A DNA stretch of 40,787 bases from a virus. The notes below the pieces were generated by a model. That model made no database searches and was not told where the DNA came from. It worked only from the letters and a program-made list of their open reading frames with translations. A program made the position numbers and the translations under genes. Where the stretch lies: positions 1 through 40,787 of IMG/VR virus record IMGVR_UViG_3300033145_000342. The stretch is one strand, 5' to 3'. This document shows positions 1-40,787 of the stretch, piece after piece. Numbering within the stretch: the stretch's first letter is position 1; every line of letters begins with the position of its first letter.

Positions 1-189
1 TCACTTCCTCACCCCCTTTTCTCCATCAAGCGGTATGAGCTCATGTATCCCGTCCTCTATGCACACAGGGCAGGGGTGGACGTCGAGTAGTGCTAGTATC
101 TCGGGGGTGTCCACACGCTGCCAGTTAACCTCTTCAGCCACTATCTCGAAGGCGTTACCGCAATTAGGGCACCAGTAGACGGTTACCAC
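1..189 (-). CDS. Small zinc-ribbon protein, unknown function
   Basis: Product of about 62 residues. Two CxxC knuckles are visible, CPNC near the N-terminus and CPVC in the second half, as in a small zinc ribbon. I chose the GTG at 187-189 because its G is shared with the last base of the upstream gene's TAG stop (TAGTG), an arrangement used repeatedly in this operon; the frame stays open upstream without a better start. It is the last gene of the leftward early operon, and its stop codon occupies the first three bases of the window. The role is unknown; small phage zinc ribbons are often nucleic-acid or host-protein binders, but nothing here shows which. Confidence 0.6.
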   Translation of the reverse strand: MVTVYWCPNCGNAFEIVAEEVNWQRVDTPEILALLDVHPCPVCIEDGIHELIPLDGEKGVRK

Positions 190-431
190 TACTTCCCCCG
201 CTTTCTGTTCGCAATCGTTTCCTTCTCCAACCGGCAATCAAGACACCAGATGGCCTTCCCCCGGCTCTTGCCAATGCGGTTAGTACACCCTGGAGTAGCG
301 CACACCTTACCTTCCTTGAACCTCACGCCTTCGTGTATCATCCGGTCAATCCTTGAGCGCCAGCGGTCGCGCTCGTCCTCCTCTTGCTCGGATAGCGCCG
401 TGAAGTAGTCTTGAGCGGATATCCAGGGCAT
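189..431 (-). CDS. Small Cys-containing (putative zinc-binding) protein
   Basis: 80 residues with an ATG start. The N-terminal half is acidic and probably helical. The C-terminal half has CATPGC followed by CLDC, a four-cysteine arrangement that suggests one zinc site, and ends in a basic tail. It overlaps the methyltransferase gene upstream by one base (TAATG-type junction) and the next gene by one base (TAGTG), so it sits in the same translationally coupled run. I do not recognise a family. Confidence 0.65.
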   Translation of the reverse strand: MPWISAQDYFTALSEQEEDERDRWRSRIDRMIHEGVRFKEGKVCATPGCTNRIGKSRGKAIWCLDCRLEKETIANRKRGK

Positions 432-1039
432 TACGGTAATTTCCCCTCCTTCACTACCTCCAGTCGTATCTTCACGATGTCTATTACGCCTATCAGGTGG
501 TTAGCGGCAAACGCCCTACCCTTCTTGTCGAGGCGACTCCACCACTCGCGGGCCTCGGGAGCCAAGTTATAGCCAACGTCTACTACCCTAAAGTCACAGG
601 ACACGTCCATAGGGGTCATAGGCGAGCGGGGGTTAGCAGCCTCACTCGCTATGAGCGCCTGGTTAAAGAAGGTAAAGGTGTCGGGGGTGATGACGCGCTT
701 ATGGTCGGGGTCTGACACGCTCCAGTGGTGCGCCCAATGGGGAACCTCCACGTCTACCTCGCCAGCGGGCTTCATCACCCGGTAAAGCTCCTCCATGAAG
801 TGCGTGAGGTCGGAGATGTGTTCGAGGACGTGCTTGATGAGGGCGTAGTCGAAGTCATTGCTTGCAAACGACCAGTCGCCCTCCAGGTCAAAGTGCGCGT
901 CGGCTTTGACCTGCTCGGCATGGTCTACGTTTACCCACGTCTCCCCGTCGGTGGACTTCCGGTAGTCCCTCCCACACCCGACGTTAAGGCAGACTCGGGG
1001 GCGGGTGGTTACGAGCTCCATGTAGTCATTCACGTCCAT
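431..1039 (-). CDS. SAM-dependent methyltransferase (class I fold)
   Basis: 202 residues. The N-terminal segment LNVGCGRDYR is motif I of a Rossmann-fold methyltransferase (SAM-binding GxGxG-like loop), followed by WVNVDH (acidic end of strand 2) and LIKHVLEHISDL, the HVLEH signature of the Methyltransf_11 family, then a post-VI-like strand. The substrate is not shown; in phages such enzymes modify small molecules, proteins, cell wall sugars or DNA bases. The ATG overlaps the 3' end of the upstream small-protein gene by 14 bp. The DNA methyltransferases three genes upstream are compatible with a modification cluster, but this enzyme has no DNA-recognition domain. Confidence 0.8.
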   Translation of the reverse strand: MDVNDYMELVTTRPRVCLNVGCGRDYRKSTDGETWVNVDHAEQVKADAHFDLEGDWSFASNDFDYALIKHVLEHISDLTHFMEELYRVMKPAGEVDVEVPHWAHHWSVSDPDHKRVITPDTFTFFNQALIASEAANPRSPMTPMDVSCDFRVVDVGYNLAPEAREWWSRLDKKGRAFAANHLIGVIDIVKIRLEVVKEGKLP

Positions 1040-1331
1040 TGTAAGCCTCCATGTATGCTGTCATGGCCTCCTCCAATGCTTTAGGGTTACTGATGCCAGT
1101 TGCCTTGAGGTCTTTGACGCCGTAGTTGATAAGGGTGTAGTTAATATCCGTAGCAGCCGCCTTTAAGTACACTCCCGGCCCCCCGTCGAAACTCTCAAGT
1201 TTGACTTTATACTTCTCGGTCCGCAGGCACCGCTCACTCTGGCACTTCACGCACCGCTCTATCTCGTATGAGAGGCTACGGTCGGCGCCCTCAATGCGGG
1301 CGATCTGTTGCCAGGAGTGCTTACAGGGCAT
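1026..1331 (-). CDS. Small protein with zinc-ribbon-like N-terminus
   Basis: 101 residues starting MPCKHSW, with CVKC and another Cys (C-L-R-T) shortly after. The Cys/His arrangement in the first 40 residues resembles a zinc ribbon of the CxxH...CxxC type common in small phage proteins. The C-terminal half is predicted mixed alpha/beta without a motif I know. The start ATG directly abuts the TAA of the upstream gene, so it is co-translated. Confidence 0.6.
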   Translation of the reverse strand: MPCKHSWQQIARIEGADRSLSYEIERCVKCQSERCLRTEKYKVKLESFDGGPGVYLKAAATDINYTLINYGVKDLKATGISNPKALEEAMTAYMEAYNGRE

Positions 1332-1742
1332 TTAGTTGGCCTCCATCGTTTTTAGGAATGCCGTGTAGTCCCTGAAATACCTTGGCTCGTCAACTCCCTC
1401 TCGGGGGGCGACCGTGATCGCAACGTAGGGGCGAATTATCAGACTCTGATATCCTTCCTTTATCAACGCTTCCGGGGCAAACCGCATGATGGCGGGGGTA
1501 GCGTCCCACATCAAGTCGTACTCATCCTGTGAAACCGTAATAACCGCACACCGCATAGGTGTCGGCAGGTGATGGTCAACCCTGTTCGCATATCGCTTGA
1601 TAAGTTTGCTGCCCTCATGGTTGGGGTCAATGCGGCTTAACTCTCGGTGCCGCTCCATGCACTCCTCGCAGATGTTCACGTCATCACGTAGCAACTTCTC
1701 CTCGTCGCAACCAGGGCAAAGTCCAGGGTGTCTGCCGCTCAT
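1332..1742 (-). CDS. Unknown protein with N-terminal double CxxC zinc motif
   Basis: 136 residues. An N-terminal CPGC...CEEC pair suggests a zinc ribbon over roughly residues 9-28. A downstream acidic/hydrophobic domain has no motif I recognise. Its ATG overlaps the TGA of the 41-residue gene upstream (ATGA), which indicates translational coupling. Confidence 0.6.
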   Translation of the reverse strand: MSGRHPGLCPGCDEEKLLRDDVNICEECMERHRELSRIDPNHEGSKLIKRYANRVDHHLPTPMRCAVITVSQDEYDLMWDATPAIMRFAPEALIKEGYQSLIIRPYVAITVAPREGVDEPRYFRDYTAFLKTMEAN

Positions 1743-1864
1743 TTCTCTACCCTCGCTTCCTCCAGCGCCTTGCAGTTATTACAGATAACCCGCTCTGCGC
1801 CTCTCACCGCGCCTTGGTACCAGAAGCCGCAACCACAGAAGATGCAGTAGCACCAGACGCTCAT
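1739..1864 (-). CDS. 41-residue Cys-rich microprotein (zinc knuckle-like)
   Basis: A short reading frame fills the gap between two larger genes exactly. Its ATG (1862-1864) overlaps the TGA of the C5 methyltransferase and its own TGA (1739-1741) overlaps the next ATG. The product begins MSVWCYCIFCGCGFW and later has CNNC, giving six cysteines in 41 residues and a strong case for a zinc-binding knuckle. ATGA junctions at both ends argue that it is translated. Function unknown. Confidence 0.6.
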   Translation of the reverse strand: MSVWCYCIFCGCGFWYQGAVRGAERVICNNCKALEEARVEK

Positions 1865-2811
1865 CGCCTTATCCAGAACTCAACGTGTGCATCCCAATCA
1901 CCCAATAGGGTTTTCGGGTCATGGTCAATTACGATTGTGTTTCCCACTTCCTTCGCCTCCACTAGCAACTTGAGGATCGGAGCGAAGGCGCAGGTGTCCA
2001 CTTCGTTGAAAGCGAGGAAGGACTTTGTCACATCACAAATCCCGTTGTCCACCCAATCAATCGCAACCACAGGGACAACCCCGTTACCTGTTGCTCGCAG
2101 TCGGTCCACGCGAATGGTAGGCCCATCAGCATCTCCACGAACAGCGGGTTCAACTTGCGGATTGTCAGCAATGACTCGCCTCCAACCGTTGATGTCTTTT
2201 GGACCTGGCGGGAACATTCGCGGGCCATTTCGTTCAATGGCTGGCCCCTTGTTGAAGCAGCCAGTCTCCGAGCAAGGAACCCACTCCCGCCTGCTGTTCG
2301 ATAATCCCTTGCCGCCGGAGTGGGCCAATATGAAGAGACGTAGGCGTTTCTGTGTCGCGCCAACTTCCTCCGCGCTGAATAGTCCCGCCTCAACTCTGTA
2401 GCCCAGGCTTTCGAGCTCGGCCTTGTGTCCATACCGAGCGTCAACTGCTCCTGAGACGTTCTCAAGGAATACAAGGCTGGGTTCCACCTCTCGGACAATG
2501 CGGGCAACTTGAGGCCACAGGTAGCGAGAATCGCTGGCCCCCCTTCGCTTGCCAGCGAGTGAGAACGGCTGGCACGGTTCTCCCGCAACGACGATGTCCA
2601 CGACACCACGCCACAGGCTGCCATCGAAGGTTGTGAGGTCGTCCCAGACAGGCGCGATATCCAGGGCCGATTCTTCCATGCGGGCCACGAGGCAAGCCGC
2701 CGCGTAGGCTTCCCGCTCGACGTAACACACAGTTCGATAAGCATGTCCGAGGGCGATTCTAAGGCCGAGTTCCAGCCCTCCAACCCCGGCACAAACAGCC
2801 AAGCCATTCAA
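1861..2811 (-). CDS. DNA (cytosine-5-)-methyltransferase
   Basis: Transfers a methyl group from SAM to C5 of cytosine in DNA. The canonical motifs appear in order: motif I CAGVGGLELG at the N-terminus, motif IV with catalytic Cys in GEPCQPFSLAGKRRG (C about residue 80), motif VI ENV (about 117-119), motif VIII QKRLR (about 154-158) and a late motif X-like RATGNGVVP. The region between VIII and X, which holds the target-recognition segment, is short. I chose TTG at 2811 because GGAGGAGG lies 5 bases ahead and the product then begins MNGLAVCAGVGG, typical for phage enzymes; ATG at 2823 is the alternative. There is no cognate endonuclease beside it, so it is best read as an orphan methylase for evading host restriction. 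Confidence 0.92.
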   Translation of the reverse strand: MNGLAVCAGVGGLELGLRIALGHAYRTVCYVEREAYAAACLVARMEESALDIAPVWDDLTTFDGSLWRGVVDIVVAGEPCQPFSLAGKRRGASDSRYLWPQVARIVREVEPSLVFLENVSGAVDARYGHKAELESLGYRVEAGLFSAEEVGATQKRLRLFILAHSGGKGLSNSRREWVPCSETGCFNKGPAIERNGPRMFPPGPKDINGWRRVIADNPQVEPAVRGDADGPTIRVDRLRATGNGVVPVVAIDWVDNGICDVTKSFLAFNEVDTCAFAPILKLLVEAKEVGNTIVIDHDPKTLLGDWDAHVEFWIRR

Positions 2812-2851
2812 CGCCTCCTCCATGCTCGATACCAGCACCAGAAGTAGAGGG

Positions 2852-3637
2852 TCAAAACAGCATCCCCTCCCGCATCTCTACCGCGACAGGATTAAGCCAT
2901 AGGACTTCCTCCCGGACCCGTCCTCCATCCGCGTTCGCACTTACCCGACATTCCTCCCAACTCACCAGCTCACAGGAATAAAGATCATTCTCATATCCCG
3001 ATAGCAATACAGGACCTGGGCTGGCCTTGAGCGCGTCCAGCATCTCGCAATGTTCTTCCTCGCTTGTACGCATGGCATATAAGGGCGGGACTTCCAGGTA
3101 AGGCGGGTCGGCGTAGATCAGGGTATGCTTGGCCGCAAGTCGGTTGATAACATCGACGGCGAGCGAGTTCTCTATCTGCACCCCGCGTAGCCTTTCTGCT
3201 ACGGCGAGGATCCGCTCTGGCAGATCCCGCCAAACATGAACGACAATCTTGCCCTGCGCTCCGCAACCTTCGTTCTTCCAGCCGCTAGAGGTGTTCAGGC
3301 GAGTCCCGAACGCTTGCCAACATCGGACAAGGAACCGACGTGCATCCTCCAGTTCGTCACCAGTCATTTCATAACTGGCGCAGTACTCCTCCCGGCTCCA
3401 CGGTGTCATGTAAATGAGGTCCGTCAGCTCTTGCGGCCGCTCGCGCAAGACGCGAAACAGGTTAATCACGTCGCCGTTCAAATCGTTGACCGTTTCGATC
3501 TTGGATCGTTCCTTCTTGAATAGCACGGCACCTGACCCGAAGTAAGGCTCGACGTAGTGAACATGATCTGGCATGTGAGAGATGATCCAGTCAGCGATGT
3601 TCCACTTACTGCCTGGATAACGAAGGACGGGTTTCAC
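2852..3637 (-). CDS. DNA adenine N6-methyltransferase (Dam-like, D12 class)
   Basis: 261 residues. The D12-class motifs are clear: YPGSK at residues 7-11, EPYFGSGAV (SAM-binding FxGxG) at about 30-38, and catalytic DPPY at 177-180. It methylates N6 of adenine in a short DNA site; the target sequence cannot be read from the protein. It lies between a lysozyme-like gene and the C5 methyltransferase, and its ATG overlaps the upstream gene's stop by 4 bp. No restriction endonuclease is adjacent, so a protective anti-restriction role is the simplest reading. Confidence 0.92.
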   Translation of the reverse strand: MKPVLRYPGSKWNIADWIISHMPDHVHYVEPYFGSGAVLFKKERSKIETVNDLNGDVINLFRVLRERPQELTDLIYMTPWSREEYCASYEMTGDELEDARRFLVRCWQAFGTRLNTSSGWKNEGCGAQGKIVVHVWRDLPERILAVAERLRGVQIENSLAVDVINRLAAKHTLIYADPPYLEVPPLYAMRTSEEEHCEMLDALKASPGPVLLSGYENDLYSCELVSWEECRVSANADGGRVREEVLWLNPVAVEMREGMLF

Positions 3638-4143
3638 GGCACTATCCCCACAATGTAGTCAACCTGACCCTGTACGTTCGGTATCCACGTCTGGTAAGGG
3701 TTCTCGCAATACTCAGGGTTCACAAACTCCTCGGCCCGTTGCGCCGAACCCCACCGCTTGAGCGTGTTGTCAAACCAAAACGCCACGCTCTGTTCCCATG
3801 ATCCAAACGACATACCCGGCCCTAGCCCCCACGCGTTGAACGCGGGGCACACACGGCCCTTCGTGCTTTCCGCTTGCGCAATAGCGGGGCAGAGCGCGAA
3901 GTTGACTCCAGTCCTGTCGGCGTGACTGACGATGAGTTCCCCGAGCCCCGCCATCGGTGAACCCACAAGGTAGATATTCACCTGTCCGACACGGCGAGTC
4001 TTGCGCTCCGACGCAATCGCCTGGTCAAGCAACCACGTTATCCTCTTAGCGTCCATCTCGGGCGTGTTGCCGCCGGAGGTAGCAGGAGCGCAACCGGTGG
4101 TGATGGCCTCCGAAGAGTCCACCGATGTCGTATCAATAACCAC
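3634..4143 (-). CDS. Lysozyme/glucosaminidase-like peptidoglycan hydrolase
   Basis: 169 residues from GTG (4141-4143), with AGGAG about 9 bases upstream. The core reads AIAQAESTKGR then NAWGLG and FGSWEQSV, the pattern of lysozyme-superfamily domains in which the Glu of AxxES is catalytic and NAWG(W/L)G follows. The first 30 residues are Ser/Thr/Gly-rich and look like an extracellular linker rather than an initiation region. Immediately upstream, in another frame, is a hydrophobic signal-anchor-like sequence (next feature), so this may be the 3' part of a frameshifted secreted enzyme. Its place among early genes, far from the lysis cassette at 16-17 kb, suggests a role other than timed lysis. 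The family call is by pattern only. Confidence 0.65.
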   Translation of the reverse strand: MVIDTTSVDSSEAITTGCAPATSGGNTPEMDAKRITWLLDQAIASERKTRRVGQVNIYLVGSPMAGLGELIVSHADRTGVNFALCPAIAQAESTKGRVCPAFNAWGLGPGMSFGSWEQSVAFWFDNTLKRWGSAQRAEEFVNPEYCENPYQTWIPNVQGQVDYIVGIVP

Positions 4144-4147
4144 TTCG

Positions 4148-4336
4148 CTACGCTCCTGCCGGGAGGATGATGTGCGGCAACTGAGGATTGATGCTTACCT
4201 GGAAACCGGCGGTATCATTTCGACACTCACTTGTCGTTGAGTGATATGCTGTTTGCGCGGATGCCGTTAGCAGGGCGAGGACTCCTACAAGAATCAGCCC
4301 CCAGCGGTGTCCGCTTTGTTTTCGCTTGATTGCGCT
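4148..4336 (-). pseudogene. Signal-anchor reading frame without a normal start, upstream of the hydrolase
   Basis: An open frame runs from just after a TGA (4337-4339) to a TAG (4148-4150). It encodes a basic stretch (IKRKQSGHRW), a hydrophobic core (GLILVGVLALLTASA) and a polar, exported-looking tail (YHSTTSECRNDTAGF). It has no ATG, GTG or TTG in frame. A GTG at 4338-4340 with AAGGA upstream is one frame off. Its end is one frame off the hydrolase at 3634-4143, and joining the two through the CCCGG run near 4160 gives a continuous, natural-looking anchored enzyme. Either two indels (mutation or assembly error) or unusual initiation plus recoding would be needed. I list it as a broken or recoded 5' part. 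Confidence 0.4.
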
Positions 4337-4565
4337 TCACGTCCTTTCCTTCTTCACACGCCTCAAGTTCTTCAGCCTCGTCTTTGGTAAGTAGGTAGAA
4401 CTTCCCGATACCACAAAGCGTTGACACCTTAACTGGTATGCCGCATATTTCGAGTTCCTTGAGATGCGTATTAACTAGCGTTATCGGGTCAACATACATG
4501 GCGTGGGGCATCTCTACGTTCTTCTCACGGAAGGTGTCTATCGCCCGTTCAAGTTCTTCCATCAC
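4227..4565 (-). CDS. Unknown early protein
   Basis: 112 residues from ATG. The first 70 residues are acidic, amphipathic and well folded in appearance. The last 35 or so (from KRNQAKTKR) change abruptly to basic and proline-rich composition. In the -1-shifted frame the tail would instead read REAQSSENKADTAGG and stop, which looks more like the natural end. The C-terminus therefore lies in the same disturbed zone as the start-less signal-anchor frame. No family recognised. Confidence 0.5.
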   Translation of the reverse strand: MMEELERAIDTFREKNVEMPHAMYVDPITLVNTHLKELEICGIPVKVSTLCGIGKFYLLTKDEAEELEACEEGKDVKRNQAKTKRTPLGADSCRSPRPANGIRANSISLNDK

Positions 4566-4726
4566 TCACCCCTCCCTGATTGCGGTTTGTCCTTCGCCAG
4601 TATCCCGATTACGCTTTCAGTCGTTGGTAGTTTCTTGGCGTTAACCAAGTAAAGACTCATGCTTCCCTTGATGCGGATGAACCGTTGTAGCGGGAGATGA
4701 ATTACCCGGTAGATGTTAACGTTCAC
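4562..4726 (-). CDS. Small unknown protein (54 aa)
   Basis: I place the start at GTG 4724-4726, which shares a base with the upstream TAG (TAGTG) and follows a GGGGAG ribosome site; longer alternatives run back into the preceding gene. The product starts (M)NVNIYRVIHLPLQRF and is mixed basic/hydrophobic without motifs. It ends by overlapping the next ATG (4 bp). Function unknown. Confidence 0.5.
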   Translation of the reverse strand: MNVNIYRVIHLPLQRFIRIKGSMSLYLVNAKKLPTTESVIGILAKDKPQSGRGE

Positions 4727-4875
4727 TACTCCCCGCCTCCCCTCTCCCCTTCCGTCAACTTCGCAAGTTGGTGACAAGCCCAACTCTCACGCTGTTCTGC
4801 TTCCTTGCACCAGCACTTCCAGTGATATCGCTCCTTGTCCATTTGCTGTGCTATCTTATCACGTTCATTCCGCAC
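4726..4875 (-). CDS. Small charged helical protein (49 aa)
   Basis: GTG start at 4873-4875 inside the end of the upstream gene, preceded by AAGGGGGG. The product is highly charged and probably a single helix (RNERDKIAQQMDKERYHWKCW...), with three cysteines near the middle. It ends in TAG overlapping the next GTG. The function is unknown; operon position and overlap are the main evidence. Confidence 0.45.
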   Translation of the reverse strand: MRNERDKIAQQMDKERYHWKCWCKEAEQRESWACHQLAKLTEGERGGGE

Positions 4876-5170
4876 CCCCCTTCTCACCTTCGAGGTCGAG
4901 TTCGACCTGTTTGTATCCACGCTCAAAGTTGATTCTGGCTTGATACCTGTCGAGTGGTTCAGCCTCCGGCACCGCCACCAGCCCCCTGTCCTTGTCCTCG
5001 ATCACGGCGCGGAAGGCGGGGGCGTGGTCGTCGAACTCACCTTTCAAGACTCTTATCATCATCTCGCGCTTAAAAAGCGTGATTTCACTAGGAGGCAATT
5101 CATCCCATACGCTTGCAACCAAATCACTAAACCAGTATTCGGGATAACGATTCTGTTTCTGTTTTGCCAC
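4865..5170 (-). CDS. Unknown early protein (101 aa)
   Basis: GTG at 5168-5170 overlaps the upstream TAG (TAGTG) and follows GGAGAGGAG. The product begins (M)AKQKQNRYPEYWF and contains an amphipathic, acidic central region (SVWDELPPSEITLFKREMMIRV). It has no zinc or catalytic motif that I can name. It sits in a run of small early genes between the replication block and the methyltransferases. Confidence 0.55.
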   Translation of the reverse strand: MAKQKQNRYPEYWFSDLVASVWDELPPSEITLFKREMMIRVLKGEFDDHAPAFRAVIEDKDRGLVAVPEAEPLDRYQARINFERGYKQVELDLEGEKGGAE

Positions 5171-5433
5171 TACGACTCCTCTCCTGTTGCTTGCCATCCA
5201 CCACGCCTCAATTTCTGGCAAGGCGGGTAGCGGCAATCAATCAGCCCGTCCTCATCCTCAGGCCAGCCCTCGACATAGGCGACCTCGTTGTCCAGGCACC
5301 ACAACTCCCCCTTGTCCTCAACCGCCTTCCCGATATTAGCTATGGAGGTGAGGGAGAGGTTGGTGTACTCGCGCAAGTCCTCCATGATTGAGTTAACTGC
5401 TACAAAGATTACTTCGTAATCATGCTCACTCAT
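5170..5433 (-). CDS. Unknown acidic protein (87 aa)
   Basis: Start at ATG 5431-5433 (MSEHDYEVIF), preceded by GGAGGACGG; the frame is open further upstream but overlaps the previous gene there. The N-terminal half is an acidic helix-rich segment; the C-terminal half carries two cysteines (CRYPPC). No family recognised. Confidence 0.55.
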   Translation of the reverse strand: MSEHDYEVIFVAVNSIMEDLREYTNLSLTSIANIGKAVEDKGELWCLDNEVAYVEGWPEDEDGLIDCRYPPCQKLRRGGWQATGEES

Positions 5434-5599
5434 CTCCGTCCTCCTCTCGTTTCGGCTTTGGCGGATGCGGTGGCCTGTCGCATCTGTCGAGCAAGCAATA
5501 GAACTCCTCCACACTCTCGCCCGTCACAAAGTCCTGCCCAAACTGGTGTTGTCCGTGAGGGCAAGTCATGCACTCGGGAGCGGGGTTAATCTTTCGCAT
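5426..5599 (-). CDS. Small Cys-rich protein (57 aa)
   Basis: ATG at 5597-5599 is preceded by AAGGAGG at 6-nt spacing, which decides the start over upstream in-frame codons. The product has CMTCPHG...H...C...C, a plausible zinc site, and ends in a proline/charged tail. It overlaps its upstream neighbour by 14 bp and the next gene by 8 bp. Function unknown. Confidence 0.55.
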   Translation of the reverse strand: MRKINPAPECMTCPHGQHQFGQDFVTGESVEEFYCLLDRCDRPPHPPKPKREEDGDE

Positions 5600-5831
5600 C
5601 CCCATCCTCCTTATGTTCTTGCCACCAATACTCACACGCTCCACCCTGACGACATTCATGCCTCTTGCCACACGTATCACACCGCCACACTCCCCGCAAC
5701 ATAGCGTCGATGATGGTCTTGTGGGCGGGGTTTAGGTGGCAGTCGTGACGAAGAACACAATCGCCATTAAGGTCAACATTAGCAACTAGGCATCCGTGGC
5801 ACTTTGGCGGTAACTCGCACTTATCCATCAT
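5586..5831 (-). CDS. Cys-rich small protein (about 81 aa)
   Basis: Starts at tandem ATGs (5826-5831) after AAGGGGG. It contains nine cysteines, including CHGC, CDTCGKRHEC and further Cys/His residues, suggesting two zinc-binding modules. Longer versions of this frame read back through the neighbouring gene with unlikely composition. Role unknown. Confidence 0.6.
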   Translation of the reverse strand: MMDKCELPPKCHGCLVANVDLNGDCVLRHDCHLNPAHKTIIDAMLRGVWRCDTCGKRHECRQGGACEYWWQEHKEDGDAKD

Positions 5832-6060
5832 TCCCCCTTGCCTTGAGCATTGCGTCGACCAACTCGTATGCCTCCACCGCAATGTCCTCTTTCCACGGCA
5901 GACCATGACAGGGATGATATCCGCCGCCGTGCCGTGCATGAGCCAACATCCCCGCCAACGCGCAACCGGCGAAGAAGTCGCGGAGTTGTCGCTGTTCTTT
6001 GCCAAGTCCCTTCTTGTACATCTCGTCTACCCGAGTGTAGTCATGTAAGTCACTCATCAT
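5821..6060 (-). CDS. Unknown early protein (79 aa)
   Basis: Starts MMSDLHDYTR after a GGGGGA ribosome site; the stop overlaps the next ATG. Mostly helical in appearance, with a central Gly/His-rich stretch (AHARHGGGYHPCH) and a C-terminal acidic helix. The pattern H...H...C...H could bind metal, but no family is recognised. It resembles the small accessory proteins common in phage early operons. Confidence 0.6.
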   Translation of the reverse strand: MMSDLHDYTRVDEMYKKGLGKEQRQLRDFFAGCALAGMLAHARHGGGYHPCHGLPWKEDIAVEAYELVDAMLKARGNDG

Positions 6061-6842
6061 TCCCCCCTTGCCACTAGGTCACTTACATCCTTCTCTCCGA
6101 CGATCTTGCACCGCTTCACCCGGAACTTACCGTCGGTTGCCGTTGGGATACACGCAATATCGTCTGCGGTAAACTCTGCTATCAGCACGCGGAAGCCCTC
6201 TCGCCACTCTCGCAAGCACCAGTCCAGCGTTGCAAGGTTAATACCAGCGCCGCATTGCTCGTTAATGCTCTCGTTACAAACGTCAACCGAATACTCACCG
6301 TTCATCTCATAGGTGATGCCGCCGTTGTATGGCCCCTCGTTGCACTCGTTTACTAGTTTGTAGGCGTGGAGCTTGCCGGGTTGGTCGAGCATTATCAATA
6401 GTGGGGTTATCCACTCGGGCTTGATGCCTTTGGCGGAATGGAGGTTGGCGTAACGGAGGTTGGCGGAACTGAGGTCGGCGTAACGGAGGTTGGCGTAACG
6501 GAGGTTGGCGGAATGGAGGTTGGCGTAACGGAGGTTGGCGTAACGGAGGTTGGCGGAATGGAGGTCGACGGAATGGAGGTTGGCGGAATGGAGGTTGGCG
6601 TAACGGAGGTTGGCGTAACGGAGGTTGGCGGAATGGAGGTTGGCGGAATGGAGGTCGACGGAATGGAGGTCGACGGAATGGAGGTCGGCGGAATGGAGGT
6701 CGGCGGAATGGAGGTCGACGGAATGGAGGTCGACGGAATGGAGGTCGGCGTATCGAAGGTTGGCACATTCGCCACCTTCTTCATTCCTCAACCACTTGCC
6801 ATGCGTGTCGATGATTTCCTTGAGCTTCTTACTGTCCATCAT
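6057..6842 (-). CDS. Pentapeptide-repeat protein with C-terminal globular domain
   Basis: 261 residues. After a short N-terminal helix (about residues 1-26) come 22 consecutive pentapeptides of the form (A/V)(N/D)L(R/H)(Y/S), with Leu always central, as in right-handed quadrilateral beta-helices. From about residue 137 a Cys-containing globular domain follows, similar to the domain often found after such repeats in phage proteins (DUF5758-like, recalled, not searched). Some pentapeptide proteins mimic DNA and bind gyrase (Qnr, MfpA), but these repeats lack direct evidence of that. The coding DNA is a nearly perfect 15-bp tandem repeat. ATG is preceded by GAGGGGGA. Confidence 0.85.
   Translation of the reverse strand: MMDSKKLKEIIDTHGKWLRNEEGGECANLRYADLHSVDLHSVDLHSADLHSADLHSVDLHSVDLHSANLHSANLRYANLRYANLHSANLHSVDLHSANLRYANLRYANLHSANLRYANLRYADLSSANLRYANLHSAKGIKPEWITPLLIMLDQPGKLHAYKLVNECNEGPYNGGITYEMNGEYSVDVCNESINEQCGAGINLATLDWCLREWREGFRVLIAEFTADDIACIPTATDGKFRVKRCKIVGEKDVSDLVARGE
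6431..6770 (+). repeat. 15-bp tandem repeat array encoding the pentapeptide helix
   Basis: About 22 units of 15 bp, drawn from very few variants (GAGGTTGGCGTAACG, GAGGTTGGCGGAATG, GAGGTCGACGGAATG, GAGGTCGGCGGAATG as read on the plus strand). Several units are identical and higher-order blocks recur, a sign of recent expansion or contraction by slippage or unequal recombination. All six frames stay open across it, which creates long spurious reading frames. Confidence 0.9.
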
Positions 6843-6848
6843 TCCCCC

Positions 6849-7025
6849 TCAGTTATTGCTCGGTCTCAAGCCCAACCTGGGCACGGTCATCAAGGTTCCC
6901 GCGTACATGCTATACACCGACGCCAGTTGAACCAGGGTTACCTTGGTCGTCATGTGGCCGTGCTTCTCGACTCTTGTGAGTGTGAGCGGTATCAGTGGGA
7001 GTCCTTTGGTGCGGCAGATGTTCAT
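6849..7025 (-). CDS. Small unknown protein (58 aa) coupled to helicase loader
   Basis: ATG at 7023-7025 overlaps the TGA of the helicase-loader gene (ATGA), and the frame fills the gap before the pentapeptide gene, whose ATG lies 6 bp after its TGA. The product starts MNICRTKGLPLIPLTLTRVE and is basic and moderately hydrophobic. No motif recognised. The overlap geometry, repeated throughout this operon, is the main reason to accept it. Confidence 0.5.
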   Translation of the reverse strand: MNICRTKGLPLIPLTLTRVEKHGHMTTKVTLVQLASVYSMYAGTLMTVPRLGLRPSNN

Positions 7026-7639
7026 TTACTCTCCCGCCTGTAACTCTTCCCCTTCAACTCAAACTCCTTGTTCCGCTCCCGCAACCGGTCAATCACACGT
7101 GGCGCATAGACCTTCGCGAACTCGTCCGCGTAGTAGTTGCTGGTAAGGATTGTTGACTTCATGGCCGCGTAGCGGTCGGAGATGATCGCGTCAAAGTTGC
7201 AGAGCGTCCACTCAGAGCGGTACTCGTTGCCGGTGTCGTCGATGACAAGAAGACCCGGTCCCATGAGACGCCGAAGATTCAGCTCAGCCATGTCCCCAGG
7301 CTTGAGGCTATCAAACATCCTGCGAGCACTTGTGAAGTACGTGTAGCCGCCCATATACTCATCAGCTGCGAAGACTATCAGCGCGGCAAAGAGGCTCTTG
7401 CCCAGGCCGGGGTCGCCAAAGAGGGTCACTCCGTGTCCGGCATCCAAGTGATCCGCTATGTCAATCGCGAAGCTCCTGCAATAGGTAAGCGCCTGGCTGA
7501 ACCCGGGTACATCTTGTCGCGGATTCACCTTGTCAAATGTCATGTCCAGGAGATCGTGAGGTATTCCCAGTTCTTTGAGTTTGGAACGCTCACTCTGGTC
7601 AACTTTTGCCATAGCCGACTCGGCGGCATGTTGGTTCAT
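7022..7639 (-). CDS. DnaC/IstB-like helicase loader ATPase
   Basis: 205 residues from ATG 7637-7639, preceded by AAGGAGGG. AAA+ motifs are visible: Walker A GDPGLGKS (about 75-82), Walker B LLVIDD (about 130-135), sensor-1-like TSN (about 166-168) and an arginine-finger-like RVIDRLRER near the C-terminus. This matches phage and bacterial DnaC-type proteins, which load the host replicative helicase onto DNA at the origin. The gene overlaps the initiator upstream by 41 bp. With no phage DNA polymerase or helicase in the window, replication must rely on the host replisome. Confidence 0.9.
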   Translation of the reverse strand: MNQHAAESAMAKVDQSERSKLKELGIPHDLLDMTFDKVNPRQDVPGFSQALTYCRSFAIDIADHLDAGHGVTLFGDPGLGKSLFAALIVFAADEYMGGYTYFTSARRMFDSLKPGDMAELNLRRLMGPGLLVIDDTGNEYRSEWTLCNFDAIISDRYAAMKSTILTSNYYADEFAKVYAPRVIDRLRERNKEFELKGKSYRRESK

Positions 7640-8354
7640 TGGCCCTCCTTTCAAACTCACGCTTACACCAGTTGCGGAGCGCTTGGCGAAGATTCTTGTA
7701 CGCTTTCTTCGGTTTTTCCTGGTAGACGCGAAGGTCCTCGATAGTTTTCTTGACCAGGGGAACGGAAATGCCCAGGTCGAGTAGTCCACTGAAGAGCTTG
7801 ATATCTGCATCATCATCACGCGTCCATCCGGGAATGTTGATAACAAGTGAACAGAGCTCCTCGATCTCGGGCGGGGGGGGGTTCCCTCCCCCTTCTCTTA
7901 TCTTCTCTTTACTTCTCTTCTCTTTACTTCTCTTAGGGGCACTTCCGGTGGACGGGGTCACCACTTCCGGTTGATCCGTACACCGCTTATGGTGGACTAC
8001 TGACGTAGAGACGTATGGTGAGGGGATTCGTGACTTCTTAGCAGAGCGACCATGCCAACTGCCCTGCTGGAAATCAAGGAAATTGACTACCTCATAGTAC
8101 TGTCCACCGTTATTGGTGTACCACTCCACCAATTCCAATTGACTCAGGTGCCCCATCATGGCCTCGATCTTCTTCTCCGACCAGTGACGATTTGGAAACT
8201 TCAACTTGAGCGCGTCGGGTTCACCCTCACCCCGGCCTTCGTCATCTGCCTCAACTATCAGGCCAATGAAAAGCAGGAATTGAGAGTCGGTACATTTGAG
8301 CAACTTTTTGGAAACGTAACTGGATCGGGCTACCATGCGGCGTTCTCTAGCCAC
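7599..8354 (-). CDS. Replication initiator / replisome organizer (DnaD-like)
   Basis: 251 residues from GTG 8352-8354, after GGAGGGGGA. The N-terminal 100 residues (YVSKKLLKCTDSQFLLFIGLIVEADDEG...WSEKKIEAMMGHL) have the winged-helix look of phage replisome organizers. A basic Lys/Arg/Glu linker follows, then a C-terminal helical domain (YQEKPKKAYKNLRQALRNWCKREFE) of the kind found in DnaD-like proteins. Position directly before a DnaC-like loader is the classic initiator-loader arrangement. The linker DNA holds exact direct repeats that could be the origin. Confidence 0.8.
   Translation of the reverse strand: MARERRMVARSSYVSKKLLKCTDSQFLLFIGLIVEADDEGRGEGEPDALKLKFPNRHWSEKKIEAMMGHLSQLELVEWYTNNGGQYYEVVNFLDFQQGSWHGRSAKKSRIPSPYVSTSVVHHKRCTDQPEVVTPSTGSAPKRSKEKRSKEKIREGGGNPPPPEIEELCSLVINIPGWTRDDDADIKLFSGLLDLGISVPLVKKTIEDLRVYQEKPKKAYKNLRQALRNWCKREFERRANEPTCRRVGYGKS
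7892..7934. repeat. Purine/pyrimidine-biased tandem repeat inside initiator gene, candidate origin
   Basis: On the plus strand the 15-mer TTCTCTTTACTTCTC occurs twice in exact tandem (7903-7917 and 7918-7932), with a partial copy to the left; the coding strand is all purine apart from single T residues. It lies in the linker of the replication initiator gene next to a G-run (about 7870-7880). Many phages, lambda being the standard case, place iterons and an easily melted tract inside the initiator gene. Origin function is inference. Confidence 0.45.
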
Positions 8355-8434
8355 TACTCCCCCTCCACAGAAAGAACCCCCGGTGACACTCCACCGGAGG
8401 CAGGCTTGCTGGTATGGATTGAAACACCTGTCAT
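8354..8434 (-). CDS. 26-residue linker microprotein (putative)
   Basis: ATG at 8432-8434 overlaps the TGA of the upstream gene (ATGA), and its TAG at 8354-8356 overlaps the GTG of the initiator gene (TAGTG). The frame thus bridges the only gap here with the operon's characteristic junctions at both ends. The product (MTGVSIHTSKPASGG...) is Ser/Gly-rich with no motif. It may serve only to carry ribosomes to the initiator start. Confidence 0.35.
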   Translation of the reverse strand: MTGVSIHTSKPASGGVSPGVLSVEGE

Positions 8435-8790
8435 GCGTTCACGTCCTCAAACAGCCGCGGCTCACCGTACACGCGTTCCATAGCCCTATTGACATTGCTC
8501 ACCTTGTTGAAGTTCGCCACTGCCACCGCTTTGCGCTGGGCCTCAAAGTGAAGGTAGGCATCATCTCCCCATCCAGTGGCGTAACAGTAGCCACCGGAAA
8601 AGGTGGCGACTATCGGCTCAGCGAGCACGTCCTGGGCGTAGTTTACGATATCCCGGAGATCGCGGTCGGTGGATACACCCAGGTACTCAACAAGGTCATC
8701 AGCACCAGCGGCGTTATCGCCGCCGAAGTGGTCCCGGCGCATCTTGCGAGATAGACGCTGAGCCAACCTATCAATCTCGGTCTCGGTCAA
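8431..8790 (-). CDS. Unknown replication-block protein (119 aa)
   Basis: TTG start at 8788-8790 overlapping the upstream TGA (TTGA). The N-terminus reads (M)TETEIDRLAQRLSRKMRRDHFGG, a basic amphipathic helix; the middle is mixed alpha/beta with aromatic residues and the C-terminus is helical. No family recognised. It is placed between the DUF669-like/recombination block and the initiator. Confidence 0.55.
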   Translation of the reverse strand: MTETEIDRLAQRLSRKMRRDHFGGDNAAGADDLVEYLGVSTDRDLRDIVNYAQDVLAEPIVATFSGGYCYATGWGDDAYLHFEAQRKAVAVANFNKVSNVNRAMERVYGEPRLFEDVNA

Positions 8791-8960
8791 CTCGCCTCCC
8801 CGTATTCTTCACCGCAACACTCCCTACAATCCACTGGCCCTATCAACTCACCGCGCTTGGCGCAGTAGGCGGTGCCTGGTGACTCGGGGAGGTAGCGGTA
8901 GCGGTACCAGGGGCAGGGGTCGTCTTCGTAATAGTCATCACAGGCGGGGTTGTAGCTCAC
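8787..8960 (-). CDS. 57-residue Cys/Tyr-rich microprotein
   Basis: GTG at 8958-8960 overlaps the TGA of the upstream DUF669-like gene (GTGA), and its TGA at 8787-8789 overlaps the next TTG (TTGA). The product starts (M)SYNPACDDYYEDDPCPW, then YRYRYLP, a central C and finally CRECCGEE: six cysteines in 57 residues plus many acidic and aromatic residues. A zinc-binding or disulphide-rich fold is plausible. Two coupled junctions make translation likely; function unknown. Confidence 0.55.
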   Translation of the reverse strand: MSYNPACDDYYEDDPCPWYRYRYLPESPGTAYCAKRGELIGPVDCRECCGEEYGEAS

Positions 8961-9460
8961 CAAGGCTCCCCGTCCTTTGCAGAATTTTCCATCGGCAAAT
9001 CTTCGGGGTTGATCGTTTTTGACTTAGGAGCTCCAGTAGCTTCACTGTCAAACATTTTGTTGATGTACTTGTTGTGGTAGGTATTCCCGTCCTTCTCGTT
9101 GGTGACGATGGCGATTTCCATTATTGCCCCGATCATTACCGGCGTGATGGAGGGCAGGTCAGATAGCTTGCCGATCTCCAGGCCCATTCTGTGAAGGTCG
9201 TTCTTCATAATCGACCTACCAACCTCATGCTCCAATCCGGTACACTTAGTCGTCCGACGCTCGACATAATCTGATGGCGCAAGCACTCTCATTACCATCG
9301 TGAACTGTAAGCGCCTAGACTCACCGCTGGAGTGTTCCACGCGGGCTTCGATAACCTCTACCTGGTAGGTGCCGTCGGGGAGTTCTTCATAGTTGTTTTC
9401 CCTGATCTCGATCCCCTCATACTCACTGTCGTACTGTGCCAACTCTTGATTTATGTCCAT
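8957..9460 (-). CDS. DUF669-like phage protein (putative ssDNA-binding)
   Basis: 167 residues. The segment ELPDGTYQVEVIEARVEHSSGESRR is the typical N-terminal beta-strand signature of DUF669-type phage proteins, which commonly sit next to AAA_24/Sak4 ATPases and PD-(D/E)XK nucleases, as here. An OB-like, single-strand-binding helper role in recombination or replication is assumed for the family. The C-terminus is acidic (DLPMENSAKDGEPW), as in SSB-like proteins. The ATG abuts the upstream TAA. Confidence 0.7.
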   Translation of the reverse strand: MDINQELAQYDSEYEGIEIRENNYEELPDGTYQVEVIEARVEHSSGESRRLQFTMVMRVLAPSDYVERRTTKCTGLEHEVGRSIMKNDLHRMGLEIGKLSDLPSITPVMIGAIMEIAIVTNEKDGNTYHNKYINKMFDSEATGAPKSKTINPEDLPMENSAKDGEPW

Positions 9461-10147
9461 TTACTTAGCCTCCTTAAAAGCCTTTGCGACCGCCTTGTAG
9501 TCCAGCGGCATGATCTCTGGTAGCTTCCCGGTTCTGTCGCCAGCTATCCAGTTCTCGGACGGCGTGGCGTGTAGTATTCTCTTTGTACCCCCCTCAGTCT
9601 CGACGGCTTCCGCGAAAAGGATCACGTCTACCAATCCGAGAATGAAGTCCCTTGCGCTTCCTGGAAGTGTCGGGACAACACGTGTTATTTCAGCCGTATT
9701 TGTCTTGATCGTTTTCTCCTGGGAGTGGCAGATTAGCAACAGTCCTCGTCCCTGATGGGATAGCCTCGTTATGACCCGCTTGAACTCGTGGTTGACCAGA
9801 CCCCATCCCTTACCGTAGTCCAGGTCTTGGGGGTGACTGATCTTGTGCTTCTTGCAGATGAAGTCCTGACACATCTGGTGTGCGTTGTTTACGGTATCCA
9901 GTACAACAGACTTGAACTTTTGGGTGCCGTCCAGTTCCTTCCCGGCATCTAGTAGTTTTTGCCAGTCGGAGATGTCGGCCTTGTAGACCTTGAGGAAATC
10001 CAAGCCCTGCTCCGTTGCGAGAAACAATGTGTCTGGTATCTGACTGGCGAATGTTGACTTCCCTATCTTCGGGGGTCCGTGTATAAGCATTTTCGCGTTA
10101 CTTAGGTCAGTCACCAACTCACTCTTTTTGGTTGGCAATAAACTCAT
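9461..10147 (-). CDS. AAA_24/Sak4-type RecA-fold ATPase (phage recombination)
   Basis: 228 residues from ATG 10145-10147 (MSLLPTKK). Walker A is GPPKIGKST (about 24-32), Walker B-like VVLDTV near 81-86, and a later segment LLLICHSQEK fits the third core strand. This pattern is typical of PF13479 (AAA_24) phage proteins related to Sak4 single-strand annealing or RecA-like proteins. It sits between a Cas4-like nuclease and a DUF669-like protein, the usual recombination trio, and likely promotes recombination-dependent replication or repair. Confidence 0.82.
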   Translation of the reverse strand: MSLLPTKKSELVTDLSNAKMLIHGPPKIGKSTFASQIPDTLFLATEQGLDFLKVYKADISDWQKLLDAGKELDGTQKFKSVVLDTVNNAHQMCQDFICKKHKISHPQDLDYGKGWGLVNHEFKRVITRLSHQGRGLLLICHSQEKTIKTNTAEITRVVPTLPGSARDFILGLVDVILFAEAVETEGGTKRILHATPSENWIAGDRTGKLPEIMPLDYKAVAKAFKEAK

Positions 10148-11013
10148 GCCGCTCCTTTCAATTCCTCGTGGGGTTCCTTTTCGACGTACATTCCTTCGCA
10201 GTCTTGCCCCGAGCAAAGAGGCAGGTATTCACAGCTTCCCCAATCGCTACACCTGCTCGTGTTGCGCGGCCAGTAGTTATTGTTGATCGAGTAGAGAAGA
10301 ATCTTGCCAAACGCCCACAAGCCCCGGCGGTACTCAAGTAGCTGGTGGGAGTCGAATATCAGGCGTTCTTCGTGAAAGTAGAACTCGGGACGGTCGATGT
10401 AGTCTTGCTCAAGACGGTCGCAGAATTGCTGGACTGTTTCGGTCTGCCGCTGGCGTATGGACGGTTTCTTGATGTAGCGATACCAGACCTCGGAGATATG
10501 GATATCACGCGACAACTCCAGGTTGACAACCTCATTCATAACCTGCTGGTCAAGCGTCAGTCTGGTAATGTCAGCCTCAGATATTTTGCTTGTTGTCTTT
10601 TCCTCAACGACTATCCATGTGTCGCCCCCAGGCTGGAATAGTGCATCAGCCTTTCCTGCTAGTTGGATACTCCTGGATGCCCTGCCGGTGTCAGGGTTGA
10701 CAAGTGGGTTTAACCACTCCGGTTCGCGCTCTGCATCTGGCGGGTCTACAAACGCCGTCTCCGAGCCGAGTAGCATCCCGGCAAGCATTGACCGCTGGAA
10801 CTCCAGCTTGTCGGCCTCCTTCTGGTCTATCGGGATAATGTTGGTAAGCTCGTCGTCTACTGCGTCGAACCCCATTTCCCTCCCGAGCGCATATAGGCCA
10901 CCGATGAATAGCGATTCCTTCTTGACCGCCAGGGTGAGATTATCCACGTATCGTTTCTTGTAGCGGTACGGGCAGTTGTAGGTGTTGCGTGCGGAGTTGG
11001 TGAGAGTGATCAT
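10144..11013 (-). CDS. Cas4-like PD-(D/E)XK exonuclease with predicted Fe-S cluster
   Basis: About 289 residues from ATG 11011-11013 (GTG 11014-11016 also possible). The nuclease core shows GKADALF (D about 124) and VVEEKTT (E138, K140), then DQQVM, matching the D...ExK...QxxxY layout of the RecB/Cas4 superfamily. One Cys near the N-terminus (about 15) and a C-terminal cluster (CSDWGSCEYLPLC, about 256-268) are placed to hold a 4Fe-4S cluster, as in Cas4 and AddB-like nucleases. It probably resects DNA ends for the adjacent annealing ATPase. Confidence 0.85.
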   Translation of the reverse strand: MITLTNSARNTYNCPYRYKKRYVDNLTLAVKKESLFIGGLYALGREMGFDAVDDELTNIIPIDQKEADKLEFQRSMLAGMLLGSETAFVDPPDAEREPEWLNPLVNPDTGRASRSIQLAGKADALFQPGGDTWIVVEEKTTSKISEADITRLTLDQQVMNEVVNLELSRDIHISEVWYRYIKKPSIRQRQTETVQQFCDRLEQDYIDRPEFYFHEERLIFDSHQLLEYRRGLWAFGKILLYSINNNYWPRNTSRCSDWGSCEYLPLCSGQDCEGMYVEKEPHEELKGAA

Positions 11014-11159
11014 CACTTTCCCTTCCCTTCAACCGTCACTTGATACGCTTTGCCTTTCTTGATAATTGGTTTACCGATAGGTGGTGTGGGTTTGGGGGGT
11101 GGGTCTAGCCAGAAGGAGTGAAGTCTATCCTGCCTTTTGTCGCCTTGCTTCTCGCTCAT
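11013..11159 (-). CDS. 48-residue basic protein, unknown
   Basis: ATG at 11157-11159 follows the upstream TAA by two bases; its TGA (11013-11015) overlaps the GTG/ATG start of the nuclease gene. The product starts MSEKQGDKRQDRLHSFW, has a proline-rich middle (DPPPKPTPPIGKP) and a basic end. The C-terminal part IIKKGKAYQVTVEGKGK could be a short beta hairpin. No function assigned. Confidence 0.5.
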   Translation of the reverse strand: MSEKQGDKRQDRLHSFWLDPPPKPTPPIGKPIIKKGKAYQVTVEGKGK

Positions 11160-11161
11160 CG

Positions 11162-11341
11162 TTAAGTTCCTGCTGTAGTCGCCGCAGTTTCTTCTCGCAG
11201 GTCACTGTCCACGCCCTCATCTCCTGCAAAATGGATTGGAGTTCCATAGCGTTCTCGGAGATAACTTTTGCGTTTTTGGAGTGCGCGTCGTTCATTATTA
11301 AGCCGCCACAAGATGCGTATGATGGCGTGGAGTCCTGTCAC
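11162..11341 (-). CDS. 59-residue helical protein, unknown
   Basis: GTG at 11339-11341 overlaps the TGA of the XRE gene (GTGA), with GGGAGGGGAA ahead. The product (M)TGLHAIIRILWRLNNERRALQKRKSYLRERYG is a highly basic helical stretch followed by an acidic tail. As the second gene of the early operon it could be a small regulator or DNA-binding protein, but no motif proves this. Confidence 0.5.
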   Translation of the reverse strand: MTGLHAIIRILWRLNNERRALQKRKSYLRERYGTPIHFAGDEGVDSDLREETAATTAGT

Positions 11342-11550
11342 TTCCCCTCCCTGGGTGCAATAGGTACGCGGTGCCATATCTCAACGGGTTCGCCAAGAAC
11401 GCTGACAATGCTCTCGACTTCTGAATTGGTGGGGTGGTAGATACCGCGCTCGATGATCGAGAGGCGTCCACGGTTGATTCCTGTTAAAGTGCTTAACTCG
11501 CGTATGGAGAGGGACTTGGCTTCTCTTAGCACCCTTACATTAGTCTCCAT
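11338..11550 (-). CDS. XRE-family HTH regulator (Cro-like)
   Basis: 70 residues. VLREAKSLSIRELSTLTGINRGRLSIIERG is a canonical XRE/HTH_3 helix-turn-helix, with little beyond the DNA-binding domain. It is the first gene of the leftward early operon, divergent from the other XRE gene, so the pair looks like a lambda-type Cro/CI switch with this one as Cro. ATG at 11548-11550 has CTCCAGGAGGCAAG upstream (AGGAGG). It probably binds sites in the 124-bp divergent region. Confidence 0.85.
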   Translation of the reverse strand: METNVRVLREAKSLSIRELSTLTGINRGRLSIIERGIYHPTNSEVESIVSVLGEPVEIWHRVPIAPREGK

Positions 11551-11569
11551 ACTTGCTTGCCTCCTGGAG

Positions 11570-11581
11570 CGGTTCTAACCG
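11570..11581. promoter_or_regulatory. Inverted repeat, candidate operator at early start site
   Basis: CGGTTCTAACCG: 5-bp arms around a 2-bp centre, just downstream of the predicted start site of the leftward promoter. The position suits a repressor site for one of the two XRE proteins. Short, so only suggestive. Confidence 0.45.
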
Positions 11582-11591
11582 TTGTAATGGG

Positions 11592-11620
11592 ATTATAAGT
11601 TACCAGTTGTGAGTTGTCAA
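11592..11620 (-). promoter_or_regulatory. Consensus sigma70 promoter of the leftward early operon
   Basis: On the minus strand TTGACA (11615-11620), a 17-bp spacer and TATAAT (11592-11597): a perfect match to the bacterial housekeeping consensus. The predicted start is near 11585, about 35 bp before the Cro-like ATG. The spacer contains CAACTGGTAAC, which resembles the TTACCA half-site of the repeat element at 32 and 37.5 kb. Confidence 0.88.
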
Positions 11621-11630
11621 GTGTGAATCC

Positions 11631-11652
11631 TTAATTTTCAACACAAAATTAA
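11631..11652. promoter_or_regulatory. AT-rich inverted repeat upstream of repressor gene, candidate operator
   Basis: TTAATTTT and AAAATTAA form perfect 8-bp arms around CAACAC. It ends 22 bp before the rightward XRE gene and lies upstream of the -35 box of the leftward promoter. It could be an autoregulatory operator; no clear rightward sigma70 promoter was found around it. Confidence 0.5.
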
Positions 11653-11674
11653 CAATGAGCATTAAGATTAGGAT

Positions 11675-11953
11675 ATGGAGTTCAAAACGATGCTTGCGGA
11701 ATGGGAAAAGAAGTTTAAGACCAAAACGCAAAGGGAACTTGGCGAACGGTTAGGTATAGAACCACCTCAAATGACGAATTACAAGAAAGGTCGAGAACCG
11801 AGTTTTCAAACGCTATGGAAAATAGCCGAGCATCTTGGCATAGACTTTATGGGATTTCCAACAGCGAGAAGTCCATGTGTCAAGGAAGAAATCGGTAAAC
11901 GAGCAACTGAATCACAGGGGGAGAAAGGGGTGGCTGGAGGGGAAAGTGCGTAG
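11675..11953 (+). CDS. XRE-family repressor-like HTH protein (CI-like role)
   Basis: 92 residues. TQRELGERLGIEPPQMTNYKKGREPSFQTLWKIAEHLGI is a clear HTH_3 domain (about 18-56), followed by a short C-terminal tail without a LexA/CI peptidase domain. It is divergent from the Cro-like gene and heads the plus-strand operon with the serine integrase, so it is the best candidate for the lysogeny repressor. The ribosome site before ATG 11675 is poor (AGGAT immediately adjacent), which suggests low or leaderless translation. The lack of a cleavage domain means induction would need another signal, such as an antirepressor. Confidence 0.8.
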   Translation: MEFKTMLAEWEKKFKTKTQRELGERLGIEPPQMTNYKKGREPSFQTLWKIAEHLGIDFMGFPTARSPCVKEEIGKRATESQGEKGVAGGESA

Positions 11954-11981
11954 TGCTGCCTTTTAGGAGAAGGGGGAAGAT

Positions 11982-12221
11982 ATGATTAACTTGGCGTTCA
12001 CCGCTTTGGGTGGGTATGCGTCATATCGCTTGTGGAACCTCAACAGGGGGCTTGCTATCGCAACAATCATCTGCACGGTGGTTCACTATGCGTCCGGCAG
12101 GCGTATGGTAGGGCCAGAGGGTGGGAGTGGTGATGTTTGGCTTAATATCGCCTTGACCGTTTACATTGTTGTTGCGTTTGTGCTTTCTTTCATTCTCAAG
12201 ACACCGGAGCCATGGTATTAG
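11982..12221 (+). CDS. Small membrane protein with two transmembrane segments
   Basis: 79 residues, preceded by AGGAGAAGGGGGAAGAT. The hydrophobic segments are roughly residues 17-36 (GLAIATIICTVVHYA) and 52-72 (LNIALTVYIVVAFVLSFIL). It lies between repressor and integrase in the lysogenic operon. Small membrane proteins here often cause superinfection exclusion in known prophages; that role is an inference from position. Confidence 0.65.
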   Translation: MINLAFTALGGYASYRLWNLNRGLAIATIICTVVHYASGRRMVGPEGGSGDVWLNIALTVYIVVAFVLSFILKTPEPWY

Positions 12222-12233
12222 AAAGGGGGAGAC

Positions 12234-12530
12234 ATGAACAAAGTGTTGCCGTGTGTGACGGTTGGGTTGCTGGTGGTGTTGGTTGCGGGGGTGTCGATTC
12301 TTACCGGGAGGCTGGTTTCGGTTGAGAATCAACTTGACAAGATGAAGGCTGAGCAATCCCTAACGTATGGCATGGTGGCAGATCAAAGCGCAAGCATTGA
12401 GACGATGAAGGGCAGTATCGAAATAATGAAGGGTAGGGTTTCGGGCATTTCTGCTACCCTGCTGGAAATGAATCCCGCTCTTGCCAGTGAAACATCTGCT
12501 CTCAAGGAGTTACTTGAGAGGAACAAATGA
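12234..12530 (+). CDS. Membrane-anchored coiled-coil protein
   Basis: 98 residues with a good AAAGGGGGA ribosome site. An N-terminal signal anchor (VLPCVTVGLLVVLVAGVSIL, residues 4-23) is followed by heptad-like sequence (VENQLDKMKAEQ...IETMKGSIEIMKGRV) and a short tail, so most of the protein is probably outside the membrane as a coiled coil. It contains an internal repeat around MKGSIEIMKGRVSGI. The stop overlaps the integrase ATG (ATGA). Possibly a superinfection-exclusion or lysogenic-conversion protein; unproven. Confidence 0.6.
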   Translation: MNKVLPCVTVGLLVVLVAGVSILTGRLVSVENQLDKMKAEQSLTYGMVADQSASIETMKGSIEIMKGRVSGISATLLEMNPALASETSALKELLERNK

Positions 12531-13981
12531 GCAACGTAGCCGCCTACATTCGAGTCTCCACCGAGGAACAGGCGCGAGAGGGCTTTTCGGTTGCCTCGCA
12601 GATAGAGAAGTGCAACCTCATGGCGCAGATGAAGGAACTCCCTACTCCCGAGCTTTACAATGACGCTGGATACTCCGGTGGTGATCAGTCACGCCCTGCC
12701 TTCGGTCGCCTGTTGGCCGATATCAAGGCGGGCAAGGTTAAACACGTTATCATCTGGAGGCTCGACCGGCTCACCCGGCGTATGAGTGAACTACTCGACG
12801 TGCTTCAACTGGTGCAGGATTACGAGGTCGAACTGCTGTCGGTGTCGGAGACGTTTGACACCGCATCCTCCGGTGGCCGCATGGCGACAAAGATGCTCGG
12901 CGTGGTCAACGAGTATTTTCTTGAACTCTTGAGTGAGAACATCAAGGCGGGCCTCCACAAGCGGGCAGCAGAAGGCAAGTGGGTGTCCTCCCCGCCTACG
13001 GGTGCCGACATAGTGGACGGGGTGCTGGTGTGGAATGAGCGGTCGCGGGCGGTGAAAAAGGCGTTTGAACTGGCAGCAGGAGATATGTACCTCAACGCCG
13101 TGGGGCGCAAGACGGGCATTAACCCCGCCACCTTGCGGGGGATTCTACGTAACCCCGCCTATATCGGGAAGATGTTGCTCAAGGGCGAAGTGCTGGATGC
13201 GGCGCATGAACCCCTGATAAGTAAGGAGTTGTTTGAGATGGTGCAGAAAGTCAAACCCGTTACTACGGGCAAGTGGAATAACAAGGCATCTCACGTCCTG
13301 TCTGGCACCGTGCGCTGTGGTCTTTGCCGGCGCGCCATGAGCGTCCAGCATGGCGGCAGGAATCGTGAGGTCGTGTCCTACGTTTGTCGTCACAGGGGCG
13401 GGCGGGCTTGTGAGGGCGTGGGTTCGAGGTCGGCGGCAAAGGTGGAGCGCGGGTTTCTCGCGGGGGCAGAACTGCTGAAAACCAACAAGCAGTTGCGGGA
13501 GGACATCAAGAACGCCTTGCACGACAAGAAGCCCCCCAACATCTCGAAGGAGATAGCCGAAGCCAACAAGGAACTCGGTCAGATTAAGCGACAGGTGAGT
13601 CTTGCCACGAAGTATATGCTGGAGAAGGAATCGACTGCCGAGGTCTGGAGCGCGAAGTTGGAGGAGCTCACCGAGTACCGCAAGATATTGGAGTCTGACC
13701 GTGACGCGCTTGTTGCCATGACGCATGAGAAGGAGCGGAAAGGGCTGGAACTTGGTGAGATGCTAGACCTGTTTGACCAGACTCCTTTCGCGGAGATATG
13801 GGAGGAAGGGGAGTTTGGGGAGCGTAGGGCGATTCTCACCGACTACGCCCAGGGGATATACCTGTACCCCGATTACATGGAGGTCAAGTTCTTCAACGTA
13901 CCGCCATTCAAGGTATGGTGGGACGAGATAGGCCGGACAAAGGTGTGCATATCAATGGAGCGGGAAAGGCGAGTCGCTTGA
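12527..13981 (+). CDS. Large serine recombinase (phage integrase)
   Basis: 484 residues. The N-terminal resolvase domain has the catalytic Ser in AAYIRVSTEEQ (S11, with R9) and the arginine motif IWRLDRLTRR (R78, R81, R84). A Recombinase domain follows (roughly 160-250), then a zinc ribbon with C264, C267, C287 and C295, and a coiled coil around 340-410, the standard layout of large serine integrases. It catalyses attP x attB integration and, with a directionality factor, excision. Only 11 bp separate its stop from the convergent gene, so an attP in the usual downstream place would have to overlap that gene. Confidence 0.95.
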   Translation: MSNVAAYIRVSTEEQAREGFSVASQIEKCNLMAQMKELPTPELYNDAGYSGGDQSRPAFGRLLADIKAGKVKHVIIWRLDRLTRRMSELLDVLQLVQDYEVELLSVSETFDTASSGGRMATKMLGVVNEYFLELLSENIKAGLHKRAAEGKWVSSPPTGADIVDGVLVWNERSRAVKKAFELAAGDMYLNAVGRKTGINPATLRGILRNPAYIGKMLLKGEVLDAAHEPLISKELFEMVQKVKPVTTGKWNNKASHVLSGTVRCGLCRRAMSVQHGGRNREVVSYVCRHRGGRACEGVGSRSAAKVERGFLAGAELLKTNKQLREDIKNALHDKKPPNISKEIAEANKELGQIKRQVSLATKYMLEKESTAEVWSAKLEELTEYRKILESDRDALVAMTHEKERKGLELGEMLDLFDQTPFAEIWEEGEFGERRAILTDYAQGIYLYPDYMEVKFFNVPPFKVWWDEIGRTKVCISMERERRVA

Positions 13982-13992
13982 TATACACACCA

Positions 13993-14847
13993 TTAGTTCA
14001 AGGGTAGTACCCTGGGGAGCGCCACTTTCCCGGCCTCCGTGCTGACGATCTCCTTCCCCACAATCGCTACTTCGGTAAGGTGTCCCACCAGAACGTCCCG
14101 GTGGACAACGATCTTAGCGTCAAAGAGTTCCTTTGCCGTCTTGCAGAACCAGGTATCCTCCCCGTATCCGAGCCCGAGTCGAAAGGGCTTTATGTCCCGG
14201 CAGGAGTAGTTGTCGCAACCCGGCGCCACATCTCCGGCGTAGAGGTGGTGGAGTTCGTATGACGGGCACCCCTCGACACGAGCACACCTGCTACAGATGC
14301 AGTTCATGGAGAGGTCTTTGAGGGGGTGCCGGTGGTGTGCGTGGCGGTAGAGGTCGGCGTGTTCGGTGTTCCAGAAAGCGTCGAGAAGCCACCGCTTGAT
14401 GAGCATGAACCCCGTACCCACCACGTCTACCTCCAGCGGGCCGGGCTTTGTCGCTTCTTCCTCTATGGAGCGAAAGGTGGGATTACCGTTCTTTTTGTTG
14501 AGGTTCGGCGGGTTACGGTGATAGGCGACGGGGGAGTACGGCTTACGTCTCATGTGGTACAGGCCACCGGCTATGTCCACGTCGAGTTCATACAGCCGCC
14601 GTAAGCCGTCGGGGGGGATTTCTCCTTGGTCGGAGTCTACGAAAAATAGGTATTCGTGTTGCGTCTCGAATAGATGCTGTACCGCCTCGTTTCTTGCGTC
14701 GTCAAGGTAGGTAAACCCCGTCCAGTGCATATCGACACTCTCGGGCTTCTCGGTTGTCAGATGGTCGAAGATAAACTTCGGCGAGAAGCGATCCATGTGC
14801 GGGGTCGCTATGAGTATGCTTGACTCCTTAAACGGGCGCAGGGCCAT
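13993..14847 (-). CDS. Glycosyltransferase-like protein (GT-A fold)
   Basis: 284 residues. ILIATPHMDRFS at the N-terminus and YLFFVDSDQGEIP (DxD motif, D71/D73) fit a family-2-like GT-A glycosyltransferase, in which the DxD binds the metal-nucleotide-sugar. A His/Cys-rich stretch (CICSRCARVEGC...CDNYSC, about 183-217) suggests an added metal site. In phages such enzymes glycosylate DNA bases, virion proteins or host surface polymers. No base-hypermodification pathway is seen nearby, so the acceptor is open. It is the last gene of the unit driven by the promoter at 15699-15728. Confidence 0.7.
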   Translation of the reverse strand: MALRPFKESSILIATPHMDRFSPKFIFDHLTTEKPESVDMHWTGFTYLDDARNEAVQHLFETQHEYLFFVDSDQGEIPPDGLRRLYELDVDIAGGLYHMRRKPYSPVAYHRNPPNLNKKNGNPTFRSIEEEATKPGPLEVDVVGTGFMLIKRWLLDAFWNTEHADLYRHAHHRHPLKDLSMNCICSRCARVEGCPSYELHHLYAGDVAPGCDNYSCRDIKPFRLGLGYGEDTWFCKTAKELFDAKIVVHRDVLVGHLTEVAIVGKEIVSTEAGKVALPRVLPLN

Positions 14848-15172
14848 CTTGTTCCTCTGGCGGTGGCTGTGGCGGTTGTATCTGCTGCAAGAGGTTGTCT
14901 AACAGTACCCGCATCTCGGCGGTTATCATTATCCCCAATGACTCGTTCCACGCCGCGAGTTTGAGAAGGTGGGCGCAGGTCTGCGTGAGGGTGTCCGTCA
15001 CCGACTTGTGAGAGATCATTTCATCTGCGGGTATGTTGTAGGATAGCCGAATTCCCTTACCACTCTTGGCGGTGTACTTGAAGGGCTTGCGGTCGTCTCT
15101 CTTGGTCGGCGCCTCGGGCGCTTGCTCGATCATCTGTTTGAGATCGGGCTTTCCTTCCTGTCCTTCTGTCAT
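14828..15172 (-). CDS. Unknown protein (114 aa)
   Basis: Start at ATG 15170-15172 (MTEGQEGKPDL), after AAGGGAGG; the longer frame is not needed. Acidic N-terminus, a basic middle (KRDDRKPFKYTAKSGKGIRLSYN) with beta-like pattern, a helical centre and a Gln/Pro-rich tail. It resembles nothing I know. It overlaps the glycosyltransferase gene by 20 bp, so the two are probably co-translated. Confidence 0.6.
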   Translation of the reverse strand: MTEGQEGKPDLKQMIEQAPEAPTKRDDRKPFKYTAKSGKGIRLSYNIPADEMISHKSVTDTLTQTCAHLLKLAAWNESLGIMITAEMRVLLDNLLQQIQPPQPPPEEQDGPAPV

Positions 15173-15209
15173 TCTGCCTCCCTTAATAGAGGGTGGCCGG
15201 GGTTGGTTA

Positions 15210-15671
15210 TCAAGAAAGGAGGAACTTTGAGGGTTCCAACTCACTGACCCCGGCCAAGCTATACCCAGCTATGGCGACACCCGCCGCATCGTAGATGTCC
15301 TGCGGGTGTCCGTCCTTCACGTTCGACGTGGCGATTATAACATTCTTGACGGTTATCTTGTCGGCTTTCCCATCACCTATTGAAAGCATTTTCCACTTGT
15401 TAACGGGAAGCATGATGTAGTGGATATCATGGTCGATGAGTTGTTGCTGGACACGGCCCACGGCTTCGGATAAACGAATCGTAGTTCTTACGCTACGTTT
15501 AGGGACATAGGGGATCTCCTCTATCGCCGCGCTGTCGATGCCGTACTTGGCCTTGAGGAATCCTAGTTGCTGCGGGTTGTGAAGCTGGTCTACGCAGGCG
15601 AATGAGTTGTTGCCAGTATAAAGGGCGAAGTAGACTTTCTTCGTTGCTACGTCGAATCCGATTACGTTCAT
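15210..15671 (-). CDS. RuvC-like Holliday-junction resolvase
   Basis: 153 residues from ATG 15669-15671, after AGGAGGGGGA. The RNase H-like catalytic acids are in place: D7 in VIGFDVATK, E51/E52 in AAIEEIPY, and D125/D128 in HPQDIYDAAGVAIAGY, the RuvC C-terminal signature. It would cut branched DNA before packaging. It is the first gene after the repeated-motif promoter at 15699-15728, which supports late expression together with the packaging genes. Confidence 0.82.
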   Translation of the reverse strand: MNVIGFDVATKKVYFALYTGNNSFACVDQLHNPQQLGFLKAKYGIDSAAIEEIPYVPKRSVRTTIRLSEAVGRVQQQLIDHDIHYIMLPVNKWKMLSIGDGKADKITVKNVIIATSNVKDGHPQDIYDAAGVAIAGYSLAGVSELEPSKFLLS

Positions 15672-15698
15672 TCCCCCTCCTATGATAACCGTCCCTTC

Positions 15699-15732
15699 AT
15701 TGAAGCACACTCACCGTTTCCCCTGCAATTCG
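15699..15732 (-). promoter_or_regulatory. Phage-specific promoter P1 (CGAATTGCAGGG family)
   Basis: Minus strand: ACGAATTGCAGGGGAAAC, with TTGCAG (15723-15728) as the -35 region, an 18-bp spacer and TTCAAT (15699-15704) as the -10. It is one of four copies sharing the 12-mer and the spacing. The start would be near 15692, about 20 bp before the resolvase ATG. It has the weakest -10 of the four. Confidence 0.6.
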
Positions 15733-15734
15733 TT

Positions 15735-15926
15735 TCAGGCGACACCCTTGCGAGGGAGATATGAACGGTCCCTGCGTTCAGGGTGGGGTACAAAGTCCTG
15801 CTTCACCGCGAAGGGAACCCAACCCTTGCCGATACAGACGTGGCAGGGCCACCAGCATCCGATGTCCTTTCGCCAGAACGTAGCGTGACCATCACACGCA
15901 GGGCACTTTAACCTGTCCTTAGACAT
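15735..15926 (-). CDS. Small zinc-finger protein (63 aa)
   Basis: Start at ATG 15924-15926 (MSKDRLKCPACDG), overlapping the holin gene end by 8 bp. The CPACDG...CWWPCHVCIGKGW pattern resembles one DnaJ-type zinc-finger repeat (CxxCxG). It is the final gene of the long structural/lysis operon; just after it lies promoter P1. Function unknown. Confidence 0.6.
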   Translation of the reverse strand: MSKDRLKCPACDGHATFWRKDIGCWWPCHVCIGKGWVPFAVKQDFVPHPERRDRSYLPRKGVA

Positions 15927-16113
15927 CAGTGCCGCCGACGCGGGGATGCGCCACCTGTGGCGTTCCCACAAACAGCGTTATGAACGCTCCCAGTGAGGTC
16001 GTCAGCGCATACTTGAGGATTTCACTAAACCCAGTGATTGACCCGGCTACGATGCAACCTGCGATAATCGCAAACAGCATCAGTGACAAATACCAGCTAA
16101 CATTCCCTCTCAT
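15919..16113 (-). CDS. Putative holin (two transmembrane segments)
   Basis: 64 residues from ATG 16111-16113, with AAGGGAGAC upstream. A longer frame starting at a TTG without a ribosome site is less likely. Two hydrophobic segments (YLSLMLFAIIAGCIVAGSI and YALTTSLGAFITLFVG) with a short turn and a charged tail fit a class II holin. It follows the amidase and the XhlA-like gene, the expected place for the pore that releases the endolysin. Confidence 0.7.
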   Translation of the reverse strand: MRGNVSWYLSLMLFAIIAGCIVAGSITGFSEILKYALTTSLGAFITLFVGTPQVAHPRVGGTDV

Positions 16114-16165
16114 GTTCCAGTCTCCCTTCAGTAGTTGCTCAAACAGGTACAAGTCGTACCTGATT

Positions 16166-17056
16166 TCAGATAGTCTTAGTCCATTCAACTTGCACCGGCC
16201 CGCCTTTGATGCACTCCACGGTCATTGTGATACCGCTAGACCCGTTACCAAAGAAGGCCACGGCATCCTTATCGTTACCGTCAAACTTGCCCTTCTCATT
16301 GACCTGTGACGGGAGAAGGTCAACGTCCACGGCCTTACAGAAGTCGCCGTTGTAGCGCCAGCCGAAGTAGCGGACAGTGGTGTTCTTGTTGCCGAGATTA
16401 GACACGTTGATCCACAGTATCTTGTTGGCGCTCTTGTCAATCCACGTCCTGGTTCTCGATGTCTCGCCCTTGCTGATAATCTCTGCCCTTGTCGCTAGCC
16501 CCATATCATCCTCCTTTGGTTGCCCTTTCAGGAACGCTTTTACGTCTCGCTTCAACTTATTGTTTAATAGGAATTGCTGTAGTAGTAACCCAGGGCAGGC
16601 CGTAGCATTTCCTGGTATCTGCTTGTGACCCTTAAACACCAACGGGAACCCCTTGAGTCTGTGAAGATAGGCGCATAGCTCCACTAGAGGCTTGTACTGT
16701 GTGAGTTCCATATACTGTCCCTCATAGTAGAAGGTTCCATCACACTCAATCCCAAACCAGTCGTAGCCAGCATTGTAGGCGGCTCCGTTGTTGGAATCCC
16801 ACGGCATACGCCCCTCGAATACCCTCCCGCTCTTGAACACGGTTGCGCCATGCAGAATGTCACGACCTTTGTAGTTGGTGTACGGCCCCATGTGCTGTAT
16901 CTGCCAACGCTTCTGTTGCCTTTTCTCCTGCTCAAGCGAAAGAATCCCGTTGCCGCTAGCGGTGTGGTGGATCAGGAATCCCTTTTTCTTTAAGCCACTT
17001 GGGAGTTTGGACTTCGGCGGCACGGCGTTCCATTCAGTGCGTGTATAGATTCTCAT
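16166..17056 (-). CDS. Endolysin: N-acetylmuramoyl-L-alanine amidase
   Basis: 296 residues. The N-terminal Amidase_2/PGRP domain has zinc ligands in FLIHHTASG (H30 with H31) and in GHKQIPGNATACPG (H144, C154), plus the usual FGIECDG strand. It cleaves the bond between MurNAc and L-Ala in peptidoglycan. The C-terminal 110 or so residues (from TRAEIISKGETSRT) look like a beta-sandwich, possibly for cell-wall binding. No signal peptide, so it depends on the adjacent holin. The stop of the XhlA-like gene lies 2 bp upstream. Confidence 0.92.
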   Translation of the reverse strand: MRIYTRTEWNAVPPKSKLPSGLKKKGFLIHHTASGNGILSLEQEKRQQKRWQIQHMGPYTNYKGRDILHGATVFKSGRVFEGRMPWDSNNGAAYNAGYDWFGIECDGTFYYEGQYMELTQYKPLVELCAYLHRLKGFPLVFKGHKQIPGNATACPGLLLQQFLLNNKLKRDVKAFLKGQPKEDDMGLATRAEIISKGETSRTRTWIDKSANKILWINVSNLGNKNTTVRYFGWRYNGDFCKAVDVDLLPSQVNEKGKFDGNDKDAVAFFGNGSSGITMTVECIKGGPVQVEWTKTI

Positions 17057-17058
17057 GC

Positions 17059-17388
17059 CTACCTCGCTATCAGTAGTGTCGTGAAGGCGGTTGCCCCTGC
17101 AACTGCCAATGCAGTAAGAGCCACGATGATGTATGCTGTGGCTTGGCTCATGTGCCCTTCCTTGACTTTCCCAACAGCCTTGTTTGTCGAGTCAATCCTT
17201 TTGTGGATACGCAAGTGAGCATCGTGTCCATCTTTGCGCTCCTGCTCGAACTTCATATCGAGCGTATCGAACCGGCGGTTCATGTTATCGGTGAGAGTTA
17301 CGATTGACTTCTTGATGTCCTCACTGTCGCCGTTGACGCCCTTGACATACATGGCGAACTCGTCGCGGCTTACGTAGTCCTCGCCCAT
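17059..17388 (-). CDS. XhlA-like coiled-coil membrane protein (lysis-associated)
   Basis: 109 residues. A central coiled coil (IVTLTDNMNRRFDTLDMKFEQERKD...) ends in one C-terminal transmembrane segment (TAYIIVALTALAVAGATAFTTLLIA), the layout of hemolysin XhlA-type proteins found beside holins and amidases in phages of Gram-positive bacteria. It is probably the second membrane partner in lysis. Ribosome site GGGAAA before the ATG is modest. Confidence 0.65.
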   Translation of the reverse strand: MGEDYVSRDEFAMYVKGVNGDSEDIKKSIVTLTDNMNRRFDTLDMKFEQERKDGHDAHLRIHKRIDSTNKAVGKVKEGHMSQATAYIIVALTALAVAGATAFTTLLIAR

Positions 17389-17399
17389 TGTTTCCCTTT

Positions 17400-18641
17400 C
17401 TAGGTTGCGTACAACATTGCTACGGACATTGATGTGAAGGCAGAACTGGTGCCAGCAAGGTCAACGGTATCGCCACCGGAGTTGCTGGTCGCATAGAGTT
17501 GAATCTCTTGGCCTGCTGTAAGTTCGAGACTTGTGGCAAGATTGTTTGTCAAGCGAGTCCCGTTCGCGCTAGACTGGACAAAGTGATACTCTACGTTGGC
17601 CCCATCAACATAAATCATCCCGTCGTACCTCTTGTCAGCGATAACTGATGTCGTCCATGACACATTAGCGTTGACCAAATACACTCCGTCGTGGGGACAC
17701 ACGTACTTGTGGGTCGCGGTGTTGAAGTTGCCGCCGTGGTCGTAGTCCTCGGCGTCAAGTTCCACCAAGGTAGGCGTAGCACTGACAAGGTTCAACTGGT
17801 TTGCCGACAAGTAAACCCTACAAGCGTCCTGTGCGCTGCCCCCCGAGAGTTGGTCATCGACGTACTTCTTTCGTGCCGCCTCATTGTCCGCTGTGGGATC
17901 GCTTGCGGGAAGGACTGGAACTGATGAGAACGTTTTGATCCCCGCTATAGTCTCGTTGCCTTCCGTATCCACGTGCTTCGCGTGAGGATTGTCGGCGGCT
18001 ATGTGGTCATCCCAATTCCCCTCTTGTGTGAGCGTCGGGATAGCATTCGTGCTACCGTCTCCGATGTCGTCAGCGTCCACCTGGTTAGCCCCACTTCCCC
18101 AGTCGATATGAGTGTCCTTAACCGTGTTGGCTCCGTCTACTATCGCTACCGCCTGTGCAGCCGTAACGGAGTGGGGGTTAGTGGTGTCTGCAATATGAGT
18201 ATCTACATCAGCGTGAGAGTTGGTGCCAATGTTGGACAGTTTGGTGTGGTCTATCTGCGCTCCGTCTCCTCCGTCATGGTCGTGGCTATCACCATTGGTA
18301 ACACCTTTGGCTGCGGGTGCGTATGTGGCATCGTGATTATGCGTTGCCGTTGCCAGTCCTGCTTCACCCGCGCTCTGGTTGAGCCAGTCGGTACTTGTAG
18401 AGTCATAGGCAAGAACGTCATTGTCGGCAAGGCTGGAAAGGTTAACGTCCTCCAGTTCGTCAAGGGCATCTGCCGCCTGCACATTAGTATCCACATAAGC
18501 CTTGTTAGCGGCGTCCTCGTCCTCTACGGGGTCGTCTGGGAGGTAGATGTGTTGCTTGCGGACCGCCTTTGGGAGAATCCAGTCACGGTCGATCATCGGG
18601 CCGTCGTGGTCGATATGGGAGGCGGGGATACGGTCAGTCAT
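17400..18641 (-). CDS. Tail fibre / receptor-binding protein with C1q-like tip
   Basis: 413 residues. The N-terminal part attaches and contains two DEDAANKAYVD-type motifs ((N)KxYVD, around residues 45 and 265), which mark phage fibre shaft segments. The middle is repetitive with many Asp/His (THNHDATY, DSHDHDGGDG). The C-terminal 135 residues (from RVYLSANQ, with DHGGNFNTATHKYVCP and DGVYLVNANVSW) have the jelly-roll pattern of C1q/TNF-like domains, a common trimeric tip in phage fibres. It likely binds the host surface. ATG overlaps the upstream stop by 4 bp. Confidence 0.8.
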   Translation of the reverse strand: MTDRIPASHIDHDGPMIDRDWILPKAVRKQHIYLPDDPVEDEDAANKAYVDTNVQAADALDELEDVNLSSLADNDVLAYDSTSTDWLNQSAGEAGLATATHNHDATYAPAAKGVTNGDSHDHDGGDGAQIDHTKLSNIGTNSHADVDTHIADTTNPHSVTAAQAVAIVDGANTVKDTHIDWGSGANQVDADDIGDGSTNAIPTLTQEGNWDDHIAADNPHAKHVDTEGNETIAGIKTFSSVPVLPASDPTADNEAARKKYVDDQLSGGSAQDACRVYLSANQLNLVSATPTLVELDAEDYDHGGNFNTATHKYVCPHDGVYLVNANVSWTTSVIADKRYDGMIYVDGANVEYHFVQSSANGTRLTNNLATSLELTAGQEIQLYATSNSGGDTVDLAGTSSAFTSMSVAMLYAT

Positions 18642-21600
18642 AATCCTAACAGCCTCCTTAGTTTTTCAACCTCTGACTCGGGTATGCCACCGCCGCCTGC
18701 GAAGTAGGGCTCCTGTCCGTAGATAGGAACGGGGGCTTCCTCGTAAGAGGGGAGCCTCCCTGCCCTGTATTGGTCACGGGGCATCTTTACCAGTATGCGC
18801 ATCCACCGCTTATTGACATTCTTTACGTCCTTGAAGGTGGGCCAGTTCATCGGGCTCATGGCGCCCTTCGTCCCCTTGTAGAGTTGTACCGCCCTGTTGT
18901 ACCCCGCCGGGGTTATTGAAATCCCCATCTCCTGCATAAACTTATACAGCGTGATTGACGATGGAGGCTTTGCGAGTTCGGGCATCTTGTACTTCTCTGT
19001 GTCGAGATCGTAGACATTAGCGTCCTTGAGTTCGTCCATGATGTCTCGGAGTTCGTACCGCTTTTCTTTTGTCTGCCGCATATACTGTCGCTCCCAGTCA
19101 AACGGCATGAACTTGACTCCACCGAGGCGAGAAAGTGCCTGCAAGGGAATGTCTGTTCTGTCGGTACGTGTAGTCTGGATGATGTCGTTTAGCCACGGTG
19201 ACTGTGAGGCCGCCCACGCTGTTCCTCCCGGCACCTGCCACACGGGTTGACCGCTGTACTTGTCGGTCGCTAGACGGGGTTCTCCACCTATCCCAAGTTT
19301 TGACAATGGGCTGGCTATGTATTTGGCAAACCACGGGGCGGTGTTCTCGTATTCCTTCGGTATCCCCATCTGCCTTGAAGCGGAACCGGACAGTTTCGCA
19401 GCTGTCATCTTGATAAGCGGGTTGAGAGAAAACAGGAAGTCGTTGGCTTCTCCGAGGTTCCCCATCAAGAGATCGGGGATTTCTCCAAGTTTCGTGAGGT
19501 CTTGAAACGGGAAGTTGGGGTTGAAGTATAACGGATCGCCCTTCCACGACCCCGGCGTTAGGGTAGCCAGAATGTCCTTGAAGTAGTCGGGTAGGAACTT
19601 CTCCGTTTTCTTTACCTGTTCCTCGCCCCACTTGTCCACCCCCGCTTCTCGCAAACTCTCAAGCATCCTCTTGACCCGCATGAACTTCTCGGGTTGCTGT
19701 ACCGCTTGCGATATTTGAAGGGGAATGTTGTGCCTGCCCCAGGAATAAAACGGGATCACCCTCCGCAAGAAGTTCCTCTCAAAGCGGGAGAGGTCAGAAT
19801 AGTCAATCATAAACTTCGCTGTAGCGTTGGCGGCGTGAGGCGATATTCCCGTCTTTGCCATATCGTCAAGGAAAGTCATCATGCGCGCTTGGTTCTCAAT
19901 GTTGCTCCCGAGTTTCTTTCCGTACTTGGTCAAGAGGAAGTTCGGGTCAGTAACGTGAAGCCCCGCTGTCTTTTTAAGTGAGTGTTTGAGGCCGGTAGTC
20001 CACGGCTCTGCTGCCTGTGTCAACTGCCTCATGTCCAGCGCGTTCTCCCCGTGGATACCTGACGTTAGCGCATCTCCCTTGAGCGCCATGCCGTGAAGGT
20101 CTTGCATCCTGCCTACGTCCTTGCCATACAGATGCAAAACATCATCGCCCAGGTTCTTGCCACGCTTTATCCTTCTCGCCTGCTTGCGTAGGTTCATATC
20201 GAAAAGCGGGACACCTGCAAGGTGCATCAAGTATTGGTTTGACAGCCAGTTCCTACCGTGAAACCCCGTGCGCCATGCGGTTGCCTGCACCTTGAATAGG
20301 TTGGTGAGCGGGTCAACCGTGTGCTTGAGTAATGCGTCCACTCCCTCGGCGCCTTTGCCAGCAGAGGGAAGTTGTGACTGGAACAACGCGTCTATCTCTC
20401 TCGGTATGTCTGCTTCGGCGTGTAGGGTGCGTGACATCTGATGACCTACGGGGTCAAGGTCGAGCAGTTCCCCGAACTGCCTTGACGCGGTTCTGTCACC
20501 AATTATGTCCCGTATCTCTTTACCGGACACATCGGGGAACTCTGCTTTGAGTGCTTCCCGCAGGCGGTTAGTGCCGTAGTTAGGCAGCGGTTCCTTGAGC
20601 CGCTTGCCCTTCGTGTAGTCCATCGGCACGTACTCACCCGACTTCCGCAGGTATTCAGTGGTCGTCCCGAGGTCGTCTGCAACCTTTTTGGAGAGGCCAA
20701 ACTTCTCTACCATGAGTCTCCTGAACGCATTGGTAGCACCCTTAGACTCCGAGATTGCCATGCGGTTCATCATTATGTCGAAAAGGTTTGTCTCGTAAAC
20801 AGGGCCATACTTCCCTAACGACTGGACAGGCGTGAGTGACTTTTCTAAAGCGGGGTACATCTGAGCGTGAGTGGGGGTTTCAAATGGTACGGGGGTGGGC
20901 TTGCCCTTCGGGGGTGCAAACCGCCCCGTCACGAACGCCTCATCGCCCCTGACCTTCATCCTCTGAAAACCAGGTGCGCCCACAACGGCCTCTAGCGCCT
21001 CGTCATCAAACGCCGTCATGGTGTAGGTGCGGGTGGGTGGCCCCACCTCACCGGGGTGAAGAATGTCGCGTGTGATGTTTCTGACCCCACGCTTGGCTCC
21101 CGTAACCCCGTACTCGCCTGTCGCGTACCCTTTCCTGATGTCCTCTATTAACCCCGCCGCAAGGTCTTTCCCTGCCATATCCCCCACGTTCCTTGTGAAC
21201 AGGTCGTAGGCAGCACGTTCCACGTCATCGAGGGTTTGTGGGGCCTCGTCCACAACGGCGTTTAGGGTTCTCCATAGCGACTGAGGGTTGAGTTCCTTGA
21301 AGATTGGAGCGGCCTCGTCTGCCGCCATCATTGTCGTGCCCTTTGCCATGCGCCCGAGGTCGCGTAGTTCTTCTGATGCAGCAAGTGTGGGGGCTTTCAT
21401 CATTGGCTTGGCGCTGAAAGCACGGGAGAACTTCTCCATGCCAGGTAACTTCTTTGTGCCCCCCATGAGTTTCGAGAAGGGGGTTGCTACCGCCGCCTCT
21501 ACCTTCTTCAAGAAATCTGGCAATTCCCTTGCGGCGTACTGCCCGTGCTTGCCCTTGCGGAACCCGAGCAACACCTGTTGCCCCTCCATTATCCTCTCGG

Positions 21601-23059
21601 GCATCGTGGCGGCTTTCCCAATTTGACGAATGTCGCCGGTGAGTCCCGCCGTGTTCGCAAGGTCCTGCGCCTTTGAAAGCGACTTTACCGCTCCTGCCGC
21701 ATCCCCCATCACGTTCATACGGTCTGCTTCTCGCACTAATAAACTAACATTCTCGGTCGCCTTGCCGAGTTTCGTAAACTTCCCTGGTGCAGCGATTATG
21801 TTGAGGGGGTCTAGCCCCACCTGGTAAGCAAGGTCTGTTGCTATCTTGAGGTTGGGATGCTCTCGGAGAAGTTTGCCCTCGATCCCCGGCTGCATACTCA
21901 TCTGGTCAACGAGAGAGGTAAACCCGCTCTTTTGCTCCCACGGATCGTTTATCCCCCGCACCGCCCCCTCAACTCCAGCCCCCACGTTCCCGAGTACGGG
22001 GATGCCCGACCACTTCCCCGCCCACGGTTCGTCCTCAAGAAACTTCTCTCTTATCTTGGCGGGCGTTCCCTCCGTTTCCCCCTTTATCGCGGGATATATT
22101 GCATAAGGGTCGCCCATCCCTAGCCGCATCAGGTTCCAGGCTCTAGCGCCCGTAGTCCCTGATACAGCCGAAATACCACCGCCTACTATCTGCGCCAATG
22201 AATCAGCGGCGTTTATCCCCTGCCTGATGGGGTTATACCTGTTGTCCCACCATGACTTCTCCTTGAACTCCCGAGGCTCTTTCCCCAACAGTTCCACAAC
22301 CTGCTCGGGTGTCTTTGCCCCTGATATGTTTGCCGCCTGTGCGGAGAGGAGGGCAAGGTCGCTCACGCTTTCCTCTATCCCCTTGCGTTGCAATTCTGGT
22401 ATTTCCTTGCGGGTGACCAACTGCGATTCACCTTCAAGGTTCGCCATCACTGATTGCTCAAGATTCATTCGCCGTGACTGTTGCAGTACATCACGTAGTT
22501 CATCAAGAACGGTGTCGCTTATCTCCCCACGCCCAGGGATAGGAACCTGCTCAAGCAACTCCGCTTTGCGCTTGGCGTTGTCCATATATGTCCGTAGCGT
22601 GTCCTCGCGGTCGGCAAGCCCGAACTGTAGGCGCTCTGCGTCCTCCGCTTTGTCGGGGGCAACTTCCCCCGAACTGATAGTAAAGTCCAGTTGCAAGCGG
22701 TCGCGCTTTGTGTTCTGGAGTCCACGAACCATTGAGCGGTAGTCCTTTGTGGCATCAATTACCCTACCGCGCTTTGCTCGTTCAAACTCGTCCGTTACGT
22801 TTTCGCGCTCGGTGTACCGTTGCTTGATGTCTATAGTTAGTGTGTTGTAAAGGCGGTCGAGGTCGTAGTATTCCCTATCACGAAAGGGATCCAAGGTGCC
22901 GCGAGTCTTTTTCTTGCTGATACTTGACCCAAGAAACTTTTGCAGTTGAACAACGTCGCCGCCACCCGTTGCGTAGCCTCCGGTTGCAAGAACACTCTGA
23001 TACGGCTTCTTGCGCTTTCTTGTGATGAGCGCCCTAAGTTCGTCAACTTCCGACATCAA
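18638..23059 (-). CDS. Very large virion (internal/ejection-type) protein, 1473 aa
   Basis: The largest gene. Long helical, charged regions occur at the N-terminus (about 70-230), an amphipathic/hydrophobic stretch with Gly (about 285-330), then alternating helical domains; near residue 930 WRTGFHGRNWLSNQYLMHLAG is distinctive. No protease, lysozyme or polymerase motif was identified. In short-tailed phages, proteins of this size next to the tail genes are internal virion proteins ejected with the DNA, or large polyvalent proteins. It lacks a clear tape-measure pattern (no long hydrophobic repeat). The function assignment is by position and size. Confidence 0.7.
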   Translation of the reverse strand: MMSEVDELRALITRKRKKPYQSVLATGGYATGGGDVVQLQKFLGSSISKKKTRGTLDPFRDREYYDLDRLYNTLTIDIKQRYTERENVTDEFERAKRGRVIDATKDYRSMVRGLQNTKRDRLQLDFTISSGEVAPDKAEDAERLQFGLADREDTLRTYMDNAKRKAELLEQVPIPGRGEISDTVLDELRDVLQQSRRMNLEQSVMANLEGESQLVTRKEIPELQRKGIEESVSDLALLSAQAANISGAKTPEQVVELLGKEPREFKEKSWWDNRYNPIRQGINAADSLAQIVGGGISAVSGTTGARAWNLMRLGMGDPYAIYPAIKGETEGTPAKIREKFLEDEPWAGKWSGIPVLGNVGAGVEGAVRGINDPWEQKSGFTSLVDQMSMQPGIEGKLLREHPNLKIATDLAYQVGLDPLNIIAAPGKFTKLGKATENVSLLVREADRMNVMGDAAGAVKSLSKAQDLANTAGLTGDIRQIGKAATMPERIMEGQQVLLGFRKGKHGQYAARELPDFLKKVEAAVATPFSKLMGGTKKLPGMEKFSRAFSAKPMMKAPTLAASEELRDLGRMAKGTTMMAADEAAPIFKELNPQSLWRTLNAVVDEAPQTLDDVERAAYDLFTRNVGDMAGKDLAAGLIEDIRKGYATGEYGVTGAKRGVRNITRDILHPGEVGPPTRTYTMTAFDDEALEAVVGAPGFQRMKVRGDEAFVTGRFAPPKGKPTPVPFETPTHAQMYPALEKSLTPVQSLGKYGPVYETNLFDIMMNRMAISESKGATNAFRRLMVEKFGLSKKVADDLGTTTEYLRKSGEYVPMDYTKGKRLKEPLPNYGTNRLREALKAEFPDVSGKEIRDIIGDRTASRQFGELLDLDPVGHQMSRTLHAEADIPREIDALFQSQLPSAGKGAEGVDALLKHTVDPLTNLFKVQATAWRTGFHGRNWLSNQYLMHLAGVPLFDMNLRKQARRIKRGKNLGDDVLHLYGKDVGRMQDLHGMALKGDALTSGIHGENALDMRQLTQAAEPWTTGLKHSLKKTAGLHVTDPNFLLTKYGKKLGSNIENQARMMTFLDDMAKTGISPHAANATAKFMIDYSDLSRFERNFLRRVIPFYSWGRHNIPLQISQAVQQPEKFMRVKRMLESLREAGVDKWGEEQVKKTEKFLPDYFKDILATLTPGSWKGDPLYFNPNFPFQDLTKLGEIPDLLMGNLGEANDFLFSLNPLIKMTAAKLSGSASRQMGIPKEYENTAPWFAKYIASPLSKLGIGGEPRLATDKYSGQPVWQVPGGTAWAASQSPWLNDIIQTTRTDRTDIPLQALSRLGGVKFMPFDWERQYMRQTKEKRYELRDIMDELKDANVYDLDTEKYKMPELAKPPSSITLYKFMQEMGISITPAGYNRAVQLYKGTKGAMSPMNWPTFKDVKNVNKRWMRILVKMPRDQYRAGRLPSYEEAPVPIYGQEPYFAGGGGIPESEVEKLRRLLGL

Positions 23060-23065
23060 CGCTCC

Positions 23066-24154
23066 TTACGCGAATGGCTGTACTGCGCTTAGTACGTCCC
23101 ACCAGTGAGGTTGATAACCTGCTTGTGCTTGCTTCTTCCTGTATTGTTCTAGTAGGTTAGGGAACTCTTGTTGTCTTGCGGCAGGGGAGAAGTCGAACCA
23201 GCCTGTGCCGTCACCTGTCTGTGCCGAACCCCTGTTACTTCTTCCGTACCCCCCGCTTCCCCCGCCACCAGCCCTCCGCATGGCCTGTTGTCTGAGGGCG
23301 AACTCCTCACCCCACCTGCGCTTGTCCTCCTCGAACTTCTCCCGCTCGAACTCGCTGTCCTTCTGCGCCCAGTGTGCGGTATGGTGGAACTGCCTCTCTG
23401 CAAGTCCCTGTTGCCGTGCCTGTAACGCGAACTGCTGGTAGGCGTCCATCAAGTCCTCGTACCTGCTGGAAGCGCGTACTCCCTGCTCCTCTGATAGTTG
23501 CTGCCTCTGCCAGTCCACGTCCGACAACTTGCCTTGGTATCCCTCCAGCATCTTGCGGTACTGGTCTGTTCTTGCCCTCTGTGCGTCAGACAGATTGAAC
23601 ATTTGCCGCTGGCGGGCGTTCATCATCTGAGAGTTGAGATCAGCCATTCGTGAGGATCGCGCACGGCCGAGATCACCCATACCGGTAATGTACTTCTGGC
23701 CTAGCATGGTGTTCTGCTTTGAGAGTAGTCCGGACTGCCATAGGCCACGCCTTGCCATGTCCTGCTCCGTGCGGCGAAGGGTGTTACGGAAACCCTCGCC
23801 CAACTGCCGCCCGCTTATGTCATAGTCCTGCGCGGTAGTGCGCCTTGCCAGTCTGCCAGCGCCTAACTGTTGCCCGAGTCCATGCCTCTGTTCCTCGACG
23901 AATCGTTTATACTCTGGCTCGATCTCCTGCCTTCCCCACTCATACTCGCGTCCGAGTTGCTGCCGTTGCCGGCGTAGGTTGCGGAAGGCGGGGTTGTAGT
24001 AGAGTTCCCCCGACCTTCTTGCCCTGTCTTGCAGGCGTGGGAACATAGAGGGGTCCGGCGTTAACTGGCTCATGTAGGATTGCCAGTTGCCCCAGGGGTC
24101 ACCGCTTGCGCCGTAGTTCGGCGGGTTGCTGGTTGTTGAGTATTCGGGGTACAT
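23066..24154 (-). CDS. Putative internal virion protein, coiled-coil
   Basis: 362 residues, very rich in Gln, Arg, Glu and Ala with long coiled-coil stretches (RNLRRQRQQLGREYEWGR, EFEREKFEEDKRRWGEE), a Gly/Ser hinge near residue 295 and a tryptophan-containing C-terminus. N-terminal Pro/Asn/Tyr-rich region. It lies between the appendage protein and the 1473-residue virion protein and probably forms part of the same internal or ejection apparatus. No enzyme motif. Confidence 0.6.
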   Translation of the reverse strand: MYPEYSTTSNPPNYGASGDPWGNWQSYMSQLTPDPSMFPRLQDRARRSGELYYNPAFRNLRRQRQQLGREYEWGRQEIEPEYKRFVEEQRHGLGQQLGAGRLARRTTAQDYDISGRQLGEGFRNTLRRTEQDMARRGLWQSGLLSKQNTMLGQKYITGMGDLGRARSSRMADLNSQMMNARQRQMFNLSDAQRARTDQYRKMLEGYQGKLSDVDWQRQQLSEEQGVRASSRYEDLMDAYQQFALQARQQGLAERQFHHTAHWAQKDSEFEREKFEEDKRRWGEEFALRQQAMRRAGGGGSGGYGRSNRGSAQTGDGTGWFDFSPAARQQEFPNLLEQYRKKQAQAGYQPHWWDVLSAVQPFA

Positions 24155-24156
24155 CT

Positions 24157-25041
24157 CTACCTCCTGTGCCTAACTATTGTTAACAGTCTGTGTCCTGCCG
24201 TTAATGTTATTGCCGTATCTACGGTTTTGAATGTCATCGTGATGGGGAGTGCCGGATTGTCTGCCGCAACTGAGTAAATGGCTTCGGCTTTTATGGGATA
24301 ATCTTTGGTAGCGGTTTCAAAATAGTTCCCTGATTTGATGTCTTGTTCGGTTCCATCTACCGCTATTGCTAGATAGCCAATGGACACATTACTCTCTTTC
24401 ATCACGGCTATGCCGTGCATAACAAGTTCGTCCCCCTCTTTCACGTCAACCGTTCCAGCATCAAGACAGGTTACATACGTGGTCGCCGTGGTGGTTGCGT
24501 CGGTCGTAGTGTTCTTCGCACTGTAGACCTTCGTGCAGGCGTCGGCCTCGATCTCGCTGTAGTTGACTGGGGCAAGTGTGCGGGTGTCTGTCGGCGCGGG
24601 GGTTATCTCCGTATCGTCGGTGATAATGGTGTATAGCCGTGTGGCGTCATCAGCGGGGTTGGCGTTGGAGTTCCATGAGTACGTACCCGCTGCTGACAGG
24701 TCGAGGTAGGTCGTGCTGCTGGTGTTGCAGGTGTGGGTTTCGCTGTCGGCCTCCACCCTCACTCCGTCCACGTAGGCGGTGCCAGCGGCGATAGTAGCCT
24801 CAAGCCCGCTGTAGGACATGGTGAGCCCGCTGTAAGAGTGGTCTTGGAAGCACTCCTTATAGCGAAGTACTGGCTTGATGGCGGTCGCTATTTCGTTATC
24901 GGTGAGCGAGTCGTTTTCTATGTTATCGGCGTTAATACCCCCGTTGAACTCGTTGTAAACGGTATCCATCTGGTCGTTCACCTTGTCGGGGGGTATCGCC
25001 CCTGTTGAAAAATCTCCATGCGGTTTTGTTATGTGCGCCAC
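24157..25041 (-). CDS. Tail appendage / fibre-like structural protein
   Basis: 294 residues from GTG 25039-25041, with AAGGAG 8 bases ahead; the start overlaps nothing essential, although the frame opens further upstream into the propeller gene. The N-terminus (AHITKPHGDFSTGAIPPDKVNDQMDTVYNEFNGGI) is typical of phage appendage proteins that attach at the tail. The remainder is beta-rich with many Thr/Asp residues (TYVDGVRVEADSETHTC). It probably links fibre or receptor-binding parts to the tail. Confidence 0.65.
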   Translation of the reverse strand: MAHITKPHGDFSTGAIPPDKVNDQMDTVYNEFNGGINADNIENDSLTDNEIATAIKPVLRYKECFQDHSYSGLTMSYSGLEATIAAGTAYVDGVRVEADSETHTCNTSSTTYLDLSAAGTYSWNSNANPADDATRLYTIITDDTEITPAPTDTRTLAPVNYSEIEADACTKVYSAKNTTTDATTTATTYVTCLDAGTVDVKEGDELVMHGIAVMKESNVSIGYLAIAVDGTEQDIKSGNYFETATKDYPIKAEAIYSVAADNPALPITMTFKTVDTAITLTAGHRLLTIVRHRR

Positions 25042-25057
25042 TGTTATTTCTCCTTGC

Positions 25058-27667
25058 TCATGCCCGAACGCGCCTCTCACGGTCTACGATGCTAAACCCG
25101 TACACTTCCACGCCCTTCATCTTCCTTGCCTCCGGCTCAGTGTCAGCGGTTGATACCTTCAAGCGGAATTGGTTGGCACTATTGGCCGCCGTATCGCTTG
25201 GAACAAACGTATGCTTCAAAATCTGGTCGTTCTCCCACCTTGCCACTCCCCACTCACCCACGCCCCACTTGTTAGTGCCTGTTGCGGCAAGGTTGAAGGT
25301 GTCCTCCGATGTGTCGTGCGCCCTGTCACTGGCGTATGCTACAGTTAGGGATTGAGTGTCGGCCCCGCTCTTGGCGTAGCAGAACGCCTTTCGCACCCTA
25401 GCCTCTACGCCCATGCCCCGCAAGGGCATATCCCCTGTAGTGAAGTCTGCGGTGATCCTCTCCCCATCGTCGTTATTGCCTTCAAGGAACTTCCACACTA
25501 ACCCGCCATTGCCCGTCTGCGTGGACTCAACATCATCCTCGGTGTAGTCCGCGTTAACCCGCGAGTCACCGAGAAGGAACTGCCCCAACCCCTGCCTTAC
25601 AATGGCACACCTGGCATACACGTTCTTGTAGCGCGTCCAGTTACCGGCACTCACCGATAGCACATAGCAGGTATCGTTATACGGGTACTTGCTGCGCTGG
25701 TCGTCGCAGAACAGGAAGTAGCGCCCGTCGAAGAACACCCCTACACTGCGCTCGGGGTTGACGATGCGGGCCATGAGCGGGCCTATCTTTGCTGATACCT
25801 TGCGGGGTAGCACCCCGTCGAACACGTATACCCCGTCGGTGGGACTGGCTAAGTAGAGTAGGTTTCCGTCCACGTTAGCTATCGAGTGGTGAGAAGCGCA
25901 TCCAGTATCAGTAGTTATCCGCTTTACGTACCAGTCGGCCTCACTTGAGCCGGAGATGACGTAGACACTCCGGTGCTTGAAGATGGTGAGGTTGCCCGCG
26001 CACGGCGCAAGCCCCGTTATTTCGTCACCGTCGTTGGGGTCGAGGTCAACGAATGAGAACGCGTCTATGTAGTCGGGGTTCGCTTCGCCGCCCGCCGTGA
26101 GGTCGGTAAAGTACAGCCTCGAAGAATGCTCGGGGTCACCGGCAAGCCACAGGCGATTCTTGTGGACGGTGTTGTACTTGCTACGTGTCGGGTTCTCGGG
26201 AAGGTACTGTACTACCTGCCCTTTCGTGAGCTTGATATTCTTGGAGTACCCGCTTATGTAGATTCTACCCATGAAAGAAGTGAAGGACGGGATAACATCA
26301 TCGTCAAGGGGCAGGCGTTCGCTTATCGAACTCGCCTCTCGAACCCGTATCTTGTCGAACCCGTAGCCGTGTCCCGCTGCATCTGAGTCGTACCCGTCAT
26401 AGTACCCGTCAACATCACAGATAATCTTCGCCTTCGCCGTGGTTGCAGGTACGGAGTCGGCGGGTATGGAAACAGCAGAAGCCTTCCACGCGGTTGTGTC
26501 GTTGGGGTTAGTCAGTAATGTTGTGGTGGAGATGAGAGAGTCACCACTTGTATACCATGCTATCTTGAGGTAGCAGTTGATGTTGGAGTAGTCGTCGGAT
26601 GATTCGCGCTTGATAGCGGCATCCACCCTATTCTCCACCGTGCGGTCAAAAGCAAAGAGGTCGGAGGTTCCGTCGTCGTCGAAGCACGGCCTTGAGTAAG
26701 CCGTAACATCATCAATATAAATGGAAAATGCTTTATTTTCTGAATAATACACTATCTTGTATTTGGTTGTACCCGCCGGAATATCGGCGGGGACAACCGT
26801 GTTGGTAAACTGCTCCCAGGTGTCGGCAAGTATTACGTGGTTGTAGTAGTGCTTGTATCCCGTTTGGTCGCTTTCCGAATCGTAGAAGTAAATACGACAA
26901 TCTAAGTGCCTGTCAGCGACTTCTGACAGGAGCCAAGGGGAAATGATTATGTCCGCTTCTTCTTCGCAGTTGTAATGACCTGATGTCGTGGCCTTGGTCG
27001 TGACCTCTGCCGGGCCGTCGTAGCCTGACTTGAGTTCAATGGAGTAAGAACCCGCGTGCGCTTTCTCAGTTGTGTACTTGGCTTCCCCGAGATAGTCACC
27101 CCCACCACCCGTAAAACTCCAACCTGTTTGGGACTCCATTGTTCCTGTTACGCCTAAGTAGTTGGCTGGTTCAAGTGTTATAATCGAGAGGTACTTATCC
27201 CCGTCATACCCCCCTGTCTGTGCCTGCGCTACTGACGTGTGGGTGCCATTGTTGTTCTTCGTCCAGTTGGTGATGTCGCCGTTTTCAAAGGAGGGGTTGA
27301 GTACAGGGTTATCCCCATAGGTCGCGTTCTCGGTAGAGTCTGCGTATATCTCATCGAACGTCCTGTCACTTCCGTTCCACCTGTAAAGGTAGCCACCGCA
27401 AGCCGCTATGAGATCGCGCTGTCCATCCTTACGGATGAGTTCATGCAAGCCCACTACCGGGTTCTCACTGATAGGTGATGGGTTCAACTTCACGTACCCC
27501 TTGCGGGTGCGGAGTACGCCGGGCTCGTGGAGGTCGAAGTTAGTGATGTTGGATAACTCGTTCTCGGCTACCTTCGTGGTCGGCACAGCGGAGTTAAGTC
27601 CACCTGAGAAGTCGGTGAATTCAACTACCCTTCCATGCCGCCTTGTGCCTCGCGGGTTGTTTGCCAT
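25058..27667 (-). CDS. Tail tubular/stabilisation (beta-propeller) protein with inserted sugar-binding-like modules
   Basis: 869 residues. N-terminus VVEFTDFSGGLNSAVPTTKVAENELSNITNFDL...GVLRTRKGYVKL and later NRLWLAGDPEHSSRLYFTD, TIFKHRSVYVISG and GVYVFDG match the propeller-type tail-tube/stabilisation proteins of short-tailed phages (T7 gp12-like class). Between about 130 and 440 the protein is interrupted by two jelly-roll-like modules (NPSFENGDITNWT; SIYIDDVTAY), which resemble carbohydrate-binding domains and are unusual at this position. It follows the adaptor gene by a stop/start junction. Confidence 0.8.
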   Translation of the reverse strand: MANNPRGTRRHGRVVEFTDFSGGLNSAVPTTKVAENELSNITNFDLHEPGVLRTRKGYVKLNPSPISENPVVGLHELIRKDGQRDLIAACGGYLYRWNGSDRTFDEIYADSTENATYGDNPVLNPSFENGDITNWTKNNNGTHTSVAQAQTGGYDGDKYLSIITLEPANYLGVTGTMESQTGWSFTGGGGDYLGEAKYTTEKAHAGSYSIELKSGYDGPAEVTTKATTSGHYNCEEEADIIISPWLLSEVADRHLDCRIYFYDSESDQTGYKHYYNHVILADTWEQFTNTVVPADIPAGTTKYKIVYYSENKAFSIYIDDVTAYSRPCFDDDGTSDLFAFDRTVENRVDAAIKRESSDDYSNINCYLKIAWYTSGDSLISTTTLLTNPNDTTAWKASAVSIPADSVPATTAKAKIICDVDGYYDGYDSDAAGHGYGFDKIRVREASSISERLPLDDDVIPSFTSFMGRIYISGYSKNIKLTKGQVVQYLPENPTRSKYNTVHKNRLWLAGDPEHSSRLYFTDLTAGGEANPDYIDAFSFVDLDPNDGDEITGLAPCAGNLTIFKHRSVYVISGSSEADWYVKRITTDTGCASHHSIANVDGNLLYLASPTDGVYVFDGVLPRKVSAKIGPLMARIVNPERSVGVFFDGRYFLFCDDQRSKYPYNDTCYVLSVSAGNWTRYKNVYARCAIVRQGLGQFLLGDSRVNADYTEDDVESTQTGNGGLVWKFLEGNNDDGERITADFTTGDMPLRGMGVEARVRKAFCYAKSGADTQSLTVAYASDRAHDTSEDTFNLAATGTNKWGVGEWGVARWENDQILKHTFVPSDTAANSANQFRLKVSTADTEPEARKMKGVEVYGFSIVDRERRVRA

Positions 27668-28294
27668 TTACTCCTCGATGTATTGAATCTGAGTGCATCC
27701 CGTCCTCTGCGGCACTGCGTAGTAGCGTGTCGCCTGCGCCAACCCCTCCATGTAGCGCCGCAAGTACCTGTCTGCCGCCGCATCCAGCGTGTCCCGCCGC
27801 AGGCCCACCTCACAGGCGTATAGCACAAGCAGGTAGTGAAGTTGCTCGGGGTTGTCTGGCGTGTCAGCGCCATCCGCGAGAGTGGCCGGCGACTTGTAGT
27901 AAGAGATGACAAGCCCGTTGGTCACCCCTGCCGACGGGGTAGGGTAAAGGTTGATCTCGTCATTCCACAGGTAGTAGACCTCGGGGTTCCCAGTGGTGGC
28001 GGTGGACGCTGTACCCTTGCTCTCGTAGGCGTTGAGCCGGGGGAAGTCGATGTATGACAGTGGGTGGGAGTCGGCGGTTACCCGCTTTATCTTGAGGTAG
28101 TCTGACGGCAGGGAGTAGTTATGCTGGTTGGCTACTATGTTTGAGGTTTCGGTGGCCTCAAGGTTCTCCATGCGGTAGGCCACGTCCCGGTTGCCCTCGT
28201 TGAGCCACCGGGTTATCATCGTGTCCGTCCAGTAGCCCTCCGTGTCCTCGTCTAAGCGTGAGCGGACGTCACTTATCAGTGTCGTCAGGTTCAT
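27668..28294 (-). CDS. Head-tail adaptor (connector) protein
   Basis: 208 residues. MNLTTLISDVRSRLDEDTEGYWTDTMITRWLNEGNRDVAYRM is the characteristic N-terminus of podovirus-type adaptor proteins (T7 gp11 / P22 gp4-like), followed by LPSDYLKIKRV and PEVYYLWNDEINLYPTPSAG, which recur in the family. It docks on the portal and carries the propeller protein encoded next. It overlaps the upstream gene by 26 bp and abuts the next start. Confidence 0.85.
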   Translation of the reverse strand: MNLTTLISDVRSRLDEDTEGYWTDTMITRWLNEGNRDVAYRMENLEATETSNIVANQHNYSLPSDYLKIKRVTADSHPLSYIDFPRLNAYESKGTASTATTGNPEVYYLWNDEINLYPTPSAGVTNGLVISYYKSPATLADGADTPDNPEQLHYLLVLYACEVGLRRDTLDAAADRYLRRYMEGLAQATRYYAVPQRTGCTQIQYIEE

Positions 28295-28712
28295 CGGCTA
28301 CTTCTTTCTTCGCCGCCTTTTTCTTTTGTGGCCTGTGCTTCCTCGGCTTGATGGCCTCGGGAGCGTCGGGAAACTCCGGCTCGATCTCCTGCGGGATGAT
28401 GGTCATTGGCTCCATCTTGGTGTCCTTCGGCTCGATGTCCTGGTTGGGTGGCTCCACCACCTTGTCCAGTTCCATTTGCAGGGGGTTTTCGAGTTTCCGC
28501 CTGTCCTCGGGGATGCGGCCCAACACCCGCTTCGTTTCCTTGTAGATAAGCTCGGAGTCCTCCAGGTGCCAGTCACCTATGAAGTGCTTGGCAACAGACT
28601 CCGCCATAGGTGCCGTGTTGCCGGGGTCACAAACAAAGTACTGGCCGTTGAAGTAATCCCCCCATACCTCGTCGCTGGTGTTGCGTAACACCACTGTCAT
28701 TTCCTGTGCCAT
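28269..28712 (-). CDS. Putative head-completion / small virion protein
   Basis: 147 residues. A small N-terminal beta-rich domain (TVVLRNTSDEVWGDYFNGQYFVCDPG) is followed by a helix and a long charged, Pro/Glu-rich tail ending KHRPQKKKAAKKEV. Its position between the capsid/decoration genes and the adaptor fits a small head protein. The disordered basic tail may contact DNA. No family name can be given. Confidence 0.55.
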   Translation of the reverse strand: MAQEMTVVLRNTSDEVWGDYFNGQYFVCDPGNTAPMAESVAKHFIGDWHLEDSELIYKETKRVLGRIPEDRRKLENPLQMELDKVVEPPNQDIEPKDTKMEPMTIIPQEIEPEFPDAPEAIKPRKHRPQKKKAAKKEVADEPDDTDK

Positions 28713-28745
28713 TCCTAACTCCTTTCGGTTAGTTGGTTGTTGGCC

Positions 28746-29123
28746 CTATGACTTCACTTTGATGCTGTATCCGAACAGGTTTGCTTTACAAGCTGTCGTT
28801 CCGTTGATCGCAAGGTTGCACGTCTTGTTTGCGGCAAGGACAATCTCCGTGGGGAACTTACGATATATCGGGCTTACCGCCGAAGCGTCACCTATGTTCA
28901 ACTGCCACTTAGTAGTGGTGTCCTCCTTGATCGTAACCAGTGCGCCATCTAAGTCGGTGGACACATCAATCCCCGTTACGACATGGTGCGTGTTTGCAAC
29001 AGCCGCCACGCTTGCCAGCGCCTCCGAAGCGTGTGCGTGGGTTATGACAGGCCATGCGGTGTTTATCAAACCAACGGGGCGCCCCCAACAGTCAACCTGC
29101 ATTACTAGGTTTTCGGCGTTCAT
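28746..29123 (-). CDS. Small structural/decoration-type protein
   Basis: 125 residues, beta-rich in appearance (GVTI-like alternation: GALVTIKEDTTTKWQLNIG, NKTCNLAINGTTACKANLFGYSIKVK). It follows the capsid genes in the same operon with its own ribosome site (AGGGAGGGAG). It could be a decoration or head-fibre protein; no direct match known to me. Confidence 0.55.
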   Translation of the reverse strand: MNAENLVMQVDCWGRPVGLINTAWPVITHAHASEALASVAAVANTHHVVTGIDVSTDLDGALVTIKEDTTTKWQLNIGDASAVSPIYRKFPTEIVLAANKTCNLAINGTTACKANLFGYSIKVKS

Positions 29124-29135
29124 GCTCCCTCCCTG

Positions 29136-29708
29136 TTACTCGTCGTCGAGCTGGTAGGCGAGTACGATGCTGAGGCGTGGTGAAGCCTGCCCGTCGCCTA
29201 TCTTCTCCATCTGCACCGCTACCACGTCACCGGCAGCCAGTACCTTGTGGGTTGCGGAAAGCGTCCCGAAGGACAGGTTGTTGAGGATCGCGGCGTCGGT
29301 GCCGCTCACAAAGTCCAGGTTCGCTATCTCGTCGGTGCCGGAGCCCGCCGCGCCACGGTCTTGCAGGTTCACATGGAACGTGTTGGTGTCCGCCCCTGTT
29401 ATCGCAACGTGCGGGACCAGGTAGGCGTTCGTCAACGTGCAGGCCGCAGGAGCCACAAACGCACCCCTGAAGGTGGCGTTGGTACTCATTGCGGTTGTGG
29501 TCATAGTCTCCACCACAAACTCCGCTGTGCGAGTGTTGGCTACGTCGGATAACTCCGCGACGGTCACGGCACCGGCAGCTATGTCGCCTGCCTCCACGCC
29601 GAGTGGCTTGATTATGACCTCGCCGCCCGATACGTCGAAGTTGGTCCCGTTGAAACTATTGCCTACTGCTATCTGATGAAGCAGTTTCAGTTCATTCTTT
29701 GAAGCCAT
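29136..29708 (-). CDS. Putative capsid decoration/head-fibre protein (190 aa)
   Basis: Start at ATG 29706-29708 (MASKNELKLLHQIAVG), with GGGAGGGGAGAA ahead. Beta-rich, Thr/Ala-rich sequence with repeated ITG-type turns and a segment AACTLTNAYLVPHVAITGADTNTFHVNLQDRG that looks like an extracellular jelly roll. The hairpin at 29741-29764 lies just upstream. Role on the virion surface is inferred from composition and position. Confidence 0.6.
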   Translation of the reverse strand: MASKNELKLLHQIAVGNSFNGTNFDVSGGEVIIKPLGVEAGDIAAGAVTVAELSDVANTRTAEFVVETMTTTAMSTNATFRGAFVAPAACTLTNAYLVPHVAITGADTNTFHVNLQDRGAAGSGTDEIANLDFVSGTDAAILNNLSFGTLSATHKVLAAGDVVAVQMEKIGDGQASPRLSIVLAYQLDDE

Positions 29709-29740
29709 ATTCTCCCCTCCCAGGAAGTCAGTTGGATTAT

Positions 29741-29764
29741 CGGGGGAGGGATTAACCTCCCCCG
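29741..29764 (-). terminator. Strong hairpin between virion genes (attenuator or mRNA-stability element)
   Basis: CGGGGGAGG and CCTCCCCCG form a perfect 9-bp GC-rich stem with a 6-nt loop. There is no U-run after it, so it is probably a partial terminator, RNase barrier or stability element that sets more capsid/decoration mRNA than downstream connector mRNA. Confidence 0.55.
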
Positions 29765-29777
29765 GCAATCGCTTCTA

Positions 29778-30251
29778 TTAGGTGGTCCCTAGTGCCTCTC
29801 GGCCTACCAGGTACACGGTGAGGCTAGTTGTGGTGTCGCCTCCGGTGGTGATTGACGCAAACTCCTCGTCAGCGTTGGAGTGAGCAGCACCCATGTCCGT
29901 CACCGCGCCGTTGTGGATTTTGAGGCCGTCACCGGCGGTGTAGGTCGTGTCGGCCACGGTTACGGTGGCCGGACCCTGGAACTGTATCCAAAGCCTGTCA
30001 CCGCTCGATACCGAGATGTCAGGCACGACGACCATGTTCTTCTTGGCGTCGTCTGCCACCGCCTTGATCGCGGGGCTTTCTCCTGCGGTCGCCCGGCAAG
30101 ACAGAACGTAAGGGGTTTCCGCTGTCAGGTTTACACCTGCGTAGGCGTATATGTACCCCTTGCCGTCCGCATACTTCTTGCGGCCCAACAGGTCTGCATA
30201 ACCAGACACTATCTGCTGATCCACGTTGCTTTCGTTAAGGTAATCAGTCAC
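29778..30251 (-). CDS. Putative capsid decoration protein (157 aa)
   Basis: Directly follows the major capsid gene. Small beta-rich protein with a helical N-terminus (TDYLNESNVDQQIVSGYADLLGRK) and an ITGGD-type turn-rich C-terminus; aromatic and glycine spacing fit a trimeric decoration protein of the phage L/lambda-D kind, but sequence similarity is not asserted. The high-expression position next to the capsid supports a stoichiometric virion component. Confidence 0.6.
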   Translation of the reverse strand: MTDYLNESNVDQQIVSGYADLLGRKKYADGKGYIYAYAGVNLTAETPYVLSCRATAGESPAIKAVADDAKKNMVVVPDISVSSGDRLWIQFQGPATVTVADTTYTAGDGLKIHNGAVTDMGAAHSNADEEFASITTGGDTTTSLTVYLVGREALGTT

Positions 30252-30265
30252 TTGCTACACCTCCT

Positions 30266-31234
30266 TTACAGTGCTGTATTGACGCTGTGGACCCTGGCCT
30301 GCCGCCAGCACGCACCAGAAACAAGGTTGCCCTGGTGGATGATGGATGCGGTACGGGCGTCTGCGTCTACTGGCTTCTGGAACGGCTCGAACTTGAACGC
30401 CGCATCCTGATGGGATATGAAGTCCAGTTTGTCGTCGCTCGTGTTCAGGAACCATATGTCGGTCGATCCACAGTGGGAATCCACGACAACGGGTATTCCG
30501 TTTACGACTACGGACTGGAAGCCCGCCTTCAACATCTCCTCGCTGCCGTAGCGTTGCTTGTCAACTAGAAGCGAGAAAATTTTGTCGTAGATGTCCTGGT
30601 GAGTCAGGATCATATCGGGCCTTGAGTTGCCGATGGTCCTGTCACCGATGATCCCCTGGATCGCGGACTCGCTTACTGCCGTGGCACTCCAGGAGGTGTA
30701 CCCCGACTTCCACCACGTATAGGTGGAGCGGGTTATACCACCGTAGGAGTCCACGTTGGAGCTGTCGTCTACTGCACTGAGAAGTCCCTGAATACCCTCT
30801 GCTCCCCGGCCATGCGTGGCCGTGTCGCTGGAGTTTCCGTAGGCGAAAAGCTGGTAGCCCAGGTTGTCCTCTAGTGTCTTTCGTGCGTTGTTTACCTTAC
30901 TGGTCAGTAAGGATATGACCGCGTTGTCGCCCGAGTTCTTCCGTTCCTCAAGACCGGATATGTTGATGGTCACGTAGTTCTGGCGCCATTCATACTCGGC
31001 GTCCGTGAACATCTCGTTGGGCGTGGTGGAAAAGGTGTCGTAACCGCTGTAAGAGTCCGCCGCACTGGTGCCTGCGTACTCTAACGGCTGGAGTATCTTG
31101 ACCCCGCCCTGTACCTTGCGCCCCTTCTGATACATCTTCATCAGAAAGGGGTTCGAGTTGAATATCTGATCTTCGAGTCCTGGAAGAATCAGGTTGCGCG
31201 TTAGCGCGGTCACGTTGTCCCAGTTAAGGGCCAT
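30266..31234 (-). CDS. Major capsid protein (HK97-fold type)
   Basis: 322 residues. N-terminus MALNWDNVTALTRNLILPGLEDQIFNSNPFLMKM, an extended arm region, then LEYAGTSAADSYSGYDTF and a P-domain/A-domain pattern (WRQNYVTINISGLEERKNSGDNAVI... DMILTHQDIYDKIFSLL... VVDSHCGSTDIWFLN). This is the profile of HK97-like capsid proteins of many podo- and siphoviruses. It directly follows the scaffold gene, as expected. ATG has a GGAGGAA ribosome site. Forms the icosahedral shell. Confidence 0.85.
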   Translation of the reverse strand: MALNWDNVTALTRNLILPGLEDQIFNSNPFLMKMYQKGRKVQGGVKILQPLEYAGTSAADSYSGYDTFSTTPNEMFTDAEYEWRQNYVTINISGLEERKNSGDNAVISLLTSKVNNARKTLEDNLGYQLFAYGNSSDTATHGRGAEGIQGLLSAVDDSSNVDSYGGITRSTYTWWKSGYTSWSATAVSESAIQGIIGDRTIGNSRPDMILTHQDIYDKIFSLLVDKQRYGSEEMLKAGFQSVVVNGIPVVVDSHCGSTDIWFLNTSDDKLDFISHQDAAFKFEPFQKPVDADARTASIIHQGNLVSGACWRQARVHSVNTAL

Positions 31235-31270
31235 AACCTGTTCCTCCTTCCAACGGAGTAACCAGGGTAA

Positions 31271-32044
31271 CTACGTCTCCAGCGGGTAAAACTTCGCGCC
31301 CTCCTCGTACAACTGCCGGGTGCTTTTGCCACGCGTGTCGATGACGTTGGATGGAGGGGCCGCTGAACCGTGCTGCTCGACCGACGCCTGCTGCTTGGCC
31401 TGTACGGTCTGCACAAGCCCCTCGGTGGCCTCCTTCTTCGCGTCCTCGTAGTGCATGGCGCGGTAAGCCATGACAAGGTTTGGTATCTCGTTGTCGATGG
31501 CGAACCGCAACACCTCGTCACTGTTCGAGTCTGGGTACTGCTGCTGGAATCTCATTACCTCGTTCTGGTACTCCAGGTCTGCTAGTCTTTCCTGTTGCCC
31601 GCGCAGTTGGTTTTGCATGGCGGGGTCCGTATAAGGTTGCCCCGGCTGTGCGCCGCCCTGCGCCATCTGTTGCTCTATCGTCTGATAGATTGTCTGCGCC
31701 ACCTGCGGGTTCTCGCTGAGATACCCCTGCAACTTTCGCGTGGGCTCAAGTTCTTCCCGTTCGGCGGCCAACTCCTGCGTCTTGTGGGTGTAGTCCTCAC
31801 CAGCGGAAGCAAGTTTCTGGAGTTCGGCCATAGTGACCTGCCGGGTATGACCCCGGCTCTTGAACTCGTAAGTCGGCTCCGCTGGCCCTGTCTCACCCTC
31901 GGGTGCTTTGGGTTCCGGCGCTGGTGGGAGGGTGACGTTGATAGGCGTTTCTCCCTCGCCCGGCTGTCCCTGTTGCCCCGGCATTGTTACCACTCCAGGG
32001 TTTTCCGGCCCCTCAAGCGGCACTCCTTTTTCAAACCCGCCCAT
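31271..32044 (-). CDS. Scaffolding protein
   Basis: 257 residues from ATG 32042-32044, after AAGGAGGAG. Highly acidic, Pro/Gln/Glu-rich N-terminus, then long helices (LAAEREELEPTRKLQGYLSE; LRGQQERLADLEYQNEVMRFQQQ), with no Cys, as typical for scaffolds that direct capsid assembly and leave before maturation. It lies immediately before the capsid gene and about 55 nt after the predicted start of promoter P2. Confidence 0.75.
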   Translation of the reverse strand: MGGFEKGVPLEGPENPGVVTMPGQQGQPGEGETPINVTLPPAPEPKAPEGETGPAEPTYEFKSRGHTRQVTMAELQKLASAGEDYTHKTQELAAEREELEPTRKLQGYLSENPQVAQTIYQTIEQQMAQGGAQPGQPYTDPAMQNQLRGQQERLADLEYQNEVMRFQQQYPDSNSDEVLRFAIDNEIPNLVMAYRAMHYEDAKKEATEGLVQTVQAKQQASVEQHGSAAPPSNVIDTRGKSTRQLYEEGAKFYPLET

Positions 32045-32078
32045 GACTCCTCCTTGTCGGTGGTTGGTCATTCTTAAT

Positions 32079-32099
32079 AATTACCAATTACTGGTAATT
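32079..32099. promoter_or_regulatory. Inverted repeat at P2 start site, candidate operator
   Basis: AATTACCA and TGGTAATT arms (8 bp) around ATTAC. It overlaps the predicted start of P2. The 18-mer AATTACCAATTACTGGTA recurs exactly at 37542-37559 next to promoter P3. Confidence 0.55.
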
Positions 32100-32105
32100 T
32101 CTTCT

Positions 32106-32139
32106 AGGATACTCCCTTTGCTATTTTCCCTGCAATTCG
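32106..32139 (-). promoter_or_regulatory. Phage-specific promoter P2 (CGAATTGCAGGG family)
   Basis: Minus strand ACGAATTGCAGGGAAAA, with TTGCAG at 32130-32135, an 18-bp spacer and TATCCT at 32106-32111 as the -10. It precedes scaffold and capsid genes, where extra transcription is needed. The intergenic stretch 32045-32194 holds no gene. Confidence 0.65.
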
Positions 32140-32194
32140 TACTCGAATCCGTAGGTAATTCCCAATCCGAGTTGCGAGGTGATTCATAGGGCAA

Positions 32195-33115
32195 TTAGAA
32201 CCCCCCTCGCAAGAATGAGTCCCTGTACTTACCAAGCCGGGTAAGACTTGGCACAGCCGTAACCCCTGCCTGTGATAGTCGTCTGCCTGTTCGCTTCGCC
32301 GCCCTCTCTCTCGCTTGTTTCATAAACCCGTCGCCCGAGTAGAAGGTAGCCCCTGGTGTGCGGGACACGGTTCCTGCCGCTCCCGCTGTTGCGGCGTTGC
32401 CCTCCCGATTCCCGCCCGCGCCGAAGTTGATGGTCACGTTGCGGGAGATCGGAGATGCCCCTTCGGGGTGTATGACAGGTGATGGCGTGGGAGGCGGGGG
32501 CTTGTATCGTGAAGGGCCGGTGCTTGGCAACCATCCCATGCCCTTATAGTCGGCCCACAAGGGGTTCCCCTCGATCCCTGTCCATGCGTTATGCGCGGTA
32601 TAATCCCATCCCCCCGGCGTTGTCCAGCCCTCCCAGTATTTTTGCGCCTCGCCGGTGTCTGCCTCTGCTGCCTCTATCTTGGCGGCTATGTACTTGGCCC
32701 TCTCACTCTCGGGGTCTAGTTGTCCGTATGTCTGCCAACCCTGGTCGGTGAGGTACTGCGTACCCATATGACCTGCCGCCATACCCTTCGCTGGCCTCTC
32801 CGTGCGGGTCTTTGCCCCTCCTGCCAGCCAGTCCCAGTAGTTCTTGATCCATTGGTGCGCCCCCACCGCTTTCTTTCCGTGGCTTCCCTTCTTGTAAGCC
32901 GCCTGCCAGGGCTTGTAAGCTCCCTCATAAATCTTTTTGGCACGTACCCCTGCCGGGCTTATACGCTCGTACTTCCCCACAGACTCTCCACTACCCCACC
33001 TGCGCCTTAGCATTTCCAGCGCGGAACGCATCTCGCTTGCGGTAAGTGAACTTGACGCCCCCGCCATGCCCTTGTTGTAATACTGCTCCAGTTCAAAGTC
33101 CTTGCTTACCGTCAT
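32195..33115 (-). CDS. Unknown virion-associated protein (306 aa)
   Basis: It lies between portal and scaffold, overlapping the portal stop by 4 bp. The N-terminal 100 residues are helical and basic (YNKGMAGASSSLTASEMRSALEMLRRRWG...), then a Trp-rich middle and a Pro-rich/Gly-rich linker (YKPPPPTPSPVIHPEG); the end is basic (RERAAKRTGRRLSQAG). No enzymatic motif. A minor head protein or capsid-associated protein is likely from position only. Confidence 0.5.
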   Translation of the reverse strand: MTVSKDFELEQYYNKGMAGASSSLTASEMRSALEMLRRRWGSGESVGKYERISPAGVRAKKIYEGAYKPWQAAYKKGSHGKKAVGAHQWIKNYWDWLAGGAKTRTERPAKGMAAGHMGTQYLTDQGWQTYGQLDPESERAKYIAAKIEAAEADTGEAQKYWEGWTTPGGWDYTAHNAWTGIEGNPLWADYKGMGWLPSTGPSRYKPPPPTPSPVIHPEGASPISRNVTINFGAGGNREGNAATAGAAGTVSRTPGATFYSGDGFMKQARERAAKRTGRRLSQAGVTAVPSLTRLGKYRDSFLRGGF

Positions 33116-35127
33116 TCTGGCTGACCCCCTATCATTGCCGCTATTTCCTCCGGCATCTCACCATCTCCCTGCATTGCTTCCTGCATTAAGGCCATAAGCC
33201 TTTCTGCTTCCTCGGGAGGCATACCCTGTGGAGGTGCGGGCATACCTTCGAGCGGGGGCATCTGCTGTTGCATCTGTCCCTCTTGCCTCATGCCTTCCAT
33301 CTCTAGTTGCTGGTCACCCTTCATTTGTTGCTGCTGTATCGTCATCTGCTGTTGTATTCCCATCTGCTGTTGCTGCATCTCCATCTCTCGTTGCTCTCGC
33401 TCACGGCGCCGGGCGTTTATCTTGTCCCTCCCCGGCCAGTCGATAACCTCAAGCAAGCTCTCGTCGTCAATCTTCCCGGCCTCCGACAACGTGATTGCCT
33501 CCTGGAACCTGCCGGCTCGTGATAGCGGGTGCCGTGTACCGGTATTTATCTCGATGTCGAATATGCCGTCCAGGTCAGGCGCATGAATCTCGTCGAAGGT
33601 AAACCCCTCGTCGCCCGCTACCCTAATCTGCCTCGGCTCGTCATAGAACTGCCGGATGCGGGAAAGCATCTTCTCCCCCACCTTCTCAAGCGCCCTGTCC
33701 CGCACCCTTATCTTCTTGCGTATCTTGGTCTGCGCCGCCTCTTGTAACTCCGCTATCGCGCTTGCGGCTGTTATCCCCTGTGGCTGGCGGCCCATCGACA
33801 CGTCATGCACACCGCTTATCCACTCAACGTCCCGCTTTGTGGACTCCAGAATCTCAAAGATGTAATTCGGGAGTGGCGTCACCTCAAGGAACTTTGGGGG
33901 GAAGTCGGGCTCGTAGGTGATGATGGTGCCGGGCTTGCTGTTCCATTTTGAGAGGTCTATGCCGGACTGGTTGGGGTTGAGGAGCTTGGGGTTGCCTATC
34001 ATCTGCGCGTTCTCGATTAACTGGGATGAACGCTTGTTGAGTTCCTTCTGCAAGGGCATGAGGTTAGGGCACTCTCCCATGCCGAAGAAGGAATCACTCA
34101 CCGGGTAGTCATCTTGCTTGACGTAAGGATACTCGCCGTCGTCATAGGGGAAGGGGATATCTCGCAGTATCACGTCACCCGCCATTGTGATGAGCCTCCC
34201 GTTGGGGAACTGCTCGTAGTCATAGGCAAGCGGGGTTTGCTCGGTGGCTTGGCGCAGGAGCGAGAGTTCTTTGACCCATATCTCGTACAGCATCACGCGC
34301 TTGCGGCCCTCCGTGTTATCTCCCGCACTGGTGCCCGAGTAGCGGCGGTCGTGGTTGTGGTCTATTACCACCGGGTCGTCGCTCCAGTCCGAGTGCGCCG
34401 TTGGCAGGGGTATGTCCTCGACCTTCACCCTGTCCACGTGTTCGGGGTAGCGCAAGCGTATGTAGTCTAAGTCAACCGGCTTGGCCTCAATGATGTAGGC
34501 GCAATCCTCTACGCACGTTGCCGCTGGGTCGGGGTAGATGAGGAAGGGTGATATACGAAACACCCCTACCTCCCCGATGGTAATTACCCTGCGCTTCCCC
34601 ATCTCGTCTACCGCCAACTCCCCCGTCTCGGAGTCTATGTAGTTGCGGGGCTCCCGGTCGGCGTCCCATGTCACCTTGTAGAAGCCGCTACCGTAGGTCA
34701 GGGCGTCGAGTTGCGTTTCCTCTATCGTGTTTTCCATGCCGAGCTTGCGGTGCAGGAACTTGTAGGTGTGCGTTATCTTCTCGGCCTTTGTGTACTCCTC
34801 CTCGATGCGGGGCTTGGCCTCCAGTATCGGCAAGTCGTCAGTGAGTATCGGCAGAACGGACTCGATGGTGGAGTGGATTACGTTGATTACGTTGTTTGCC
34901 TTGTAGGTCGGACGGTTCTTTGGCCACTGGTTAGCAAGGTAGAAGCGCCGGTACTTCTTCCACTCGACCTCAAGTTGCTGCTTCGCCCGCTTGCTCTCGT
35001 CTATCAAGCCACGGCACCTGCCCGCCAGCGCTGCGCCAGTGGGGTCGGGTACGTTCACCTGCATCAATGCGTTGCCTGCGGACTGAGAGTTGGGGTCGTT
35101 TTGGTCAATCGGTATACCAGTCGCCAT
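33112..35127 (-). CDS. Portal protein
   Basis: 671 residues. The N-terminal half (LIDESKRAKQQLEVEWKKYRRFYLANQWP...RPTYKANNVINVIHSTIESVLPILTDDLPILEAKPR) and ALTYGSGFYKVTWD are the standard opening of short-tailed phage portal proteins (P22 gp1-type). A C-terminal Gln/Met/Pro-rich, low-complexity tail (about 580-671) resembles portal barrel/crown extensions. It forms the dodecameric channel at one capsid vertex and docks the terminase encoded upstream, whose gene overlaps it by 23 bp. Confidence 0.88.
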   Translation of the reverse strand: MATGIPIDQNDPNSQSAGNALMQVNVPDPTGAALAGRCRGLIDESKRAKQQLEVEWKKYRRFYLANQWPKNRPTYKANNVINVIHSTIESVLPILTDDLPILEAKPRIEEEYTKAEKITHTYKFLHRKLGMENTIEETQLDALTYGSGFYKVTWDADREPRNYIDSETGELAVDEMGKRRVITIGEVGVFRISPFLIYPDPAATCVEDCAYIIEAKPVDLDYIRLRYPEHVDRVKVEDIPLPTAHSDWSDDPVVIDHNHDRRYSGTSAGDNTEGRKRVMLYEIWVKELSLLRQATEQTPLAYDYEQFPNGRLITMAGDVILRDIPFPYDDGEYPYVKQDDYPVSDSFFGMGECPNLMPLQKELNKRSSQLIENAQMIGNPKLLNPNQSGIDLSKWNSKPGTIITYEPDFPPKFLEVTPLPNYIFEILESTKRDVEWISGVHDVSMGRQPQGITAASAIAELQEAAQTKIRKKIRVRDRALEKVGEKMLSRIRQFYDEPRQIRVAGDEGFTFDEIHAPDLDGIFDIEINTGTRHPLSRAGRFQEAITLSEAGKIDDESLLEVIDWPGRDKINARRREREQREMEMQQQQMGIQQQMTIQQQQMKGDQQLEMEGMRQEGQMQQQMPPLEGMPAPPQGMPPEEAERLMALMQEAMQGDGEMPEEIAAMIGGQPE

Positions 35128-36733
35128 CGTCTGTGCCTCCTGCGCCTACGCTTGCCAGTCGCTTTTCGAGCATCTTCTGCGAGTCGGGCTTGTCGGGGTC
35201 ATACGGCGGTGTCTTTTTTTCACTCGCCTTGTTCTTGTCGCGGGCGATTCGCCAGTAGTTTGTTGCATGGGGGAAATGATCGTTCCCGGTGATCGACGCC
35301 CACACCTTGCGCTCCACGCCCTGCTTGTCAGTCTCGGTCTTGAGGAACACCGACTTCCATTGCTCTACGTATTCGGTGAATGAGGGGCGGTTGGGGTTGA
35401 GAAACACGCCTATCTCCCCGGCGTATAGTGAGCCGATGGTAGTTTCCAGCGTCCGGTAGCGGTCGGAGATCACCTGCTTCTCCACCTGCTTGAACTCGAC
35501 GGGCTTCACCTTCTCCTCCCGCTTGTGGTAGAAGTTGGCCCACACCCTGAAAGGAAACTGCTTGCACAGATCCCGCGCCTCGTCCACGTCGGGCAACCCG
35601 TCCACCACGCAGGTACGCACGTCGAACTCCTGAATCTTGAGGGCTATCTTGTCCCACCCCTTGCGTTCGTCGTCGCGTGAGTAGTCAAGCGTCCCGATCT
35701 CGAATATGCCCTCCCTGTTTCCGATTACATAGTGGTGAGTCTTGCCTATGTCCACTCCCATGCAGGCGTCCTGTTTGGTGTTGCGGTGGTCGCGCAGGTT
35801 CTTGAGGATCACACCTTCGGATACGCTTATCTCACTCCCTACGTAGGGAATACCCAGGCAGTAGTTGTAGAAATACTGGCGGCCTTTCTTGTCCTCTTTG
35901 GCTATCAGTTGCTTCGCGCTTATCCAGGGGGCCATCATCTGCGACACCCAAAAGCCGTGAATCTCCCGGCCTGGGAACTTCTTAACCCACTGACCCTTAC
36001 GCCTGTCGTTGTTGGTCAGTATCCCGTCACAGTGTTTACACACGTAAGCCTTGCGGTCATAGCACACGGAGGCCGGCCACTGTAGGAACTGCGCCTCTCC
36101 ACAGTGGCTACACCATATAAACCAGTGCCGTTGATCGCTTTCCTGAAACTTCTTGTCAATGCCTGTGTTGGGCGTGGTCGGGGTGGAAAAGAAGTCCTCC
36201 CACCCGAACTCGCTGGCCTGTATGCGGCTCTCGTAAGTCTCCAGCACGTCGGGCTTGCACTTGTCTACCTCGTCATAAGAGAGGCCGTCAGCATCTATCA
36301 TTATCGCTTCGTGTTCTTTCCAGGAGCCCTTGAACACAAGATAACTCTTATTGTTTCCCTCGCCGATGTACTTCTGCTCCTTCGATGCCACCTTGCCGGG
36401 GAAGTCGTTGAAGGTCATGATAGGGTCGAACTTCAGCGGGCTAAACTCAAAGATGTCGTCACGTGTTGGGAGAATATATATCCAGGTGAGGTTGTGGTGG
36501 AGGCAGCGGTGGATGACCCTGAATATCTCGATGGTGGACAACCCTATCTGTGCGCCTTTGATAACCGCTAGCTGCCTCGCATCGTCGGCAAGTATGTCAA
36601 GCTGCCATGAGCGGTCTATCCACTCCATCGGCTGGTTCTTGTTGTTACGCATCCGGCGGTAGACCATCCAGGCTATGCGGCTCTCGGCCTCCAATGCTTT
36701 CCGTTGCTCGGGGGTCATGCCATCGTCATTCAC
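35105..36733 (-). CDS. Terminase large subunit (GpA-like, with zinc-finger insert)
   Basis: 542 residues. ATPase motifs: Walker A KGAQIGLST (about 59-67) and Walker B region with MIDADGLSYDEVD (acidic pair about 154-155). An inserted CxxC pair (C208/C211, C232/C235) forms a zinc site, common in GpA-type terminases. The RNase H-like nuclease domain shows GVDIGKTHH (D328), CVVDGLPD and GNDHFPHATNYWR. It cuts concatemeric DNA and drives packaging into the prohead via the portal. Codons for MNDDG or MTPEQ may start it. Confidence 0.9.
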   Translation of the reverse strand: MNDDGMTPEQRKALEAESRIAWMVYRRMRNNKNQPMEWIDRSWQLDILADDARQLAVIKGAQIGLSTIEIFRVIHRCLHHNLTWIYILPTRDDIFEFSPLKFDPIMTFNDFPGKVASKEQKYIGEGNNKSYLVFKGSWKEHEAIMIDADGLSYDEVDKCKPDVLETYESRIQASEFGWEDFFSTPTTPNTGIDKKFQESDQRHWFIWCSHCGEAQFLQWPASVCYDRKAYVCKHCDGILTNNDRRKGQWVKKFPGREIHGFWVSQMMAPWISAKQLIAKEDKKGRQYFYNYCLGIPYVGSEISVSEGVILKNLRDHRNTKQDACMGVDIGKTHHYVIGNREGIFEIGTLDYSRDDERKGWDKIALKIQEFDVRTCVVDGLPDVDEARDLCKQFPFRVWANFYHKREEKVKPVEFKQVEKQVISDRYRTLETTIGSLYAGEIGVFLNPNRPSFTEYVEQWKSVFLKTETDKQGVERKVWASITGNDHFPHATNYWRIARDKNKASEKKTPPYDPDKPDSQKMLEKRLASVGAGGTDDGDWYTD

Positions 36734-37262
36734 TGATGACCTCCCCGTCCTCTATCTCCTTGGCCTCGGTCGTCTCAGCCTCGTCAATTATCATCTGCTG
36801 TAGTTGCTTGTAGTTGGCTTCAAATGTCTCCTTACTGGCGAGTGCGTCAAACTCTTGAAGCTGGTTGGGTGTATAGGTGAAGGTGCTTATCGGTGCGCCA
36901 ATGAGTAGTTGCCGCTTGTCGAATATGACCTTGAGAATGTAGGCTAAGTCTTTGGCGGTCACCTTGTCGTCGTTGTCCAGTTTCTCCTCCAGGCGGGCCA
37001 GTGTCTTGCATACGATTCGTGAGTAGTCGTCAAGCCTGTCCTCGTATATTTCCCCGCGCCGCTCGGCTATCTGATCCTCGTGCTTCCTCTTAATGCGAGA
37101 GATTTGCGACTGGTCCTTACCAACCTTCTCACCTACCACTTTCTGCGCGTGTCCTTCGGCAAGCATCGAGACTACTACCGCTTCCTCACTTGGAGACAGG
37201 GGGGCTTGAGTCTGTGACTTCACGATTGGTTTGACGTCTTTCTCTAATCTGATTTTGTCCAT
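36726..37262 (-). CDS. Terminase small subunit (putative)
   Basis: 178 residues. An N-terminal helix-turn-helix (LSPSEEAVVVSMLAEGHAQKVVGEKVGKDQSQISRIKRKHEDQ, about 22-64) is followed by a helical dimerisation/oligomer region and an acidic tail, consistent with small terminase subunits that recognise the packaging site. It overlaps the large subunit gene by 8 bp, the usual gene order. A transcription regulator is the alternative but less likely. Confidence 0.72.
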   Translation of the reverse strand: MDKIRLEKDVKPIVKSQTQAPLSPSEEAVVVSMLAEGHAQKVVGEKVGKDQSQISRIKRKHEDQIAERRGEIYEDRLDDYSRIVCKTLARLEEKLDNDDKVTAKDLAYILKVIFDKRQLLIGAPISTFTYTPNQLQEFDALASKETFEANYKQLQQMIIDEAETTEAKEIEDGEVISE

Positions 37263-37513
37263 TTGCCTGCCGCTATCATTTCCTGCTCGTTCTGGTACTC
37301 CTGCTGCTCGGTGATGTCCACCATCTCGTAAGGACCGGGGGGTGCCTCGTTGGGGTTGGGGGTTACGGCCAGGGTTTGGTTCATGCTGTTATCGACCTGT
37401 TTCTCCACGTCGAACGTCATGTGTAGTGAGTCAATGACGTGCCAAGCAAGGAATAGAAGGATTGCTGAAACTGCGAGGGACAAAGCCGATAGAACCAGCG
37501 CGGCTACTACCAC
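37244..37513 (-). CDS. Small membrane protein (89 aa), first gene of late operon
   Basis: GTG at 37511-37513, preceded by GGGAGGT; the longer ORF adds an unlikely leader. One hydrophobic segment (ALVLSALSLAVSAILLFLAWHVI) is followed by an acidic, Pro/Gln-rich soluble part. It begins roughly 40 nt after the predicted P3 start. It could be a secreted or membrane-inserted lysis/exclusion protein; no family identified. Confidence 0.55.
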   Translation of the reverse strand: MVVAALVLSALSLAVSAILLFLAWHVIDSLHMTFDVEKQVDNSMNQTLAVTPNPNEAPPGPYEMVDITEQQEYQNEQEMIAAGKWTKSD

Positions 37514-37537
37514 GTGGACCTCCCGTTTACCAGATAT

Positions 37538-37559
37538 TACCAATTACCAATTACTGGTA
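37538..37559. promoter_or_regulatory. Repeat/inverted repeat at P3 start site, candidate operator
   Basis: The 18-mer AATTACCAATTACTGGTA (37542-37559) is shared with the P2 region, and the 13-mer TACCAATTACCAA (37538-37550) with the non-coding region at 40352-40364. The core TACCA-ATTAC-TGGTA is an inverted repeat. It adjoins the -10 of P3, about one helical turn closer than in P2. Confidence 0.55.
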
Positions 37560-37592
37560 GTGTAGCAGGGTGGGGATTTCCCCTGCAATTCG
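37559..37592 (-). promoter_or_regulatory. Phage-specific promoter P3 (CGAATTGCAGGG family)
   Basis: Minus strand TCGAATTGCAGGGGAAATC, with TTGCAG at 37583-37588, an 18-bp spacer and TACACT at 37559-37564. It is the first promoter before the packaging genes and would start the long late operon. Confidence 0.7.
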
Positions 37593-37611
37593 ATAGTGAC
37601 AGGGGCAAAGG

Positions 37612-37635
37612 AAAACCCCCCTGCGGAGGGGGGTT
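37612..37635 (-). terminator. Rho-independent terminator of integrase/RHH operon
   Basis: AACCCCCC - TCCGCA - GGGGGGTT stem-loop on the minus strand followed by TTTTCC. It lies 22 bp after the RHH stop and before P3, separating the lysogeny-type operon from the late operon. Confidence 0.8.
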
Positions 37636-37656
37636 AGGTGGGGAGTAACAGGTGGG

Positions 37657-37794
37657 TTACTTCTTCTTCATCTCTCGCTTCAATATCTCGACCACGATCC
37701 CGGTCATGCTCCTGTGCTCCTCGTATGCCCGCTTGCGTAGGTACTCATAGACCTCCATCGGGAAGGTTATTGTGACTCGCTTTATTAGCTTCAC
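37657..37794 (-). CDS. Ribbon-helix-helix (Arc/CopG-like) regulator, 45 aa
   Basis: GTG at 37792-37794 overlaps the integrase TGA (GTGA). The product (M)KLIKRVTITFPMEVYEYL then KRAYEEHRSMTGIVVEILKRE has the RHH order: a short basic strand, helix A, a turn and helix B, similar to Arc, MetJ-like and CopG regulators. It would dimerise and bind DNA through the strand. As last gene before a terminator and just upstream of P3, it is a candidate binder of the TACCAATTAC repeats, or an excisionase/directionality factor. Neither is proven. Confidence 0.72.
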   Translation of the reverse strand: MKLIKRVTITFPMEVYEYLRKRAYEEHRSMTGIVVEILKREMKKK

Positions 37795-38768
37795 TTGTTA
37801 TCCCCTTTCATCTTCGCCGCCAGGTGTCCTAACCTCGGCGTGTCATACCGTGTCGTACTGCTTATGCTACGGTGCCCGAGTAGCGCCTGTATCTCTCGCA
37901 CATCACAACCCCGCTCGTGTCGCAGACGGCAGGCGAACGTATGCCGTAGCTGGTGGGGGCTGATATCCCACTGCCTGTTAAGCCACTTGCGAAGCGCCTG
38001 GTCACGGATACCTCCCGCTATCATATCATCAGGTGCGGACCCGCTCACCCTACGGTGCAGGTCAATCTCCACCTGGAGTACCACTGTGATCGGCACTAAC
38101 TCATTCTCGCCACCTTTGCGGCGCCGCACCCATAGATACCCCGGCTCCACGTCCAGGTCACGCCAGCGGGCATCAAGCGCCTCACTGATACGCAGACCGG
38201 CCTCAAGCATGAGGTACACGGCTACCCGGCGATCTCCGTACTCCATGTGTGCGATCTCCTCCAGCACAGCGGGCGACACCTCCCGCTTTGTGCGGCGGTA
38301 CTTCCCGCCATTACCTCCACTCGCAGCCGGACGCTCCGCTTTCATTAGTACCGCCTCTCGTTTTTCGTCGGCTAATGCGAGGAACCTTACGGCTTGGTCG
38401 GCCTCGGCCTCCGATAGCATACCGTTGTCAAACGTGCGTTGTGCTTTGGCATTGGTCAACTCGGCCTTACGTTCCTCCACCATCCAGTAGATGACCGCCA
38501 CCGGATCCTCGACTTCACCGGACCCGCCACGCTCCTTGTCTATCTGCTCGGCAAGTTCGCACACGTCCCACGCGCCGGCCTCCAGGCTCCACCATCTACG
38601 ATACACCTTGCCGTCGGATCGGTAGACCGTGAGTATGTCGCGCACGTCCTCATACTCTCGCGCCGATATCTTGCGGTCCTCAACCTCAAAGTGATGCCAA
38701 CAGTAGTCAGCTATCCCGGCGTACCCTGGATGCTCGGGCTCGGCAAGAACTCCAGTTACCCATGTCAC
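37791..38768 (-). CDS. Tyrosine recombinase (phage integrase family)
   Basis: 325 residues from GTG 38766-38768, overlapping the TGA of a 21-codon gene (GTGA). The catalytic set is complete: R193 (EAGLRISEAL), K218 (RRRKGGENE), H272 and R275 (SPHQLRHTFACRL), H299 (LLGHRSISS) and nucleophile Y308 (TRYDT). The N-terminal region (1-160) is longer than a simple core-binding domain and acidic. A second integrase alongside the serine integrase at 12.5 kb is unusual: it may resolve phage dimers, invert DNA or integrate elsewhere. attP for it was not found. Confidence 0.92.
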   Translation of the reverse strand: MTWVTGVLAEPEHPGYAGIADYCWHHFEVEDRKISAREYEDVRDILTVYRSDGKVYRRWWSLEAGAWDVCELAEQIDKERGGSGEVEDPVAVIYWMVEERKAELTNAKAQRTFDNGMLSEAEADQAVRFLALADEKREAVLMKAERPAASGGNGGKYRRTKREVSPAVLEEIAHMEYGDRRVAVYLMLEAGLRISEALDARWRDLDVEPGYLWVRRRKGGENELVPITVVLQVEIDLHRRVSGSAPDDMIAGGIRDQALRKWLNRQWDISPHQLRHTFACRLRHERGCDVREIQALLGHRSISSTTRYDTPRLGHLAAKMKGDNK

Positions 38769-38830
38769 CGTGTCCACCACCACAGCACGGCTATGAGGAC
38801 CACCACGAGGATGGGTAGTAGGGTTTCCAT
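38765..38830 (-). CDS. 21-residue single-pass membrane microprotein (putative)
   Basis: ATG at 38828-38830 after GGAAGGGG; TGA overlaps the integrase GTG (GTGA). The product is a short hydrophobic segment (METLLPILVVVLIAVLW) with a basic end. The junction suggests a coupled leader for integrase translation, or a small toxin/holin-type peptide. Confidence 0.45.
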   Translation of the reverse strand: METLLPILVVVLIAVLWWWTR

Positions 38831-38831
38831 G

Positions 38832-39047
38832 TTAGACCCCTTCCACGTCAAAGATGCTCATGTGATCCCGGTGCTGGTAGTCGGTGATCGCCTGGCGCTT
38901 GCGGCTCAACTTCGCGCAACGCTTGCTACAATATTGCGGCGTGGGGTCAAACATCATACCCAAGTTCCCGGCACTTGCGTCCAGGGTGAATGCCTTGCCA
39001 CAACCAGCACACGTGCAGTCGATCCCGGCCTTGATGTCAGTTGTCAT
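38832..39047 (-). CDS. Small zinc-finger protein (71 aa)
   Basis: Start at ATG 39045-39047, with GGGGGTGAGGGC ahead; the longer frame upstream overlaps another gene and is unlikely. Contains CAGCGKAFTLDAS...YCSKRC, the FCS/zinc-ribbon pattern (CxxCG...CSxxC), and a basic segment. It ends just before the 21-codon gene. Function unknown; such fingers are often DNA- or protein-binding. Confidence 0.65.
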   Translation of the reverse strand: MTTDIKAGIDCTCAGCGKAFTLDASAGNLGMMFDPTPQYCSKRCAKLSRKRQAITDYQHRDHMSIFDVEGV

Positions 39048-39058
39048 GCCCTCACCCC

Positions 39059-39511
39059 CTATCCCCAGGTTGCGGTCTGGTACTCGGGCAGGTCGTTGAT
39101 GATTCGATCTGCAACCCTCGCCCTGAATATCTCCAGTGCCTTGTATATCGGGGTGTTGCAGGTCTGTTCCGATTCGCAGGACTGGTATATCCAGCACCCT
39201 ATATCCTTGTAGGTCTGGCACTTGCCGCCGGACTCCTCTAGGCGGTACTCATACCCCACTATCCCGCCCTCACCGTCACCGATAGTACCCGGCAACCTGT
39301 TTGAATCGGGATAACGGGCGCATACACTGTCGATGTTGATAGCGTACATCTCCCGCCCTAATGCCTCGCGTTCCTCGCGGGTTCCCTGTGCGTCCTTCAA
39401 TGCCTTTAGGTACTCATACTCTAGGCACCACTTCCCGCAACCATCCCGCCCGTTTGCCAGGGCTGACAGTATCCGGTTGATGATGGCCGGGTCTACTACG
39501 TATGCACTCAT
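39059..39511 (-). CDS. Unknown Cys-containing protein (150 aa)
   Basis: Start ATG 39509-39511 with AAAGGGGATAACC upstream. Four cysteines in the second half (CQTYKDIGCWIYQSCESEQTC) and two earlier (CGKWC) could bind metal or form disulphides. The N-terminal helix is acidic. No family is recognised. It belongs to the operon from promoter 40119-40147. Confidence 0.55.
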   Translation of the reverse strand: MSAYVVDPAIINRILSALANGRDGCGKWCLEYEYLKALKDAQGTREEREALGREMYAINIDSVCARYPDSNRLPGTIGDGEGGIVGYEYRLEESGGKCQTYKDIGCWIYQSCESEQTCNTPIYKALEIFRARVADRIINDLPEYQTATWG

Positions 39512-39513
39512 GG

Positions 39514-39762
39514 TTATCCCCTTTCGATTCTGTGTAGGGTCTTGGCTTCCCCGACCAACTCGCCGGCGCGGTAACCCCGCTCGTATGCCTCGTTTAACTT
39601 ACCCATGAGGGTATCCGCAAGTTTGCCGGTGATCCCGGTGATGATCGTGCTACAGCTGCCGTGGTTAACGTGGCCCGGCGGGTAGTAGAAATCAACTGCG
39701 CCGTAACCATACCGTCGGCCGGACTGGTAAAGGTGCTGCTCAAACTGCTCTGATAGTTTCAC
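39514..39762 (-). CDS. Unknown protein (82 aa)
   Basis: GTG at 39760-39762 overlaps the TGA of the 23-codon frame upstream (GTGA); AGGGAG sits 7 bases ahead. Product begins (M)KLSEQFEQHLYQSG and has a Tyr/Gly-rich middle (RRYGYGAVDFYYPPGHVNHG) and a helical end (LNEAYERGYRAGELVGEAK). No motif recognised. A longer version from 39795 is also open. Confidence 0.5.
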   Translation of the reverse strand: MKLSEQFEQHLYQSGRRYGYGAVDFYYPPGHVNHGSCSTIITGITGKLADTLMGKLNEAYERGYRAGELVGEAKTLHRIERG

Positions 39763-39830
39763 GTCGTCACTCCCTCCCGGTTGCTGTGTCGCCACCTGAT
39801 TAGCTCCACCAATAGGTGCAAGGTGGTCAT
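39759..39830 (-). CDS. 23-residue leader microprotein (putative)
   Basis: ATG at 39828-39830 follows AGGGGG; TGA (39759-39761) overlaps the next GTG. The product (MTTLHLLVELIRWRHSNRE...) is a short amphipathic peptide. Like the other tiny frames it exactly fills an intergenic gap and may act mainly in translational coupling. Confidence 0.35.
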   Translation of the reverse strand: MTTLHLLVELIRWRHSNREGVTT

Positions 39831-39834
39831 GGTG

Positions 39835-40086
39835 TTACCCCCTGTCCAGTGTCAACTTCAACTCGTAGCCGTGTTCCATGTGAAGACTGATACCTGTCGC
39901 CGACTCCATCTTCAGCACGGTCACGCTCACTTTTTCTGGTTTCCTGTTTTCATCAAAGTTGTAGGATTCTAGCAACTGAATCTCAGCCACCGGCTTCTTG
40001 AAGTCGTCGAGGTACAGGCCGAGCTTGTGGCCCGCGAGCCTCTTGAGCGTCACGGTCTTGGTGATTTCTTGGTTGGTGAGCTTCAT
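39835..40086 (-). CDS. Unknown protein (83 aa), first gene of integrase operon
   Basis: ATG 40084-40086 preceded by AGGAGGTGA, the strongest ribosome site in the window. The product is beta-rich with basic and acidic patches (MKLTNQEITKTVTLKRLAGHKLGLYLDDFKKPVAEIQ...). It has no HTH or enzymatic motif that I can identify. As the leading gene from a sigma70-type promoter it may be a regulator or a highly made accessory protein. Confidence 0.6.
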   Translation of the reverse strand: MKLTNQEITKTVTLKRLAGHKLGLYLDDFKKPVAEIQLLESYNFDENRKPEKVSVTVLKMESATGISLHMEHGYELKLTLDRG

Positions 40087-40118
40087 GATTCACCTCCTCT
40101 CGTTGATAACCTGAACCG

Positions 40119-40147
40119 ACGTTAACATGATGATGTATTGATGTCAA
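40119..40147 (-). promoter_or_regulatory. Sigma70-like promoter of integrase operon
   Basis: Minus strand TTGACA (40142-40147), a 17-bp spacer and TAACGT (40119-40124), so the start would be near 40112, about 26 nt before the first ATG. Clean -35, moderate -10. It differs completely from the P1-P4 family, so this operon is probably expressed by host polymerase alone. Confidence 0.7.
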
Positions 40148-40186
40148 GACATAGTGAAGAAAAAAAAATAGAATGGTAGGGCTCAC

Positions 40187-40618
40187 GCCATACCAGGTGA
40201 AACCAGGTGATAGAGTAGAGATAAGGTTAACAGTTTGAACGGTAGGTTGAGAGTGTTAAGGAGTGTGTTAAGCTGTTGATAATGTGGTCAGAGTATTGAG
40301 TGTTCATAACTTCATACTTAATGCCAGTCGTGAGAGGATCGAGCTATCATGTACCAATTACCAACCTATTTGATACATGATGGCACTATATCTTGTGGTT
40401 TCCCAGGGTATATAGGTGCTGGAGAGAAAATCAAGGTGGGAGAGTCAATATTCTAGTCCAAATCCTGATATCAACTCCCAAAGTGGAGAGAGAATCACCT
40501 ATACTACATATATATATACACTCACCAATTCTCACATTTCACTTTTTCTTTTCCTCCACAAACCCTTTACCTGTAAGGCTCTACGTCCTTATGCTCGTTC
40601 TGCTTAACTCTAAACGAA
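40187..40618. other. Non-coding region with repeats and hairpins
   Basis: About 430 bp without a convincing gene. It holds direct repeats (ACCAGGTGA twice near 40194-40212; GTGTTAAG twice near 40253-40270), an 8-bp inverted repeat TATCATGTA/TACATGAT (40345-40381) enclosing a TACCAATTACCAA copy, and an AT-rich TATATATATA tract near 40507-40517. It may carry the tyrosine-integrase attachment site, regulatory operators or a packaging signal; none is proven. Confidence 0.6.
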
Positions 40619-40648
40619 TTGCAGGGGAAGCCATGTTTTCGGTATACT
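40615..40648 (+). promoter_or_regulatory. Phage-specific promoter P4, rightward (CGAATTGCAGGG family)
   Basis: Plus strand ACGAATTGCAGGGGAAGCC, with TTGCAG at 40619-40624, an 18-bp spacer and TATACT (40643-40648), the best -10 of the family. It is the only member facing right and reads into a short transcript rather than a gene. Confidence 0.7.
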
Positions 40649-40649
40649 A

Positions 40650-40664
40650 GGAGGGCTTCCCTCC
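40650..40664. repeat. Inverted repeat at the P4 start site
   Basis: GGAGGG-CTT-CCCTCC, 6-bp arms. It covers the predicted +1 of P4 (about 40655), a location similar to the inverted repeats at P2 and P3 but of unrelated sequence. Possible operator. Confidence 0.45.
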
Positions 40665-40744
40665 CTGGTCACCATTGCTATTTAAGTTTGGTGTTAGTCG
40701 TCTCTTACTCTTAGAGCAGAAAACCCCATGTTTCAGGGGTTTTT
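40655..40744 (+). ncRNA. Candidate phage small RNA (about 90 nt)
   Basis: A promoter with a strong -10 (P4) is followed after about 95 bp by a textbook terminator (40720-40744), with no credible coding sequence between. The predicted transcript has an internal short hairpin near 40700-40716 (CTCT/AGAG). It may be a regulatory RNA, an early-truncated read-through, or an antisense to leftward transcription crossing the end of the window. Existence as a stable RNA is not shown. Confidence 0.5.
40720..40744 (+). terminator. Rho-independent terminator, probably bidirectional
   Basis: AAAACCCC - ATGTTTCA - GGGGTTTT, then another T. The stem is 8 bp with A-runs on the left arm, so it has U-runs in both directions. 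Rightward it ends the P4 transcript. Leftward, if the molecule is circular or permuted, it would end the early operon that finishes at base 1. Confidence 0.85.
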
Positions 40745-40752
40745 GCTTGCTT

Positions 40753-40770
40753 GAAGTATTTTACTACTTC
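40753..40770. repeat. Short inverted repeat near right end
   Basis: GAAGTA-TTTTAC-TACTTC, 6-bp arms. It lies 9 bp after the terminator and 17 bp before the end of the window. Possibly a second hairpin supporting termination of leftward transcripts. Confidence 0.4.
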
Positions 40771-40787
40771 TTGGTAGGCTTCTTCTC

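Follow-up and report, generated by a model that had tools for sequence, protein, structure and literature searches.

Genome record and layout

The window, meaning the whole stretch of DNA analysed here, is the complete IMG/VR record IMGVR_UViG_3300033145_000342 (40,787 bases), which IMG/VR classes as linear. It carries the genes of a tailed temperate phage, including a large terminase (phrog_675, E 8.9e-95 in PHROGs), a major head protein, a serine integrase, an XRE-type regulator, a replication initiation protein and an endolysin. Nearly all genes point leftward, the exception being a rightward lysogeny block at 11.7-14.0 kb. Both a tyrosine recombinase (37791-38783) and a serine integrase (12527-13981) are encoded, and the early region holds a pentapeptide-repeat protein (6057-6842, minus strand) with five-residue repeats of the NLHSA/DLHSV/NLRYA type. 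The regulatory features are as follows.

11592..11620, minus strand: early-operon promoter, perfect sigma-70 consensus TTGACA-N17-TATAAT, the only such promoter in the genome and a contrast to P1-P4
15699..15732, minus strand: P2, exact box (15732-15718) and TTCAAT, upstream of a RuvC-like gene
32106..32139, minus strand: P3, box with one mismatch (32139-32125) and TATCCT, upstream of a scaffold-position gene and the major capsid gene
37559..37592, minus strand: P1, exact box (37592-37578) and TACACT, upstream of a 99-aa ORF, a putative small terminase and the large terminase
37614..37635, minus strand: second strong terminator, just upstream of P1, parting the preceding operon from the late operon
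40615..40629, plus strand: P4 box CGAATTGCAGGGGAA, at about -40 to -26, identical to two leftward boxes
40619-40624, plus strand: TTGCAG, a -35-like hexamer within the P4 box
40643..40648, plus strand: P4 -10 hexamer TATACT, separated by 18 nt from TTGCAG and by 13 nt from the box
40655..40744, plus strand: predicted non-coding transcript of about 90 nt, its start inferred from the -10
40720..40744, plus strand: intrinsic terminator, perfect 8-bp stem AAAACCCC / GGGGTTTT with an 8-nt loop and U5 (stem 40720-40743, U-run end 40744)
40720..40743, minus strand: the same hairpin read leftward, with a UUUUCU tail; on a circular record it would end the early operon, 45-50 nt beyond its final stop codon

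Bases 1-3 of the record are the stop codon of a leftward gene, the last early gene. A start at a stop codon points to trimming of the record, or its rotation, to a gene boundary, which matters for judging if the ends are natural. The sequence across the joined ends (last base to base 1) had no match in the collections scanned, which did not include near records. Drawn as a circle, the genome would run from the early operon through a shared terminator and a gene-poor gap of 701 bp to a small operon ending at the terminator 37635-37614, followed by P1 and the late operon.

A late promoter family with fixed spacing

The 15-bp box CGAATTGCAGGGGAA occurs in three exact copies and one copy with a single mismatch; when up to three mismatches were allowed, five matches were found against 1.04 expected, and none of 100 shuffles reached five. 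Each of these four boxes is followed, after a constant 13 nt, by a -10-like hexamer, a phasing well outside chance. Matches to TATAAT summed over the four copies came to 17 of 24 at this offset and to 12 or fewer at every other offset from 0 to 49, and no random quadruple in 20,000 scored 17 at any of 31 offsets. The position of the box, -40 to -26, assumes a -10 at -12 to -7. A box shared by several late units at a fixed distance from the -10 is a coordinated phage late promoter family.

A sequence-only reading of this DNA had described P4 as the sole rightward member of such a family, carrying its best -10 and facing against the late region while using the same control element as the late genes. 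These points were borne out: P4 is the only copy on the plus strand, the other three being leftward at the head of the terminase, scaffold/capsid and RuvC-like genes, and its TATACT matches TATAAT at five of six positions, the best in the family. Given the exact box and this -10, P4 is not decayed in appearance. Another idea is that the P4 box is a binding site for replication, packaging or DNA looping beside which the -10 is incidental. That idea draws on the position of the box at the border of the genome's longest stretch without genes (701 bp, 41% G+C), but the P4 -10 is the best of four and lies at the exact common spacing, and we regard it as highly improbable.

The stretch next to P4 has features of its own. 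From 40087 to 40610 the DNA is AT-rich and gene-poor, with short direct repeats (ACCAGGTGA, GAGAGTGTTAAG), two copies of GTTGATAA (on the other strand TTATCAAC, DnaA-box-like) and one TATATATA run; it may serve as a replication origin or as a regulatory region. Midway in the gap, an inverted repeat ATCATGTA...TACATGAT (40346-40383) holds a minus-strand GTAATTGGTA motif. This motif resembles an 18-nt element, TACCAGTAATTGGTAATT, that is present in identical form at 37542-37559 and 32079-32096 on the minus strand, directly 3' of the P1 -10 and about 10 bp farther out after P3, one helical turn apart. The 18-nt element is found at neither P2 nor P4, and none is expected by chance. The P3 copy folds into a perfect 8-bp hairpin (z -3.1). 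An operator of the structural operons, or part of their mRNA leaders, is a possible role for the element.

A reader of the box that is encoded or altered by the phage is suggested by the overlap of the box with the -35 region, and also by the lack of TTGACA in the box whereas the early promoter is a perfect sigma-70 consensus. A sigma-54 reading of TTGCA was ruled out by eye, as the GG element at the right distance was absent when all copies were compared. No clear gene for Ogr, Mor or a sigma factor was seen in the phage, and an Ogr/Delta zinc-finger protein, as in P2-type late activation, was not found in a Pfam scan that covered part of the window ORFs. Weak helix-turn-helix similarity to sigma factors is seen in the putative small terminase (E 1.3e-4 in PHROGs; 0.0012 in NCBIfam, where the match falls far short of the curated cut-off). 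The operon that directly precedes P1 encodes a 71-aa putative zinc-binding protein with CxxC...CxxxC (38832-39047, minus strand), which by size and place is a candidate late regulator; a longer reading of this ORF had no Pfam match, and neither reading matched the Ogr family.

The P4 unit

The predicted P4 RNA consists of a C/U-rich single-stranded 5' end (GCUUCCCUCCCU), one weak hairpin and the terminator. The sequence-only reading had also placed a perfect terminator about 95 bp from P4 with no gene between, and this agrees with what we find: the U-run ends 96 nt beyond the final -10 base, and the unit contains no ORF that has a usable ribosome-binding site. A protein-coding unit was rejected, the only frame through (TTG at 40675) having no ribosome-binding site and crossing the terminator. 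There is no tRNA in the unit, and a search of the whole Rfam library at gathering score gave no family for it. The P4 unit thus has its own promoter and its own terminator within 50-300 nt of each other and no ORF, as phage sRNA genes do.

With regard to structure and targets, the 90-nt RNA including its terminator folds better than most shuffles (z -2.82; 2/200 shuffles), and the body without the terminator is slightly better than shuffled sequence but unremarkable (z -1.52). Pairing with the 55 phage ribosome-binding regions, the set to which the comparison was confined, was not stronger for the P4 RNA than for shuffled RNA, so that the proposed target prediction yielded no excess on the phage side. 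The suggestion of a small RNA therefore stood as regards promoter and terminator anatomy and gained nothing as regards stability or regulation, given the z-score of the body, the empty Rfam search and the absence of a pairing excess.

A strict terminator search returned only two places genome-wide, the P4 unit and 37635-37614, both at transcription-unit boundaries; the number of terminator-like hairpins, three strand-sites against 0-3 per shuffle, is not beyond chance. The P4 hairpin is symmetric and qualifies as a terminator on both strands. In a circular record it would stand 45-50 nt beyond the end of the last early gene and may therefore belong to the early operon; it may even exist for the early operon alone. 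Since the terminator also works leftward and may be that of the early operon, the sRNA reading is plausible but only that. The main rival follows from this: the terminator belongs to the early operon and P4 acts by transcribing against it. Here the act of transcription rather than the RNA would matter: P4 would oppose, late in infection, the polymerases that leave the early operon; jointly with the bidirectional terminator it would insulate the AT-rich gap of 520 bp and the operon beyond, and the RNA would be a by-product. The symmetry of the hairpin, its distance from the last early stop codon once the ends are joined and a weakly structured RNA body with no pairing excess all fit such a role. 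On the other hand, a bidirectional terminator would insulate by itself, with no need for an activator-dependent promoter 75 bp off, and the argument rests on a circularity that is assumed. We consider it rather unlikely, though it is to be taken seriously. The related suggestion that the unit acts on the end of the early operon likewise needs a circular record to agree with the sequence.

If the record is instead a fragment, P4 might lead a rightward late unit beyond 40787, with the terminator as a regulated attenuator in the manner of lambda pR'. The linear class in IMG/VR and the end of the window 43 nt past the terminator are compatible with this, and a 24-aa open frame that enters on the minus strand from the right end of the record keeps the fragment reading alive. 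However, the last 43 nt contain no rightward start codon with a ribosome-binding site, and the orientation of the other operons is that of a permuted circle from which no rightward late unit is missing; we judge an attenuator improbable. The same end of the record raises the possibility that a leftward gene comes in from beyond 40787 and that the P4 RNA is antisense to its 3' end, comparable to lambda OOP against cII. The frame in question (40785-40711, EEAYQEVVKYFKQAKTPETWGFLL) is open to the window end and stops inside the P4 unit. Its peptide has no Pfam match, though, the terminator hairpin would fall inside coding sequence, and the frame would come to only about 26 aa if the record is circular, which makes an antisense role distinctly improbable.

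Search for relatives

A relative near enough for covariation was not found in any collection searched. Megablast against phages gave no match, two scans of bacterial genomes revealed no relative, and the best protein identities were about 25% for the portal, at most 32-34% for the terminase and at most about 42% for the capsid. Scanning viral contigs for the box 15-mer returned 54 places, none with a TA...T hexamer at 13 nt (0/54); scanning for the box together with the -10 returned 51, and none of these loci has a protein in common with the window. Neither scan uncovered a common regulatory layout or any kin. The box with its -10 was also absent, at up to two mismatches, from the loci found by terminase match, and no locus fetched up to that check had two or more box copies. 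Blastn of the P4 unit against phages and plasmids returned only fragments at E 0.5-0.6; one of 26 bp, in Streptomyces phage Moab (E 0.6), falls within a coding region and was set aside as chance.

Discussion

The P4 unit is best read as a short non-coding transcription unit that is under late control and converges on the early operon, and the known kind to which it would belong is the phage sRNA. Judged by its sequence features, P4 is somewhat more apt than not to be a late phage promoter making a short (about 90 nt), non-coding, terminated RNA. That a discrete short transcript is made from P4 we think probable, and a trans-regulatory role for this RNA we put forward only tentatively.

In lambda, the late promoter pR' makes a short 6S RNA until Q antiterminates. 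The predicted P4 RNA is like 6S in being short, terminated and read from a late promoter; in lambda, though, late genes lie downstream of the 6S terminator, whereas downstream of the P4 terminator there are leftward early genes or nothing known. A short phage RNA encoded near a genome end is also familiar from phi29, where pRNA is part of the packaging motor. The P4 unit is alike in size class and position, but this phage has a standard large terminase. The sequence-only reading had offered a packaging-type RNA as one option; with the large terminase of phrog_675 in place of a phi29-type packaging ATPase, and no packaging-RNA model matched in Rfam, this candidate was rejected. We rate it unlikely, since pRNA is a feature of phi29-type motors and the terminase here is an ordinary one.

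There is experimental precedent for phage sRNAs of this size, including OOP (77 nt), PreS (about 88 nt) and sar (68/69 nt), and 6S has been named as an Hfq-dependent phage sRNA (PMC12197685). With its box intact, the family's best -10 and a neat terminator, P4 is built like OOP, sar, PreS and similar phage sRNA genes (PMC12197685), and it is reasonable to read it by this analogy. Lambda OOP (77 nt, promoter pO) resembles the P4 unit in that a short terminated RNA runs against a neighbouring operon (PMC12197685). However, OOP is antisense to cII, whereas the P4 RNA overlaps no established gene (opposite it there is only the open 24-aa frame, which has no family match) and its promoter is one of the late family. 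The trans-acting phage sRNAs, among them lambda PreS (about 88 nt), VpdS, sar and c4, are comparable in size and as phage-coded small non-coding transcripts (PMC12197685); unlike these, the P4 RNA is predicted only and has neither an assigned target nor evidence of an Hfq link. In mycobacteriophages L5, D29 and StarStuff, a non-coding RNA from the early promoter Pleft spans about 500 bp at the right end and is reported to be toxic when cloned (PMC5712189). These abundant RNAs (PMC5712189) share with the P4 unit a place near the genome end but differ from it in promoter and length, P4 having a late-type promoter and a predicted 90-nt product.

A working model for the sRNA reading is that a phage-coded or phage-modified factor reads the box, so that the four promoters would all switch on together, late in infection. 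The rightward P4 RNA would end at a terminator held in common, head to head, with the leftward early operon, provided the genome is circular. The most likely role of this RNA would be that of a late small RNA whose unpaired C/U-rich 5' end acts in trans on mRNA of the host or the phage, and a possible second effect is that convergent transcription blocks early read-through. A bolder and unlikely version is that a late activator of undescribed type reads the 15-bp box over the -35 region and drives both the structural operon and a dedicated 90-nt late sRNA, which through its C/U-rich end stops ribosomes from binding host or early phage mRNAs.

The firmer result is the box in four copies at a fixed spacing, which provides a direct handle on finding the late activator. 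If the RNA is made, it would be a phage sRNA tied to the late regulon, as opposed to early or lysogeny circuits, in a lineage that has no close sequenced relative.
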